Below are positions 1-64,000 of a stretch of 64,000 nucleotides of DNA, in pieces (positions within the stretch are counted from its first letter, which is position 1; each line of letters opens with the position of its first letter). The notes beneath the pieces were generated by a model that made no database searches, was not told the origin of the DNA, and was given only the letters and a program-made list of their open reading frames with translations. The DNA comes from an uncultured Synechococcaceae cyanobacterium (GTDB lineage Bacteria; Cyanobacteriota; Cyanobacteriia; PCC-6307; Cyanobiaceae): the NCBI GenBank assembly GCA_902634405.1, contig CACPJY010000001.1, forward strand, positions 124,001 to 188,000, written 5' to 3'. The position numbers and the translations under genes are program-made.

Positions 1-120
1 TTCTGTCTCCAGAATCAGTATTTAAGAACTGCCAATGTCTATAAGGAAAATTTACTTGATTAAAAGTTATTGGCATAAATACAAATCCCTAACAAGTCAG
101 ATAATAATTTTTTTTAAAAT

Positions 121-1044
121 CTATTCACTGAAACTTAGATTATCCATCCAATCTAATAACGCAGAGTTCACTTGATCCGGAACCTCATCATGTGGACAAT
201 GACCCGCCTCTAAAACCACCTCGGTAGTCAAAGGTGGTGCGAATCTTTGAAAAGCTGCTCTCTTTCCTACTGCATTCATCCAAGGGTCAAGGTTCCCCCA
301 AAGTAAAAGTAAGGGCGCCTGTAATTTAGAGAACAACTCATCTAAAGGCTGGCCATCTGGGCCTCGTCCATCAAAAACACTTCTAAAAACGCCAAAAGCC
401 CCTGGATCCAGAGATGGCCTTCTAATAGATTCGACCAGAAAATCATCTACATTGGTACTGTCTATATAAACTTGCTTAAGAGTTCTTCGGATATTTGAAG
501 GATTTCTCAAATTTTCAAAGATCAATCTCTGAACCAAAGGATCTCTCAAAACACCTCCACCAATTCGTCGCCGTAATCTTGCGAACCAACTTGTTGAATT
601 TGTTGTTTTTTTACTATCACTAAAATACCCTGCGGCATTAAGCAAAACCACACCTGCCGCTTGAGCGCCTAGATCAGTTCCTGCCGCCAAAGCTGCGTAA
701 CCACCCAAAGAATTGCCAACAAGAACAGTAGGCCTGCCAATGCGATCTCTTACGTAAGAAGTCAACTGCTCTCTCCACAACTGTCCTCCATAATTCAGGT
801 CACTAGGTTTGGCGCTTCGGCCAAAACCAAGCAAATCCAGAGCATGGACCTCATGTGTCTTTGCAATAACAGGTATGTTGTAACGCCAATGATCAGTAGA
901 TGCTCCAAAACCGTGTACTAATAAAACAGCTGGCTCATTTATATTTCTTGCTGATAAAGAATCACAATATGGGCTGTTTTTTATGCAATGGACCTCATGG
1001 CCTAAATAGCTCCAAGGGTCAGCTTTAGCAACAGCGAAGGTCAT
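121..1044 (-). CDS. alpha/beta-fold hydrolase
   Basis: A 307-residue alpha/beta hydrolase without an obvious signal peptide or membrane segment. The oxyanion HGFG motif is at residues 44-47, the nucleophile elbow GNSLGG puts the catalytic Ser at 112, the acid is probably Asp253 (WGNLDPW) and the base His282 (GHCPHDE). The lid insert (about 140-220) is basic. The HGFG-x5-HWR signature and GHCPHDE ending are typical of the cyanobacterial/plastid group of hydrolases that includes pheophytinase-like and chlorophyll-related enzymes, but the substrate cannot be read from sequence. A paralogue with the same motifs lies at 33635-34543. It stands alone, convergent with nothing visible upstream in the window. 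The ATG start gives a normal family length. Confidence 0.85.
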   Translation of the reverse strand: MTFAVAKADPWSYLGHEVHCIKNSPYCDSLSARNINEPAVLLVHGFGASTDHWRYNIPVIAKTHEVHALDLLGFGRSAKPSDLNYGGQLWREQLTSYVRDRIGRPTVLVGNSLGGYAALAAGTDLGAQAAGVVLLNAAGYFSDSKKTTNSTSWFARLRRRIGGGVLRDPLVQRLIFENLRNPSNIRRTLKQVYIDSTNVDDFLVESIRRPSLDPGAFGVFRSVFDGRGPDGQPLDELFSKLQAPLLLLWGNLDPWMNAVGKRAAFQRFAPPLTTEVVLEAGHCPHDEVPDQVNSALLDWMDNLSFSE

Positions 1045-1163
1045 CTAGAGGAATTGGAAAAATTAAAGGTTGAAATACTAAGCAATTTTTGGATCTTTAT
1101 CCAAATTGAAAGTTAAAAATAAATCTCTTGTACTGGTCTTAGGTTCAAGAAAAGAATCTTGGC

Positions 1164-2537
1164 CTAGATCAAGCCAACTGGATTTGCCGCTACCTCGTCA
1201 GGAATTGAATTTCCACCTCCTGGGGTTTGGTCTTTTAGTACTAAACGAAGCAATACAGGAGCTAAAAACGTTGTACCTATAACCATCAAAAGAATGGCCG
1301 CTTCAAGGGAAGGAGTAAGCAAACCAGCACTAGTACCAAGTCCTAGAAAAATCAAACCTACTTCACCCCTTGGCATCATCCCTAAACCAACAACAAGTCG
1401 ATTAGTTGGCTTATCAATAATAAAAGACCAACCAGCAGCAATTTTTCCAATAATCGCAATCACAAGTAGGAAACCAGCAACAATTAGAGCAGAGCGACTT
1501 GCTGGATCTAAAGGATTGATAACTGAAAGATCCATTCCTGCGCCAACTAAAACAAAGAAAATCGTTGCAAACAAAGAGACAAGAGGAAGAACGGATTGCT
1601 GTATTGCATGGTTGTTTTTTGAACTACTAAGAATCAATCCAGCAGCAAAAGCGCCTAAAGCAGCTTCCAAGCCAATAGCAGTTGCGATAAAACAACTCAA
1701 AACCAAGATCACGAATGAAGCAACTACAACTGCACCTGGAGCTTTTAGATGGTCCAACAACCAATCAAAAGCTGGTGCAGCACTTCTACTAAGAAAAATT
1801 GCACCAATTACAAAGACAGTGGCAGCAAAAACTAGCTTTAGGATTGGGGCAATTTCTAAAGAACCCCCTGTGGCTAAGGCCACTACAACAGCAAGAATGA
1901 CTATTCCAAGAATGTCATCAAGAACTGCTGCACCAATAACGATTTGTCCTTCTCTAGTTTTTAGATAACCTAACTCGCCAAAAACACTCGCTGTAATTCC
2001 AATACTTGTAGCGGTCATCGAAGCACCTGCAAAAACTGCAGGGATAAGATCCACCTGAAAGATAAACATCAATCCAAAAGTACCTAGTGCGAAAGGCAAA
2101 ATCACACCAGCCATGGCAACAGTAAATGCTTGCGCCCCAACAGCTACTAATTCTTCTAGCTCACTTTCAAGACCTGTTAGAAATAACAGTGCATATAAAC
2201 CAAGTGTCGCTACAGCTTGAAGAGAAGGGAATGTCTCAAAATAAAGGTCTGGAACAGCCTCTGGAGGAATTGATGCCAATGAACTAATCAGATTGATAAA
2301 AACTTGGTTCAATTGAGCACTAGTGTTTGGAGGCATTAAAAGATGCAAACCTGATGCCCCGATCAGAACACCAGCCAACAATTCGCCAACAATTGTTGGC
2401 AATTGAAGTCTTACTAAGATCTCTGCAAGAGTTCTTGCGGCTACAAAAATCAGAAGGAAATTAATAACTCCAATAAGGGTCTCTGCTACTTCCACGTCGT
2501 GGGTGCTCAGCACAGACACAATCGAGGGCAAGATCAT
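1164..2537 (-). CDS. CPA2-type cation:proton antiporter
   Basis: A 457-residue, strongly hydrophobic inner-membrane protein with about 12 predicted membrane segments. The early segment containing LPTIVGELLAG and the later AAVLDDILG acidic pair are hallmarks of the CPA2 (KefB/NapA/NhaS) exchanger family, which swaps Na+ or K+ for protons across the membrane. There is no C-terminal TrkA-N or CBS domain: the protein ends soon after the last membrane segment, so this is the short form. It probably takes part in pH and Na+/K+ homeostasis; the transported ion is not determined by sequence alone. The gene is monocistronic, with a 275-bp spacer to the divergent glgP. The codons for LPTIVGEL form a nested palindrome at 2379-2405. 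Confidence 0.9.
   Translation of the reverse strand: MILPSIVSVLSTHDVEVAETLIGVINFLLIFVAARTLAEILVRLQLPTIVGELLAGVLIGASGLHLLMPPNTSAQLNQVFINLISSLASIPPEAVPDLYFETFPSLQAVATLGLYALLFLTGLESELEELVAVGAQAFTVAMAGVILPFALGTFGLMFIFQVDLIPAVFAGASMTATSIGITASVFGELGYLKTREGQIVIGAAVLDDILGIVILAVVVALATGGSLEIAPILKLVFAATVFVIGAIFLSRSAAPAFDWLLDHLKAPGAVVVASFVILVLSCFIATAIGLEAALGAFAAGLILSSSKNNHAIQQSVLPLVSLFATIFFVLVGAGMDLSVINPLDPASRSALIVAGFLLVIAIIGKIAAGWSFIIDKPTNRLVVGLGMMPRGEVGLIFLGLGTSAGLLTPSLEAAILLMVIGTTFLAPVLLRLVLKDQTPGGGNSIPDEVAANPVGLI
2379..2405. repeat. palindrome with one bulge inside antiporter gene
   Basis: The core is a 16-bp perfect palindrome (2385-2400). It is flanked by a further 5 paired bases (2379-2383 with 2401-2405) after one unpaired base at 2384, giving 13 pairs. 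The left half is also a 10-base direct repeat of 2374-2383. It encodes the conserved LPTIVGEL motif, so codon use around a fixed peptide may explain it. Confidence 0.6.
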
Positions 2538-2812
2538 GATCTAAGAGTTATTTGCTTATTAATTAAGGAACATAGAGGACGATGAAACCATTTTCTTAAG
2601 CAATTAGTCAAAACCTAAAGTGATCAAGCATCGGTGTTGATCTGAAGTTACAGAAGATTTCCAAGGACGAGCAGGGCTACTCTCCAGCGGTATTACAAAG
2701 GGAACCCTTTAAGGCGATGAATTGAAATCAATACTCAAGGGGAAGTTAGAGAGCCCAATAGGCCCTTGAATGCTCTCGTTACATCGAACCATTTTCAAAA
2801 TTCTTTTTCTTC
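2538..2812 (+). promoter_or_regulatory. antiporter/glgP divergent spacer with structured glgP leader
   Basis: This 275-bp gene-free spacer separates the divergent antiporter and glgP. On the glgP side it holds a short hairpin, AAAGGG-AA-CCCTTT (2697-2710). Two interleaved 6-bp inverted repeats follow: CAAGGG/CCCTTG (2736-2741 with 2763-2768) and GAGAGC/GCTCTC (2749-2754 with 2772-2777). The second pair cannot form as nested stems together, so they are either alternatives or a pseudoknot. They end 36 bases before the glgP ATG. No known riboswitch class is recognisable. That the region is transcribed and regulatory is inference. Confidence 0.35.
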
Positions 2813-5335
2813 ATGAGCAGCTCACAGCCCATAGACCTGCGCTTACCAACACCTGGCTGCTACGCAGACCCAGAAAGAATTGGGATCAATGCTGATGCAG
2901 TGTTCGATGGCATGACCGAACACTTGTTTTTCACTCTTGGGAAACTCGCACCTACAGCAAGTCTTCATGACCTGTATATGGCATTGAGTTATGCGGTTCG
3001 AGATCGGTTAATGACTCGTTATCTTGCAAGCCAAGAAGCCATACGAGCACAGCCACAAAAAACAGTTGCTTACCTTTCTGCCGAATTTCTAATAGGTCCT
3101 CAACTTAATAACAACCTTCTAAACCTAGGAATTCAAAAAGAGGCCGAAGAAGCCTTAAAACGTTTTGGGATCGAATCTTTAAGTCATATCCTTGAAGTCG
3201 AAGAAGAACCTGGGCTTGGTAATGGCGGGCTTGGTCGCCTAGCAGCTTGTTATATGGAATCACTTGCAAGCTTACAAATACCAGCAATTGGTTATGGGAT
3301 TAGATATGAATTTGGAATTTTCAACCAGCTCATACGAGATGGTTGGCAAGTAGAAGTAACTGACAAATGGTTGAAGGGCGGGTGGCCATGGGAGCTACCG
3401 CAACCTGATGAAAGCTGCTTAGTAGGTTTTGGAGGAAGAACAGAAAACTATATAGACGACAAAGGGAATTATCGATCTAGATGGATCCCTTCAGAACATG
3501 CTATTGGCGTTCCTCATGATGTACCTGTTTTGGGATATCGAGTGAACACTTGCGATAGATTGAGACTGTGGCGAGCAGATGCAACTGAAAGTTTTGATTT
3601 TTATGCATTCAATATTGGAGACTATTACGGGGCTGTAGAAGAAAAAGTTGGCTCAGAGACCCTTTCAAAAGTTCTTTACCCAAATGACGGAACTGATGAA
3701 GGACGTCGTCTCCGCCTCAAACAGCAACACTTCTTCGTCAGTTGTTCATTACAAGACATGTTGCGAAGTCTTGAGAAACGAGGGATTCCAATTACAGAAT
3801 TCTCAAATCATTGGACTGTTCAGCTAAATGACACACACCCTGCCATTGCAGTTGCAGAGTTAATGAGGCAATTAATAGATGAGCATCACCTGAACTGGGA
3901 AAAAGCTTGGGAGATTACAACTCAATCGGTTGCATATACAAATCACACCTTGCTACCTGAAGCACTAGAGAAATGGGATCTTACGTTATTCAAGAGTCTG
4001 CTTCCAAGACATCTGGAATTGATCTATGAAATCAACCGAAGATTTCTCCAGCAAGTTCGTTTGCGTTACCCAGGAAATGATTCAATCATTAGAAAGCTTT
4101 CAATAATTGATGAAGAAGGCGGCAAAGCTGTTCGAATGGCTCATCTAGCAACTATTGGAGCTCATCATGTCAATGGAGTAGCAGCTCTCCATTCAGATCT
4201 AATCAAACGACAACTTTTGCCAGAATTTGCAGAACTATGGCCATCAAAATTCACCAACGTTACCAACGGAGTAACCCCCCGACGTTGGGTTGCCTTGGCC
4301 AATCCAGAACTAGCTTCCCTCCTGCAAAAACATGTAGGTCCTAACTGGGTAACGAATCTAGATCTCTTAAGGAAATTAGAGGAGTATGAAAATGATAAAA
4401 GTTTTCTCGAAGAGTTTGGAGCAACAAAGTTATCTGGGAAAAGAAAGCTTGCTGGATACATCCACCGACAAACTGGTGTTTTAGTCGATCCTTCCAGCAT
4501 GTTTGATGTACAAGTAAAACGAATTCATCAATACAAACGACAACACCTCAATGCACTTCAAGTAATTACTCAATATTTACGTATCAAAAATGGTCAATCC
4601 AGTGGAATGGCTCCAAGGACTGTGATCTTTGGAGGAAAGGCTGCTCCTGGCTATTACATGGCCAAGTTGATGATCCGCTTCATAAATGGCATTGCAGAAA
4701 CAATTAATGCTGATCCTGATATGGAGGGTCTTTTAAGGGTTATTTTCCTACCTGACTACAACGTAAAACTTGGTGAGCAAGTCTATCCAGCAACTGATCT
4801 TTCAGAACAAATTTCAACTGCGGGTAAAGAAGCTTCCGGTACAGGAAATATGAAGTTTGCAATGAATGGAGCACTTACTATTGGAACCTTAGATGGTGCA
4901 AATATTGAAATTCGCGAAAGGGTTGGCGAAGACAACTTTTTCCTTTTCGGGAAAACCGAATCAGAAATAATGTCCTTACAAAATTCTGGTTATGAACCGA
5001 AGAAATTTATCAACTCATTTCCTGAACTTTCAGAATCACTTCGACTGATTAAGCTAGGACACTTTAGTAATGGAGATACAGATATTTTCCAACCAATTCT
5101 CGACAATTTACAAGGGAACGATCCCTTTTTCGTGATGGCAGATTTTGCCGATTATCTAAGAGCCCAAGACAGTGTAAGCAGAGCATGGGCTAACAGAACC
5201 GAATGGAATCGCATGTCACTTCTTAATACAGCAAGGTCCGGCTTCTTCTCATCAGATCGCTCAATTCGTGAATATTGTGAATCTATTTGGAAAGTAAAAC
5301 CTCTTCCTGTAGAAATTTCTTGTGATATCTCCTAA
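2813..5335 (+). CDS. glgP: glycogen/alpha-glucan phosphorylase
   Basis: An 840-residue phosphorylase (GT35 family), full length. It removes glucose from the non-reducing ends of glycogen as glucose-1-phosphate, and so mobilises the carbon store at night. The C-terminal block EASGTGNMKFAMNGALTIG contains the pyridoxal-phosphate lysine (Lys681). The nucleotide-fold signature KRIHQYKRQ lies around residue 570, and the N-terminal half carries the GNGGLGRLAACYMES substrate-site segment. The ATG start at 2813 is preceded by a structured leader (see 2538-2812). The gene ends about 40 bases before a convergent unknown gene, with a small terminator-like hairpin between. No other glycogen genes are adjacent. 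Confidence 0.97.
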   Translation: MSSSQPIDLRLPTPGCYADPERIGINADAVFDGMTEHLFFTLGKLAPTASLHDLYMALSYAVRDRLMTRYLASQEAIRAQPQKTVAYLSAEFLIGPQLNNNLLNLGIQKEAEEALKRFGIESLSHILEVEEEPGLGNGGLGRLAACYMESLASLQIPAIGYGIRYEFGIFNQLIRDGWQVEVTDKWLKGGWPWELPQPDESCLVGFGGRTENYIDDKGNYRSRWIPSEHAIGVPHDVPVLGYRVNTCDRLRLWRADATESFDFYAFNIGDYYGAVEEKVGSETLSKVLYPNDGTDEGRRLRLKQQHFFVSCSLQDMLRSLEKRGIPITEFSNHWTVQLNDTHPAIAVAELMRQLIDEHHLNWEKAWEITTQSVAYTNHTLLPEALEKWDLTLFKSLLPRHLELIYEINRRFLQQVRLRYPGNDSIIRKLSIIDEEGGKAVRMAHLATIGAHHVNGVAALHSDLIKRQLLPEFAELWPSKFTNVTNGVTPRRWVALANPELASLLQKHVGPNWVTNLDLLRKLEEYENDKSFLEEFGATKLSGKRKLAGYIHRQTGVLVDPSSMFDVQVKRIHQYKRQHLNALQVITQYLRIKNGQSSGMAPRTVIFGGKAAPGYYMAKLMIRFINGIAETINADPDMEGLLRVIFLPDYNVKLGEQVYPATDLSEQISTAGKEASGTGNMKFAMNGALTIGTLDGANIEIRERVGEDNFFLFGKTESEIMSLQNSGYEPKKFINSFPELSESLRLIKLGHFSNGDTDIFQPILDNLQGNDPFFVMADFADYLRAQDSVSRAWANRTEWNRMSLLNTARSGFFSSDRSIREYCESIWKVKPLPVEISCDIS

Positions 5336-5348
5336 AACAACAATGAAA

Positions 5349-5365
5349 GATTCTTTTTCAGAATC
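5349..5365. terminator. hairpin between convergent glgP and unknown gene
   Basis: GATTCT (5349-5354) pairs with AGAATC (5360-5365) across a 5-base TTTTC loop in the 39-bp gap between the convergent genes. The stem is weak (A/T-rich) and there is only a short T tract on either strand. It is probably a shared bidirectional terminator. Confidence 0.45.
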
Positions 5366-5374
5366 ATTCTAAAG

Positions 5375-5836
5375 CTAACTTCTGTCTGGCAGATCTGGAG
5401 TTTGATGTAATAAACGATTAAGCCTTAATCTATCTGCATTAAGAGGATCTGGAGCCAATTCACCAGCCAATTCTCGGAATTTTCGCTCGACTTCTTCTGG
5501 CACCCTCACTTCAAAAATTCTTTCCATTAAGGCTTCTATAGAAAAAAGGTGGGCATTTATAGTCTCAAGGTCTGAAATAGCTTGATGCAAGGAATCAGCT
5601 TGATCCTGAACAGAACTATCAGTGGTTTTAGCCAAAGAAGGATCTTTCCCTGAACAAGCAAAGTTACTTTGCTTGTTCAGATCTTCTATGACACGCCCTG
5701 CGAGTGTTCTAAAAGATTGCAAGGCTGCCCAACTTTGCTCTTGTTGTTGACGCAAGGTTGGGAATTCCCTGATTAAGCGATCATGCTCATGGTAAAACCT
5801 TTGGCAGTCAGGGCATTGACAAGGCTCTTCAGGCAC
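5375..5836 (-). CDS. unknown small protein with N-terminal CxCxxC
   Basis: A 153-residue protein whose family I do not recognise. It starts at GTG and opens with a cysteine cluster, CQCPDC at residues 6-11, which could bind a metal. A largely helical, Gln/Leu/Glu-rich segment follows (about 20-55 and 75-145). Residues 53-63 (LNKQSNFACSG) are encoded by a perfect hairpin with 14-bp arms (5650-5680), and the adjacent stretch up to about residue 80 is Ser/Asp/Lys-rich and looks like a flexible linker. It lies 38 bp downstream of the 109-residue unknown gene on the same strand, so the two probably form an operon. Convergent with glgP. Confidence 0.7.
   Translation of the reverse strand: MPEEPCQCPDCQRFYHEHDRLIREFPTLRQQQEQSWAALQSFRTLAGRVIEDLNKQSNFACSGKDPSLAKTTDSSVQDQADSLHQAISDLETINAHLFSIEALMERIFEVRVPEEVERKFRELAGELAPDPLNADRLRLNRLLHQTPDLPDRS
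5650..5680. repeat. perfect in-frame palindrome (14-bp arms, 3-nt loop)
   Basis: CTGAACAAGCAAAG at 5650-5663 is followed by TTA (5664-5666) and then its exact reverse complement at 5667-5680. A further GATC/GATC pairing lies outside across a small bulge. It is inside the coding sequence for residues 53-63 of the 153-residue unknown protein. A 14-bp perfect stem with a tiny loop is far beyond chance expectation for a 64-kb window. Confidence 0.95.
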
Positions 5837-5874
5837 AGGAGTCCCCTATAGCGCAATCCCTATCATTACATCTT

Positions 5875-6204
5875 CTAAGCCGCTAAAGGGGGATCAGTCG
5901 AAGATCCATCTTCAGCATCTTCACCATCTGAGTTGTCAGGGAGAGGGATCTCAATGGTCGTAACAACTTGAATAACATCTCTAAGACGCATCGAATCAGC
6001 GAACCAACCCATTGCTTGCTCAGTGTCACCACGTCGCTCAGCATCGCTGGCCTGATCTTCATGCGCCTCAGCCAATAAAGCCAACCAACAAAGACAACGT
6101 GCTTGAACCACAGAAAGGTCCAAATCCGATGTTTGAGAATTGGCAATGTTTTCGCTTTCCTGTTGAACCAGTAGGCGAAGCCTCAAATCGTGAAGCTGTG
6201 TCAT
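5875..6204 (-). CDS. unknown small acidic-tailed protein
   Basis: A 109-residue protein with an ATG start. Residues 1-85 look like a compact helical domain, with CLCWLALLAEAHEDQASDAE in the middle. The last 20 residues are acidic and disordered-looking (DNSDGEDAEDGSSTD). There is no signal peptide, membrane segment or catalytic motif. I recognise it only as the kind of short conserved protein seen in marine picocyanobacteria. It is the first gene of a probable two-gene operon with 5375-5836. Its promoter would lie between its start and tRNA-Arg (6205-6301). Confidence 0.7.
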   Translation of the reverse strand: MTQLHDLRLRLLVQQESENIANSQTSDLDLSVVQARCLCWLALLAEAHEDQASDAERRGDTEQAMGWFADSMRLRDVIQVVTTIEIPLPDNSDGEDAEDGSSTDPPLAA

Positions 6205-6301
6205 GGAGACTGTTTCACTGATACAACGCTAGCGGCAGTGTGAGAATTGCCTAGCCCCTCCAGATGTAGTACCGCCACAAATATATAAATTGTTGGATTT
6301 A

Positions 6302-6375
<74 letters not shown>

Positions 6376-6376
6376 A

Positions 6377-6412
6377 TTGAAAATAAGTATCCCCACGTGC
6401 ATTATGGACTTT
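6377..6412 (+). promoter_or_regulatory. overlapping divergent promoters for rnpB and tRNA-Arg
   Basis: On the plus strand TTGAAA (6377-6382), a 17-bp spacer and CATTAT (6400-6405) form a plausible sigma-70-type promoter that would start at about the first base of rnpB (6413). On the minus strand TTCAAA and GATACT (about 6391-6386) with an 18-bp gap could serve tRNA-Arg. The -35 of one overlaps the start region of the other. These boxes are read by eye, not measured. Confidence 0.5.
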
Positions 6413-6809
6413 GAAAGTAGGGGAGGTGATCGCAAAGCAATCTTTTTGCCAAATGGTAAACAAAGATTCCTTTGAGGAAAGTCCGGGCTCCCTAATGGTC
6501 AAGCTTGCTGGGTAACGCCCAGTGCGGGCAACCGTGAGGATAGTGCCACAGAAACACACCGCCAATGACTTGGGAGGTCTCCTTCAAAGAACAGGCAAGG
6601 GTGCAAAGGTGCGGTAAGAGCGCACCAGCAGTATCGAGAGGTGCTGGCTAGGTAAACCCCGGCTGGGAGCAAGGTGAGGAACAACGACTGACCATTTGTC
6701 TAGTTCCATAAATGAACCGCTCGAGGCTGTCGGTAACGACAGTCCCAGATAGATGATCACCCACCTCCTCGTGGATGGTGAACAGAACCCGGCTTACAAC
6801 CTACTTTCA
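6413..6809 (+). ncRNA. rnpB: RNase P RNA
   Basis: This is the catalytic RNA of RNase P, which trims the 5' leaders of pre-tRNAs. The terminal helix P1 is formed by GAAAGTAGG at 6413-6421 and CCTACTTTC at 6801-6809. The conserved core is visible: GAGGAAAGTCCGGGCTCC (about 6473-6490), GGGCAACCGTGAGGATAGTGCCACAGAAA (about 6527-6555), GGTAAACCCC, and the 3' motif GATAGATGATCACC ... ACAGAACCCGGCTTAC. Length is about 397 nt. It is divergent from tRNA-Arg across a 37-bp gap. The end points are set by helix P1. Confidence 0.97.
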
Positions 6810-6883
6810 CATCCATTTTATTTACTATTTAGGACTAAAGATTCCATTTCAAGCTAAAACCTAAATCTAGAGTTGAATCCTCT

Positions 6884-7654
6884 TTGATAAAGAAAATGAA
6901 ACCAAATGTGAATCGAAAAATTTCAAAACAAAGAATCAACCAACTAAAAGAGCTGTTGAAAAGGATAAATATATACAAAACGCTTAATATAAATGAAAAA
7001 AATATAGGGTCCAAGAATTTCTCTGCTTTTGATGAAGCTCTAACACATACTTCAGCTCAAACATCAATTAATCATGAACGTTTGGAATTTCTAGGAGATG
7101 CAGTTTTACGTTTGGCTGCCTCTGAATTTATTGAGAAGAACTTCCCTCAAATGAATGTAGGACAACGCTCAAGCCTACGTGCGCAATTGGTTAGTGATAA
7201 ATGGCTTGCAGACTTAGGAGAATTAATAAAGATAGAGGATGCTCTTCTTATCAGCTCGAAGGCTAAAGAAGACCTAGCAGCTAAAAAAACTATTCATGCT
7301 GAAGCTACTGAAGCACTAATTGGTGCCATCTATGAATTCTCGGAAAGCCTTGATCCAATAGATCTTTGGCTTGCTCCACATTGGCAAAAAACCAGTAAAG
7401 ACTTCTTAAATAATCCTCAAAATTACAACTCTAAATCTGCCCTTCAAGAATGGAGTCAGTCACATAATCTAAATCTTCCACAATATAAAACTGAAGAGAT
7501 AAATAAGCAGCATGGGGACAAGAACAGATTCTTTTGTGAGGTATGGTTAAATGAAAAATTAGCTGGACATGGTTGGGGAGGCTCAAGAAAGGAAGCGGAG
7601 CAAAATGCTGCCCTTAACAAACTCCACAACCTTTCGAATGAAAATCTTTTATAA
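6884..7654 (+). CDS. rnc: ribonuclease III
   Basis: An endonuclease that cuts double-stranded RNA, mainly in rRNA processing. The catalytic domain carries the signature ERLEFLGDAVLRL (about residues 66-78) and the second acidic site HAEATEALIGAIYE (about 140-153). A C-terminal double-stranded-RNA-binding domain ends in GWGGSRKEAEQNAALNKL. At 256 residues it is slightly longer than average because of a basic, Lys/Asn-rich N-terminus. The annotated first ATG and an ATG five codons later are both possible starts. It follows rnpB by about 75 bp, placing two RNA-processing genes side by side. Confidence 0.95.
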   Translation: MIKKMKPNVNRKISKQRINQLKELLKRINIYKTLNINEKNIGSKNFSAFDEALTHTSAQTSINHERLEFLGDAVLRLAASEFIEKNFPQMNVGQRSSLRAQLVSDKWLADLGELIKIEDALLISSKAKEDLAAKKTIHAEATEALIGAIYEFSESLDPIDLWLAPHWQKTSKDFLNNPQNYNSKSALQEWSQSHNLNLPQYKTEEINKQHGDKNRFFCEVWLNEKLAGHGWGGSRKEAEQNAALNKLHNLSNENLL

Positions 7655-7689
7655 AAATTATCTCAAAACAAATCTACAATTTTAAAAAA

Positions 7690-7875
7690 TCAAGCCAAGA
7701 GCAAATCCTTTATTGGAATAGTAATCAACTTATCCCAATTTCCTCCCTCAAATAATACAGCTGCCTTGTCACCACTAATTCTTTGAACAAAGCCAGTATA
7801 ACCATTATAGATCGAACGTAAATCATTCACCGTTACGGTCGAACCAGGCAAAATCTTTTCTAAAGAAGTGTCCAT
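7690..7875 (-). CDS. ndhS: NAD(P)H-quinone oxidoreductase subunit S
   Basis: A 61-residue NdhS, the SH3-like subunit at the ferredoxin-docking site of the cyanobacterial NDH-1 complex, which works in cyclic electron flow around photosystem I at the thylakoid. The conserved block GFVQRISGDKAAVLFEGGNW is diagnostic. The reading frame is open up to 7941, but the internal ATG at 7875 gives the usual N-terminus (MDTSLEKILPG) and avoids overlap with the divergent rimM at 7927, so I place the start there. No other ndh gene is nearby. Confidence 0.88.
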   Translation of the reverse strand: MDTSLEKILPGSTVTVNDLRSIYNGYTGFVQRISGDKAAVLFEGGNWDKLITIPIKDLLLA

Positions 7876-7926
7876 AGAGTGAAACTTAAACCAAAAGTAG
7901 TCATAATCCAAGCCAATTGAACGAAA

Positions 7927-8457
7927 ATGGCAATGAATCAAGAGTGGTTAACTGTAGGGAAAATAGTTAGTGCTCAGGGCTTAAAAGGAGAAATCCGAGT
8001 AAACCCATCAAGTGACTTCCCAGAAAGGTTCACCAATTCTGGCAAACGATGGCTTCAACATAATCATGAAGAGCCTCATGAAATCGAGCTAGTTTCAGGA
8101 AGAGCAATGCCAGGGAAAAATCTTTATATAGTTAGGTTTGCCGGAGTGGACGATCGCAATTCAGCCGAAGCACTGATAGGGAAAAAGCTACTGGTACCTT
8201 CAAATAGTCGACCAAACTTGCAAGAAGACGAATTTCACCTAATGGATTTGGTGGGACTAGAAGCAAAGTTAGTAGACAATGACGATTCCATTGGAAAAGT
8301 TGTTGGACTGGCAAGTGCAGGCAATGACTTACTTGAAATAGAAAAAAATAACGGAAAAAAAATTCTCGTCCCATTCGTAAAAGAAATTGTTCCTCAGATC
8401 AATATCAAGGAAAGATGGTTAAAAGTATCTCCGCCACCTGGACTACTTGACCTATGA
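7927..8457 (+). CDS. rimM: 16S rRNA processing protein RimM
   Basis: A ribosome maturation factor that binds S19 and helps assemble the 30S head. The N-terminal RimM domain opens with WLTVGKIVSAQGLKGEIRV (residues 7-25) and includes NSAEALIGKKLLVP. A C-terminal PRC-barrel follows, with GNDLLEIEKNNGKKILVPFV and the ending WLKVSPPPGLLDL. The length of 176 residues is normal. It is divergent from ndhS (51 bp between starts) and is followed 53 bp later by manC on the same strand. Confidence 0.95.
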   Translation: MAMNQEWLTVGKIVSAQGLKGEIRVNPSSDFPERFTNSGKRWLQHNHEEPHEIELVSGRAMPGKNLYIVRFAGVDDRNSAEALIGKKLLVPSNSRPNLQEDEFHLMDLVGLEAKLVDNDDSIGKVVGLASAGNDLLEIEKNNGKKILVPFVKEIVPQINIKERWLKVSPPPGLLDL

Positions 8458-8510
8458 AGATCGACATTAAAAGCAGACTACGCGATTCTTAAAGGGTTGG
8501 AGCTCTCAAA

Positions 8511-9968
8511 GTGAACCTTAATAGTCTTCTTGTGCCTGTGATTCTTTGTGGAGGGACTGGCACACGTCTCTGGCCATTATCTAGAGCAAGCTATCCAAAG
8601 CAATATTGGGCATTGGCTGGGAATCAACAGTCAACATTGCTCCAGCAAACACAACAGAGACTAAAAGGAATCGAAAAACTTTCAGATCCTTTATTGATTT
8701 GCCATGAAGACCATCGCTTCATAGTTGCAGAACAAATGAGAGAAATAGGAGTTGATCCAAAAGGGATTCTGCTGGAACCAATAGGAAGGAATACTGCACC
8801 TGCAATCACAGTTGCGGCTTTATCAGTGACGGAACAAGGCGATGATCCTCTCCTTTTAGTTCTTTCCGCCGACCATTTAATCAAGGATGAAAAAGCTTTT
8901 CGTGAGGTAATAGAAGCGGGTAGAAGGTCCGCGGAAGAAGGACGCCTAGTTACTTTTGGGATTGTGCCCACAAAAGCTGAAACTGGCTATGGCTATATAG
9001 AAGCGTCGGAGACACTTCAAGCAAAAAGCAATCAAGGGGTACCGATTGCAAGGTTTGTAGAAAAACCCAATCAAGCAACTGCGGAAAAGTTTCTTACCGA
9101 TGGTCGTTTCTCATGGAACAGTGGGATTTTCTTATTCAAAGCAAGTGCAATCCTTAGTGAGCTTGAACGCTTAGTTCCAGAAGTAGTGAGTTGCTGTAGA
9201 GCTGCATTAGATCAAGAAGAGACAGATTTGGACTTCCTTAGACTTGAACGCGAAGCTTTTACCAATTGCCCCAATGTCGCTATAGATGTAGCTGTTATGG
9301 AGAAAACATCTCTAGGAACTGTCTTACCACTTCATGCAGGATGGAATGATGTAGGAAGCTGGAACGCCTTATGGGAAACCGCTCCTCACAATCAAGATGG
9401 CAATGTAATCAGAGGTCGTGTAATCAGCGAAAAGAGTAGAAACTGTTATTTCCGCAGCGAAAATCGTCTAATTGTTGGTTTAGGTTTACAAAATCTTGTT
9501 GTTGTAGAAACAGATGATGCTGTTTTGATTGCCGAGCGGGGTCATGCACAAGAAGTCAAAACTATCGTTCAAAAACTTGAACAAACAGGGAGTTCAGAAG
9601 GTAAAGCCCATAGAAAAATCTATCGCCCTTGGGGTCACTACACGAGCATTGTTGAAGGAAGTCGCTGGCAAGTTAAGAGTATTGAAGTAAAACCAGGCGC
9701 TAGCCTCTCCCTTCAAATGCATCATCACAGAGCTGAGCATTGGATTGTCGTAAAAGGAACTGCCTTGGTAGAACGTGATGGATCGAAAGAGTTAATTGGA
9801 GAAAACCAAAGTACATACATCCCTCTTGGGTGCAAGCATCGGCTCACTAATCCAGGTCGAATGCCAATGCAATTAATCGAAGTACAAAGTGGGGCTTATC
9901 TGGGCGAAGATGACATAGTCCGTTTTGAAGATCGCTATCAAAGAGCTGACAAGATAATTTCTAGTTGA
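8511..9968 (+). CDS. manC: mannose-1-P guanylyltransferase / mannose-6-P isomerase
   Basis: A bifunctional 485-residue enzyme that isomerises fructose-6-P to mannose-6-P and makes GDP-mannose for polysaccharide or glycolipid synthesis. The N-terminal nucleotidyltransferase domain has the GGTGTRLWPLSR signature (about residues 14-25), RFVEKP and NVAIDVAVMEK. The C-terminal type II isomerase cupin (about residue 360 onward) has YRPWGHYTSI and the metal-binding MHHHRAEHWIVV. Translation starts at GTG 8511. It ends 2 bp from the convergent glmS stop, so its terminator must overlap glmS. Confidence 0.95.
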   Translation: MNLNSLLVPVILCGGTGTRLWPLSRASYPKQYWALAGNQQSTLLQQTQQRLKGIEKLSDPLLICHEDHRFIVAEQMREIGVDPKGILLEPIGRNTAPAITVAALSVTEQGDDPLLLVLSADHLIKDEKAFREVIEAGRRSAEEGRLVTFGIVPTKAETGYGYIEASETLQAKSNQGVPIARFVEKPNQATAEKFLTDGRFSWNSGIFLFKASAILSELERLVPEVVSCCRAALDQEETDLDFLRLEREAFTNCPNVAIDVAVMEKTSLGTVLPLHAGWNDVGSWNALWETAPHNQDGNVIRGRVISEKSRNCYFRSENRLIVGLGLQNLVVVETDDAVLIAERGHAQEVKTIVQKLEQTGSSEGKAHRKIYRPWGHYTSIVEGSRWQVKSIEVKPGASLSLQMHHHRAEHWIVVKGTALVERDGSKELIGENQSTYIPLGCKHRLTNPGRMPMQLIEVQSGAYLGEDDIVRFEDRYQRADKIISS

Positions 9969-9970
9969 AA

Positions 9971-11875
9971 TTATTCAACGGTTACACTTTTCGCGAGGTT
10001 TCTTGGCTGGTCTACATCCAGACCCCTATGTGCAGCTATGTGATAACTCAAGAGCTGCATTGGAACGACTGAGAGAAGAGGACTAACCAATTCACTCACT
10101 TCTGGCAAAGGTAAAAGAGCATCAAAAAGGTCAGTATCTGGTCCCTTAGGGGCTACACCAATTAATTTTGCATCCCTCGCTTTTGCCTCTTGTGCGTTGC
10201 TTAAAACCTTCTGAAAAACCAACCCTGGAATAGCAATAGAAATAACTGGGACTCTTGGATCGAGTAAAGCAATAGGACCATGCTTCATCTCTCCAGCAGG
10301 ATATCCCTCTGCATGAATATAACTAATTTCTTTAAGCTTCAAGGCTCCTTCTAAAGCAATGGGATAGTTAATGCCCCTCCCCAGAAAAATCACATCCTTC
10401 GTATCCGCGAATCGATGCGAAAGAGTTTCCGAAAGTTCGTCATGAAGCTCAATTAAGTTTCTTAGATGTTTGGGAACCTCTCTTAATTCATCTATAACCT
10501 TCAAAATCTCTTGAGATGATCTGCTTCGACGACGAGCAGCAAACATTAATGAAAGGCCATAAAAAGCTAGCAACTGCCCTAAAAAAGTTTTAGTGGCAGC
10601 AACCCCTACTTCGATTCCTGCACCTATATCCAAAACATTTGAAACTTGCCTAGCTAAAGAACTGTCGGGTCGGTTAGTAACCCCAAGTTGACGAGAAGCA
10701 AAAGCAGGATCGGCATATGCATTTCTCCTCTCAGCCTCCATAGACATCGCAGCAAGTGTGTCAGCAGTTTCACCTGACTGAGTTACTCCAATGGTCAAAG
10801 TATTAGGTGCTAAAGGAGGAGGGGCATAACGAAATTCACTGGCATAAAAAACTGTTGTAGGAATCCCTGCAAATTGCTCCAACAAATAAGCACCTACCAT
10901 CCCTGCATGACGACTAGTCCCACAAGCCAATATTTGAATTCTTTCAATACCATCATAAAAAGAATCTTCAAAGGGCAAAGCAACAGGGGTATCAAGAGGA
11001 AGGCCTATTGGTAAATGCCTTGATACCCATAATTCAGCTGTTTCTGACTGCTCATGAATTTCTTTAAGCATGAAATGACGAAAATTTCTCTTATCAACTA
11101 CATGATCAAAAGTGCTTAATAAAGAAGGGTTACGTTCTTGCCTGACCCCTTTTTCGTTATACAGCTCTATACCCAAAGGGGTTAACAAACCCACTTCTCC
11201 ATTTTGCATAGGCAGAATTGTTCGGGTAAAGCCTGCTAAAGCAGGTGTATCGCTGGCACACAGAAATTCTCCTTCTCCAAAACCAATTAATAAAGGGGCT
11301 TCCTTCCTTGCGACAACTAAAGCATCAGGTGTTTTTGACCAAACAACAGCAATTGCATATGCCCCTTTGAGTTTTAAAAGCACGCTCTGTACTGCTTTTA
11401 AAAACATTGATCTACTAGGACTAGTCCCATCTTGCTGAAGTAGATCAAGCTCCAAAGAAAGGAGATGAGGAATGACCTCTGTATCAGTTTCCGAAACAAA
11501 CTCGACACCTTCTTGTTCTAAAAATTCCCTCAAACCTCTGTAATTCTCAATAATTCCATTTTGAACAACTGCAATCTCACCGGAAGTATCTCTATGAGGA
11601 TGAGCATTCAGTTCATCTGGCTTGCCATGAGTAGCCCATCGAGTATGGCCTATGCCTATATGACCAGGGGAACCCTTGGATTCAACTTTCAACGAAAGAT
11701 TTCCAAGCTTGCCTTGAGCACGTCTACATGTCAGGGTTCCCTGACATGTAGACGTGCTGATATTAACAGTTGCAATACCAGCAGAGTCATACCCGCGATA
11801 TTCCAATTGTCGTAGACCCTCTAAAAGCAGTGGTGCTGCCTCTCTAGAGCCAATGACTGCAACTATTCCGCACAT
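9971..11875 (-). CDS. glmS: glutamine-fructose-6-phosphate aminotransferase
   Basis: Makes glucosamine-6-P from fructose-6-P and glutamine, the entry to peptidoglycan and LPS amino sugars. I start it at the ATG at 11875 because the mature enzyme needs Cys2 (MCGIVAV) as the N-terminal glutaminase nucleophile; the frame is open 11 codons further upstream. Class II amidotransferase (to about residue 240; HTRWATHG) and two SIS domains (CGTSRHAG, SQSGETADT; ending LAKSVTVE). Residues 40-53 are encoded by a perfect 42-bp palindrome. The half encoding GTLTCRRA resembles the usual family sequence and the half encoding STSTCQ is its inverted copy. A terminator-like hairpin with a T tract lies 5 bp before the start. 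It follows psaC. Confidence 0.97.
   Translation of the reverse strand: MCGIVAVIGSREAAPLLLEGLRQLEYRGYDSAGIATVNISTSTCQGTLTCRRAQGKLGNLSLKVESKGSPGHIGIGHTRWATHGKPDELNAHPHRDTSGEIAVVQNGIIENYRGLREFLEQEGVEFVSETDTEVIPHLLSLELDLLQQDGTSPSRSMFLKAVQSVLLKLKGAYAIAVVWSKTPDALVVARKEAPLLIGFGEGEFLCASDTPALAGFTRTILPMQNGEVGLLTPLGIELYNEKGVRQERNPSLLSTFDHVVDKRNFRHFMLKEIHEQSETAELWVSRHLPIGLPLDTPVALPFEDSFYDGIERIQILACGTSRHAGMVGAYLLEQFAGIPTTVFYASEFRYAPPPLAPNTLTIGVTQSGETADTLAAMSMEAERRNAYADPAFASRQLGVTNRPDSSLARQVSNVLDIGAGIEVGVAATKTFLGQLLAFYGLSLMFAARRRSRSSQEILKVIDELREVPKHLRNLIELHDELSETLSHRFADTKDVIFLGRGINYPIALEGALKLKEISYIHAEGYPAGEMKHGPIALLDPRVPVISIAIPGLVFQKVLSNAQEAKARDAKLIGVAPKGPDTDLFDALLPLPEVSELVSPLLSVVPMQLLSYHIAAHRGLDVDQPRNLAKSVTVE
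11717..11758. repeat. perfect 42-bp palindrome inside glmS (20-bp arms)
   Basis: The 20-base arm at 11717-11736 (begins AGCACGTCTA, ends CAGGG) is followed by TT (11737-11738) and its exact reverse complement at 11739-11758. It covers exactly 14 glmS codons (Ser40 to Ala53). Pairing stops sharply on both sides. No second copy of the sequence was seen in the window. Confidence 0.99.
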
Positions 11876-11876
11876 A

Positions 11877-11900
11877 TAAAAGCCCGACAAGCGCCGGGCT
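11877..11900 (-). terminator. terminator-like hairpin of psaC abutting glmS start
   Basis: On the minus strand AGCCCG (11900-11895), an 8-base loop and CGGGCT (11886-11881) are followed directly by TTTAT, 54 bp after the psaC stop. The stem base is 5 bases from the glmS ATG, so the T tract occupies the place where a ribosome binding site would be. It is probably the terminator of the highly expressed psaC. Attenuation of glmS is an alternative reading. Confidence 0.65.
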
Positions 11901-11953
11901 GAGCTCATTTTTATTGATCCTATAAAGAAATTGCCAAAAGCAAATTCTCAGAA

Positions 11954-12247
<294 letters not shown>

Positions 12248-12336
12248 TCATCTTGTGGCAAATTTTGGCTTCAGCCGTCACTGTTGTTAACTCCTTCCCT
12301 CCAACTCGTAGGATGCCTCGTCTTGATATCTCAGTT

Positions 12337-12579
12337 ATGTCACAGGAAGCGACCCTTGAAAAAGTCCGTTCGATCGTTGCAGAGCAACTCAGCGTCGAAC
12401 CCGGAGAAGTTAAAGCAGAATCAAACTTTCAAAATGATCTAGGGGCAGACTCCCTGGATACAGTTGAACTGGTCATGGCACTCGAAGAGGCCTTTGACAT
12501 AGAAATCCCTGACGAGGCAGCTGAAGGCATCGCCACAGTCGGAGATGCCGTCAAATACATAGAAGAAAAACAAGCCTGA
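12337..12579 (+). CDS. acpP: acyl carrier protein
   Basis: An 80-residue carrier of growing acyl chains in fatty-acid synthesis. Four-helix ACP fold, with the phosphopantetheine serine in [12 protein letters not shown] (Ser about 38), and strongly acidic. The frame is open to 12253, but the ATG at 12337 gives the family N-terminus [10 protein letters not shown]. It is followed after 8 bp by fabF, the usual acpP-fabF pair, and then tkt, so the three are probably co-transcribed. Divergent from psaC across about 137 bp that hold both promoters. Confidence 0.97.
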
Positions 12580-12587
12580 GGGTCAAA

Positions 12588-13835
12588 ATGGTGAATGGTC
12601 TTCGTCGCGTTGTGGTCACTGGCCTCGGCGCGATTACGCCTATAGGCAATACAGTCAGTGACTATTTCGATGGTCTAAGAACTGGGCGGAACGGTGTGGA
12701 GGCCATTAGCCTCTTTGATGCCTCAGGACATGCATGTCGATTTGCAGCAGAGGTCAAAAAATTTGATCCAACAGGGATTCTCGAACCAAAAGAATCAAAG
12801 AGATGGGATAGGTTCTCCAAGTTTGGGGTAACTGCTGCAAAAGAAGCCCTCAAAGACTCTGGTCTAATTATTAACGAATCCAATGCTTCTAAAATTGGTG
12901 TAATTATTGGCTCTGGGGTTGGTGGTCTCCTAACTATGGAAACCCAGGCTCATGTTCTAGATCAAAAAGGTCCCAATCGCGTGAGTCCTTTCACTGTGCC
13001 AATGATGATCCCAAACATGGCTTCAGGTCTTGCGGCAATTGCATTGGGTGCAAAAGGGCCTAGCTCAGCTGTCGCTACTGCATGCGCTGCAGGATCTAAT
13101 GCAATTGGAGATGCTTTTCGTCTCATCCAACTAGGAAAAGCTGAGGCAATGGTTTGCGGAGGGGCTGAAGCAAGCATTACTCCATTAGGAGTAGCTGGCT
13201 TTTCTAGTGCTAAGGCTCTTTCTTTTAACAACAGCAATCCTTCAGAAGCAAGCAGGCCTTTTGATGCTGAAAGAGATGGATTTGTAATCGGCGAAGGGTC
13301 AGGGGTACTAATTCTTGAATCCTTAGAACATGCAACATCTAGAGGTGCAAACATCCATGCTGAAATTATTGGCTATGGAACAACCTGCGATGCTCATCAC
13401 ATAACAGCACCAAGTCCTGGAGGAATTGGTGGAGCTGAGGCAATACGTCTTGCACTACAAGACGGTCAACTAGATTCGTCAGAGGTCGATTACATCAATG
13501 CTCACGGCACCAGTACTCCAGCTAATGACAGCAATGAAACATCTGCCATAAAAACCGTCCTTGGAGATAGAGCCCATCAAATCCCTGTGAGTTCTACAAA
13601 ATCCATGACTGGGCATCTTCTTGGAGGATCTGGAGGCATAGAAGCTGTTGCTTGCGTCCTTGCCCTCAATCATGATTTAGTTCCTCCAACTATTAACTAC
13701 ACCACACCAGACCCAGCCTGTGATCTGGACTACGTTCCCAATGCTGCAAGAGAACAAAAATTAAGAATGGTGCTCTCCAATTCATTTGGATTTGGAGGGC
13801 ATAACGTTTGCCTCGCTTTTCGCAAAATGCAGTAA
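12588..13835 (+). CDS. fabF: beta-ketoacyl-ACP synthase II
   Basis: A 415-residue condensing enzyme that elongates acyl-ACP with malonyl-ACP. The thiolase-fold catalytic triad is complete: Cys166 in [11 protein letters not shown], His306 in [11 protein letters not shown], His343 in [12 protein letters not shown]. The C-terminal glycine loop NSFGFGGHN is present. It starts 8 bp after acpP, and its product acts directly on holo-ACP. Base composition at its 5' end is more GC-rich than most of the window. Confidence 0.97.
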
Positions 13836-13888
13836 ATCATTCTTGCGAAGAACATCCTTCTGAATTCCCGACTCACTACTTAATTAAA

Positions 13889-15910
13889 ATGGTCGCTGCG
13901 ACTGCCTCCCTAGACAAACTCTGCATCAACAGCATTCGAATGCTCGCCGTAGATGCCGTAAACAAGTCCAATAGCGGCCATCCAGGCTTGCCAATGGGTT
14001 GTGCTCCAATGGGCTATACCCTTTGGGACAGATTCCTCAGTCACAATCCAAAAAATCCAAAGTGGTTTAACCGTGATCGGTTTGTTCTTTCAGCCGGTCA
14101 TGGTTGCATGCTCATTTATGCACTTCTACATCTCACTGGTTATGACTCTGTAAGCATTGAAGATATAAAACAATTCAGGCAATGGGGATCTAAAACACCA
14201 GGACACCCTGAAACTTTTGAAACAGCGGGTATAGAAGTAACTACAGGTCCGTTAGGTGCAGGAATCTCAAATGCAGTAGGGCTTGCTATTGCAGAAGCTC
14301 ATTTAGCAGCAAAATTCAACAAGACAGATGCATCAATAGTAGATCACTACACCTATGTGATCATGGGAGACGGATGCAATCAGGAAGGTGTATCAAGTGA
14401 AGCCTGTTCACTAGCAGGTCACCTCAAACTAGGAAAACTCATTGCGCTTTATGACGATAATCACATAACAATTGATGGTCGAACAGATGTTTCATTTACA
14501 GAAGATGTTCTAAAACGGTATGAAGCTTATGGCTGGCATGTACAACATGTTGCGGATGGTAATCAGGATGTAAATGCAATAGCAAAAGCTATAGAAGCTG
14601 CAAAGAAAGTTACAGATAAGCCCTCAATTATCAAGATAACCACAACCATTGGCTATGGAGCACCAAATAAAAGTGATACCGCTGGAGTTCACGGTGCTCC
14701 TCTTGGAGAAGAAGAAGCCGCACTAACTAGAAAACAACTTGAATGGAACTATGCACCTTTTGAAATCCCAGCAGAATCTTATGAGCACTATCGCCAAGCC
14801 ATTGATCGTGGCGCAAGTCTCGAGGCCAACTGGAATAACACCCTAAAAGATTACAGAAAAAAATATCCCAAAGAAGCTGAAGAATTTGAAAGGATGTTAA
14901 GGGGTGAGTTACCTCAAAACTGGGATCAAGATCTACCGACTTACACACCTGATGACAAAGGGCTGGCAACTAGAAAACACTCCCAAATTTGCTTAGGTTC
15001 ACTTGGCCCAAATCTTCCAGAGCTCATTGGAGGTTCTGCGGACCTTACTCACTCCAATTACACAGATATCAAAGGGGAAACTGGTTCTTTTCAACCAGAA
15101 ACTCCTGAAAAACGTTATCTACACTTTGGTGTACGTGAACATGGGATGGCCGCAATCCTTAATGGGATCGCATACCACAACAGTGGATTAATTCCATATG
15201 GCGGAACCTTTCTTGTTTTTGCGGACTACATGAGAGGGTCAATGCGCCTATCAGCGTTAAGCGAATTAGGTGTGATCTATGTCTTAACCCATGACTCAAT
15301 AGGAGTTGGAGAAGATGGCCCCACTCACCAACCAATTGAAACGATCCCATCTCTGAGGGCAATTCCAAATATGCTTGTATTCCGTCCAGGAGATGGCAAT
15401 GAGACAAGTGGCGCCTACAAGCTAGCCATTGAAAATCGCCAGCGACCGAGTGCTTTATGCCTCAGCAGACAAGGCATGCCTAACCAAAGCAACTCATCTA
15501 TAGACAAAGTCGCTCTTGGCGGCTATGTACTCGAAGATTGCCAAGGAAATCCAGACCTGATTCTTATCGGTACTGGAAGCGAACTTGACCTATGCGTACA
15601 AGCAGCAGCCAAACTTTCCCAGGAAGGTCACAAAGTCAGGGTTGTTTCAATGCCCTGTATTGAGCTATTTGAAGAGCAAAGCGATGAATACAAAAAAGAA
15701 GTATTACCAAACTCAGTTCGCAAAAGAATAGTTGTTGAAGCAGCGGGAAGTTTTGGATGGCATAAATATATCGGCCTTGATGGTGAAAACATATGCATGA
15801 ATCGCTTTGGAGCTTCTGCTCCAGGTGGAACATGTATGGAAAAGTTTGGCTTCACCGTGGACAACGTGCTAGCTGTTGCCAGCAACCTATTAAACAAATC
15901 GATTGGATAA
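13889..15910 (+). CDS. tkt: transketolase
   Basis: A 673-residue thiamine-diphosphate enzyme of the Calvin cycle and pentose phosphate pathway, moving two-carbon units between sugar phosphates. The TPP-binding segment [13 protein letters not shown] (about residue 155) is clear. The pyrimidine-domain motif [13 protein letters not shown] (about 415) and the C-terminal transketolase domain are also present. The frame is open to 13808, overlapping fabF, but the ATG at 13889 gives the usual start [14 protein letters not shown]. It follows fabF by 53 bp. A 10-bp-stem hairpin follows the stop at 15928-15967. Confidence 0.97.
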
Positions 15911-15927
15911 TTTACCCCTAAACGCAA

Positions 15928-15967
15928 TAAGGTGTACTCAGACATCAAAGACCCTGCGTACACCTTA
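15928..15967. terminator. hairpin after tkt
   Basis: TAAGGTGTAC (15928-15937) pairs perfectly with GTACACCTTA (15958-15967) across a 20-base loop, 17 bp after the tkt stop. There is no clear T tract, so it may act as a transcript-stabilising 3' end or a weak bidirectional terminator. Confidence 0.6.
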
Positions 15968-16045
15968 AAGTCTTAAGATAAAAAAGTTTGTTAAATGGAA
16001 CAGAAAATATGAATCGATTAAATCAAACTTCTCACAATAAAGTTA

Positions 16046-17005
16046 ATGGATAATCATTCAAAAAAATATAGAAATCTTGTTACAGGAGGAGCGGGTTTCC
16101 TTGGCTCTCATCTTGTGGATAGGTTGATGAACTCAGGAGAGGAAGTAATTTGTATTGATAACTATTTTACAGGTAGAAAATTAAATCTTGAAAGATGGAT
16201 AAGCCATCCACATTTTGAGCTAATCAGACATGATGTAACCGAGCCGATAAGACTTGAAGTTGATAGAATTTGGCACCTTGCCTGTCCAGCTTCACCAGTA
16301 CACTATCAAGACAATCCAATTAAAACTGCTAAAACAAGTTTTCTAGGTACATACAATATGCTTGGACTCGCAAGAAGAGTAGGAGCAAGACTATTATTAG
16401 CAAGTACAAGTGAAGTATATGGGGATCCAGAAGTTCACCCTCAACCAGAAAGTTATAGAGGTTCAGTAAATACATTTGGGATAAGAAGTTGCTATGACGA
16501 AGGCAAACGAATCGCTGAAACACTTTGTTTTGACTATAAAAGAATGCATGGCACTGAAGTAAGAGTAATGAGAATATTTAATACATATGGTCCTAGAATG
16601 CTTCCGAAAGATGGAAGAGTGATTAGTAACTTTATAATGCAGGCATTAACAGGAGAATCGTTAACTCTTTACGGAGACGGAAGTCAAACAAGATCATTCT
16701 GCTTTGTAGATGATCTAATAGAAGGCATGATTTGTCTAATGAATGGAAACTATATTGGGCCTATAAATATTGGGAATCCAGAGGAATTTACTATTAGGGA
16801 TCTCGCTGAACGAATTCGTCAAACTATCAACCCAAACCTGAAACTTATCTACAAGCCACTTCCCAAAGATGATCCGCTCAGGAGAAGACCCTTAATTACA
16901 CTTGCTGAGAAAGAACTAAAATGGAAGCCATCTATCTCCCTTGAGCAAGGACTAGAGTTGACTATAAGATGGTTCAGAGAAGAATTAAGCAGAGGTATGC
17001 AATAA
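16046..17005 (+). CDS. uxs: UDP-glucuronate decarboxylase (UDP-xylose synthase)
   Basis: A 319-residue short-chain dehydrogenase of the UXS group. It oxidises and decarboxylates UDP-glucuronate to UDP-xylose for polysaccharides. N-terminal Rossmann motif [16 protein letters not shown] (about residues 12-27), catalytic Thr/Ser-Tyr-Lys with YDEGK, and the UXS-type STSEVYGDP and [10 protein letters not shown] blocks. The C-terminus closes the fold at [18 protein letters not shown]. It stands alone between the tkt hairpin and the convergent thiC, is more AT-rich than tkt, and has a diverged relative at 51507-52568. Confidence 0.9.
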
Positions 17006-17085
17006 TATTTTTTTAGGTTTCCTATAAAATAAAAAGTTTTTAGCGAATTCAGAAGAACTTCATAGCCAATTAAACTTTTAAAGAT

Positions 17086-18456
<1,371 letters not shown>

Positions 18457-18499
18457 CTAGATGTAAGCAAAGTTCAGGGGTTTAAAACCAAAGATCACG

Positions 18500-18590
18500 C
18501 GATTCACTTCCCTTCGCCAGCTTCAACCGGATCAGGTTCAGAGGGTGTGATCTCAGCCATCCAAAAAAATGAAGGGCACCCCTAGTGATG
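18500..18590 (-). promoter_or_regulatory. TPP riboswitch (THI element) controlling thiC
   Basis: On the minus strand the element reads GGGGTGCCCTTC, then GGATGGCTGAGATCACACCC, then the T-loop-like CTGAACCTGATCCGGTT and GCTGGCGAAGGGAAG, which are the conserved P2/P4 and pyrophosphate-sensing segments of the thi-box. It ends about 46 bp before the thiC ATG, consistent with translational or short-expression-platform control by thiamine pyrophosphate. Confidence 0.95.
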
Positions 18591-18670
18591 ATAGAAATGT
18601 AGCTCGATTTCAAGCTGAAAACTTCTTTCTATTCATTTAGAGACAGCTAAATCTTGATAGATTTCACAAT

Positions 18671-18687
18671 ATGAAAACATTTTTCAT
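18671..18687 (-). terminator. A/T hairpin between small membrane-protein gene and thiC leader
   Basis: ATGAAAA (18671-18677) and TTTTCAT (18681-18687) flank a 3-base loop in the 158-bp gap between the gene ending at 18749 and the thiC riboswitch. It is a plausible weak terminator for the ruvB-series operon. The stem has only two G/C pairs, so support is modest. Confidence 0.4.
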
Positions 18688-18748
18688 GAAATAAGTAAGC
18701 TCTGTGCTGAAGCGAGACTGGAGACAAAAAATAATTGCGAATTACAAC

Positions 18749-18973
18749 CTACTTTTTCTTTTTCTCACTGATATTTAATCTTAATTGATCCAAAAGCCTT
18801 TTCCTTCTTGATTTGCGGCTAGCTTCATTATAAAAAATTAAGCCAATACCAACTGCAAAAGCAGGCATGGCTTTAACTCTAGAGCTGCCCTCACGCTGAA
18901 TAAATCCAAAACAACCTAAGAAAACTAAGGCAGGGAAAGTCAATGCTAAAAATACTTTATTGAAGTTAATCAT
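18749..18973 (-). CDS. small membrane protein, DUF3188-like
   Basis: A 74-residue protein with two hydrophobic segments (about residues 6-22 and 36-49) and a very basic cytoplasmic tail (SRKSRRKRLLDQLRL ... SEKKKK). It resembles the short cyanobacterial DUF3188 family by length, the GFIQREGSSRVKAMPAF loop and the basic end, but the match is from memory. Function unknown. The ATG at 18973 is directly preceded by an in-frame TTG. It begins 4 bp after the stop of the M20 amidohydrolase gene and is probably the last gene of the ruvB series. Confidence 0.65.
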   Translation of the reverse strand: MINFNKVFLALTFPALVFLGCFGFIQREGSSRVKAMPAFAVGIGLIFYNEASRKSRRKRLLDQLRLNISEKKKK

Positions 18974-18977
18974 CAAT

Positions 18978-20156
18978 CTATTTGCAGTGGTTATCCATAA
19001 ATTTAAGTAGAGTAGATACTAGAACCTTAATCCCCACCTCTAGACTGTCTTCGTGTAATGAAAAAGTCCCATTATGTAACGGAGAGCAACCTTCCGTTCC
19101 TGCTACACCCAAGCGAAACATAGTGCCACGAACTTCTTGCAAAAATTCAGCAAAATCCTCCGCTCCTAAGGAGGGTTGCTCAAGATAAATAACACAGTCA
19201 GGTCCAAGTAGCTCTACTGCACACCTAGATACTATTGATGTCAACTCAGGATCGTTGTAAACAGGAGGAGCAATACATCTATATCTAACTGAAGCTTTCG
19301 CACCTAAAGAAGAACAAATACTTTTAACTGTGTCCTCTATCCAAATTGGCAATGATTTGTGTAAGGAAGAATCCAAGCATCTCACCGTTCCTAAAAGCTT
19401 TACTCGATCTGCAATAACGTTAAAGGCCTTGCCACCTTCAATCCTGCCAAAACTCACCACAACGGGGCTTAAAGGGTCTAAACAGCGACTGATCGACTCC
19501 TGAAGGCCACTAACTACTCTTGCCGCAACCCATATTGCATCTATTGCTTGATGTGGCCTAGCCCCGTGGCCTCCCTCTCCCAAAATCTCAATTTGAATCT
19601 CACCAGCAGCTGCAGTAAGGCTGCCGTTTCTCACCCCAATCGTTCCTACTTTCAATTCAGGGAAAACATGAAGACCAAAGAGAGCTTCTAATCTTTGAAT
19701 TGCGCCATCTTCTCTCATCCAACTAGCACCTTGAGCAATCTCTTCAGCTGGTTGAAATAACAATCTCACGCCCATAGGCAACTTATTTTCATCAGCCAAA
19801 ATTTTGGCCACTCCTAATCCCACAGCAACATGTAAATCATGGCCACAAGCATGCATAACCCCTTGCCTTTTAGAGGAATAAGGCAATCCAGTCCTTTCTT
19901 CAATCGGAAGAGCATCCATATCAACACGTAAACCAACAAATGGACCTTTCACAGGCCCCAGCTCTGCAACAATGCCAGTCCGACCTACTCCCTCATCAAC
20001 GCGCCATCCATACTTTCTAAGCTCACCTGCTACTAATGCTGCAGTCTCATGCTCATGACCACTCAGCTCAGGATGAGAATGCAAATGCCTTCGGATTTCA
20101 ATTAATTCTGGCAAGTAATCATGTAATTTCTCTTGCCAGGAATCAGGGTTTGTCAT
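18978..20156 (-). CDS. M20-family amidohydrolase (IAA-amino acid hydrolase type)
   Basis: A 392-residue zinc peptidase/amidohydrolase of the hippurate hydrolase / N-acyl-amino-acid hydrolase type. It cleaves N-acyl amino acids or related amides; the exact substrate is unknown. The metal-binding blocks are complete: HACGHDLHVAVGLG (about residues 110-123), LLFQPAEEIAQGA (about 143-155) and GAEDFAEFL near the C-terminus. The frame is open for 25 more codons upstream, but ATG 20156 overlaps the preceding stop as ATGA, which makes translational coupling the natural choice. The HSHPELSGHEHETA start of the domain supports it. Confidence 0.9.
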   Translation of the reverse strand: MTNPDSWQEKLHDYLPELIEIRRHLHSHPELSGHEHETAALVAGELRKYGWRVDEGVGRTGIVAELGPVKGPFVGLRVDMDALPIEERTGLPYSSKRQGVMHACGHDLHVAVGLGVAKILADENKLPMGVRLLFQPAEEIAQGASWMREDGAIQRLEALFGLHVFPELKVGTIGVRNGSLTAAAGEIQIEILGEGGHGARPHQAIDAIWVAARVVSGLQESISRCLDPLSPVVVSFGRIEGGKAFNVIADRVKLLGTVRCLDSSLHKSLPIWIEDTVKSICSSLGAKASVRYRCIAPPVYNDPELTSIVSRCAVELLGPDCVIYLEQPSLGAEDFAEFLQEVRGTMFRLGVAGTEGCSPLHNGTFSLHEDSLEVGIKVLVSTLLKFMDNHCK

Positions 20157-20689
20157 GAGTCCTGAGCATGGAGAAAGTTCATCAGATCTAGAGATAACCT
20201 CAAAGGCCAACCCTTGGTATTTAAGAGCCAATCAAGATCTCCATATCTCCTATCAAGTCCTTCAACAGCAGCCCAATTACTTTTAGCTTCCCCTTCAAAA
20301 CCCTTTCTCCACAATAACGCTGTTAATACAGCTCTACCCTCAGCGCACATCGGATAGACACTAATCAAGTGTCTCAAGACAACTTCAGCCTTATCCAAGT
20401 CATTCTGTTGATAAGCACCTAAAGCCTGATTACAAAAATCAGTTGCACAAATGAATAAATCTCCCCCCTCCTCAGGCCAATCTTGTAGGACTTGCTTCGA
20501 ATCTATTTGTTCAGTTGCAATTGAACTCTCTTTCAATCCAAATTTTAGGTACAAAGTACTGGCAACAGTTTCTCGATTTAAAGGCATTGCTTCGACCACT
20601 TTTAAGTCTCCACAAAAAAAACACCATACGAGCATTAACAACATGGATAGAAAAAACAACTTTTTCTCCATAAAGAACAAGCGAATCAT
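20153..20689 (-). CDS. secreted or membrane-anchored TPR-like protein
   Basis: A 178-residue protein with an N-terminal hydrophobic segment (about residues 9-27, after [10 protein letters not shown]) that looks like a signal peptide or anchor; VEAMP could be a cleavage region. The rest resembles tetratricopeptide repeats: [25 protein letters not shown] and the following helices to [10 protein letters not shown]. No enzyme motif. ATGA overlaps join it to ruvB upstream (20686-20689) and to the M20 amidohydrolase downstream (20153-20156). It may act as a periplasmic or lumenal scaffold, but that is inference. Confidence 0.75.
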
Positions 20690-21744
20690 TCAGATCCAGA
20701 ACATCCAAGATGCTTCCTTCCAGCATCCGACACCACTCGACCGCGCTTAGTTCTTAAAAGAAAGCCTAATTGCAATAAAAATGGCTCAACAACACACTCA
20801 AGAGTTGCTATATCTTCTCCCAAAGCGGCTGCCAAAGTCTCGATTCCTACAGGTCCACCTCCATAAGTTTCAAGTAGCAATCTCAAAAATCGCCTATCCG
20901 ATGAATCCAAGCCTCTGCTATCAACCTTATGAACACTCAATGCATCATTAACCAAACAATCATCTATTCGCGTTTTTTGACCATGAACCGCCGCAAAATC
21001 TCTAACTCTCCTCAGTAATCGATTAGCAATCCTTGGAGTGCCTCTACATCGACGGGCAACCTCTAAAGATGCTTTAGATGTAAGGCTCATCTTTAACAAA
21101 GAAGCTGATCTTGCAACAATGAGACTGAGTGCATCAAGGTCATAAAAAGAAAGTCTCTGAATAAGACCAAACCTATCTCTCAATGGTGAGCTAAGTGCAC
21201 CAGCTTTAGTAGTGGCGCCTACCAAAGTAAAAGGAGGAAGGTCCAGTGTCCTAATCCGAGCCGTAGTTCCTTTCCCTACATTCAAATCAAGGCGACGATC
21301 TTCCATCGCAGGGTACAGAAGTTCTTCAGCGACACGCGTGAGTCTGTGAATCTCATCGATAAAAAGCAAATCCTTTGGTTTGAGACTCACTAGAAGTCCA
21401 ACTATGTCTCGAGGTCTTTCTAAAGCTGGAGCACTAGTAATTCGACAACTCACACCAAGTTCTTCAGCTAGAACAAGAGCCATTGTGGTTTTACCAAGAC
21501 CTGGAGGCCCGTAAAACAAAACATGGTCAAGGGCATCTCCTCTCACGCGAGTAGCTTTTACTGCAATCCCAAGAACTTGCTTTAATTCAGTCTGCCCTAT
21601 GAAATCATCTAAACATTTCGGCCTTAACTGATCCTCCCCAGAAGACATCAATTCTTCTTCTAGAGGAATTGCATTCAGAACTCCAGTCTTTTCCTTGTGA
21701 GGGAAAGACTGGACCTTACCTTGATTAGAAGAGACTATTGCCAT
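20686..21744 (-). CDS. ruvB: Holliday junction helicase RuvB
   Basis: The AAA+ motor of branch migration, acting with RuvA on Holliday junctions. 352 residues. Walker [10 protein letters not shown] (about 81-89), Walker [11 protein letters not shown], sensor [10 protein letters not shown], and the C-terminal winged helix with [18 protein letters not shown]. The first 30-35 residues are an extension rich in Ser/Lys/Gln before the conserved [11 protein letters not shown]. Residues 11-21 of it are encoded by a near-perfect hairpin (21682-21713). The ATG at 21744 is the only good start. It heads a series of coupled genes running to 18749 and is divergent from smpB. Confidence 0.96.
21682..21713. 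repeat. near-perfect palindrome in ruvB 5' end
   Basis: The arm at 21682-21694 (TCCAGTCTTTTCC) pairs with 21701-21713 (GGGAAAGACTGGA) around a 6-base loop. There are 13 pairs with a single T-G mismatch. It encodes residues 11-21 of the variable RuvB N-terminal extension. Confidence 0.9.
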
Positions 21745-21793
21745 GATGAAAGGGTACCGACCTTATATATGGTCTGAAAAGACTTAACTCAAC

Positions 21794-22291
21794 ATGACGA
21801 AAAAAGAACATAAAAAGGGACGCTCTAAGAAAAATGACGGCAGTAAAAGTCTTCTCGCAGATAATCGACTAGCTCGTCATCAGTATGAAATCCTTGAAAC
21901 CGTAGAAACAGGTATCGAACTTCTAGGAACAGAAGTCAAATCAATTAGAGCTGGACAAGCGAACCTAAGAGATGGATTCTGCTTAATAAGAAAAGGAGAG
22001 TTGCTGCTCCATAACGTTCACATTTCACCTCATAACCACGCCAGTCTATTTTTCAACCACGACCCTTTGAGAGTTCGCAAACTTCTAGCTCACCGCAAAG
22101 AAATAAATAAACTCAAGTCTCAACTAGATAAAAAAGGACTCACTCTCATACCAATGAACTTACATTTAAAAGGCTCATGGATAAAGTTGACTATTGGCTT
22201 AGGGCGAGGCAAAAAATTACATGACAAACGACAAGATGAAAAAAACAAACAAGCAGCTAGAGAAGTTAAATCTGCGCTAAAAAATCTTTAG
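21794..22291 (+). CDS. smpB: SsrA (tmRNA)-binding protein
   Basis: Delivers tmRNA to stalled ribosomes for trans-translation. 165 residues. The beta-barrel core starts at [30 protein letters not shown] (about residues 21-50). It includes [19 protein letters not shown] and [19 protein letters not shown], and ends with the basic tail [23 protein letters not shown] that reaches the ribosomal decoding centre. The extra basic N-terminus ([12 protein letters not shown]) is common in cyanobacteria. Divergent from ruvB (about 50 bp); two small unknown genes follow on the same strand. Confidence 0.97.
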
Positions 22292-22344
22292 ATCCCCATT
22301 TCAGGAAGCAAGATAGGTCAAACCTGAATAAATCCCACAAACAA

Positions 22345-22578
22345 ATGAATAGAGAAGCTCAAAGGAAAACTCTCAAATCTGAAAGAGAAAAACTAATTCG
22401 CAATCTCAAAAAACTCTATAGAGGTACATTTGATGAAATCGGCACACTTGATCTTCCTGAAGCAACATTGGCCAAATTGACTCAATTAGTCATAATTTCT
22501 CAAGAAGGTGCTATCAACCCTTTAAAACAAGAGATCGAAAATCCAATTATCACTATCCCCCCTCGCAAAGATGCCTGA
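22345..22578 (+). CDS. small unknown protein, upstream partner
   Basis: A 77-residue basic, helical protein: REAQRKTLKSEREKLIRNLKKLYR (residues 3-26), then a more neutral domain (GTFDEIGTLDLPEATLAKLTQLV) and a short proline-containing tail. No signal peptide. Its stop overlaps the start of the next gene by 8 bp, so the two are coupled. Such pairs in marine cyanobacteria have, as I recall, been named after hercynine/ergothioneine metabolism (small protein plus coiled-coil protein). I cannot confirm that here, and no egt gene is nearby. Confidence 0.6.
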   Translation: MNREAQRKTLKSEREKLIRNLKKLYRGTFDEIGTLDLPEATLAKLTQLVIISQEGAINPLKQEIENPIITIPPRKDA

Positions 22579-23053
22579 ACAATGGTTTCAAGAACTTGAA
22601 GGTTTTCTTGAAGAAAAATTCGATGAATTTCTCAAAGACAATCCATACCAAGACCTGCTTCTAAAAAAAGACGAGCATAGAAATAGATACAATTTTCTTA
22701 TTATTAAAAGAAAAGAAATCCAAGCTTCATCAGAAATCAAGCGCAACGAGCTGATTGAAATTGCGGAAAACCTAAAAAACTGGATAGCAAGGTGTAAACG
22801 AGCGAAACAAGCTGGAGAAACTGATCTCGCACACCAGGCCGAAAAGCATATCGAAAAGTTAATGGCAAAAGGAAAGCAACTATGGTCGGAGCTAGATGCA
22901 ATAGGGAAAAGCTTCAAGAAAGTCGAACATGAGCTTTATAACCTTTCCAGAAGATCTGAAAATGAAAAAATAGAACTAGATAAAAGATGGTCCCAGTTTG
23001 ATGCTGAACAAGAGCTCAATGAACTCAAGCAAAAGAATCAAATCAAACACTAA
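22571..23053 (+). CDS. coiled-coil protein, downstream partner
   Basis: A 160-residue, highly charged protein predicted to be almost entirely helical. After WFQELEGFLEEKFDEFLKDNP (residues 4-24) it consists of long heptad-like stretches (about 33-75 and 78-155), such as RCKRAKQAGETDLAHQAEKH. Soluble, no cysteine cluster. It resembles phage-shock-A-like or coiled-coil accessory proteins only in general form. Translationally coupled to the 77-residue gene. A possible TIGR04376-type hercynine metabolism protein, from memory and unverified. Confidence 0.6.
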   Translation: MPEQWFQELEGFLEEKFDEFLKDNPYQDLLLKKDEHRNRYNFLIIKRKEIQASSEIKRNELIEIAENLKNWIARCKRAKQAGETDLAHQAEKHIEKLMAKGKQLWSELDAIGKSFKKVEHELYNLSRRSENEKIELDKRWSQFDAEQELNELKQKNQIKH

Positions 23054-23056
23054 TCT

Positions 23057-23311
23057 TCAGGTCGGAGGAACAAGACTCACATTCTCTGGTGGTGGTGTTG
23101 GGTCAGGATCGGCTATAAGCATGTGCTGCAGCACGATTTCTGGCCGCTCACTATCACGCCAGCGAATTCTGTAAGCAGGCATTTTGGTGCCTCGGCTTGT
23201 AGTCTGTTCAACAGGTTCCATCACCCAGCCACGCATTGATCGGCCCTGGGGATTGCGCTTGACCACCGCATCTGCGTGTTTGAAGCGGAAACCTACGCGC
23301 TCACCACTCAT
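23057..23311 (-). CDS. conserved small protein of unknown function
   Basis: An 84-residue soluble protein. Basic N-terminal half (MSGERVGFRFKHADAVVKRN, then GRSMRGWVMEPVEQ), a central RIRWRDSERPEIVLQHMLI that looks like a small beta-barrel, and a proline-rich tail ending VSLVPPT. The motif pattern suggests an SH3/Tudor-like fold, but I do not recognise a family. The frame is open 6 codons upstream; the ATG at 23311 gives the cleaner start. It converges with the coiled-coil gene only 3 bp away and is followed upstream by lysS on the same strand. Confidence 0.6.
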   Translation of the reverse strand: MSGERVGFRFKHADAVVKRNPQGRSMRGWVMEPVEQTTSRGTKMPAYRIRWRDSERPEIVLQHMLIADPDPTPPPENVSLVPPT

Positions 23312-23359
23312 TAGAAAGGACAATACCAATTAAACAATTATCCACTTTCATGGTGCCAA

Positions 23360-24895
23360 TTACGAAGATTTCTTAGAAAAATCAGGTCGAAGAAGAGGAA
23401 ATGCAATTACATCACGTATTGACGGACTGTCCGTCAACAGCATTACCAAGCGATCAATTCCGATTCCGAGCCCGCCAGTAGGAGGCATCCCTACTTCTAA
23501 GGCATCTAAAAAATCTTCATCAACTCCATGAGCCTCAAGGTCTCCAGATTTACGTCGAGCTTCTTGCAAATCAAACCTTTTACGCTGATCAATAGGATCA
23601 ATCAATTCAGTAAAAGCATTTGCAGTTTCTCTACCAGCAATAAAAAGCTCAAAGCGCTCAACCAAACCCTCTTTAGTTCTGTGTTTTCTAGCTAGAGGTG
23701 ATATCTCAATTGGATAATCAAGCACAAAAGTTGGCTGAATCAAAGTCGATTCAACAGCCTGCTCAAAGGCATCATTTAACAATCTTCCAACAGAGTCTGA
23801 AGCATCCGATATTTCAAGCCCAATTTTTTCCATTTCGGAAGCAGCCCTCGTTCGATCATTTCCAAACTTTTGAAAATCCAATCCAGTCGCATCATGAACT
23901 AATTGATGCATTGTAAAACGTCTCCATGGAGGCGTGAAATCAATCTCAATCCCTTGATAGGAAAGCTTAGTCGAGCCACAAATCTCTTTGCAAACTGAAG
24001 AAATTAATTCTTCAGTGAGTGCCATCATTCCCTCATAATCAGAAAAAGCTTGATAAATCTCTACAGACGTAAATTCTGGATTGTGACGTGTACTTATACC
24101 CTCATTACGGAAAATACGTCCTAGTTCATAGACCTTTTCAAACCCTCCAACAATTAGACGCTTTAAATGCAATTCTGTAGCAATACGAAGATAAAGAGGA
24201 AGGTCTAAAGTGTTGTGATGGGTAACAAAAGGTCTGGCTTCAGCTCCACCTGGCTCAGATTGCAATACAGGTGTTTCTATCTCTAAAAAACCGCGGGAAT
24301 CTAACAACCTGCGAATCGCACTAACCATTAAAGCTCTTCTTCTAAATGTTTCTCGCGTTTGAGGAGAAACAATCAAATCCAAATAGCGCTGCCTATAACG
24401 AGTTTCAACGTCAGCCAATCCATGCCACTTATCAGGAAGAGGCTTAAGGGATTTGCTTAGCATTTGCCAATCTGAAACCTTTATTGAAAGCTCTCCACGA
24501 TCAGTTCTCCGAAGGGTTCCTTTCACTCCAATCCAATCCCCAGAATCTACAAGAGTTGTTATTTGAGTAAAAGGAAGGGGTTCTTCACGCAAAGAGACCT
24601 CATTCAAGGCTGCTTTGTCCAAATACAGTTGAATAGCTCCTGACTCATCAGCAATTGTAAAAAATGCCAATTTACCCATGACTCTCCGAGTCATTACTCG
24701 ACCAGCAACAGAAACTTCCACCAAACGTTCTTGACCATTTGGCAGATCATTGTGATCAGCCTGCAATTGTGCAGACTTATGAGTGACATCAAAACTAAGT
24801 GAATAAGGTCCCTTACCTAAATTTTTCAAGGCAAGTGCCTTATCCAGTCTAGTCTCACGAAGATCGGACAAGACATTCAATGCAAACCTACCCAT
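23360..24895 (-). CDS. lysS: lysyl-tRNA synthetase (class II)
   Basis: Charges tRNA-Lys. 511 residues. OB-fold anticodon domain (about 55-170) with [22 protein letters not shown]. Class II catalytic core: motif 1 around [21 protein letters not shown], motif 2 [18 protein letters not shown], motif 3 [19 protein letters not shown]. The start at ATG 24895 adds eight residues before the usual [12 protein letters not shown]; a TTG at 24871 is an alternative start. The codons for the motif TDSPSIRD contain a 9-bp perfect hairpin that I judge to be chance. Same strand as rpaB, about 46 bp downstream of it. Confidence 0.96.
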
Positions 24896-24941
24896 CTTCG
24901 CCTGCAGAGGCTCAATTTGAGTACCTACACCAATGGCTTAT

Positions 24942-25751
24942 TCAACTGGCTATTGCTGAAGGGAATTCCCCCATTCTCTGAGATGCGTAACCGATACCTC
25001 TAACTGTCAAAATTAATTCTGGATTTCGAGCATCTGGCTCTAACTTTCCACGCAGTCGTGCAACATAAACATCAACTACACGCAAATCCGCAGCTCTTCT
25101 TGGAGGGTATCCCCATAACTGCTCCAATATCTCAGCTCTTGGCACAACTCTTCCTGGCTCCCTAAATAACAATTCCAGCAAACTGAACTCAGTGTAAGTA
25201 AGTCCAATTCGCTCTCCTCCACGACTAACTTGACGCCTATTGGTATCAACAACTAAATCCCCAACTCTCAATACGCCTTGCCCTACTGGAATATCTCGAG
25301 GCTGCTCAGCAACAGACGAACCAGGTCCTACCCTCCTCAAAATAGTTGCAATCCTTACCTCAAGTTCTTTGGGGCTAAAAGGTTTCGAAAGATAATCATC
25401 AGCTCCTAAATCTAACCCTGCCACGCGTTCAGAGATCGCCTCAAGGGCTGTTAAAAAAATAATCGGAACACAAGATTCAGCTCGCAATCTTCTACAAACT
25501 GCAAAGCCATCCAATTTAGGAAGCATTACATCTAAAACAACCAAATCAGGTGACTCTCGATGGAAAACCTCCAGGGCCTCTTCACCGTCTTCAGCTGAAA
25601 GAACTTTATAACCTGCTAATTCAAGCCTTGTCACCAAAACCCGCAGAACTGCGGGTTCATCATCTACAACCAAAATAGAAGAAGAGGGTGTCTTCCTTAT
25701 AGGAGTATTAATGCTTTGAAGCTGCGATGAACCTCCACCACGCATTCGCAT
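24942..25751 (-). CDS. rpaB: OmpR-type response regulator RpaB
   Basis: A 269-residue transcription factor. Receiver domain (about 25-140) with Asp30/Asp31 acidic pocket, phosphoacceptor Asp74 in VVLDVMLPKLDGF, Thr101 and Lys123 (SKPF). C-terminal winged-helix DNA-binding domain (about 165-262; LTYTEFSLLELLFREPG, ILTVRGIGYASQR). FSPKELE and the DNA-binding domain match RpaB (Ycf27) rather than RpaA. RpaB binds HLR1 sites and controls photosystem I and high-light genes. The N-terminal 24 residues are a Ser/Arg-rich extension. Its partner kinase (NblS/DspA) is not in the window. Confidence 0.88.
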   Translation of the reverse strand: MRMRGGGSSQLQSINTPIRKTPSSSILVVDDEPAVLRVLVTRLELAGYKVLSAEDGEEALEVFHRESPDLVVLDVMLPKLDGFAVCRRLRAESCVPIIFLTALEAISERVAGLDLGADDYLSKPFSPKELEVRIATILRRVGPGSSVAEQPRDIPVGQGVLRVGDLVVDTNRRQVSRGGERIGLTYTEFSLLELLFREPGRVVPRAEILEQLWGYPPRRAADLRVVDVYVARLRGKLEPDARNPELILTVRGIGYASQRMGEFPSAIAS

Positions 25752-25903
25752 TTCCTCATGAAGAAAATCAACTATAAGCTTCCGCGATGTATCAAAAGTC
25801 GCTAAAAGGCATGAAATTAGAACTTTTTTCTATTTTTTTAAGCTTTTATTAGTAATTTTATCCTAAGTATAATCACTCAAAAACTAACTTTGTAATGCGG
25901 CTT

Positions 25904-26404
25904 TTACCGACGAGTCCAAGCCAGTAACAACCATGAGGAGACGATAGGTGCAAGCAGACCTGTAATTATTGCTTTAGAGAGCAAAGTATTCAGTCCCCAG
26001 ACAAAGAATCCATCAAAAGGAGCACCGTTATTAAATAAGAAGATCTGTATGCATATGCTAAATCCTAAGAAAACACTACCTATCCAGGCAAGTAAGCCAA
26101 GTTTCAAACTCCCCTCAACTTTTGGGCCTCTTTGAGCAACATTGCCCCACCAAAGTCCTAATAAAAACAAAACGGGTGCGTGTGAAGCGCCGCCCAGATT
26201 CAATGCATCCAATGCAAGTCCTAAAAGCAAGCCTGCTATGGCTGCAGAGAGGGGTCCATTAAGCATTGCCCAAGGTAACAACCACAAAATCGACCAATTA
26301 GGTGCAACGCCCGATAAAGAAAGCCAATTAGGTGAGGCCAAAGTTATCAATGGAACGAGTAAACCGGTGATCAGGCATATAGGCCGCTTATAAAGATTTA
26401 CCAT
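25904..26404 (-). CDS. mreD: rod shape-determining protein MreD
   Basis: A 166-residue integral membrane protein with about five hydrophobic segments, the membrane subunit of the MreBCD elongation complex. The ending LLAPIVSSWLLLAWTRR and LLPWAMLNGPLSAAIAGLLLG are typical. I start it at ATG 26404, which overlaps the mreC stop by one base (TGATG). The frame is open a little further into mreC. It is the third gene of the mreB-mreC-mreD operon. Confidence 0.88.
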   Translation of the reverse strand: MVNLYKRPICLITGLLVPLITLASPNWLSLSGVAPNWSILWLLPWAMLNGPLSAAIAGLLLGLALDALNLGGASHAPVLFLLGLWWGNVAQRGPKVEGSLKLGLLAWIGSVFLGFSICIQIFLFNNGAPFDGFFVWGLNTLLSKAIITGLLAPIVSSWLLLAWTRR

Positions 26405-27147
26405 CAGAATTTCTGAACAATTACCCAATCAATTGCTTGGGGTGATGCAGTCAATTGAATATACGCACGAGGTTCAGGTAATGAATGAATATCTAGAGAA
26501 TTAATTATCCCTACAAGTATATTTGGAGGCAAAATAGTACTTGCTGGGGAAGTGGTAATAATGTCACCTGAGATAGCTTTTGAATCCTGATCAAGAAAAA
26601 TCATTCGAGGCCTATTAGTTCCTATGCCTATTAATAACCCGTGCTTCTTAATGCGTGGAACCCAAACGCCTATACGACTACTCTGATCGGTTAAAAGCTT
26701 AATTCTTGAAGTCGTTGGAGTAATACTATGAACTCTTCCTAGTAATCCCCCAGGACCAAGTACCGCATCCCCAACAGATATACCATCCAGCCCACCTTTA
26801 TTTATTTCTAATTGTTGCCACCAGCCCGAAGTAGTCCTAGCAATTACAGCCGCTGAAATTCTATTTTTAGATAAAGATTTCTGAAGATCTAATAATTCAC
26901 GAAGACGATAATTATCTTTCTCCAATAACTTCAACTTGGACTCTTGCTCAAATCGAAACCCTGATTGAATCCATTCTTTTTGAGAAGGTCCAGGCCAAAA
27001 GGGTCTACTTATAAGTGAATAAAAATCGGCATATCCAGTACCTTTTGTCCATCTAATAAAAGTCAAAGTTCCGAGCAAGAGGAACCATGGCAAAATACGC
27101 CAGATATAGCGCCAACGAAAATGCACCCCCCAAAGGAGTGGAGACAT
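26404..27147 (-). CDS. mreC: rod shape-determining protein MreC
   Basis: A 247-residue bitopic membrane protein: membrane segment at about residues 14-29, a coiled coil at about 65-95 (SKLKLLEKDNYRLRELLDLQKSL), then the periplasmic double beta-barrel with GDAVLGPGGLLGRVHSITPTTS and RIKLLTDQSSRIGV. It links MreB filaments to cell-wall synthases. It starts 3 bp after mreB and overlaps mreD by one base. Confidence 0.93.
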   Translation of the reverse strand: MSPLLWGVHFRWRYIWRILPWFLLLGTLTFIRWTKGTGYADFYSLISRPFWPGPSQKEWIQSGFRFEQESKLKLLEKDNYRLRELLDLQKSLSKNRISAAVIARTTSGWWQQLEINKGGLDGISVGDAVLGPGGLLGRVHSITPTTSRIKLLTDQSSRIGVWVPRIKKHGLLIGIGTNRPRMIFLDQDSKAISGDIITTSPASTILPPNILVGIINSLDIHSLPEPRAYIQLTASPQAIDWVIVQKF

Positions 27148-27150
27148 AAA

Positions 27151-28203
27151 TCAATCCTTTACTGCTGAACGTGCAAATTCAGGAGTGTCTACAACTCTCC
27201 TGAGACGTTTGAAATCTTCAAGTACTTGTCCACACCCATTTACAACACAAAGCAAAGGATCATCAGCAACGTGAGTGAAAATTCCAGTCTCATGACTAAG
27301 TAAATCACTAATGCCTCTTACTAAAGCTCCTCCACCTGCAAGCATTATTCCTCTGTCAACAATATCTGCTGCTAGCTCAGGAGGAGTACGTTCAAGTGTT
27401 CGCTTTACGGCTTCAACAATTTTATTTAACGGGTCAGCCATCGCTTCACGTAAATCTCCGGCTTGCAAGTTAATCGAACGTGGCAAGCCAGAAAGTAGAT
27501 GAAGTCCTCTCACATCCATTGATTGACTATCAAATTCATTGTCCGGGAAAGCAGAGCCAATGCGAATCTTGATTTCTTCAGCAGTCCTTTCTCCAACAAC
27601 AAGATTATGAACCTTCTTTAAATATGTCCCAATTGCATCATTAATTTCATCTCCTGCGACTCGAACTGACTCACTCAACACGGTTCCTCCCAGACTGAGA
27701 ACTGCAACTTCTGTCGTTCCTCCTCCAATATCAACGATCATCGTGCCAATAGGCTCAGTAACTGGAAGTGAAGCACCTATAGCAGCAGCAACTGGCTCAT
27801 CAATCAAATGCACTTCCCTTGCACCTGCCATTCCAGCCTCTCTAACAGCACGACGCTCTACTCCAGTAACTCCACTGGGAATCCCAACAACAAGTCTCGG
27901 CGAAACTATCCCTCGACCCTCATTGGTCTTATGAATAAAACTTTTTAGCATCTGCTCAGCAGCATCAAAATCTGCAATTACTCCATCTCTCAACGGACGA
28001 ACTGCACGAATATTCCCAGGTGTTCTTCCTAGCATTAGCTTGGCATCATCCCCAACGGCTAAAGGCGTGCCATCCTCTAAGTCCATTGCAACCACAGAAG
28101 GTTCCTGCAGGACAATCCCCTTACCCGAAACATAGATGAGGGTATTTGCGGTACCCAGATCAATTCCGATATCCCGAGACAACTTAAATCGATTGAAGAA
28201 CAC
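27151..28203 (-). CDS. mreB: actin-like cell-shape protein MreB
   Basis: A 350-residue bacterial actin that forms membrane filaments and guides lateral wall synthesis. Phosphate-1 motif GIDLGTANTLIYV (about residues 13-25), phosphate-2 IVDIGGGTTEVAVLSLGG, adenosine motif LAGGGALVRGI. It begins MFFNRFKLSRDIGID, an amphipathic N-terminus. First gene of mreBCD and divergent from ssb across about 146 bp that must hold both promoters. Confidence 0.97.
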   Translation of the reverse strand: MFFNRFKLSRDIGIDLGTANTLIYVSGKGIVLQEPSVVAMDLEDGTPLAVGDDAKLMLGRTPGNIRAVRPLRDGVIADFDAAEQMLKSFIHKTNEGRGIVSPRLVVGIPSGVTGVERRAVREAGMAGAREVHLIDEPVAAAIGASLPVTEPIGTMIVDIGGGTTEVAVLSLGGTVLSESVRVAGDEINDAIGTYLKKVHNLVVGERTAEEIKIRIGSAFPDNEFDSQSMDVRGLHLLSGLPRSINLQAGDLREAMADPLNKIVEAVKRTLERTPPELAADIVDRGIMLAGGGALVRGISDLLSHETGIFTHVADDPLLCVVNGCGQVLEDFKRLRRVVDTPEFARSAVKD

Positions 28204-28349
28204 TGGTTTGCAATTAATTCCGGTGAATCATCATAGAAGTACTTTCCAACAAAATCCGGTTACAAAAGGATATCCAGATCAAAATATTTGAAAACATTCG
28301 ATCAGTTATTGAATAATTATTAGCAACTAGTAAGTTAGGCAAAAATCCT

Positions 28350-28715
28350 ATGAGCTTGAATTCCGTAACTTTGGTTGGTAGAGCAGGCAGAGATCCAGAT
28401 GTCCGTTATTTCGAATCAGGAAGCGTAGTCGCGAATTTGACTATGGCAGTTAATCGTAGAAACCGTGACGAGGAACCTGATTGGTTCAATCTTGAGATCT
28501 GGGGAAAGCAAGCTCAGATTGCTGCCGACTATGTCAAAAAAGGCTCACTGCTAGGCATTACAGGAAGTTTCAAGCTTGACACATGGAAAGACCGCACAAC
28601 TGGAGAGGACCGGCAAAAGCCAGTGGTAAGGGTTGACCGGTTAGAACTTCTAGGGTCTAAGCGTGATTCAGGAAACAACAACTCTTCATCAATGTCAGAA
28701 GAAATGCCTTTTTAA
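28350..28715 (+). CDS. ssb: single-stranded DNA-binding protein
   Basis: A 121-residue OB-fold protein that coats single-stranded DNA in replication and repair. It starts MSLNSVTLVGRAGRDPDVRYF, includes FNLEIWGKQAQIAADYVKKGSLLGI, and ends in an acidic tip, SMSEEMPF, close to the DDxPF-like C-terminus used to recruit partner proteins. The linker is short compared with E. coli SSB, giving a compact cyanobacterial form. Convergent with the dedA-family gene 4 bp away. Confidence 0.94.
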   Translation: MSLNSVTLVGRAGRDPDVRYFESGSVVANLTMAVNRRNRDEEPDWFNLEIWGKQAQIAADYVKKGSLLGITGSFKLDTWKDRTTGEDRQKPVVRVDRLELLGSKRDSGNNNSSSMSEEMPF

Positions 28716-28719
28716 TTTA

Positions 28720-29382
28720 TTAAAATCTTCTTTTTCTATAATTATTCAAAAAGCGATATAAAACAAAGCCAATAGATGCAATGGCAACTAAAAGTAAAAT
28801 TATTTTAACAATTTTGGAAACAGGATCAATCCATAACTCGACTTGAGTATAACTTTCACCAAGAATATATCCAGCCAGAGTTAGAAATAAAGTCCAAATA
28901 AGACTTCCTGCTGCAGTCCAAAGAAAGAAAGGGCCTACAGGCATCAATTCAATTCCTGCAGGTACAGAAATCAAAGTCCTAATCCCTGGAACCAAACGTC
29001 CCCAAAAAACCAAAAAAGTACCATATCTATTAAACCATCTACGACTTCTAGATAATTCACTTGGACCAATACCAAGCCATTTTCCATATTTAGCAAGCCA
29101 AGTTTCTAGTCTTTCTTCATTTATCAACCTGCCAACGCCATACCAAGGAATTGCACCTAAAAGAGTGCCAAGCAAACCCGCTAAAATGACTGGAAAAAAA
29201 CTAAGTTGGCCTTGTTGTATATAAAAGCCACCTAGAGGCATTATCAATTCCGAAGGTATAGGAGGAAATAAATTTTCTAAAAACATTGCAGCAAATATAG
29301 CCAAATAACCAATTACTTGGTTGGCCTCAATAGCTCTTCCTAATAAATCAGGTAAATGAAAAACGAATTCTGAAACACTCAT
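28720..29382 (-). CDS. DedA-family membrane protein
   Basis: A 220-residue inner-membrane protein of the DedA/VTT superfamily, implicated in recycling of the undecaprenyl-phosphate or phosphatidylethanolamine lipid carriers. It has the re-entrant motif NLFPPIPSELIMPLGG (about residues 35-50) and the signature FWGRLVPGIRTLISVPAG (about 123-140), with four to six hydrophobic segments and a basic C-terminus. ATG start at 29382. Convergent with ssb; upstream is ahcY on the same strand, 34 bp away. Which lipid it moves is not visible. Confidence 0.9.
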   Translation of the reverse strand: MSVSEFVFHLPDLLGRAIEANQVIGYLAIFAAMFLENLFPPIPSELIMPLGGFYIQQGQLSFFPVILAGLLGTLLGAIPWYGVGRLINEERLETWLAKYGKWLGIGPSELSRSRRWFNRYGTFLVFWGRLVPGIRTLISVPAGIELMPVGPFFLWTAAGSLIWTLFLTLAGYILGESYTQVELWIDPVSKIVKIILLLVAIASIGFVLYRFLNNYRKRRF

Positions 29383-29416
29383 TTATTTAAAGATAGAATA
29401 TAGAAGTTAATTGGTA

Positions 29417-30847
29417 TCAATAACGATAGTGTTCAGCCTTGTAAGGTCCATCTATAGGAACATTAATATACTCAGCCTGCTCTGGGGTGAGTTCGGTCAA
29501 CTTAGCACCTATCTTGTCAAGGTGTAATCTTGCAACCATCTCATCTAAATGCTTAGGCAAGACATATACTTCGTTAGAATATTGTTCTTTTTTAGTAAAT
29601 AGTTCTATTTGAGCCAAGACTTGATTAGTAAATGAATTACTCATAACGAAACTAGGGTGACCAGTTGCGCATCCTAAATTCACTAAACGACCTTCCGCTA
29701 AGAGAATAATACGATTACCACTTGGTAAAGTAATATGGTCAACCTGAGGTTTTATATTTTCCCATTCATAAGACTTCAAAGAGGCAACATCAATCTCATT
29801 ATCAAAATGTCCTATGTTACAAACAATGGCCTCATCTTTCATCCTTATTAAATGTTCATGGGTGATAACTTTGTAATTACCAGTTGAGGTAACAAATATA
29901 TCTACTGTATGCACAACATCATCTAAACGAACAACCCTATACCCCTCCATGGAAGCCTGCAAAGCACATATTGGATCAATTTCGGCGACCATTACAGTCG
30001 CACCTAACCCCCTTAAAGATTGAGCAGAGCCTTTACCAACATCTCCATAGCCCAAAACCAAGGCAACCTTACCAGCAACCATTACATCAGTAGCTCGCTT
30101 AATTCCATCTACTAAGGATTCTCGACAACCGTATAAATTATCAAACTTACTCTTAGTAACAGAATCATTAACGTTAATTGCAGGGAATGGAAGTTCTCCT
30201 GACTTGTGCAACTGATAAAGGCGAGCAACACCAGTTGTTGTTTCCTCTGTTACCCCATTAATTCCTTCTTTTATGCGGGAATAAAAACCAGAATCTTCAG
30301 AAAGCTTTCTTTTTATCGAGGCAAATAAAGCCGTTTCTTCTTCATTCCCTGGATTGTCTAAAACAGAAAGATCCCTTTCAGCCTTACTTCCCAAAAGAAT
30401 TAAACCTGTTGCGTCTCCTCCATCATCAAGAATCATATTTGGTCCTTCACCACCCTCCCATTCAAAAATTCGATGCGTATAAGTCCAGTACTGATCTAAA
30501 GACTCACCCTTATGAGCAAAAACAGGTACTCCTATAGCTGCGATGGCAGCTGCAGCATGATCTTGAGTTGAAAAAATGTTGCATGAGGCCCATCTCACAT
30601 CAGCGCCTAATGCAACAAGAGTCTCTATTAAAACCCCTGTCTGAATAGTCATATGAAGACTTCCCGCTATTCGAGCCCCTTTTAAAGGTTTTAGATCTCC
30701 ATACTTAGCCCGAAGAGCCATAAGACCAGGCATCTCAGTCTCAGCAATAGTCAGTTCCTTCCTACCAAAATCAGCTAAGCCAAGATCTGCGACAACACAT
30801 TGAGAAGAAACTTTCAAAGCCGTTGAATTCATCGAACCTGCGACCAT
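29417..30847 (-). CDS. ahcY: adenosylhomocysteinase
   Basis: A 476-residue enzyme that hydrolyses S-adenosylhomocysteine to adenosine and homocysteine, so it recycles methyl donors. NAD-binding loop [20 protein letters not shown] (about residue 265), substrate blocks [15 protein letters not shown] and [21 protein letters not shown], and the C-terminal PxxYRY ([10 protein letters not shown]). Two in-frame starts, ATG 30847 and 30832, are possible. Divergent from tsaE (about 65 bp). Confidence 0.97.
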
Positions 30848-30912
30848 GGTTAAAACACCCTTTGGGAATCGTGAACAAGAAGCGATGCGAAGTCGCTAAG
30901 GCTTCAAGATTA

Positions 30913-31401
30913 ATGAGTGAGCAATCTACAGAGGGATGGAAGGTTTTAAAAGATCTAGCTGCAACAAAAGCTTTTGGAGCAGCTATTGCAAGAGAAGCTC
31001 CTTCTTCTTCAAGTGTTTTATTACTCGATGGACCTTTAGGAGCAGGAAAAACCTCTCTCATCAAAGGCTTCGCACTTGAAGCAGGGATAGAAGAGCCTAT
31101 AACAAGTCCAACCTTCTCAATTGCTCAGCACTATCTAACTGGACACCCTCCACTAATACATATCGACCTATATCGTTTAAACAATACTAAAGAAGCCAAT
31201 CTACTTTTTCTGCAAGAAGAAGAAGAAGCACAAGCGATCGGAGCTTTCATCGCTGTTGAATGGCCAGAAAGATTAAGTATCGAGATCCCAGACGCATGGA
31301 GAGTGAAATTGAGATATCACCAAGAAAAAGGCCGAATAGTTCAGCTCTCAGTCCCATCTAAAGAAGCGATTAACAATTCGACCTCAGATACACTCGGCTG
31401 A
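30913..31401 (+). CDS. tsaE: tRNA t6A biosynthesis ATPase TsaE
   Basis: A 162-residue P-loop ATPase that works with TsaB, TsaC/TsaD to make N6-threonylcarbamoyladenosine on tRNAs reading ANN codons. Walker A DGPLGAGKTSLIKG (about residues 38-51), SPTFSIAQHY, HIDLYRL, and IAVEWPERL are all family blocks. The frame is open to 30823, but ATG 30913 gives the normal length and leaves a divergent promoter space. Its last 61 bases overlap the convergent pfkB-type kinase gene. Confidence 0.93.
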   Translation: MSEQSTEGWKVLKDLAATKAFGAAIAREAPSSSSVLLLDGPLGAGKTSLIKGFALEAGIEEPITSPTFSIAQHYLTGHPPLIHIDLYRLNNTKEANLLFLQEEEEAQAIGAFIAVEWPERLSIEIPDAWRVKLRYHQEKGRIVQLSVPSKEAINNSTSDTLG

Positions 31402-32381
31402 GGCTCTATTGCGCCAGATGCTCCACAAACCATGGCGCCACATCCAGCAGCAAATCGAACCATTTGAGAAACCTCTTCAATGTCAGGTTGCAAACTTGGA
31501 GAAGCCCGAAGCTGATGGATCAAACCAGCGGTAAATGCATCCCCTGCTCCAGTCGTATCAATCACATTCTTGGGTGAAATTGCATTTGTTTGTCCAGCAC
31601 AACCTTTTATCGCCCAGTGAATAGGACGCGCTCCATCTGTTACAACAACATCAGGTCTCCTTGTACATAATTTTGAAATCGATAAGGGATCAGCAGTATT
31701 AAAAAACCACATTGCCTCTTCTTTGGAAAGTTTCAACAAAGTAGATACTTCAAATAACTGACTAATAACCCGTTTGCAAAATTCATCTGGAGGGCTATCA
31801 GGATCCAATCCTTCGCGCCAAAAAATTGGACGCCAATTTACATCTAAGACAATCTCTACGCCGGTTTGAACAGCCTTTTTAACAAGCGAAAGAAGAGCTC
31901 CTGCGGAAGCCTCAAATGCAAGGGGTATCGATCCAATAACCAACCATTGGACTTCCTTCGCTAATAGTTTCCAAGTATCGAGAACTAGCTGAGTATCAAT
32001 AGCCTGATCTGCAAAACCCTTGCCAAAATCACCTTTAAAACCTCCAAAAGTCCTTTCTCCATCTATACTTCTTCTTACTAAAACAATTCTTGTAGGTCTA
32101 TCGGGATCAAATTGACAACCATTAATAACAACTCCTCTACTTTGCATTAAATTCCTAAAATTTTGTCCATGGAAGTCATCCCCTAAACGACCAAAAAAAG
32201 CAACTGGAGTTCCAAGTTTTGCTAATCCACAAGCAACGTTTGCGGGGGCACCTCCAAAACAATTTTCTGAAAGCAAATCAATTGCTGGGTCTCCACCCAA
32301 AGGTCCCAAGCAATCAATCAATGCTTCCCCTAAGCAGATGACTTGTGGGTAGAGACCTTGATTCAAGTCAAGGTTAGGCAT
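31341..32381 (-). CDS. PfkB-family sugar kinase (fructokinase-like)
   Basis: A 346-residue ribokinase-fold kinase that phosphorylates a sugar, most likely fructose. N-terminal CFGGAPANVACGLAKLGTPVAFFGRLGDDFHG (about residues 42-73) is the substrate-binding part. C-terminal DTTGAGDAFTAGLIHQL contains the catalytic Asp and anion hole. Fructokinase identity is based on general resemblance; other PfkB specificities remain possible. Its 3' end overlaps tsaE on the other strand by 61 bp. Confidence 0.87.
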   Translation of the reverse strand: MPNLDLNQGLYPQVICLGEALIDCLGPLGGDPAIDLLSENCFGGAPANVACGLAKLGTPVAFFGRLGDDFHGQNFRNLMQSRGVVINGCQFDPDRPTRIVLVRRSIDGERTFGGFKGDFGKGFADQAIDTQLVLDTWKLLAKEVQWLVIGSIPLAFEASAGALLSLVKKAVQTGVEIVLDVNWRPIFWREGLDPDSPPDEFCKRVISQLFEVSTLLKLSKEEAMWFFNTADPLSISKLCTRRPDVVVTDGARPIHWAIKGCAGQTNAISPKNVIDTTGAGDAFTAGLIHQLRASPSLQPDIEEVSQMVRFAAGCGAMVCGASGAIEPQPSVSEVELLIASLDGTES

Positions 32382-32411
32382 AACAAATAACTCATATAGT
32401 TGAGAATATTA

Positions 32412-33542
32412 TTAATTACAAGACTTGTCTTGATATAGATGTTCAATTAAAGCCTTAATCATCCGAGTATTTGCAGCAGGAAAAGCATATTCACCTAAAG
32501 CTAAAGGATCGACCCATAAGAAGCGTTGACTGGCTAAAGGTTGAGGTTCCCCTGATATCCATTTGCATAAATGAACTACAAAACGAAGTTTCTTATGGCT
32601 ATAACTATGATCCAAAATAATCAAACGCTCTTCAACAGATACTTCAATTCCTAATTCCTCGCTTAATTCACGAGAAATGGTTGCCTCGATTGATTCTCCT
32701 TGTTTCTGCTTTCCACCAGGAAATTCCCACAAACCACCTAGAAGACCTTGTTCTAGACGTTGATCAATTAAAACTTCTGAGAATTGGTTCAAAACAATGC
32801 CAATACCAATAACCTCTGGAACACATTTAGATTGAGGTTCTTTCATAGGAAAGAGATGAGGGTTACTAAGGGAATATGCACCACAATGATTTCTCCAAGG
32901 GCATAATTGACAGTTTGGATTTTGAGGCGTACATATCAAAGCACCCAAATCCATAATGGCTTGATTGAAATTTCGGGGGTGATGCTGATCTAACAAGCTT
33001 TCACTCCAACCCCAGAAAAGATCTCTCGATTTAGAAAAAGGCTTAGGGAAAGCCTGAATTCTGGCTAAGACTCTTCTTACATTTCCATCCAGAATGGCAA
33101 ATGGGAGATTAAAAGCAGTAGAAAGAATACTTCCTGCAGTAGTTCGACCTATTCCAGGCAAAGAGCACCACTCCTCGAGTGTTCTTGGCCAAGGAGGCAC
33201 ATCTAGTTTTCTTGCGACATAATGCAGCCTCTTTGCTCGGGAGTAATACCCCAACCCCTGCCACTTCAATAAAACCTCATTCAACGAAGATTGTGCTAAA
33301 GCTTTTAGAGTTGGGAAGGCTTCCATCCAGCGTTCCCAAAAAGGCAACATCACCACTAATTGAGTCTGCTGCAACATCACTTCTGCTATCAAAATTGGAT
33401 AGGGGTCGAGATCTTCCAAGGGAAAATTCCCTTTATCCTTTCTTCCCACAACCTTCCAAGGAAGCTGATGACGCCCGTTAATCGCCCACCATTCCAACAA
33501 TTCCTTTCTCATTAAAGGAATAGAGGCAGGAGTCAAACCCAT
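32412..33542 (-). CDS. mutY: adenine DNA glycosylase MutY
   Basis: Removes adenine opposite 8-oxoguanine in base-excision repair. 376 residues. HhH-GPD glycosylase domain with MLQQTQLVVMLPFWERW and WCSLPGIGRTTAGSIL; catalytic Asp in AILDGNVRRVL. The [4Fe-4S] site is intact as C-x6-C-x2-C-x5-C in CTPQNPNCQLCPWRNHC (about residues 200-216). A C-terminal NUDIX-like domain (about 240-370) with GGLWEFPGGKQKQGES and REL-SEELG recognises 8-oxoG. Divergent from the hydrolase at 33635. Confidence 0.95.
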   Translation of the reverse strand: MGLTPASIPLMRKELLEWWAINGRHQLPWKVVGRKDKGNFPLEDLDPYPILIAEVMLQQTQLVVMLPFWERWMEAFPTLKALAQSSLNEVLLKWQGLGYYSRAKRLHYVARKLDVPPWPRTLEEWCSLPGIGRTTAGSILSTAFNLPFAILDGNVRRVLARIQAFPKPFSKSRDLFWGWSESLLDQHHPRNFNQAIMDLGALICTPQNPNCQLCPWRNHCGAYSLSNPHLFPMKEPQSKCVPEVIGIGIVLNQFSEVLIDQRLEQGLLGGLWEFPGGKQKQGESIEATISRELSEELGIEVSVEERLIILDHSYSHKKLRFVVHLCKWISGEPQPLASQRFLWVDPLALGEYAFPAANTRMIKALIEHLYQDKSCN

Positions 33543-33634
33543 GTGATCAATTGCAAGAAGGTCAATGACTTAGTTCTCTGATTTGTATAGTTTGCAAGGT
33601 TTTTCTATTTGCGTATTTCTAATCTCGAAAGTTA

Positions 33635-34543
33635 ATGACACCTACTAATAACACCTGGGAGTGGCAAAACCTAAAAGTTGCCTGGAAAAAAGAATGTTCA
33701 AATAATGACAATGCCCCAGCCGTTTTACTGATTCACGGATTCGGCGCTTGTAAAGAACATTGGCGTCATAATCAACCAGTACTTGGACAAGTGGCTAACT
33801 GTTTTGCAATTGATTTAATTGGCTTTGGTCAAAGCAGTCAACCAAGAGCAAGGCTGAACGGGGACCCACAAATCAAGAATGACTTTACTTACAACTTTGA
33901 TAATTGGGCACAACAAATTTCTGATTTCTGTCAAACGGTTATTCAACGTCCTGTTTTGCTAATAGGAAATTCAATAGGTGGTGTAATTGCACTTCGAGCT
34001 TCACAAATTCTAGATAAACAATGTTCTGGAATAGTGCTAATAGGCTGTGCGACAAGGGCCTTAGATGACAAAAGGCTTGCCGATCAGCCAAGAACTCTTC
34101 AATGGATAAGACCATGGATAAAAACACTCGTTCGCCAAAGATGGCTAAGTATTAATTTATTTAGAAATGCAGCAAGTGCTGGAGTGATTAAAAGAGTGTT
34201 AAAACAAGCCTATCCAAGTGGAAAGAATATTGACGAAAACTTGATTAGACTTCTGCAGAAACCAAGTCAGCGTAAAGGTGCCTCAGAAGCATTCCATGGT
34301 TTTATAAATCTTTTTGATGACTATTTAGCACCTCAATTACTGACAAATATTGATGTTCCTGTGGATCTTATTTGGGGAGAAAAAGACCCATGGGAACCAT
34401 TAGAGATGGCAAAAAGTTGGTCATCAACCTTCCCATGCATAAGATCTCTTGAAATAATTAAAGGTGGTGGACATTGTCCCCATGACGAATTCCCTAGCGC
34501 AGTGAATAACCGACTCCTAGAAATTATTCAAGCCACAAAATAA
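33635..34543 (+). CDS. alpha/beta-fold hydrolase (paralogue of 121-1044)
   Basis: A 302-residue alpha/beta hydrolase: HGFG at residues 34-37, nucleophile Ser113 in GNSIGG, acid Asp in IWGEKDPWEP, base His in GGGHCPHDEFP. It shares the LLIHGFGxxxxHW, IDLIGFGQS and GHCPHDE motifs with the hydrolase at 121-1044, so the two are paralogues. Substrate unknown; the same chlorophyll-catabolism-like or esterase roles are possible. Its 3' end overlaps the convergent sigma factor gene by 16 bp. Confidence 0.85.
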   Translation: MTPTNNTWEWQNLKVAWKKECSNNDNAPAVLLIHGFGACKEHWRHNQPVLGQVANCFAIDLIGFGQSSQPRARLNGDPQIKNDFTYNFDNWAQQISDFCQTVIQRPVLLIGNSIGGVIALRASQILDKQCSGIVLIGCATRALDDKRLADQPRTLQWIRPWIKTLVRQRWLSINLFRNAASAGVIKRVLKQAYPSGKNIDENLIRLLQKPSQRKGASEAFHGFINLFDDYLAPQLLTNIDVPVDLIWGEKDPWEPLEMAKSWSSTFPCIRSLEIIKGGGHCPHDEFPSAVNNRLLEIIQATK

Positions 34544-35535
34544 TTCTCAACATATTCTCCAAGATTTCTCAATTCAGATAAACCACGTCTCTCTAAATTC
34601 CTTACGCGATCTCTACTTATACCTAAAGTCCTGCCAATCCCAGTAAGGCTCATAGGCGACTCTCCTTCAATACCATAGCGAAGCTTTAACACCCGACTTT
34701 GTAGTGCTGGCAAACGATCAAGCAAGGCATTCAAGTCACCCTTAAGACAATCAAACTCTAACTTTTGACTCGGAAGCTCTTCTTCTGACATAAGAATATC
34801 AACAAAGGAGGTGGTCTCTCCATCCCCAACCTTCATTTCTAAGCTTATAGGTTTGTTAGAACGAGATAACAAATCTTTCACTTCCTCTTCTGTAAGGTCG
34901 AGATAATTAGCAAGTTCCTTGATAGTTGGAGTTCTAGACAGTTGCTGACTGAGGTCTCTCTGAGCTTTTTTTAGTTTATTCAGCAACTCAGTTATATGAA
35001 TCGGCAATCGAATGATTCTACTTTTTTCTGCGAGAGCTCTTGTAATTCCCTGCCGAATCCACCAATAGGCATAGGTAGAAAACTTATATCCACGAGACGG
35101 ATCAAATTTTTCTACGCCACGGACTAGGCCTATTGTCCCCTCTTGAATTAAGTCCAAAAGATCCATATCTCTCATCGTATATTTCTTGGCAACACTTACA
35201 ACTAAGCGCAAATTCGAAGCAACCATTCTTTCTTTAGCTCTTCTTCCCCTCCTCAACTTCTTCTTAATTTCTGGTACAGATAATTGGGTTTTTTCTGAAA
35301 GAGCATCTAGTGAGAAATCGCTACTTTCATTTCCTTGCAAATCCTTCTGCAAATTCTCCAAATACATAAGCTCTTGAACCTGTCGACCGAGAGTGATTTC
35401 CTGCTCATTACTTAACAAAGGGACACGGCCAATATCTCGGAGATAAGAACCCATCGAATCAATTGAGCCATGCCCATATCCGGCTATCAAGTCCTTAGAA
35501 TCAGATAAGACCAATGAAGGCTGATCAGTGATCAC
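34528..35535 (-). CDS. RNA polymerase group 2 sigma factor
   Basis: A 335-residue sigma-70 family factor of the RpoD-like (group 2) type. Region 1.2 (DSMGSYLRDIGRVPLLSNEQE), core-binding region 2 (DLIQEGTIGLVRGVEKFDPSRGYKFSTYAYWWIRQ), region 3, and region 4 helix-turn-helix (LTGIGRTLGISRDRVRNLERRGL). It lacks the long region 1.1 and the non-conserved insert of the housekeeping SigA, hence an alternative sigma such as SigB/SigC/SigD class. GTG start at 35535. Neighbours do not indicate its regulon. Confidence 0.93.
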   Translation of the reverse strand: MITDQPSLVLSDSKDLIAGYGHGSIDSMGSYLRDIGRVPLLSNEQEITLGRQVQELMYLENLQKDLQGNESSDFSLDALSEKTQLSVPEIKKKLRRGRRAKERMVASNLRLVVSVAKKYTMRDMDLLDLIQEGTIGLVRGVEKFDPSRGYKFSTYAYWWIRQGITRALAEKSRIIRLPIHITELLNKLKKAQRDLSQQLSRTPTIKELANYLDLTEEEVKDLLSRSNKPISLEMKVGDGETTSFVDILMSEEELPSQKLEFDCLKGDLNALLDRLPALQSRVLKLRYGIEGESPMSLTGIGRTLGISRDRVRNLERRGLSELRNLGEYVENYFVA

Positions 35536-35615
35536 GGGGCAAATATTGCGTTATATGAAGGATACCATTAAGAAGTGTAAAGAAGGAGTAAATAAGTGAA
35601 AGTAGGCGTAAATAC

Positions 35616-37028
35616 CTACGTACCTAGATGAGTTAAAAGCCAGGTAGCTGTTCGCAAATAGATCAAGACTCCGGCTACATCAGTGGCTGTAGTTATGAAA
35701 GGTGCTGACATCAAAGCAGGGTCTAATCCCATGCGGTCAAAAATCAAAGGCAAAGCGGCTCCAGCTGTTGCAGCAAGTGTAGTGATTGCCATGAGGCTGA
35801 TTCCAACAGCAGCCCCGACAAGCGGACCTTCACCTCTCCACCACGCAAAAGGCACTACTAAAACCAGCATTAACAATCCAAGTAATGCCCCCGCCATAGA
35901 TTCCCTCAAAACGGTTTTGATTGGCCCTAAAGCTTGTATTCGCTGAGTACTTAACCCTCTTATTACTACTGTCGAGCTTTGGGCTCCAACATTTCCACCT
36001 GTCCCAATCAACAATGGAATAAAAGCTGCTAATAAAACGACTTGTCGCAAAACCAAATCATTCATCGCAATCACTTGGGTTGTTAATCCATTTGCTAAAA
36101 CCAAAAGACCTAACCAAACAATTCTGCGACGAGCAACTATGAACAAATTACTTTGGAAATAATCATCCTCGTCACCAGCTTGAACGGCTCCCGCAGCATA
36201 TAAATCACGAGTTGCCTCTTGCTCAATAACATCAATGACATCATCTACTGTGACGATACCTACCAATCTTTGCTCCCTATCTACTACAGGCAATGCTAAA
36301 AAGTCATAACGCTGAATTGCCCTTGCAACTTCCTCTTGATCTGTATCAGTGCTAACGCTAACAGCATCTCTAGTCATTACATCACCTATGCAATCTGAGG
36401 GATCAGCAGTAACTAAATCCCGTAATGAAAGAATTCCAGTTAGATGTCGCCCCCCATCAGTCACATAAAGGCTATAAATTGTTTCTGTGTCTGGAGCTCT
36501 TCTCCTGACAATTGATAGAGCTTGTTCAGCACTATGGAATTCCTTAAGATCAATAAACTCTGGTGTCATTAACCGACCAGCAGTCTCTGGTTCATATCCA
36601 AGTAATTGAGCAGTAACTCTGCGCTCGGAAGGGCTCAACTCCGTTAACAAACGACGAACTACTTTTGCTGGGAGCTCATCAAAAAGCTGAACTCGATCAT
36701 CAGGTGACATTTCCTCAACTAATTCCAAGACTTCACTTGAACGAAGTCTGTCAAGCAAACGCTGCTGAATAGCAGGTTCTAGATATTCATAAACCTCTAT
36801 AGCCTCATTTTTGTTCAACAACCTAAAAGCAAGTGCTTGAAGCACAAGCGGCAAAGAACCAATAGCAGCAGCAATATCAACTGGCTGAACAGGTTGAAGC
36901 AACAACTTCACTGCATCGTAATTACCAGCAGAAAGCAAAGCTTCTAGCTGACTAGCCACAACATCTGGTAGTTGAGGGTCATTAATAACTGATGCCCCCT
37001 TAGTGGAGGACCCTGGTGCCTCATTCAT
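35616..37028 (-). CDS. mgtE: magnesium transporter MgtE
   Basis: A 470-residue Mg2+ channel with gating cytosolic domains. Superhelical N-domain (about residues 20-150; ELPAKVVRRLLTELSPSERR), two CBS domains (about 155-275; MTRDAVSVSTDTDQEE and LPVVDREQRLVGIVTVDDVIDV), then five membrane helices with PLLIGTGGNVGAQSSTVVIR and the ion-path segment LMSAPFITTATDVAGVLIY. Length is typical. Divergent from the glutathione peroxidase gene across 75 bp. Confidence 0.95.
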   Translation of the reverse strand: MNEAPGSSTKGASVINDPQLPDVVASQLEALLSAGNYDAVKLLLQPVQPVDIAAAIGSLPLVLQALAFRLLNKNEAIEVYEYLEPAIQQRLLDRLRSSEVLELVEEMSPDDRVQLFDELPAKVVRRLLTELSPSERRVTAQLLGYEPETAGRLMTPEFIDLKEFHSAEQALSIVRRRAPDTETIYSLYVTDGGRHLTGILSLRDLVTADPSDCIGDVMTRDAVSVSTDTDQEEVARAIQRYDFLALPVVDREQRLVGIVTVDDVIDVIEQEATRDLYAAGAVQAGDEDDYFQSNLFIVARRRIVWLGLLVLANGLTTQVIAMNDLVLRQVVLLAAFIPLLIGTGGNVGAQSSTVVIRGLSTQRIQALGPIKTVLRESMAGALLGLLMLVLVVPFAWWRGEGPLVGAAVGISLMAITTLAATAGAALPLIFDRMGLDPALMSAPFITTATDVAGVLIYLRTATWLLTHLGT

Positions 37029-37103
37029 GGGCTCCGATTCAGGGCTAGATCAGTGTATGGCCACGGGTACTAGCTAAACTGATAAATGCAAAAGCGATGA
37101 CCT

Positions 37104-37583
37104 ATGACACTATCCATCAACAATGTCAAAGTTATTGACTCTTTAGGCTCTCACAAGAATCTAGGAGAATACAAAGGAAAAGTCCTACTCATCGTGAATG
37201 TTGCCAGTCAATGCGGCTTTACAAAGCAATATGAAGGACTTCAAACCTTGCAAAACACTTATAAAAAGCAAGGGCTACTAATACTGGGTTTCCCTTGCAA
37301 TGATTTCGGGAATCAAGAACCAGGCTCACTTGAAGAAATTAAAGCGTTTTGCAGTTTGACCTATAAAGTTGATTTCGAATTATTTGCAAAGGTACATGCC
37401 AAAGGCAACACCACTGAGCCTTATACAACATTGAACAAAACCAACCCAGCAGGTGACGTGGCCTGGAACTTCGAAAAATTCTTAATTGATCGTGACTGCA
37501 AAGTTGTGGGCCGCTTCAAAAGCGATGTTGAACCTCTAAGCGAACAATTAATTAATGAAATCGAAAAAGCCCTGGGGACTTGA
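37104..37583 (+). CDS. glutathione peroxidase-type thiol peroxidase
   Basis: A 159-residue peroxidase that detoxifies hydroperoxides. It has catalytic Cys (not selenocysteine) in NVASQCGFTKQYEGLQ (about residues 32-47), the FPCNDFGNQEPG block and WNFEKFLIDRDCKVVGRF. The second Cys in FPCN (about 72) suggests a thioredoxin-dependent cysteine enzyme. Cytosolic, no signal peptide. Its 3' end overlaps the convergent crcB by 32 bp. Confidence 0.93.
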   Translation: MTLSINNVKVIDSLGSHKNLGEYKGKVLLIVNVASQCGFTKQYEGLQTLQNTYKKQGLLILGFPCNDFGNQEPGSLEEIKAFCSLTYKVDFELFAKVHAKGNTTEPYTTLNKTNPAGDVAWNFEKFLIDRDCKVVGRFKSDVEPLSEQLINEIEKALGT

Positions 37584-37920
37584 TTTGTCTTCCAATTAAA
37601 ATGCCAAGCAACCCAAAGCCTAGGGCCAAAGATAAAGAGCTGATTATTAAGGTTAAAGCATCGGTTAAAGAATTATTTTGAATTAATAAAAAAGAATTCC
37701 TCATCCATCCACTAAAAGTTGTTAGAGCACCACAAAAACCAATCCCAATTGTTAACTTCCATTTTTGCGATACACGCAATCCAAAAATCATCCCTAAAAC
37801 AAAAGTGCCCATGATATTGACCAAAAAGTCATTCTGGATTTGCCAGCGAACTAACCCGCCAGGGACAGCCCCAATGCTAATAAATAAAAATTCAATACAC
37901 TGATTATTAATTCTATTCAT
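37552..37920 (-). CDS. crcB: fluoride channel CrcB/Fluc (copy 1)
   Basis: A 122-residue membrane protein with four hydrophobic segments. The Fluc motif GFCGALTTFSGW (about residues 72-83) and FLVNIMGTFVLG identify it. Such channels let fluoride leave the cell. I start it at ATG 37920, which overlaps the stop of the second copy as ATGA; the frame is open 25 codons further inside that gene. The tandem copy suggests the two proteins form a heterodimer, as in other cases of paired crcB genes. Confidence 0.85.
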   Translation of the reverse strand: MNRINNQCIEFLFISIGAVPGGLVRWQIQNDFLVNIMGTFVLGMIFGLRVSQKWKLTIGIGFCGALTTFSGWMRNSFLLIQNNSLTDALTLIISSLSLALGFGLLGILIGRQIKSPGLFRFH

Positions 37921-38345
37921 AAAGTTCCTATTCCCAAAGTTGCGAAAAAATAGCCTAGATAAGCACTTAGCAAACCTCCTACTACTGAAAAGCAAATCAT
38001 TGAAAGAGCCCTACTAAAATTAGATTGCATAAATTCTTCTATGATTTCTAAAACAAAAGTCGAAAACGTGCTGAAAGACCCTAAAAAGCCTATTCCAAAA
38101 ATTGTCATAGACGCTGATAAATTAATATAGTTTTCTGGATTAAAGTTTAAAGTTGTTAAAAAGACAAAGGCAAACGTCGCAAGTATATTCACTACCAATG
38201 TACCTAGATTTTTAGATTTTAATTTTTCATAAAACCAACTTAATACAGAAAACCGCAAGCAAGAACCCAATATAGAGCCAAAAATTATTAATATAGGAGT
38301 AGAACTTATTATGGCAAAGGATTCACGAAACACTAATCCAACCAC
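37917..38345 (-). CDS. crcB: fluoride channel CrcB/Fluc (copy 2)
   Basis: A 142-residue membrane protein with four hydrophobic segments and the motif GFLGSFSTFSTFVLEI (about residues 87-102). It is the upstream member of a translationally coupled crcB pair. It begins inside the last 23 bp of the SH3-domain protein gene, so the three genes are probably read as one transcript downstream of gyrB. Confidence 0.85.
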   Translation of the reverse strand: MVGLVFRESFAIISSTPILIIFGSILGSCLRFSVLSWFYEKLKSKNLGTLVVNILATFAFVFLTTLNFNPENYINLSASMTIFGIGFLGSFSTFSTFVLEIIEEFMQSNFSRALSMICFSVVGGLLSAYLGYFFATLGIGTL

Positions 38346-38658
38346 GTGTTGAAAAACTAATTAAATTGCCCGAATAAAATGAAGGAATTTGAACATGTAT
38401 CCAGTTATTACCATCATTAGTTCTCCAAATTCTAAGCAACTTTAAAGGTGTTCCTACTGGAAGTGATTTGAGGGGAGGAGAAAACAAAGAAGGACTTGAT
38501 TTTAATTGCAATCCACTTTCACTAAGAAGTGGATCAGATGCTTTCCTAATAGAAAGAATTGACATGGCAGATCTCATCTCTCCGCCACCAGCAGGCATAG
38601 AAGCAGGGAAGAATAAAGCAATTCCAAGAACCCAACTCCAACGAATCAATAAAATCAT
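38323..38658 (-). CDS. secreted SH3-domain-like small protein
   Basis: A 111-residue protein with an N-terminal hydrophobic segment (about residues 2-20, LLIRWSWVLGIALFFPAS) that looks like a signal peptide. A Ser/Leu-rich linker follows, and then a C-terminal bacterial SH3-like domain: LPVGTPLKLLRIWRTNDGNNWIHVQIP ... RGWI. Such domains bind peptidoglycan or scaffold proteins in the periplasm. The frame is open 11 codons upstream, into gyrB; ATG 38658 gives the signal-peptide start just after the gyrB stop (7 bp). It overlaps crcB by 23 bp. Confidence 0.75.
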   Translation of the reverse strand: MILLIRWSWVLGIALFFPASMPAGGGEMRSAMSILSIRKASDPLLSESGLQLKSSPSLFSPPLKSLPVGTPLKLLRIWRTNDGNNWIHVQIPSFYSGNLISFSTRGWISVS

Positions 38659-38665
38659 CTGAAAA

Positions 38666-40636
<1,971 letters not shown>

Positions 40637-40787
40637 TTAATGCCGCAGCCAAGCCAAATACTTACTAGTTGCCTCATTAGCGAGCAACCTCGACCTGGCA
40701 AGCTAAATCTACCACTGGCTAAAGAGAAAGGCTCAAAAAGTACCTTCTTGGAACATGGCCTATGTGGTCACCCTCACAATTGATTGC

Positions 40788-41708
40788 ATGACAGTCTCAA
40801 AAACAAATCGTGCCTTCAAAAAACCCCTTGTAATTGTTCTGCTTGGCCCTACTGCTAGTGGCAAAACATCTTTAGCAATTGAATTGGCAGAGCAACTCAA
40901 ATTGAACGTAATCAATGTCGATTCCAGACAAATTTACAAGGGTATGAATATTGGTACTGCAAAGCCAAGTCTGGAAGAACAAAACCGAGTAAAGCACCAC
41001 CTGATTGACATCCGATGTCCTGATGAACCAATGACCCTCTATGAATTTCAACAATTAGCTAATGAACTAATCGAAAAAGAACTCAATGACCCTGGGATTG
41101 CATTCCTAGTAGGTGGAAGCGGGCTCTATCTAAAAGGAATTACACAAGGGCTTTGTCCACCATCAGTACCTCCACAGCCTTTCATTAGGGAACAATTTGA
41201 ATCTCTTGGGCAAATAATTTGCCACCCACTACTTGCTCTAGCAGATCCAACAGCTGCGAATCGCATAGCGCCTGCGGATTCAGTTAGAACCTTTCGATCT
41301 TTAGAAGTTCTATATGCAACTGGTAAAAAGCCAAGCAGGCAACAACAAATCCATCCTCCAAACTGGCAAATTCTTGAACTAGGATTAAATCCAAAGGATC
41401 TGAACAAAAAAATTGCCTACAGAACATCTAATATGTATTCCAACGGGTTGCTTGAAGAGACTGAAAAATTAAAGAAACAATACGGCTTAGCTCTCCCTTT
41501 ATTGCAAACCATTGGCTATGGTGAAGCTCTACAAGTTCTAGAAGGTCAACTTAAAATCACTGAAGCCATTCAATTAACTACTCGGCGTACCCAAAAATTC
41601 GCCAAGCGCCAGCGCACATGGTTCCGTAGACAACATAATGCTCATTGGCTCCAAAGTGATGAAGCCCTAAGTGAAGCACTATCTTTGATCCAAACAGTAC
41701 TAATCTAG
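40788..41708 (+). CDS. miaA: tRNA dimethylallyltransferase
   Basis: Adds the isopentenyl group to A37 of tRNAs reading codons that start with U. 306 residues. P-loop [17 protein letters not shown] (near residue 19), substrate site [35 protein letters not shown], and [17 protein letters not shown] at the C-terminal insertion helix. The frame is open 11 codons earlier (40755); the ATG at 40788 is more usual. Divergent from gyrB and followed by infC 58 bp later. Confidence 0.95.
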
Positions 41709-41766
41709 TTAGCAGAGAATTTTTAACTCTCTTTATTGCTTTTTATTTGTCCTATTAACTGCCTGA

Positions 41767-42417
41767 ATGCCACCACGTCCTCGTTTTGATCGTCGCGCTC
41801 CAGTTAGAGAGCTCCCAAACATTAATGACCGAATCACATACCCGAAATTGCGGGTGGTTGATGCAGATGGATCACAACTAGGGATCATCCATAGAGAAGA
41901 AGCCCTTGAAGTCGCTAAAGACAGAGAATTAGATCTTGTACTAGTCAGCGAAAAAGCAGATCCACCAGTCTGCCGAATCATGGATTACGGCAAATTCAAG
42001 TTCGAGCAGGAAAAAAAAGCAAAAGAAGCGAAAAAGAAATCACATCAAACAGAAGTTAAAGAAGTAAAAATGCGCTACAAGATAGATCATCATGACTACC
42101 AAGTGCGTATTGGCCATGCCACAAGATTTCTAAAGGCTGGTGACAAAGTTAAATGTACTGTGATTTTTCGAGGAAGAGAAATTCAACACACATCTCTTGC
42201 TGAATCACTCTTGCATCGAATGGCCAATGATCTTGAAGAGCAAGCCGAAATTCAACAAGCCCCCAAACGAGAAGGGCGAAACATGATCATGTTTCTAACT
42301 CCTAGAAAAACTCCTTTAGTTAAAAAAGAGAATGAAGAGAAAACAAGAGCAAGGCCTATACGAACTATTACCACCACTCGTACTCAACAAGGGGGCAAAG
42401 CAAGAGACATCAAATAA
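41767..42417 (+). CDS. infC: translation initiation factor IF-3
   Basis: A 216-residue factor that keeps ribosomal subunits apart and checks start codons. N-domain [22 protein letters not shown] (about 19-40), linker of alternating Lys/Glu ([17 protein letters not shown]), C-domain with [14 protein letters not shown] and [15 protein letters not shown]. The C-terminal tail (about 175-216) is a basic, Thr/Arg-rich extension. It starts at ATG, not at the rare start codons used in enterobacteria. Downstream is a 340-bp gene-free stretch. Confidence 0.96.
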
Positions 42418-42757
42418 ATTTCAAATTTCTAAAACTTCATTAATTCAATTACTACCTAGAAAAGAATCCTGCTCAGAAAAATAACTAGAAAGAAGCAACA
42501 AAAGTCTTGGATCCATAATCTAGTTAGCACAAGCAAGGAAATCGATCCATAGCGACTACATGCATCATATACGTATCGTATACGTTGCATTATCGTTACT
42601 ATTTAGGCCCATTAGTTCCTGTTGCATTTTCTTTTCGGAGAAATAGCTAATGAAAATCGTGTCGTTATCTCGTTTCATAAAGCAACAGGAAGCCCATTCA
42701 ATTGTCATGAAGGCTTTACTTCCTTAGGGTGGACGCATTACAGCCCGGCCTATAGGC
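42418..42757 (+). promoter_or_regulatory. spacer upstream of GntR regulator with two palindromes
   Basis: 340 bp without a convincing gene. It holds an inverted repeat TATACG-TAT-CGTATA (42568-42582) inside a run of overlapping GTATAC/CGTATACG-type half sites flanked by two TGCAT copies (42561-42565, 42586-42590). It also holds a 10-bp perfect palindrome GCCTATAGGC (42748-42757) directly abutting the GTG start at 42758, where a ribosome binding site is expected. GntR proteins often bind GTATAC-type sites, so autoregulation is a reasonable inference. Confidence 0.5.
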
Positions 42758-43747
42758 GTGCGATTTCACATCCAACAAGAAAGCGATATTCCCGCATCAA
42801 CCCAGCTGTACAACCAAATTTGTTTTGCTATAGCGGCTAGACACTACCCTCCTGGGCACAGACTCCCCAGCACTAGGCAGTTAGCAATGCAAACTGGATT
42901 GCATAGAAATACCATAAGCAAAGTCTATAGACAGCTAGAAATAGATGGCGTAGTAGAGGCAATGGCAGGTTCAGGGATATATGTAAGGGACCAACAAAAA
43001 CCAAGAGAAGTCAAAACCCCGCCCCATATCAGAAATAAGGCCACCAAGGATATAGACCAGGAAGTCAGAAAATGTGTTGATGGGTTACTTAATTCTGGTT
43101 GCACTCTTCAGCAAACCAGGGAACTTTTAACTAGAGAAATTGATTGGAGATTGAGATGTGGTGCAAGAGTTCTTGTGAGCACCCCTAGGGAAGACATCGG
43201 TGCATCAATGTTGATTGCTGAAGAGCTAGAGCCTCACTTAAATGTTCCTGTTGAAGTAATGCCTATGGAGGAACTAGAAAGCGTTCTCGAAAGTTCCAGC
43301 AAGGGGACTGTAGTAACTAGTCGCTACTTTCTCCAACCAATTGAAAAACTTGCCAAGCAGCATGGATTAAGGGCAGTCGCAGTTGATTTAAATGATTTTC
43401 GTGAAGAGCTGGCAATGCTTAAAGAACTAAGAAGTGGCAGTTGTGTAGGCCTAGTAAGCATCAGCCCAGGGATACTAAGAGCAGCTGAAGTGATTCTCCA
43501 CAGCATGCGCGGCAATGAACTGCTGCTCATGACAGCTACACCTGATATAGGAAGCAGGCTTTTAGCATTACTAAGAGCATCAAGTCACGTTCTATGCGAT
43601 AAGCCCAGCTTGTCCCTTGTAGAACAAAGCTTGCGACAAAATCGTTCTCAATTAATGAGAATGCCACAGATCCATTGTGCAGAAAGCTATCTAAGCAAAG
43701 ATACTATTGATAAACTCTTAAAAGAAATCGGTCTACAAGATAATTAA
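42758..43747 (+). CDS. GntR-family transcriptional regulator
   Basis: A 329-residue DNA-binding protein. N-terminal GntR winged helix (about residues 5-75) with [32 protein letters not shown]. The rest (about 90-320) is not an aminotransferase (MocR) or FadR/HutC domain. It reads as an alternating alpha/beta fold ([59 protein letters not shown]) resembling a periplasmic-binding-protein-like effector domain; that assignment is inference. GTG start, abutted by a palindrome. It is followed 14 bp later by cysE. Confidence 0.85.
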
Positions 43748-43761
43748 AACCTTCTCAATCA

Positions 43762-44520
43762 ATGTTAAAACAAATCAAAGCAGACTTGGCAATTGTTAGA
43801 GAAAGGGATCCAGCAGCCAGAGACCTAATTGAGATTTTATTATGTTATCCAGGTTTTCACGCCCTTGTACTTCATCGTCTCAGTCATCGTCTTTGGAAAA
43901 CCAATATTCCTTCAATTCCAATGAAACTCATTGCTCGTTTGCTGAGCCAGGTAAACAGAACTATCACAGGGGTAGAAATACATCCTGGAGCAAGAATCGG
44001 AAATGGAGTATTTATTGACCATGGAATGGGAGTAGTTATTGGGGAGACTGCCGAAATCGGCAACAGATGCCTGCTCTATCAGGGTGTGACGCTAGGAGGG
44101 ACTGGCAAAGAATCCGGAAAAAGGCACCCTACCCTTGAAGATAATGTTGTAGTTGGAGCGGGGGCAAAAATTCTTGGGGCCATCAAAGTAGGTAGCAACA
44201 CAAGGATTGGAGCAGGTTCAGTGGTTGTAAGGAATGTTGAAGCCGATAGCACTGTAGTAGGCATTCCTGGTCGAGTAGTACATCAAAGTGGCGTACGAAT
44301 TAATCCTCTCGCTCATTCAGCTCTGCCAGATGCCGAAGCAACAGTCATTAGAAATCTGATGGAAAGAATTGATGAATTGGAGAATCAAGTCACCGCATTA
44401 CAAGATTATTTAGAAGAACTATCTATAGGGAAAGTCCCTAAAACGGTGTCACCAAATGAAGCTCAAAGCCTAAAAGATAGGGAAATTCTAGAGTTTTTAG
44501 GTGAAAGTTCAGGCAGTTAA
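43762..44520 (+). CDS. cysE: serine O-acetyltransferase
   Basis: First enzyme of cysteine synthesis, making O-acetylserine from serine and acetyl-CoA. 252 residues. N-terminal helical part (to about 70), then the left-handed beta-helix of hexapeptide repeats: [38 protein letters not shown] and [12 protein letters not shown]-type turns, with catalytic His in [10 protein letters not shown]. The C-terminus is longer than in E. coli, with a coiled coil ([19 protein letters not shown]) and lacks the usual -I tail. 14 bp after the GntR gene; convergent with secA. Confidence 0.95.
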
Positions 44521-44528
44521 AATTTTAT

Positions 44529-47375
44529 TTAGTCAGTCTGCTCTGATTGAGGTGCGGGTTGAAACATGAACATTGAATAAATAACATTTCTCCTCATATT
44601 CGTCATCATCTCCAGAAACATATCATAACCTTCATTTTTATATTCAATTAAAGGATCCTTTTGTCCGTATCCACGCAACCCAACCGATTCTCTCAAAGCA
44701 TCCATAGCTTGCAGATGTTCCCTCCAAAGAGTATCTATCTGCTGCAAAATAAAGAATCTTTCTGCTTCTCTCATTAAACCTGGCCTTTGTTGTTCAATTT
44801 GAGCTTCTTTAATATCATAAGCATTTCTCAATTGCTCTCTCAAAAAAGCCTTAAGCTCATCTACATCTAATCCACTCAGCTGTGAGGGATGAAGGTCTTC
44901 CAATAAATATACAAATTCCTTCATTTTGCTTACCAATCTATCTGTATCCCACTCTTCTGGTGGCAACTCAGGGTTCACATAAGCTTCAACAATATCGTCA
45001 ACAGTTCTCTCTCCATAACCGATAACTTGTCTCTTGAGTTCCATGCCTTGCAACACTCTATATCTTTCTGAATAAACTGCTCTCCTTTGATTATTCATAA
45101 CCTCATCATATTCAAAAACTTGTTTACGAATATCGTAATAATAAGTCTCAACTTTCTTCTGAGCACCTTCTAGAGATCTAGTCAACATTCCTGACTCAAT
45201 AGGCATATCCTCTTCTACTCTGAAAGCATTCATCAAAGATGCAACTCGATCACCACCAAATATTCTCAAGAGATTATCTCCTAAAGATAGAAAAAACCGT
45301 GTACTACCAGGATCTCCTTGTCGACCAGATCTACCTCGTAATTGATTATCAACTCGCCTAGATTCATGTCGCTCAGTCCCAATTACATGCAAGCCTCCAG
45401 CTTCTCGAACCGCTGACTCTTCATGCAATACCACAGCATCATATTCAGCTTTTACTTGTGAAATTGCATTACGTAAATCCTCAATTTCATTATCATCAGT
45501 AGGTGCCTTTTCAGCAGCAGTTGCTATTCGATCTTCAAGCTCAATAACACTTAAAGCTCTATCACCCCATGAAGTAACCAATTGCTTGGCAAGAGACGTA
45601 AGTAATTTTTCTGTTTCTTCAGTTAAGGTACAAGGATATAAGGTCCCAATTGCTCTAGATTCGGATTTGGTTTGTTTGTTATTACTCTTAGATTCATTAC
45701 TCTTAGCTGTAAAGCCTGAAGCCTTTTCAGTATTTCTTTGTAGCGGAATAGGTGGTCGATGATCATCTTCTGGTCGAACTAATCTAGGAAGAAGAACTTC
45801 TCTTAATTTAAGCCTAGCCATGTAATCACTATTACCTCCAAGTATTATGTCTGTTCCTCTTCCAGCCATATTTGTAGCTATCGTAACGGCACCTGCTCGA
45901 CCAGCCTGAGCAACAATTTCTGCTTCTCTTTCAACATTTTCAGGCTTTGCATTTAAAAGATTATGAGGAACATCTTGTTCAGCTAATAGAGAACTCAATA
46001 ATTCACTCTTTTCGACGCTAGTTGTACCTACTAATACAGGCCTATTTAACTTGTGAATCTTTGCAGTTTCATTTGCAACAGCTCGCCATTTTGCGGTTTC
46101 ATTCTTATAGACTTGATCGACCCAATCCTCTCTGGAACGAGGGCGATTAGTAGGGATAACAGTAGTTTCCAACTTGTAAGTTTTCTCAAACTCAACTTCT
46201 TCGGTCTTAGCTGTTCCAGTCATTCCAGCTAAGCGAGGGTAAAGCAGAAAGAAATTTTGATATGTAATAGAGGCAAGGGTCTGAGTTTCTGGTTGAATCT
46301 TTAATTGCTCCTTAGCTTCAATAGCCTGATGCTGGCCATCGCTCCACCGCCTTCCAGGCATAACTCGACCAGTAAACTCATCAACAATTACAGCTTCTCC
46401 TTCACGAACAATATAATTAACATCTTTCGTAAAAAGTTCTTTAGCTTTTAAGGCATTAGTAATGTAATGAGCCCAAGGATCTTTCGGATTAAATAAATCA
46501 CTTACCTGAAGAATTTCCTCAGCTTTTGTAAATCCCTCATCGGTAAGGGTACAACTTCTTTGTTTCTCATCAACTTCATAATCTCCTTCAGGATCAATTC
46601 CATCTTTACCCATTTCCGCTGCCCTTACTAAAGTAGATGCAACTTCAGCAGCTTTCTGATATTTCTCCTGTGGCCTTTCAACTTGTCCTGAAATTATTAA
46701 AGGTGTCCGCGCTTCATCTATAAGAATCGAGTCGACTTCATCAATAATGCAATACTGAAAATCTCTTTGAACAACTTCACTGATATCGGTAGCCATATTA
46801 TCACGCAAATAATCAAATCCAAGTTCTGAATTAGTTGCATATGTGATATCACATCTATAATTATCTGCTCGTTCAGAAGGGGACATATCCTGCTGAATCA
46901 AGCCAACACTCAAACCTAAAAAGCGATGAACCTGCCCCATCCATTCAGCATCTCGCCTTGCTAAATAATCATTAACCGTAACGACATGGACACCTCGTCC
47001 TGTAAGGGCATTTAAAAAACTAGGAAGCGTGGCGACCAAAGTTTTACCCTCCCCTGTCTTCATCTCTCCAATCTGGCCTTCATGCAAGACCATTCCACCA
47101 ATGAGCTGAACATCAAAGTGACGCATCCCTAAAACCCTCTTACTGGCCTCTCGGACCACCGCAAAAGCTTCAGGCAGAAGATCATCCATTACCGGTCTCT
47201 GCTTTTCTAAAGTTCCAGCAGAGTCAAGTAGCTGACGAAATTCAGCAGTTTTGGCTCGCAGTTCTTCATCACTTAGTGCTGAAATATCATCCTCTAAAAG
47301 GTTGATATCAGTGACGATGGGCTGGTAACGCTTTAGCTTGCGGGCATTGGGGTCACCCAATAATTGCTTGAGCAT
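44529..47375 (-). CDS. secA: preprotein translocase ATPase SecA
   Basis: The motor that pushes secretory proteins through SecYEG at the plasma and thylakoid membranes. 948 residues. Walker [17 protein letters not shown] (about residue 100), DEAD-box [24 protein letters not shown]2 [15 protein letters not shown], and [21 protein letters not shown]. An insert of about 110 residues between NBD2 blocks carries a Ser/Lys/Asn linker whose codons contain an 11-bp in-frame direct repeat (45681-45691, 45696-45706). The C-terminal zinc motif is absent, as in many cyanobacteria. Start at ATG 47375 ([19 protein letters not shown]), the family N-terminus, 30 codons inside an open frame. Confidence 0.97.
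45681..45706. repeat. 11-bp direct repeat in secA linker
   Basis: ATTACTCTTAG occurs at 45681-45691 and 45696-45706, spaced by 15 bp (five codons), inside the linker of SecA. The repeat is in frame and gives the doubled SKSN peptide. It is probably a small slippage duplication. Confidence 0.85.
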
Positions 47376-47815
47376 AGATTTCCAGCTATCAAAGCTTTTC
47401 TGAAAGCATACTGATACTGAGGCAAGAGCAACAGCAATGTCTTTAACTCCTTGGCAGAAACACACCTCCGCAAGGGCTCACAATCTGTAAGAAAGGATAA
47501 TTTAGAGAACAATAAGATCGTCCGGAACCAAGTCATAGGCTCTTAAGGAATTAAGCAACAAAGAATTGAAAAGCATTTGCTCAAATAGTTTTTCGGCTAT
47601 CACCTCAAAAAGATCACTAGTTCTTCTCCATCCTCACCGCTAAGAAAAAAGATTTTTTGAAGAGCTTTGTTATGAGTACTCAAAAAAACAATGACTGAGA
47701 AAGAAATGGAATCAATAACCTTGAGGAAAGAATCAGCATGACTGTTTGGGTAAACAGCCAAACAACTGGCCCGCCATAGCAGAAAGATCGTTCAAGGGCT
47801 GGGTAGCTTCAAGTA
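47376..47815. other. 440-bp divergent spacer between secA and ABC exporter gene
   Basis: No convincing gene here: the short frames do not look coding. The only visible structure is CTGTTT-GGGT-AAACAG (47743-47758), a 6-bp-arm inverted repeat 57 bp before the ABC-exporter start. The spacer must contain both divergent promoters. No RNA family is recognisable by eye. Confidence 0.5.
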
Positions 47816-49654
47816 ATGATCAGGATGAACCAGACATTCAAAAGCCTGGTACGTCTTATTCAGGCACTACCAAGGCAACGCAAAAAAGCCTTGGCTGGCC
47901 TAATACCAGTAGCGATTGTTGCTGGATTGTCTGATGTACTTGTAGTTGCGGCGGTTTCAAGACTCTTCACAGTCGTAGTGGGGTCAGAAAATCGCCCTCC
48001 TTTGCCTTTCACGGAATTAGTACCAACTGACTCAAGATTCAAAGTGATTGGACTAGTAATAGTTTTTGTAGGTCTTAGCTGGTTCTCATCATTCTCAAAA
48101 CTTTTTCTAAGAACATGGCAGATGCGCCTTAAATCGGCAATCTGGCGAGACCTCTCTGAAATGGCTCAAAGAAAAATACTAGGACAAAAGTATGAATACT
48201 TTTTAGGGAAAAATAAAACAGACCTGTCAGCAACTCTTCTTGTAAATGTAGATAGAGTTGCCGAAAATCTTGTCTTACCTATTCTGCAGTTAACGAGTGG
48301 GTTATTTGTTATAGGATTCTTATTTATTGCTGTATTAGTTGTAGAAAAAGTGATTGCAATTATATTGATTGGGAGCATGCTTTTATGCTATATATTTATC
48401 ACTTTAACAATTACACCTTTTATACGCTTTGCTGCCAGGCAAAGAATAACCTTAGTCAAGCAAGCAAATAATATACTGAATGATTCATTAAGGACAATAC
48501 TTGATGTGCAGTTAACTGGATCAGAACCATTTTTTGAAAAAAAATACTCTAAAGCCTGGAAAACAACTATACCTTATATATGGAAAGGTGAAGCCTTACC
48601 TGAAACTCCAAGAGCATTAATAGAGCCTTTAGGAATTACAATGATTTTTGCAATTGGATTATTCCCATTATTTAAAAATCCAGATAGCACAAATTTAGTA
48701 GAAATAGTTCCTTTCCTAGCAACAATTGCAGTCACTTCCTTAAAATTAACACCTCCACTTCAGGATTCATTCAGGGCTTTTACCTTAATAAGATCTTCCA
48801 TACCAGACTTAGAAGAAACACTTAAATTAATTGACTTACCTATAAATAGACTTACGTTAAGATCCCCTGGGGTACCATCACCAAAAGGCATTTTTCCCAG
48901 ATACAACATCAAACTTAATCATATAAGTTATAAATACCCAAACAGCGATCAATTGGTTTTAAAGGATATCAATTTAACAATTCCTATTGGAGGTAGAATA
49001 GCATTTGTCGGAGCTACTGGTAGCGGAAAAACAACAACAGCCAATCAATTATTATGCCTATTAAGACCAACTAATGGTTCATTACAACTGGATGGTATTG
49101 ATGTAAGTGATGATGACATTCCAGCGTGGCAGGCAAACTGCGCATATGTCCCACAGTCAATCACTCTACTGAATAACAATGTTTTAGAAAATGTTGCATA
49201 TGGTCAGGACCCAAACCAAATAGATAGTGATAAGGTATGGGAAGCCCTTCAAGCTGCTCAATTAGCTGACCTTGTCGCAGAACTACCATTAGGTTTATTA
49301 ACAACAATTGGGGAAAATGGAATAAGGTTATCAGGCGGTCAAAGGCAAAGGCTTGCATTGGCAAGAGCATTTTATCGAAATGCTAAGTTATTGGTCCTGG
49401 ATGAAGCAACTAGTGCTCTTGATAATCGTACTGAAGCAGAAGTGATGGATGCAATTGAAGTAATTGGTAGAAGATGCACACTCATAGTTATCGCACATAG
49501 ACTTTCTACAGTAATGCGTTCAGACTGTATTTACGAATTCGAAAAAGGAAATATCAAAGCATCTGGCACATTTGAACAACTGCGGAAACGATCAGATACA
49601 TTCAATGATCTTGCATACTTTGAAAAGTCAGAAGAAGAAGAAAGCGACATATAA
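47816..49654 (+). CDS. ABC transporter, fused permease and ATPase (exporter type)
   Basis: A 612-residue half-transporter that probably works as a homodimer to move a lipid-linked or polysaccharide substrate outward. N-terminal membrane domain (about 25-330, six hydrophobic segments), then ATPase domain with Walker A GATGSGKTTT (about 398-407), LSGGQRQR (about 504-511) and Walker B LLVLDEATSAL (about 524-534). The transmembrane part is not the Lys/Arg-rich lipid-A type. Location at the head of the 47.8-57.1 kb sugar region suggests envelope polysaccharide export, but this is from context. AT-rich compared with secA. Confidence 0.85.
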   Translation: MIRMNQTFKSLVRLIQALPRQRKKALAGLIPVAIVAGLSDVLVVAAVSRLFTVVVGSENRPPLPFTELVPTDSRFKVIGLVIVFVGLSWFSSFSKLFLRTWQMRLKSAIWRDLSEMAQRKILGQKYEYFLGKNKTDLSATLLVNVDRVAENLVLPILQLTSGLFVIGFLFIAVLVVEKVIAIILIGSMLLCYIFITLTITPFIRFAARQRITLVKQANNILNDSLRTILDVQLTGSEPFFEKKYSKAWKTTIPYIWKGEALPETPRALIEPLGITMIFAIGLFPLFKNPDSTNLVEIVPFLATIAVTSLKLTPPLQDSFRAFTLIRSSIPDLEETLKLIDLPINRLTLRSPGVPSPKGIFPRYNIKLNHISYKYPNSDQLVLKDINLTIPIGGRIAFVGATGSGKTTTANQLLCLLRPTNGSLQLDGIDVSDDDIPAWQANCAYVPQSITLLNNNVLENVAYGQDPNQIDSDKVWEALQAAQLADLVAELPLGLLTTIGENGIRLSGGQRQRLALARAFYRNAKLLVLDEATSALDNRTEAEVMDAIEVIGRRCTLIVIAHRLSTVMRSDCIYEFEKGNIKASGTFEQLRKRSDTFNDLAYFEKSEEEESDI

Positions 49655-49785
49655 AATCAAAAGTTAATAACAATAATTAACTGGTTCCTTATTGAAGAAT
49701 TCTCTTTTATTTGGTTACTATTGGCTATAGTAGTTAAAAATCATCCTCCACCTAAGATAATGATTAATAAGTATGCAGCAGGTTG

Positions 49786-50259
49786 ATGGCCGACCCTAAG
49801 ATCAATCCTGTGTCAGCTGAGGAAAGAGATAGCTGGCCTGAGCAGGGGCTAGTCAACTTAGAGGAACCGTTTACCGACAATCGAGGATCCATAAAGCCTC
49901 TTGTCGACAGAATGATGAAAAGTGCTGTTCTCATCGAATCTAAGGCTGGATCGCTAAGAGCTAATCACTACCACAAAACAGATTGGCATTACTGCTATGT
50001 AATCACTGGCGTTATCGAGTATTACCATCGCCCAACTGGATCAAAAGAAGAGCCTAAAGTTTTATTAGTCGAAGAAGGGCAAATGGTTTTCACACCACCA
50101 ATGATTGATCATGGTATGAAATTTCCTGTAGATACAGTTTTTCTTACACTTTCTCGAAATCCAAGAGATCAAGATACTTATGAAGCGGATGTTATTAGAA
50201 TAAATATGCTTGATACTACTGATTCTATTAGTTGGTGCCCCGAAAATAATTCTAATTAA
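49786..50259 (+). CDS. cupin sugar-modifying protein
   Basis: A 157-residue cupin, related to dTDP-sugar 3,5-epimerases/isomerases (FdtA-like) in fold. The metal-binding motif HYHKTDWHYCYVITG (about residues 58-72) and the later H of DHGMKF are visible. No catalytic dyad of true RfbC (RGLHYQ/NGFAHG) is present, so it is not the rhamnose 3,5-epimerase. Start ATG 49786, directly preceded by an in-frame TTG. It overlaps the methyltransferase gene by one base (TAATG). It probably isomerises or epimerises a nucleotide sugar for the pathway that follows. Confidence 0.75.
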   Translation: MADPKINPVSAEERDSWPEQGLVNLEEPFTDNRGSIKPLVDRMMKSAVLIESKAGSLRANHYHKTDWHYCYVITGVIEYYHRPTGSKEEPKVLLVEEGQMVFTPPMIDHGMKFPVDTVFLTLSRNPRDQDTYEADVIRINMLDTTDSISWCPENNSN

Positions 50260-51503
50260 TGAATAACGAATTTTTCAGAAAAAATAACTGCAGGTTGTGT
50301 GGCTCAAAGTCCATATCATCAGTCGTTAAGCTGAAGCCAACACCGCCAGCGAATGCATTCGTAAAAGTAGATCAGCTAAAAATTAAACAGAAAGAATTCC
50401 CTCTTGAACTGTTCTTCTGCAACGAATGTAGTCATGTACAATTAATTGATGTGGTGGACCCATCATTGTTATTTGAAAATTATGTATATGTGTCAGGAAC
50501 ATCCCCTTTATTTATAAAACATTTTAAGAACTATGCAGAGGAAATTATCAACGAATATAATCCTTGCAAAACAAAACTTGTTGTAGATATTGGTTCAAAT
50601 GATGGAACTCTACTCCAATTCTTTAAAAGCGAAGGCTTTTCAGTACTGGGGGTAGATCCCGCAAAAGATATCGCACAAAAAGCAACCAAAGACGGAATAG
50701 CAACAATATCAGCTTTTTTTACAGAAAAACTAGCTGAAACAATCTGCTCTAAGAATTCATCAGCTTCAGTAATCACGGCGAATAATGTATTTGCTCATGC
50801 AGATGACCTCAAAGGAATACTTTCAGGTGTAAGGAGACTTTTAGCTCCTAATGGAATATTTATCTTTGAAGTATCTTACTTAGTAGATGTATTTGAAAAA
50901 ACATTATTTGATACTATTTACCATGAACACCTTTCGTACCACTCGGTCAAGCCGCTCAAAAAATTCTTTTCTGAGAACGGTATGGAGTTAATTGATGCAC
51001 AAAGAATAGAGACTCATGGCGGCTCATTAAGAGGAATAGCGCAACTGAAAAATGGTCCAAGATCTCCACGAAGCTCAGTTAATCACTTAATTGAGCTTGA
51101 AAAAAAGCTTAAATTAGACACTCCAAAAAGCTTATATGACTATGGATTCAAAATAAATAGTGTAAAAAAGGAATTAGGGGACTTATTAAAATCAATAAAG
51201 TCTGAAGGTAAAAAGATTGCAGGTTTCGGAGCACCTGCAAAAGCTACAACTCTAATGTATCAATTTGAATTAGGTCCAGATATTATTGACTTTATTGTTG
51301 ACGATAGCCCGCTTAAACAAGGTCTATTCACTCCAGGACTTCATATACCTGTTGTTCCATCTTATAAAATCAAAGAGGAAAAACCTGATTACCTACTAAT
51401 TCTTGCATGGAACTTCGCAAATTCAATCATCCAAAAAAACAAAGATTTTCATAAATCTGGTGGTCAGTTCATTATCCCTCTTCCAACTCTACAAGTTATT
51501 TAA
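50259..51503 (+). CDS. nucleotide-sugar C-methyltransferase
   Basis: A 414-residue SAM-dependent methyltransferase of the sugar C-methyltransferase group (TylC3/CloU/NovU-like). An N-terminal zinc-binding part has CRLCGSKS (residues 10-17) and a second pair of Cys in FFCNECSH (about 53-60). Central Rossmann SAM domain with VVDIGSNDGTLLQFF (about 108-122). C-terminal domain with GFGAPAKATTLMYQFEL (about 324-340). These enzymes methylate C3 or C5 of 4-keto-6-deoxy sugars and so make branched sugars. Starts 1 bp inside the upstream cupin gene; the next gene starts 3 bp after its stop. Confidence 0.85.
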   Translation: MNNEFFRKNNCRLCGSKSISSVVKLKPTPPANAFVKVDQLKIKQKEFPLELFFCNECSHVQLIDVVDPSLLFENYVYVSGTSPLFIKHFKNYAEEIINEYNPCKTKLVVDIGSNDGTLLQFFKSEGFSVLGVDPAKDIAQKATKDGIATISAFFTEKLAETICSKNSSASVITANNVFAHADDLKGILSGVRRLLAPNGIFIFEVSYLVDVFEKTLFDTIYHEHLSYHSVKPLKKFFSENGMELIDAQRIETHGGSLRGIAQLKNGPRSPRSSVNHLIELEKKLKLDTPKSLYDYGFKINSVKKELGDLLKSIKSEGKKIAGFGAPAKATTLMYQFELGPDIIDFIVDDSPLKQGLFTPGLHIPVVPSYKIKEEKPDYLLILAWNFANSIIQKNKDFHKSGGQFIIPLPTLQVI

Positions 51504-51506
51504 AAA

Positions 51507-52568
51507 ATGACTGCATTCCTTCTGCAAACAGACATTCAAGAAATAATAAATAGGTTACGGAATGATGCCCATCATTTTGCAGGTAAACGAATACTTCTAA
51601 CAGGAGGAAGAGGATTCTTGGGCAGATATTTTATGGAAATATTTAAAGGCTTAAATGAACAAATACTAGAGAATCCATTAAGCCTCGTTGTACTTGATAA
51701 TTTGATTACATCTGGAAAAGAAGGAGCAGATGTTCCTGAATACCCACATATAAAGTTCATAAATCATGATGTAATTGAACCCTTTATCTTTGATGAGAAA
51801 ATTGACTATGTCATCCATGCTGCAGGAATAGCTAGTCCTTATTACTACCGAGCATATCCGTTAGAAACTCTGGAAGTCGCTATTACTGGAACAAGAAGAA
51901 TGCTAGAAATGGCTAATAATCACCATGCAAGGTTTACTTTCTTCTCATCATCAGAGATTTATGGAGATCCTGATCCAAAACATGTTCCCATGTCAGAAAG
52001 CTATAGAGGTAACGTGTCTTGCCAAGGTCCTAGAGCCTGCTATGACGAAAGTAAAAGGGTTGGTGAAACTCTTAGCTACATATTTCACACAAATGAAGGG
52101 ACACATACAAATACAATAAGACCTTTCAATGTTTATGGTCCAGGGATGCAAGAAACGGATTATCGAGTACTGCCAAATTTTGCAAGTTGCATCAAAGGTG
52201 GTAGGCCACTAAACGTCTACGGGACTGGAAATCAAACAAGAACATTTTGCTATATAACAGATGCAATGATTGGATTTTTACTAGTAATTTTAAAAGGAGT
52301 TCCAGGAGAAGCTTATAACATAGGAAATCCGAAGCCCGAGATATCGATGTTAGATTTAGTTGATAGAATCAAACAAGTATCAGATGTAAATGTTGAACAC
52401 AATGTAGTTGAATACCCAGATAGTTATCCTGCTGATGAGCCAAATAGAAGAGCACCAGATATTCGTAAAGCAAAACTCCAACTAGGATATCAACCTAAAA
52501 TTGATCTAAATGAAGGGCTGAGTCGATTCATTAATTGGTCAAATCAGGTATATACAGGGGAACAATAA
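51507..52568 (+). CDS. NAD-dependent epimerase/decarboxylase (UXS-like)
   Basis: A 353-residue short-chain dehydrogenase. N-terminal Rossmann motif LLTGGRGFLGRYFMEI (about residues 30-45; RG replaces the usual AG), Ser/Thr with YDESK (catalytic Tyr/Lys), SSEIYGDP and NVYGPGM blocks shared with UDP-glucuronate decarboxylase, but with only moderate overall resemblance to the gene at 16046. There is an N-terminal extension of about 25 residues. The product of the upstream C-methyltransferase may be its substrate, or it may be a decarboxylase or epimerase. Followed 4 bp later by an oxidoreductase. Confidence 0.85.
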   Translation: MTAFLLQTDIQEIINRLRNDAHHFAGKRILLTGGRGFLGRYFMEIFKGLNEQILENPLSLVVLDNLITSGKEGADVPEYPHIKFINHDVIEPFIFDEKIDYVIHAAGIASPYYYRAYPLETLEVAITGTRRMLEMANNHHARFTFFSSSEIYGDPDPKHVPMSESYRGNVSCQGPRACYDESKRVGETLSYIFHTNEGTHTNTIRPFNVYGPGMQETDYRVLPNFASCIKGGRPLNVYGTGNQTRTFCYITDAMIGFLLVILKGVPGEAYNIGNPKPEISMLDLVDRIKQVSDVNVEHNVVEYPDSYPADEPNRRAPDIRKAKLQLGYQPKIDLNEGLSRFINWSNQVYTGEQ

Positions 52569-52572
52569 ACTG

Positions 52573-53529
52573 ATGAAAAGCTCTATTGTCCGACTAGGGC
52601 TAATAGGTGCTGGCAAATGGGGTCGTAACTATATATCTACTACTTCGACATTATCTAATGTCAGACTCATCTCAGTCGCAAGTAGAAATCCAATAACTTC
52701 TTCCCTAGTCAATGATACATGCATCATAGAAATGGATTGGAGAAATTTAATAATGAGAGAAGATATTGATGGTGTAATAGTATCTACGCCAGCAAGTACT
52801 CATGCAAAGATAGCCTTGAAATGTCTATCTGCGGGTCTACCTCTCCTTATAGAAAAGCCTTTAACAAATAATTTAAAAGATGCTGAAGAAATTTTAAAAG
52901 TTGCTAAAGAACAAAATAGTCTCGTCATGGTAGATCATATTCACTTATATCACCCTGCGTTTCGTTCATTAAAAAATTATTCAAATAATCTTGGTGAATT
53001 GCTATCAATCAAAACAAAAAGTGGCGGCCCAGGGCCTTTCCGCAAAGATGTATCTGCTTTATGGGATTGGGGTTCACATGATATTGCAATGTGTCTAGCC
53101 ATGAAGAATGAGTTACCTAAAAGCACAGAGGCTGATTACCTTGAAAAAAGAGCTGGCCACAACAATAAAGGTGAATCGATAAAAGTAAAAATGCATTATA
53201 AAAATGGAACTCATGCAGACTTAGAAATTAGTAACCTTCTCACTAAAAAAGAGCGAATTTTTAAAGCTGAATTTGAACATGGGACATTAATTTATAGCGA
53301 TCAGAAATCTAAATCTCTTATTAAAAGAGATAATATATCCAATAGAAAATTTTCTCTTCAGAAAGACATTTCCCTACCGTATACGATAGAACAACCTTTA
53401 ACTTGTCTAGTAAAAGAGTTTGCTAATGCTATTCTTAGTAAGAAAAAAAACATCTCTGATCTGAGAACCGCCGTGGATGTTATAAACATTTTGGAAAAAT
53501 TAAGCCAGAACCTAAGAGAGAAAGAATAA
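52573..53529 (+). CDS. Gfo/Idh/MocA-family oxidoreductase
   Basis: A 318-residue NAD(P)-dependent dehydrogenase. Rossmann motif LGLIGAGKWGRNYIST (about residues 8-23), STPASTHAKIALKCLSAGLPLLIEKPLT (about 71-98) with the catalytic EKP motif, and an alpha/beta C-terminal domain with DWGSHDIAMCLAM. Such enzymes reduce or oxidise a sugar hydroxyl/keto group, for example in amino- or deoxysugar synthesis. It ends a tight four-gene set (gaps of 3-4 bp or less) that begins with the cupin at 49786. The sequence does not show which sugar. Confidence 0.85.
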   Translation: MKSSIVRLGLIGAGKWGRNYISTTSTLSNVRLISVASRNPITSSLVNDTCIIEMDWRNLIMREDIDGVIVSTPASTHAKIALKCLSAGLPLLIEKPLTNNLKDAEEILKVAKEQNSLVMVDHIHLYHPAFRSLKNYSNNLGELLSIKTKSGGPGPFRKDVSALWDWGSHDIAMCLAMKNELPKSTEADYLEKRAGHNNKGESIKVKMHYKNGTHADLEISNLLTKKERIFKAEFEHGTLIYSDQKSKSLIKRDNISNRKFSLQKDISLPYTIEQPLTCLVKEFANAILSKKKNISDLRTAVDVINILEKLSQNLREKE

Positions 53530-53548
53530 AAAAGTATTATCTTTAATT

Positions 53549-54652
53549 CTAATCATTACCTAATCTTTGACCAGTATAGCCAGAACGATGTGCGATCCTT
53601 TTACACCAATCAAGATTTTGAATATACCAATCAACTGTCAATTCCAAAGCCTCTTCAAAAGCATAAATAGGCCTCCACTCTAATTCATTCTTGATCTTAC
53701 TTGAATTAATAGCATACCTATGATCATGGCCAGGTCGATCCTCAACACAGGTAATTAAATTTTCATAAGGAAAGCTCAAAGGTAATTTGACATCAAGCAA
53801 TTTGCATATCTCTAAAACAACTTGTTTATTAGTACGTTCACCATAGCCACCAATGCAATAACTCTCACCTAGTTCACCTTTCACAGAAGCTATCAATAAT
53901 GCATCTACATGGTCTTCAACAAATAACCAATCCCTTACATTACTTCCATCTCCATAAAGGGGAATTGATTCTCCCGAAATAGCCTTCAAAATCACTAGAG
54001 GGATAAGTTTCTCTGGAAACTGCCAAGGGCCAAAATTGTTAGAGCAATTAGTCAAAACGACAGGCAAACCATATGTATGGTGCCAAGAGCTGACTAAATG
54101 ATCACTTGCTGCCTTACTCGCTGAATATGGTGAGCGAGGAGAATAAGGAGTCTCTTCCGAAAAAAAACCAGTTTTTCCAAGAGATCCAAAAACCTCGTCG
54201 GTACTTATATGGTGGAATCTAAAACTATTACGTCGTGATAAAGAAAGAGTCTGCCAATGGGATCTAACTGCTTGCAACAAATTAAAAGTTCCTAATATAT
54301 TACTTTCTATAAAAGATCTTGGTCCCTCAATGGAGCGGTCCACATGACTTTCGGCAGCAAGATGAAAAACCATATCTGGATCAATTTTTTTCACTGCTAA
54401 TTCCGTCGAATATGTATCTGCTAAATCAACCTGAATATGTTGATGTCGGTCACCTTTTTGCAAAGAATCAATGCTAGATAAATCACTTGCATAACCAAAC
54501 TTATCAAGATTGAATACGATTGCATCTGTATTTTCAAGCAACCTTCGAACCAAACATCCTCCTATAAAACCTGCACCACCAGTAACAAGAATCCTTTGCC
54601 TATCTTCAAGTAAAGCCTGAACCTCAAGGGGTCTATTTAAAGCATTTTTCAT
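53549..54652 (-). CDS. rfbB: dTDP-glucose 4,6-dehydratase
   Basis: Second enzyme of dTDP-L-rhamnose synthesis, 367 residues. Rossmann motif VTGGAGFIGGCLVRRL (about residues 19-34), DEVFG catalytic Asp-Glu segment (HISTDEVFGSLG), and Tyr-Lys YSASKAASDHLV. The family's CSNNFGPWQFPEKLIPL is complete. First gene of a four-gene minus-strand set, rfbB-rfbD-rfbC-rfbA in map order (transcribed rfbA first). Convergent with the oxidoreductase. Confidence 0.95.
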   Translation of the reverse strand: MKNALNRPLEVQALLEDRQRILVTGGAGFIGGCLVRRLLENTDAIVFNLDKFGYASDLSSIDSLQKGDRHQHIQVDLADTYSTELAVKKIDPDMVFHLAAESHVDRSIEGPRSFIESNILGTFNLLQAVRSHWQTLSLSRRNSFRFHHISTDEVFGSLGKTGFFSEETPYSPRSPYSASKAASDHLVSSWHHTYGLPVVLTNCSNNFGPWQFPEKLIPLVILKAISGESIPLYGDGSNVRDWLFVEDHVDALLIASVKGELGESYCIGGYGERTNKQVVLEICKLLDVKLPLSFPYENLITCVEDRPGHDHRYAINSSKIKNELEWRPIYAFEEALELTVDWYIQNLDWCKRIAHRSGYTGQRLGND

Positions 54653-54703
54653 TAAACTAAAAAAACATTCTTAACGGATTTGGTCTCCTAAACATTTATA
54701 AGT

Positions 54704-55606
54704 CTAAGTCCCATAGGCTCTCCTTAGAACGTCGAGCAAAGAAACTCGCCAGTGATCAGGGTAAATGTCCAATTGCTGCCTAGTGCCCATACAATCAAGT
54801 ATCGAATAGCTTGGGCGGGTTGCTATGGAGGAAAATTGCTTAGTCGTAATTGGATTCACCGCTGCCTTTTTCTTGATTAAACCTAATTGCAGACCAATCT
54901 CACCAATAGCCTCAGCGAAGTCATACCAACTAGCAACTCCAGAATCGGACCAATGAAGAATCTGAGGAAAATCAGAGTTTTTACTTGCACTTTGCAGTTC
55001 TACGACTCTCCAACAAGCCTTAGCTAAAGAAAAAACACTAGTAGGGCAACCTATCTGATCAGAAACAACATTAATTTGATCCCTAGCATTGTGCAAAGCC
55101 AACATGGTCAACATAAAGTTTTTACCTTCTGGAGCATATAACCAACTTGTTCGAAGAATATGCGCATTTCTTTTTAGGTTGAGCATTACAGCCTTTTCTC
55201 CAGCCGCTTTAGTCATTCCATAAACACTAAGAGGTTCAACTAATTGATCTGTGGAATAAGGAAATCCTTGCATACCAGAAAAAACAAAATCGGTGCTTAT
55301 TTGCAACATTTTGCCTCCAATATTTGCCAATTCTGAGGATAAGATATTAGGAGCATCTGCATTTACCAGATGAGCCAACTCTCTCTCACTTTCAGCTTTA
55401 TCAACTGCAGTATAAGCAGCAGTATTTATTAGCCAATCAGGCCTATAATATGCAATCAAAGATTTACAAGAATCCTGATCCGATAAATCAAAATCTGACC
55501 TGTTACAAGTAATTAATTGAATCACTTGGTCATTTAAAAACTTTGGATGTAAAGCAATCAAAGCTTTGCCAAGCTGACCAGTTGAGCCAGTAATGAGAAC
55601 CTTCAC
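54704..55606 (-). CDS. rfbD: dTDP-4-dehydrorhamnose reductase
   Basis: A 300-residue reductase that makes dTDP-L-rhamnose. N-terminal GSTGQLGKALIAL (about residues 7-19), INTAAYTAVDKAESE and catalytic YGMTKAAGEKAVM, and RTSWLYAPEGKNFMLTML. Its 5' end overlaps rfbC by 4 bp (ATGA-type), so the two are translationally coupled. Confidence 0.95.
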   Translation of the reverse strand: MKVLITGSTGQLGKALIALHPKFLNDQVIQLITCNRSDFDLSDQDSCKSLIAYYRPDWLINTAAYTAVDKAESERELAHLVNADAPNILSSELANIGGKMLQISTDFVFSGMQGFPYSTDQLVEPLSVYGMTKAAGEKAVMLNLKRNAHILRTSWLYAPEGKNFMLTMLALHNARDQINVVSDQIGCPTSVFSLAKACWRVVELQSASKNSDFPQILHWSDSGVASWYDFAEAIGEIGLQLGLIKKKAAVNPITTKQFSSIATRPSYSILDCMGTRQQLDIYPDHWRVSLLDVLRRAYGT

Positions 55607-56193
55607 GGGAAAAGCTCGTCTTGACCTAACTCACTCAATAATTTTGCTGTTCGATCCTTCTCCGATAAATTTATTTTCAAATTGGAGCGAGGCCAACTAA
55701 TTCCAAGCGTTGGGTCATCCCATCTTATCGCTCTCTCACATGAACGATTCCAAAAGTCAGTTGTCTTATAAAAAACCTCTGCATGTTCTGAAAGAGTTAA
55801 AAAACCATGGGCAAATCCATTTGGGATCCATAGTTGTTGATGATTTCGAGAAGAAAGTTTTACACCTATCCACTGTTGAAAGGTTGCAGAAGTTCGTCGT
55901 ATATCAACAGCAACATCAAATATTTCCCCGACAATACAAGAAACTAATTTTCCTTGAGGATGAGGTGGAATTTGATAATGCAATCCTCTTAAGACACCTT
56001 TAACAGATCGGGAGTGATTGTCTTGCACAAAAAGTTCTAAAGTATGGAGATTGTTCGTTGTTAATTCCTCCCAAGATCTCTTATTCCAGCTCTCAAAAAA
56101 GAATCCTCTATCGTCTCCATAAACATCTGGAGTAACCAACAATGGACCTTCTATCGATTGGTTTTCTGTTGTAGTTAATTGTTCAATTTTCAT
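55603..56193 (-). CDS. rfbC: dTDP-4-dehydrorhamnose 3,5-epimerase
   Basis: A 196-residue cupin epimerase. Substrate and catalytic blocks DDRGFFFESWN, the catalytic His in LRGLHYQIPPHPQGKLV (about residue 68), and IPNGFAHGFLTLSEHAEVFYK. Overlaps rfbD by 4 bp, and starts 10 bp after the rfbA stop. True RfbC motifs here contrast with the cupin at 49786 that lacks them. Confidence 0.95.
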   Translation of the reverse strand: MKIEQLTTTENQSIEGPLLVTPDVYGDDRGFFFESWNKRSWEELTTNNLHTLELFVQDNHSRSVKGVLRGLHYQIPPHPQGKLVSCIVGEIFDVAVDIRRTSATFQQWIGVKLSSRNHQQLWIPNGFAHGFLTLSEHAEVFYKTTDFWNRSCERAIRWDDPTLGISWPRSNLKINLSEKDRTAKLLSELGQDELFP

Positions 56194-56203
56194 CTGATTT
56201 TAA

Positions 56204-57085
56204 TCAAATGCTAGGAGATTCAAGGATCTTCAATAGATAATCTCCATAACCACTCTTGAGAAGAGGACGAGCCAATGCTTCTAATTCTGAAGAGGAAATC
56301 CATCCCAACCTCCAAGCTACCTCTTCTGGGCACCCCACTTTCAAACCCTGACGATGTTCCAAGGTGCGTATAAATGAAGCCGCTTCATGTAAAGAATCAC
56401 ATGTACCTGTATCAAGCCATGCCATGCCTCTGCCAAGTAATTCAACATTTAGGGCATTATCTTTTAAATAATTCATATTCAGATCAGTTATCTCTAATTC
56501 CTGCCTGGAAGATGGCTTGACTAATTTAGCTCTATTTACAACTGTCCCATCATAAAAATACAATCCAGTTATAGCAAAGCTACTCTTTGGATTAATAGGT
56601 TTTTCCTCAATGCTTATAACCTTTCCAGAGGCTGAGAATTCAACGACCCCATATCTCTCAGGATCACGAACAGGATAAGCAAACAGAGTCGCTCCAGGAC
56701 TATCTTGATTAATTCTTAGCAACTGAGGGACAAGATCATGACCCTGGAAAATATTGTCTCCTAAAATAAGAGCAACAGGGGAACCTCCTAAAAAATCTTC
56801 TCCGATTAAAAAAGCTTGGGCGATGCCATCTGGCTTTGGCTGAACCTCATAAGAAATATTCATTCCAAGAGTGTTGCCATCCCCTAAAAGTCTTTGAAAT
56901 AATTGCTTATCGTCAGGTGTAGTAATAATTAGCACATCTCTAATTCCAGCCAACATCAAAGTTGTAAGTGGATAAAAAATCATTGGCTTGTCATAAACAG
57001 GCAAAAGCTGCTTACTGACCACATGGGTGATCGGATACAACCTTGTTCCGCTTCCACCTGCAAGGATGATCCCCTTACGCTGCAT
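56204..57085 (-). CDS. rfbA: glucose-1-phosphate thymidylyltransferase
   Basis: First enzyme of the dTDP-rhamnose pathway: glucose-1-P plus dTTP to dTDP-glucose. 293 residues. N-terminal signature [16 protein letters not shown] (residues 5-20), [39 protein letters not shown] and the C-terminal [13 protein letters not shown]. First-transcribed gene of the rfbACDB operon. Divergent from the GNAT gene (42 bp). Confidence 0.96.
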
Positions 57086-57127
57086 TGTGAGAATTAACTG
57101 AGAGGATACTGATCGAGACCTAAACCA

Positions 57128-57592
57128 ATGAATGACATTCGTTTAATTGAACATGCACCTGGAGCGCCAGGCCTCAGATGGTTTGGTCTAGGACCAAACC
57201 TACAACCCGCTAATGGTCTTGAAAAACTAAAGCTTTTATTTGACCATCATTCCTTCTGGGCAAAACAAAGATCGTATAAACAGTTAAGGCAAATGCTTGC
57301 TGGAAGTTCCGTGATCGTTACTGCTTGGGATGGAAAACAAATTGTTGGGTTTGGGCGAGCAACCAGTGATGGGATTTTCCGTGCAGTTTTGTGGGACATA
57401 GTTGTCCTTGAAGAACTTCAAGGACAAGGCATAGGTAAAAAAGTCCTTCAATCCCTATTTAATTCAAAAGCAATCAATCAAGTTGAGAGAGTTTATCTAA
57501 TGACCACAAATGGCGCTGATTTCTACCGCCAATTGGATTTTGAGGACGTAACTAAACAAAAGTTACTTTGGCGAAGACGTAAAAACTATTAA
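57128..57592 (+). CDS. GNAT-family acetyltransferase
   Basis: A 154-residue N-acetyltransferase. Acetyl-CoA-binding motif [20 protein letters not shown] (about residues 96-115), preceded by [18 protein letters not shown]. The N-terminal [18 protein letters not shown] is typical of the cyanobacterial/plastid members of the family, some of which acetylate protein lysines or N-termini. Substrate unknown. The codons for RWFGLGPN contain a 9-bp hairpin (57180-57200), likely chance. Ends just before tRNA-Gly. Confidence 0.88.
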
Positions 57593-57601
57593 CAGGTTAA
57601 A

Positions 57602-57673
57602 AGCGGATGAAGAGATTCGAACTCTCGACCCTCTCCTTGGCAAGGAGATGCTCTACCACTGAGCTACATCCGC
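57602..57673 (-). tRNA. tRNA-Gly (anticodon GCC)
   Basis: The minus strand folds into a cloverleaf: acceptor GCGGATG/CATCCGC, anticodon stem TCTCC/GGAGA with loop TTGCCAA, T-loop TTCGAAT. Anticodon GCC (plus-strand positions 57639-57641) reads GGC/GGT glycine codons. CCA is not encoded. Confidence 0.97.
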
Positions 57674-57753
57674 AAGTCCTTAATACAAGATGTCTAACTA
57701 CCCCATAAGCATGCACTAAAACAAGGGGGCTGGTCAATGAGATAAAAGAAAAA

Positions 57754-58245
57754 CTAAGACTTCGAAGAATTCAAAACCGACATCAGTGCTCCCATCTCTA
57801 AGGCCTGCAAAGCATAAGTCCAACCCAAATTGCTTTTAATTCCAGCCCTCTCAAGAGCTTGTTGCATCGTATCAGTTGTAAGAACACCAAAAATCACTGG
57901 AATACCGGTTTCTCGTGATACTGCTGCAACCCCCTTACTAGTCTCATTAACTACTACATCAAAATGTGGGGTATCGCCTCTAATAACTGCACCAAGAGTA
58001 ATGATCACTTGATAGCGCCCTGTCTTGGCTAAAGCCTTGGTAACCATTGGCAGTTCAAAAGAACCTGGAACCCAAACAATGTCTAACTGAGGACTATTTT
58101 CTGAGATGTCAAGTCCATGACGAGACAAACAATCCAAGCAACCACTAAGTAGCTTTCCTGTCACTAAATCATTGAATCTGGCAACCAACACTGCAATGCG
58201 CAAATTTTGCGCATTGGTGAAGGTTCCTTCATAAACAGCCATCAC
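57754..58245 (-). CDS. ribH: 6,7-dimethyl-8-ribityllumazine synthase
   Basis: Penultimate enzyme of riboflavin synthesis, 163 residues. Family blocks [61 protein letters not shown], and the ending [17 protein letters not shown] with [18 protein letters not shown]. Two ATGs at the start (MM) are equivalent. Follows psbZ on the same strand after 56 bp. Confidence 0.95.
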
Positions 58246-58301
58246 TCATGAGGCAAAAGATAACCCCATGCTCCCATTTAATGGAGTAATTAGTGAATAG
58301 G

Positions 58302-58502
58302 TCAAACAACAAATGCGCTAATAATGCCGTTGAGAAGCAAAATATGGAACCAAATTCCACAACCGCCCTCAATTAATTTGATATTTCTGGAGCGTCCACC
58401 GTACTGCTCCTTATCAGAAGCAAACAGCACAGGAACCCCCACAACTAAAACCAATGAGGCAAGTAGCAAAGCGTTCGCAGCAATAAATGCGAGGGAATTC
58501 AT
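58302..58502 (-). CDS. psbZ: photosystem II protein PsbZ
   Basis: A 66-residue thylakoid protein with two membrane helices (about residues 4-26 and 44-64) joined by the loop SDKEQYGGRSRNIKLIEGG. The segment LVLVVGVPVLFAS and the closing FVV are the PsbZ hallmarks. It stabilises the photosystem II core-antenna contact. Located between ribH and mutS. ATG start. Confidence 0.85.
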   Translation of the reverse strand: MNSLAFIAANALLLASLVLVVGVPVLFASDKEQYGGRSRNIKLIEGGCGIWFHILLLNGIISAFVV

Positions 58503-58658
58503 GAGAAATGTGTCAGCGGAGTCAATGCTCTAAGCATTTAAGATTCTCCCACGAGCTGGCAGCTTCTGCAGAAAAGTTTTGCAGGTGTGTCGCGAGGCTT
58601 CACATCCAAAAAAAAAATTTCCCCTTACTATGCAAGCGCTGTGCAAATGGGGACAACT

Positions 58659-61478
58659 ATGAACAGCAATTCTGAACCCTTGCAGGGCAGCTTGTTTGAA
58701 GGAAGCAATAAAGACATAACTCATTCGCAAACCCCTAAACAAACTCCAACCCCCCCTGAAAAAGCTCTTTCCTGCGAAGCGTTGACCAAAGATGCAAAAA
58801 ACAGGCCTAGGCACCGAAAAACCGTTACAGAGACTGCAATAACTAATCATTCATCCAATCACAACGAAACTTTAAGAAACGAAGAAGAAGATCTACCTGC
58901 GTGGGCACATCACACTCTTGTCAATTTGGATGAGTTGACTCCTATGTTGCGACACTATGTCGAGCTAAAGATCTCTCACCCGAAAAGAATTTTGCTTTAC
59001 AGATTGGGTGATTTCTTTGAATGTTTCTTTGAAGATGCCATTCAGGTTTCTGATCTACTCGAATTAACCCTTACTGGAAAAGATGGTGGCAAAAAGATTG
59101 GCAGAGTTCCAATGGCAGGGATTCCACATCATGCTGCTGAAAGATATTGCGCAGAGCTGATAAAAAAAGGTCTAAGCGTGGCCTTATGCGATCAAATAGA
59201 AACGACCGCATCAAAAGGGAATCTCCTGAGGCGAGAGATAACAAGAATTCTTACTCCTGGAACAGTTCTAGAAGAAGGGATGCTCACAGCAAGACGGAAC
59301 AACTGGTTGGCGGCTGTCATCACTAACGAAAATAAAAGCATCGACTTATTTGAATGGGGTCTTGCTAGTGCTGATGTGAGTACTGGAGAATTTTTAGTCA
59401 CTCAAAGGCAAGGGAAAGAAGCCTTAAAGCATGAACTGGCAAATCTTCGAGCCGCAGAGGTGATTACAGCGAGATCTCTTGAAGCAAACAAACCTGATTG
59501 GTGCCCAGAACATATTCATCTAAACATGACTAAAAACACCCCATTTAGTGAACCTGAGGCTAAAAGCTCATTGTTGAAGCACTACGCACTAAGCACAATT
59601 GATGGACTAGGCCTACAGGAAAGTTCTTTGGCCATTCGAGCTGCAGGCGGATTACTTGCCTATTTACACGAAACCAACCCTATAGATGTCGAAACATTCC
59701 AAGAAACAAAAATTAAAATTCCACCTTTGGACCTACCTCGCAAAACGTTTGCAGATGATTGCTTAATCATCGATGCTCAAACCAGACGCAATCTTGAACT
59801 GACAGCAACCCAAAGAGATGGTCTTTTAGAAGGCTCACTATTGTGGGCAGTTGATAGAACACTTACGTCCATGGGTGGAAGGTGCCTACGCCGTTGGCTA
59901 GAAGCACCTCTAAACGAACCAGTTGAGATCCTTAATCGCCAAGGAGTTGTAACTACTCTCGTTAATAACAAAGTCCTTAGAAAAACAATACGAAGCCTTC
60001 TAAGGGCAATGGCAGATCTGGAACGATTAGCAGGGCGTGCAGGAGCTGGTCAAGCAAGTGCTCGTGACCTTATAGCAATTGCAGATGGGTTAGAACGCTT
60101 ACCAAGACTTTCAAGTAAAATTCACAATCTATTGGAAAGATATCCTGAATGGATGCAAGAATTAATTTCTTTAAATCCCAACCTCAATAAATTAGCCTCA
60201 CAAATCCGACATCAACTAATCAATAATCCACCTATAGCAATTACCGAAGGAGGCCTAATTCATGATGGGGTAGATCCTCTGCTAGATGGTCTCAGAAATC
60301 AACTTGATGATCAAGATGGCTGGCTAAAAAATCAGGAAAATGAAGAAAAAAAGAAAAGTAAAAATCCTAATTTAAAATTGCAATATCATCGAACTTTTGG
60401 CTATTTTTTATCCGTAACAAAAGCAAAAGCGAATCAAGTGCCTGATCACTGGATCAGAAGGCAAACTCTTACAAATGAAGAAAGATTTATAACACCTGAT
60501 CTAAAAAATCGTGAAGGTCAAATCATTCGAGCTAAGGCACTTGCTGCAGAAAGAGAATATGAAATATTCTGCAAATTAAGGAAAGAGGTTGGCAATAAAG
60601 CCACAGAACTTCGTAAAGCTGCTCGTGCAGTAGCAGGGCTAGATGCGCTTACTGGGTTAGCTGAAGTTGCGGCGACTTGCAAGTATTGTCCGCCACAAAT
60701 CATAGGGGGAGAGAATAACAATAGTGGTCGAAAAATTCAAATCAATGATTGCAGGCACCCTGTTGTCGAACAACTACTAGGGGAAGAAGAATATATCGCC
60801 AATGACATTGAATTAGGAAATGGAACTGATCTAATTATTCTTACTGGTCCAAATGCAAGTGGTAAAAGTTGTTTCCTAAGACAAATTGGATTGGTTCAAA
60901 TCCTAACGCAGATAGGAAGTTGGGTGCCTGCAAGAAATGCCAACATCAGCATTGCTGATCAAATTTTCACAAGAGTTGGCGCAGTAGATGATTTAGCTGC
61001 AGGCCAATCAACATTTATGGTTGAAATGGCAGAAACAGCTTTTATTCTAAATAATGCAACTCAAAACTCTTTAGTTCTGCTTGATGAAATAGGGAGAGGA
61101 ACTGCAACATTTGATGGCCTTTCAATTGCATTATCTGTAAGCGAATTCCTCGCTGAAAAACTTTTGTCTAGAACAATATTTGCAACTCATTATCATGAAT
61201 TAAATGCTCTCAGTAAAAGCCTAAATAATGTTTCAAATTTACAAGTATTAGTTGAAGAAACGGGAGATAGTCTTATTTTTTCCCATAAAGTTATCCCTGG
61301 TGGTGCCAGCAAAAGTTACGGGATCGAAGCCGCTCGTCTTGCCGGAGTTCCTATCAAAGTAGTTGAAAGAGCGCACAAAATACTGAAAAGTCTACAAGTA
61401 AAAGATAACAAGCCGATCAGAACATTATTACCTGAAAGAAACAAGCAAGGACAAGAGAGTAGGGAAGAAGCTGCTTAA
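58659..61478 (+). CDS. mutS: DNA mismatch repair ATPase MutS
   Basis: Recognises mismatches and signals repair. 939 residues from this start. Mismatch-binding domain I has [13 protein letters not shown] with the Phe-x-Glu motif; connector, lever and clamp domains follow; ATPase domain has Walker [10 protein letters not shown] (about 728-737) and Walker [16 protein letters not shown]. About 80 residues precede domain I: a Ser/Thr/Lys/Asn-rich, disordered-looking tail with QGSLF (residues 9-13), which fits the sliding-clamp-binding pattern. Alternative starts: ATG 58647 and GTG 58587. Confidence 0.95.
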
Positions 61479-61486
61479 TGATGCTG

Positions 61487-62113
61487 TCACATTGCTGTGT
61501 TTAACAATGCATTTGCAACTGCTGCTACCGCAGAGGCACCACCCCTATTTCCATGCAACAAAATATAAGGTAAATCACTGTCAGCCAACAACTTCTTACT
61601 TTCCAAAACACCAATAAAACCAACTGGCATTCCAACGATCAAACTAGGAGGGGAAGCTCCATTGACTACTAAGTTCAACAAAGTTTTTAAAGCCGTTGGT
61701 GCACTCCCAATCAAAACCACTGGCGATTGCTGACCGTAAAATTGTCCTGATAAATCTTGCCATGCCAATTTCATCCCAATTGCAGATCTGGTAGAACCAG
61801 CAGCCGCATTGTCCGGAGCCCATTCAAGTACATTTTTTACAAGTGGTTGAAGTGTCCTAATTGCCATTGGTTTCACCGCCGCTGCTGCCATTGCTGTATC
61901 AGTGAGAATTGGGGCGCCTGCCTTTAAAGCTGCCAAACCTGATTCACATGAATTACTAGAAAACTGCAGCAATGAAACTAGCTCTAAATCTCCACTGCTA
62001 TGAATCAATCTTTCAAGAATTGTCTGCTGCAATGGCTTCAAACCAGTCTCCCCCAAGTGTTCCCGAATGAAACGGATACTTTCTTGAAAAATGGGGTGAT
62101 CATTAGTCGTCAA
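61487..62113 (-). CDS. cobH: precorrin-8X methylmutase
   Basis: A 208-residue enzyme of cobalamin (vitamin B12) synthesis that moves the methyl group from C11 to C12 to give hydrogenobyrinate. Signature blocks AGAPILTDTAMAAAAVKP, GSAPTALKTLLNLV and GMPVGFIGVLESKKLL, ending ILLHGNRGGASAVAAVANALL. Often called cobH or cbiC. Convergent with mutS (8 bp) and divergent from holA. The rest of the B12 pathway is not in the window. Confidence 0.93.
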   Translation of the reverse strand: MTTNDHPIFQESIRFIREHLGETGLKPLQQTILERLIHSSGDLELVSLLQFSSNSCESGLAALKAGAPILTDTAMAAAAVKPMAIRTLQPLVKNVLEWAPDNAAAGSTRSAIGMKLAWQDLSGQFYGQQSPVVLIGSAPTALKTLLNLVVNGASPPSLIVGMPVGFIGVLESKKLLADSDLPYILLHGNRGGASAVAAVANALLNTAM

Positions 62114-62177
62114 ATCTACTCAGCAGAAATCAGCTATACAGTCATCATCTATTAAAAAGATTCCTTCTTTCAACTCA

Positions 62178-63200
62178 ATGCCAATTCATCTGATATGGGG
62201 TGATGATTCTGCAAGCAAGGAAAGAGCTGTAGATAATTTAATCAATGAAGTAATTGATCCTGCATGGGGCACGATGAACCTCAGTCGCCTAGATGGGGGA
62301 GATCCAAATCAAGCGAAACAAGCTCTCGAGGAGGTCATCACGCCACCTTTTGGGAGCGGTGGAAGACTGGTGCTCCTTCAACAAAGTCCTTTTTGCAATG
62401 GTTGCACAAATGAGCTCGCTGAAAAATTTGAAGAAGCTATGAACCTCATTCCCCAAACAAGCCACTTGGTTTTAACTAATGACAAGAAACCTGATGGGAG
62501 ATTAAAAACGACCAAAAAAATCAAAAAACTTATGGAGGCAAATCAAGCTATCGAAACAACGTTTTTACTCCCACAGGTTTGGGATGGAGAAGGTCTCAAG
62601 CAATTAGTGAAAAGAACTGCGCAAGACCTAAGTCTTAATCTTGAGGAGGGGGCTATTACAGCATTAAGTGAGGCAATCGGTAATGACACTCTTCGACTGG
62701 AATCTGAACTGAAAAAGCTTGCGATTCATTCTAAAAGAAATCAAACTGATTCTGCATCTTTAATTACCTCAGAAGACGTAGATGCACTTGTCCAAGGAAA
62801 AACGACAAATAGTTTAAAAATCAGTGAATTTATCCTTGAAGGAAATACTGGGGAAGCAATCGCCCATTTCGATGCTCTTATAAAGAATGGAGAGCCCGCC
62901 CTTAGAATTATTGCAACACTAACTGGACAAATCAGAGGATGGTTATGGGTAAGTCTTTTCGAAAAGGAAGGAGAGCGAGATGTCAATGTGATTGCAAAAG
63001 CCGCTGGCATTAACAATCCAAAGCGAATATATGTGATGAGGAAACAACTCAGACAAAGACCTCCATCACTCTTCCTAAAAATGCTGAGCCAATTACTTGA
63101 AATAGAAGCTTCGCTAAAAAGAGGATCTCTCCCAAATGATGCTTTTCGCGATGGACTCCTAATCAAGCAACATGATGAATGGTCCCATTCATTGAAATAA
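62178..63200 (+). CDS. holA: DNA polymerase III delta subunit
   Basis: The clamp-loader wrench that opens the sliding clamp. 340 residues. Family blocks IHLIWGDDSASKERAVDNLI at the start, FGSGGRLVLLQQSPFCN, and the later helical domains (AIGNDTLRLESELKKLAIHSK; FLKMLSQLLEIEASLKRG). Weak sequence conservation is usual for delta. It is followed 24 bp later by lysC on the same strand. The plus-strand gene mutS lies close by, separated by cobH. Confidence 0.9.
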   Translation: MPIHLIWGDDSASKERAVDNLINEVIDPAWGTMNLSRLDGGDPNQAKQALEEVITPPFGSGGRLVLLQQSPFCNGCTNELAEKFEEAMNLIPQTSHLVLTNDKKPDGRLKTTKKIKKLMEANQAIETTFLLPQVWDGEGLKQLVKRTAQDLSLNLEEGAITALSEAIGNDTLRLESELKKLAIHSKRNQTDSASLITSEDVDALVQGKTTNSLKISEFILEGNTGEAIAHFDALIKNGEPALRIIATLTGQIRGWLWVSLFEKEGERDVNVIAKAAGINNPKRIYVMRKQLRQRPPSLFLKMLSQLLEIEASLKRGSLPNDAFRDGLLIKQHDEWSHSLK

Positions 63201-63224
63201 TCTGGCCCCTACACTCAAGCCTTA

Positions 63225-64000
63225 ATGGCATTACTTATTCAAAAATTTGGCGGGACTTCTGTCGGAAACGTAGAGAGAATCCTAGCTGTGGCTGAAAGAA
63301 TTGCAGCAAGCAAAGCCCTTGGTCACGACCTCGTAGTGGTTGTCTCCGCAATGGGTCATACAACTGATGAACTCACAAACCTTGCCAATTCAATAAGTCC
63401 AAACCCACCCCAAAGGGAATTGGATATGTTATTAGCAACTGGTGAGCAAGTATCCATAGCATTACTTGCTATCGCACTTAACAACTTAGGAATAAATGCA
63501 TTATCAATGACGGGATCGCAGGTTGGCATAGTCACAGAGTCCGCTCATGGCAAGGCAAGAATTCTTGACATAAGAACAGAAAGAATCAAACAACTTTTAA
63601 ACGAAGGATTAGTTGTTGTCGTTGCAGGATTTCAAGGGACAACCTTAAGCAGTAGAGGGACTGCTGAAATAACAACCCTGGGCAGAGGGGGGTCCGACAC
63701 ATCAGCAGTTGCGTTAGCAGCGGCCTTAAATGCAAACGCATGTGAAATTTATACAGATGTTCCAGGTGTCCTAACAACAGACCCTCGAAAAGTGGGAAAT
63801 GCCCAGCTCATGTCAGAAGTTAGTTGTGATGAAATGCTCGAACTCTCAAGTCTTGGTGCAGAAGTATTGCATCCAAGAGCTGTAGAAATCGCCAGAAACT
63901 ACGGCGTTACATTAGTTGTTCGCTCAAGCTGGACAGAAGACGAAGGCACGACACTTACAAGTGATGGTTCACGACCATTGACACAAGAGGGTCTTGAACT
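63225..64000 (+). CDS. lysC: aspartate kinase, N-terminal part (runs off window)
   Basis: Phosphorylates aspartate, the first step to lysine, threonine, methionine and diaminopimelate. The open frame begins ATG at 63225 and continues past the window end (258 complete codons seen). Kinase signature LIQKFGGTSVGNVERI (residues 4-19), GFQGTTLSSRGTAEITTLGRGGSDTSAVALAAAL, YTDVPGVLTTDPRKVGNAQ and LHPRAVEIARNYGV are all present. The ACT regulatory domains must lie beyond the edge. Confidence 0.95.
   Translation, partial: MALLIQKFGGTSVGNVERILAVAERIAASKALGHDLVVVVSAMGHTTDELTNLANSISPNPPQRELDMLLATGEQVSIALLAIALNNLGINALSMTGSQVGIVTESAHGKARILDIRTERIKQLLNEGLVVVVAGFQGTTLSSRGTAEITTLGRGGSDTSAVALAAALNANACEIYTDVPGVLTTDPRKVGNAQLMSEVSCDEMLELSSLGAEVLHPRAVEIARNYGVTLVVRSSWTEDEGTTLTSDGSRPLTQEGLE

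Follow-up and report, generated by a model that had tools for sequence, protein, structure and literature searches.

Template switching is an established process in yeast genes, where it homogenises the arms of inverted repeats and inverts their spacers (PMC8604942). Most of the yeast events change one residue, and the extreme case changed five neighbouring residues (PMC8604942). In prokaryotes, a small excess of inverted repeats of 6-9 bp in coding sequences has been ascribed to template-switch ('sequence-directed') mutagenesis (Ladoukakis and Eyre-Walker 2008, as summarised in PMC4060949). Much longer coding palindromes are found in the mitochondria of Nematomorpha, with arms of up to 142 bp, positions that are often common between species, and conserved residues encoded by both arms (PMC6649704). 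Finally, the Rickettsia palindromic elements, according to the account given of them in PMC6649704, are dispersed insertions that place a palindrome in frame within a gene.

The glmS palindrome described here, and the coding inverted repeats that accompany it in the same genome, can be set against each of these systems. As in the yeast template-switch or quasipalindrome-correction mutations explained by the Ripley model, the repeats are perfect, have short spacers and homogenised arms, and come with clustered codon changes in a gene that is otherwise intact; unlike in yeast, glmS had about six loop residues replaced and shows no prior quasi-palindrome. The likeness to the repeats of Ladoukakis and Eyre-Walker, as far as PMC4060949 reports them, lies in a coding excess attributable to the same mutagenesis, but the arms here measure 12-22 bp and exceed codon shuffles about 40-fold. 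Perfect inverted repeats in functional genes, for which template switching has been proposed, are also the point in common with Nematomorpha, whose palindromes are far longer, have two conserved arms and often share positions, whereas the glmS arms span 20 bp and one of them is variable. The glmS palindrome sits in frame like a Rickettsia element but, in contrast to those elements as PMC6649704 presents them, it is single copy and added nothing to the gene.

Results

The glmS palindrome is exact, unique, and far beyond chance

The window, i.e. the whole 64-kb stretch of DNA analysed, comes from a Prochlorococcus-like cyanobacterium and encodes a glmS product that matches the E. coli GlmS structures 4amv and 2j6h over its full length. 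The features concerned are the following:

9971..11875, minus strand: glmS (glutamine--fructose-6-phosphate aminotransferase), an ORF of 634 aa counted from MCGIV, with Pfam GATase and SIS domains
11717-11758, within the minus-strand gene glmS: perfect palindrome of 42 bp (arms of 20 bp, centre TT)
11717..11736, minus strand: conserved arm and putative source, encoding most of Thr47 to Ala53 (TLTCRRA)
11737..11738, no strand: centre of 2 nt (TT on the plus strand)
11739..11758, minus strand: arm probably overwritten, encoding Ser40-Gln45 and part of Gly46 (STSTCQG)

The two arms pair at 20/20 positions across a 2-nt spacer, and the palindrome lies in frame over the 14 codons from Ser40 to Ala53, numbered from MCGIV, exactly as the initial annotation had described it. 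It is the longest of the close inverted repeats of the window, and the 42-mer has a single copy in the assembly, where its only further match is itself on the opposite strand. We found no exact match to the arm in viral contigs. The exact fit to 14 codons looks like a coincidence, since other coding palindromes of the genome do not all start at a codon boundary or have a length divisible by three, and we dropped the idea that it has a special meaning.

One could imagine that point changes accumulated by chance into a palindrome, and the hypervariability of this GlmS loop would give them room to do so. Yet when the codon order in 1.28 Mb of the genome's own coding DNA was shuffled 20 times, the longest arm at spacers of 0-8 reached 16 bp, against 20 paired positions out of 20 in glmS. 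The claim that the stem is too long for chance thus stands, and a build-up of point changes is extremely unlikely. We conclude that the palindrome is genuine, occurs once in the genome, and lies well outside the range of chance.

One arm replaced a variable linker of unchanged length

Most clade members share an eight-residue linker between the conserved IATV/LATV and LTCxRA motifs, and 25 of 30 aligned relatives show no indel across the palindrome. The E. coli linker is five residues shorter, a shortfall relative to the whole clade that predates the palindrome. Since most close relatives have a loop of the same length, the sequence was replaced rather than added, which rules out the insertion or duplication in frame that had been suggested at first. 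An in-frame mobile palindromic element of the Rickettsia type has next to no probability: the position in frame within a coding gene would suit it, but there is no second copy that could form a dispersed family, no gain of length over relatives, and the other coding palindromes of the genome differ in sequence.

The two arms differ strongly in conservation at the protein level. Relatives share a mean amino-acid identity of 0.65 with the 3' arm (TLTCRRA), close to the 0.68 of the flanks, and of just 0.19 with the 5' arm (STSTCQ), in agreement with the earlier view that the GTLTCRRA half is GlmS-like and the STSTCQ half its inverted copy. This asymmetry is consistent with copying from the 3' arm into the 5' arm, and by itself is no proof of it, since variability of the loop extends to all relatives and a low identity of the 5' arm would be expected from any cause. 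In G002, the GlmS linker (L027) is enlarged by a repeat-like stretch, QAVGDGGAVDGAAVDGGAFDGALG, which indicates that the loop tolerates large changes.

The proposed comparison with relatives found the palindrome in none of 84 other homologous sequences, where the longest perfect close inverted repeat is 8 bp. The perfect repeat is therefore a derived state, with one arm matching the presumed ancestral sequence. Its age can only be bounded: the closest sequenced relatives of the region have ~74% DNA identity, the genome collection containing no second member of the genus, and the palindrome would have arisen after the split from them. The event had been called recent, and this holds in the sense of younger than that split. 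Around the glmS axis, the fraction of paired positions in relatives is 0.22, no higher than the background of 0.25, so no ancestral quasi-palindrome is visible that could have seeded the switch, and on these alignments we do not file glmS under the quasipalindrome-correction sub-type.

The hairpin shows few marks of a selected element

The hairpin itself could have been selected for an effect on glmS expression, exerted at the RNA or DNA level by attenuation, as an RNase III site or through ribosome pausing. The predicted stem is very stable (-42.9 kcal/mol for a 96-nt fold, z -6.8), and the nearby rnc invoked by the initial annotation does exist about 4 kb away, although its proximity is meaningless by itself:

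6884-7654, plus strand: rnc-like ORF with an RNase III signature, NHERLEFLGDAVLRL, otherwise ordinary

The case for pausing or RNase III cleavage extends as far as this predicted stability. Against a selected role, all relatives compared lack the hairpin and similar palindromes occur in unrelated genes and positions. An intrinsic terminator or a known structured RNA can be ruled out, as no T-run follows the stem on either strand and the hairpin matched no Rfam family. We regard selection for the hairpin as improbable, and prefer to see it as a by-product of mutation that is neutral or nearly so.

Coding inverted repeats are in excess across the genome

The glmS palindrome had been considered an unusual event. 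We searched ~1.55/1.56 Mb of the genome, read in stretches with ORFs called mechanically, using the shuffled-codon control that had been recommended, and it proved to have company: ORFs (1.28 Mb) contain 22 perfect inverted repeats with arms of at least 12 bp and spacers of 0-8, against ~0.5 in codon shuffles. With arms of at least 11 bp, the coding sequence has 48 inverted repeats versus 7 mirror repeats. When coding and non-coding sequences are taken together, the density of inverted repeats peaks at spacers of 0-8 and drops with distance. Coding cases besides glmS include:

5650..5680, minus strand: second coding palindrome of the window, with 15-bp arms and a 1-nt centre, in a conserved 153-aa ORF (5375-5836, minus strand)
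57402..57427, plus strand: third coding inverted repeat of the window, with 12-bp arms and a 2-nt centre, in ORF 57128-57592
yqeG-like gene: 19-bp arms
DUF3086 gene: 17-bp arms
ribE-like gene: 16-bp arms, 13-nt spacer
asnB-like gene: 15-bp arms
trpE-like gene: 15-bp arms
L273:9933-11006, xseA-like gene (exonuclease VII large subunit): palindrome with 14-bp arms

The palindrome at 5650..5680, aligned with three relatives, falls in a variable region with small indels. The xseA-like host is itself the gene of a single-strand nuclease. Very long perfect hairpins also occur between genes (L176:19185-19245, L200:16397-16452, L192:3648-3699 and L155:19282-19332; arms of 23-29 bp, spacers of 3-6), with similar ones in G031 (29 and 26 bp); part of them are terminator-like and part are not.

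Other genomes help to place these densities. G031, a single contig that is 99% complete, has 18 coding inverted repeats per Mb at arms of at least 12 bp versus 17/Mb (17.2/Mb) in the source genome, with arms of 21 and 18 bp in two genes. One of its TP_methylase-family genes (L230:12541-13887) contains two coding inverted repeats, with arms of 21 and 15 bp. Mirror repeats with arms of at least 11 bp number 9 in G031 and may be low-complexity sequence. One coding inverted repeat of G040 has 22-bp arms. In E. coli K-12, 393 kb of coding sequence yielded 3 at arms of at least 11 bp, i.e. 7.6/Mb versus 37.5/Mb here, a difference of about 5-fold (p=0.0009), and again 3 at arms of at least 12 bp, where the contrast is weaker (7.6/Mb against 17.2/Mb). 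We found none in other cyanobacterial loci (124 kb coding, p=0.012) and none in high-light-type Prochlorococcus, for which the sample covers only 42 kb (p=0.21).

These densities bear on the possibility that the palindrome was created by amplification, library preparation or assembly, e.g. as a chimera formed by fold-back during phi29/MDA amplification of a single cell. MDA produces inverted chimeras, the source assembly is fragmented (40 contigs, 78% complete, 0.09% contamination), and it may come from a single cell, as does a neighbour from the same sampling (G028). A simple fold-back would not, however, be expected to rejoin the gene in frame and at the right codon, leaving its length unchanged and conserved GlmS sequence on both sides. 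The same class of palindromes being equally dense in the closed genome of G031 further disfavours an artefact, to which we give little credence.

Two anatomies of coding inverted repeats

Where relatives could be aligned, the repeats fall into two types. In the overwriting type, a conserved arm pairs with one from a variable stretch, the 5' arm/3' arm identities being 0.19/0.65 in glmS, 0.20/0.47 in yqeG and 0.71/0.12 in the TP_methylase gene of G031. In the correction type, both arms are conserved in the protein and relatives already pair above the background of ~0.25: 0.56 in DUF3086, 0.44 in trpE (aligned with three relatives), 0.36 in the G031 gene L235:4409-5566 and 0.39 in a gene of G040. 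Both anatomies are expected outcomes of template switching combined with selection on the protein.

Discussion

A number of arguments favour the hypothesis that the glmS palindrome results from replicative template switching, a known mutational process, followed by purifying selection, and we hold this to be very probable. First, the repeat has the perfect pairing and short spacer that such a switch leaves. Second, the linker kept its length while a conserved arm faces an overwritten one. Third, the relatives compared lack the repeat. Fourth, coding inverted repeats are in excess throughout the genome and equally dense in G031, and other genes show the overwriting or the correction anatomy. 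From these observations we infer the polymerase steps, the seed of the switch, its timing and the selective filtering. While copying glmS, the nascent strand would have left its template just past the TLTCRRA codons and either turned back to pair with itself or switched to the sister strand. The 20 nt just made would have served as template before the normal one was resumed with no net change in length, such that, in the glutaminase domain of GlmS, about 20 nt of a hypervariable loop were replaced by the reverse complement of the adjoining conserved codons. Purifying selection could then have retained the change, as it left the reading frame, the length and the conserved half untouched. With the nearest relative ~26% diverged, the ancestral sequence and an origin in a single step stay putative. 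The glmS event is probably one of a population of events in the lineage, comprising corrections of quasi-palindromes and overwrites of variable loops.

The processing of hairpins could differ in these genomes. For SbcCD, a hairpin nuclease, searches with the SbcD model gave no match in the source genome or in G031, and those with the SbcC model gave none in the source genome and, in G031, only scraps far under the cut-off that are probably other ATPases. The absence from the source genome alone says little since it is 78% complete. Strong SbcC and SbcD matches, close together, are present in the larger-genome relative G075, while G094 and G060 have no real SbcC match and G026 has no proper match to either model. 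In the part of the literature consulted, E. coli SbcCD is known for its action on long palindromes, and to make its loss the cause of palindromes of some 40 bp is thus speculation.

A probable and known replication error appears to have replaced, at constant length, some six codons in the gene of an essential enzyme, an overwrite that alignment-based tests would take for a rapidly evolving loop. With the genome-wide palindromes, the rate of such events becomes measurable in marine cyanobacteria with reduced genomes, and a connection with the apparent SbcCD loss can be put to the test. Tentatively, and with more doubt than confidence, we suggest that this clade of marine picocyanobacteria, where SbcCD genes went undetected, may have a raised rate of length-preserving template switching, and that loop overwriting could be a regular source of multi-residue change in their proteins, those of essential genes included.
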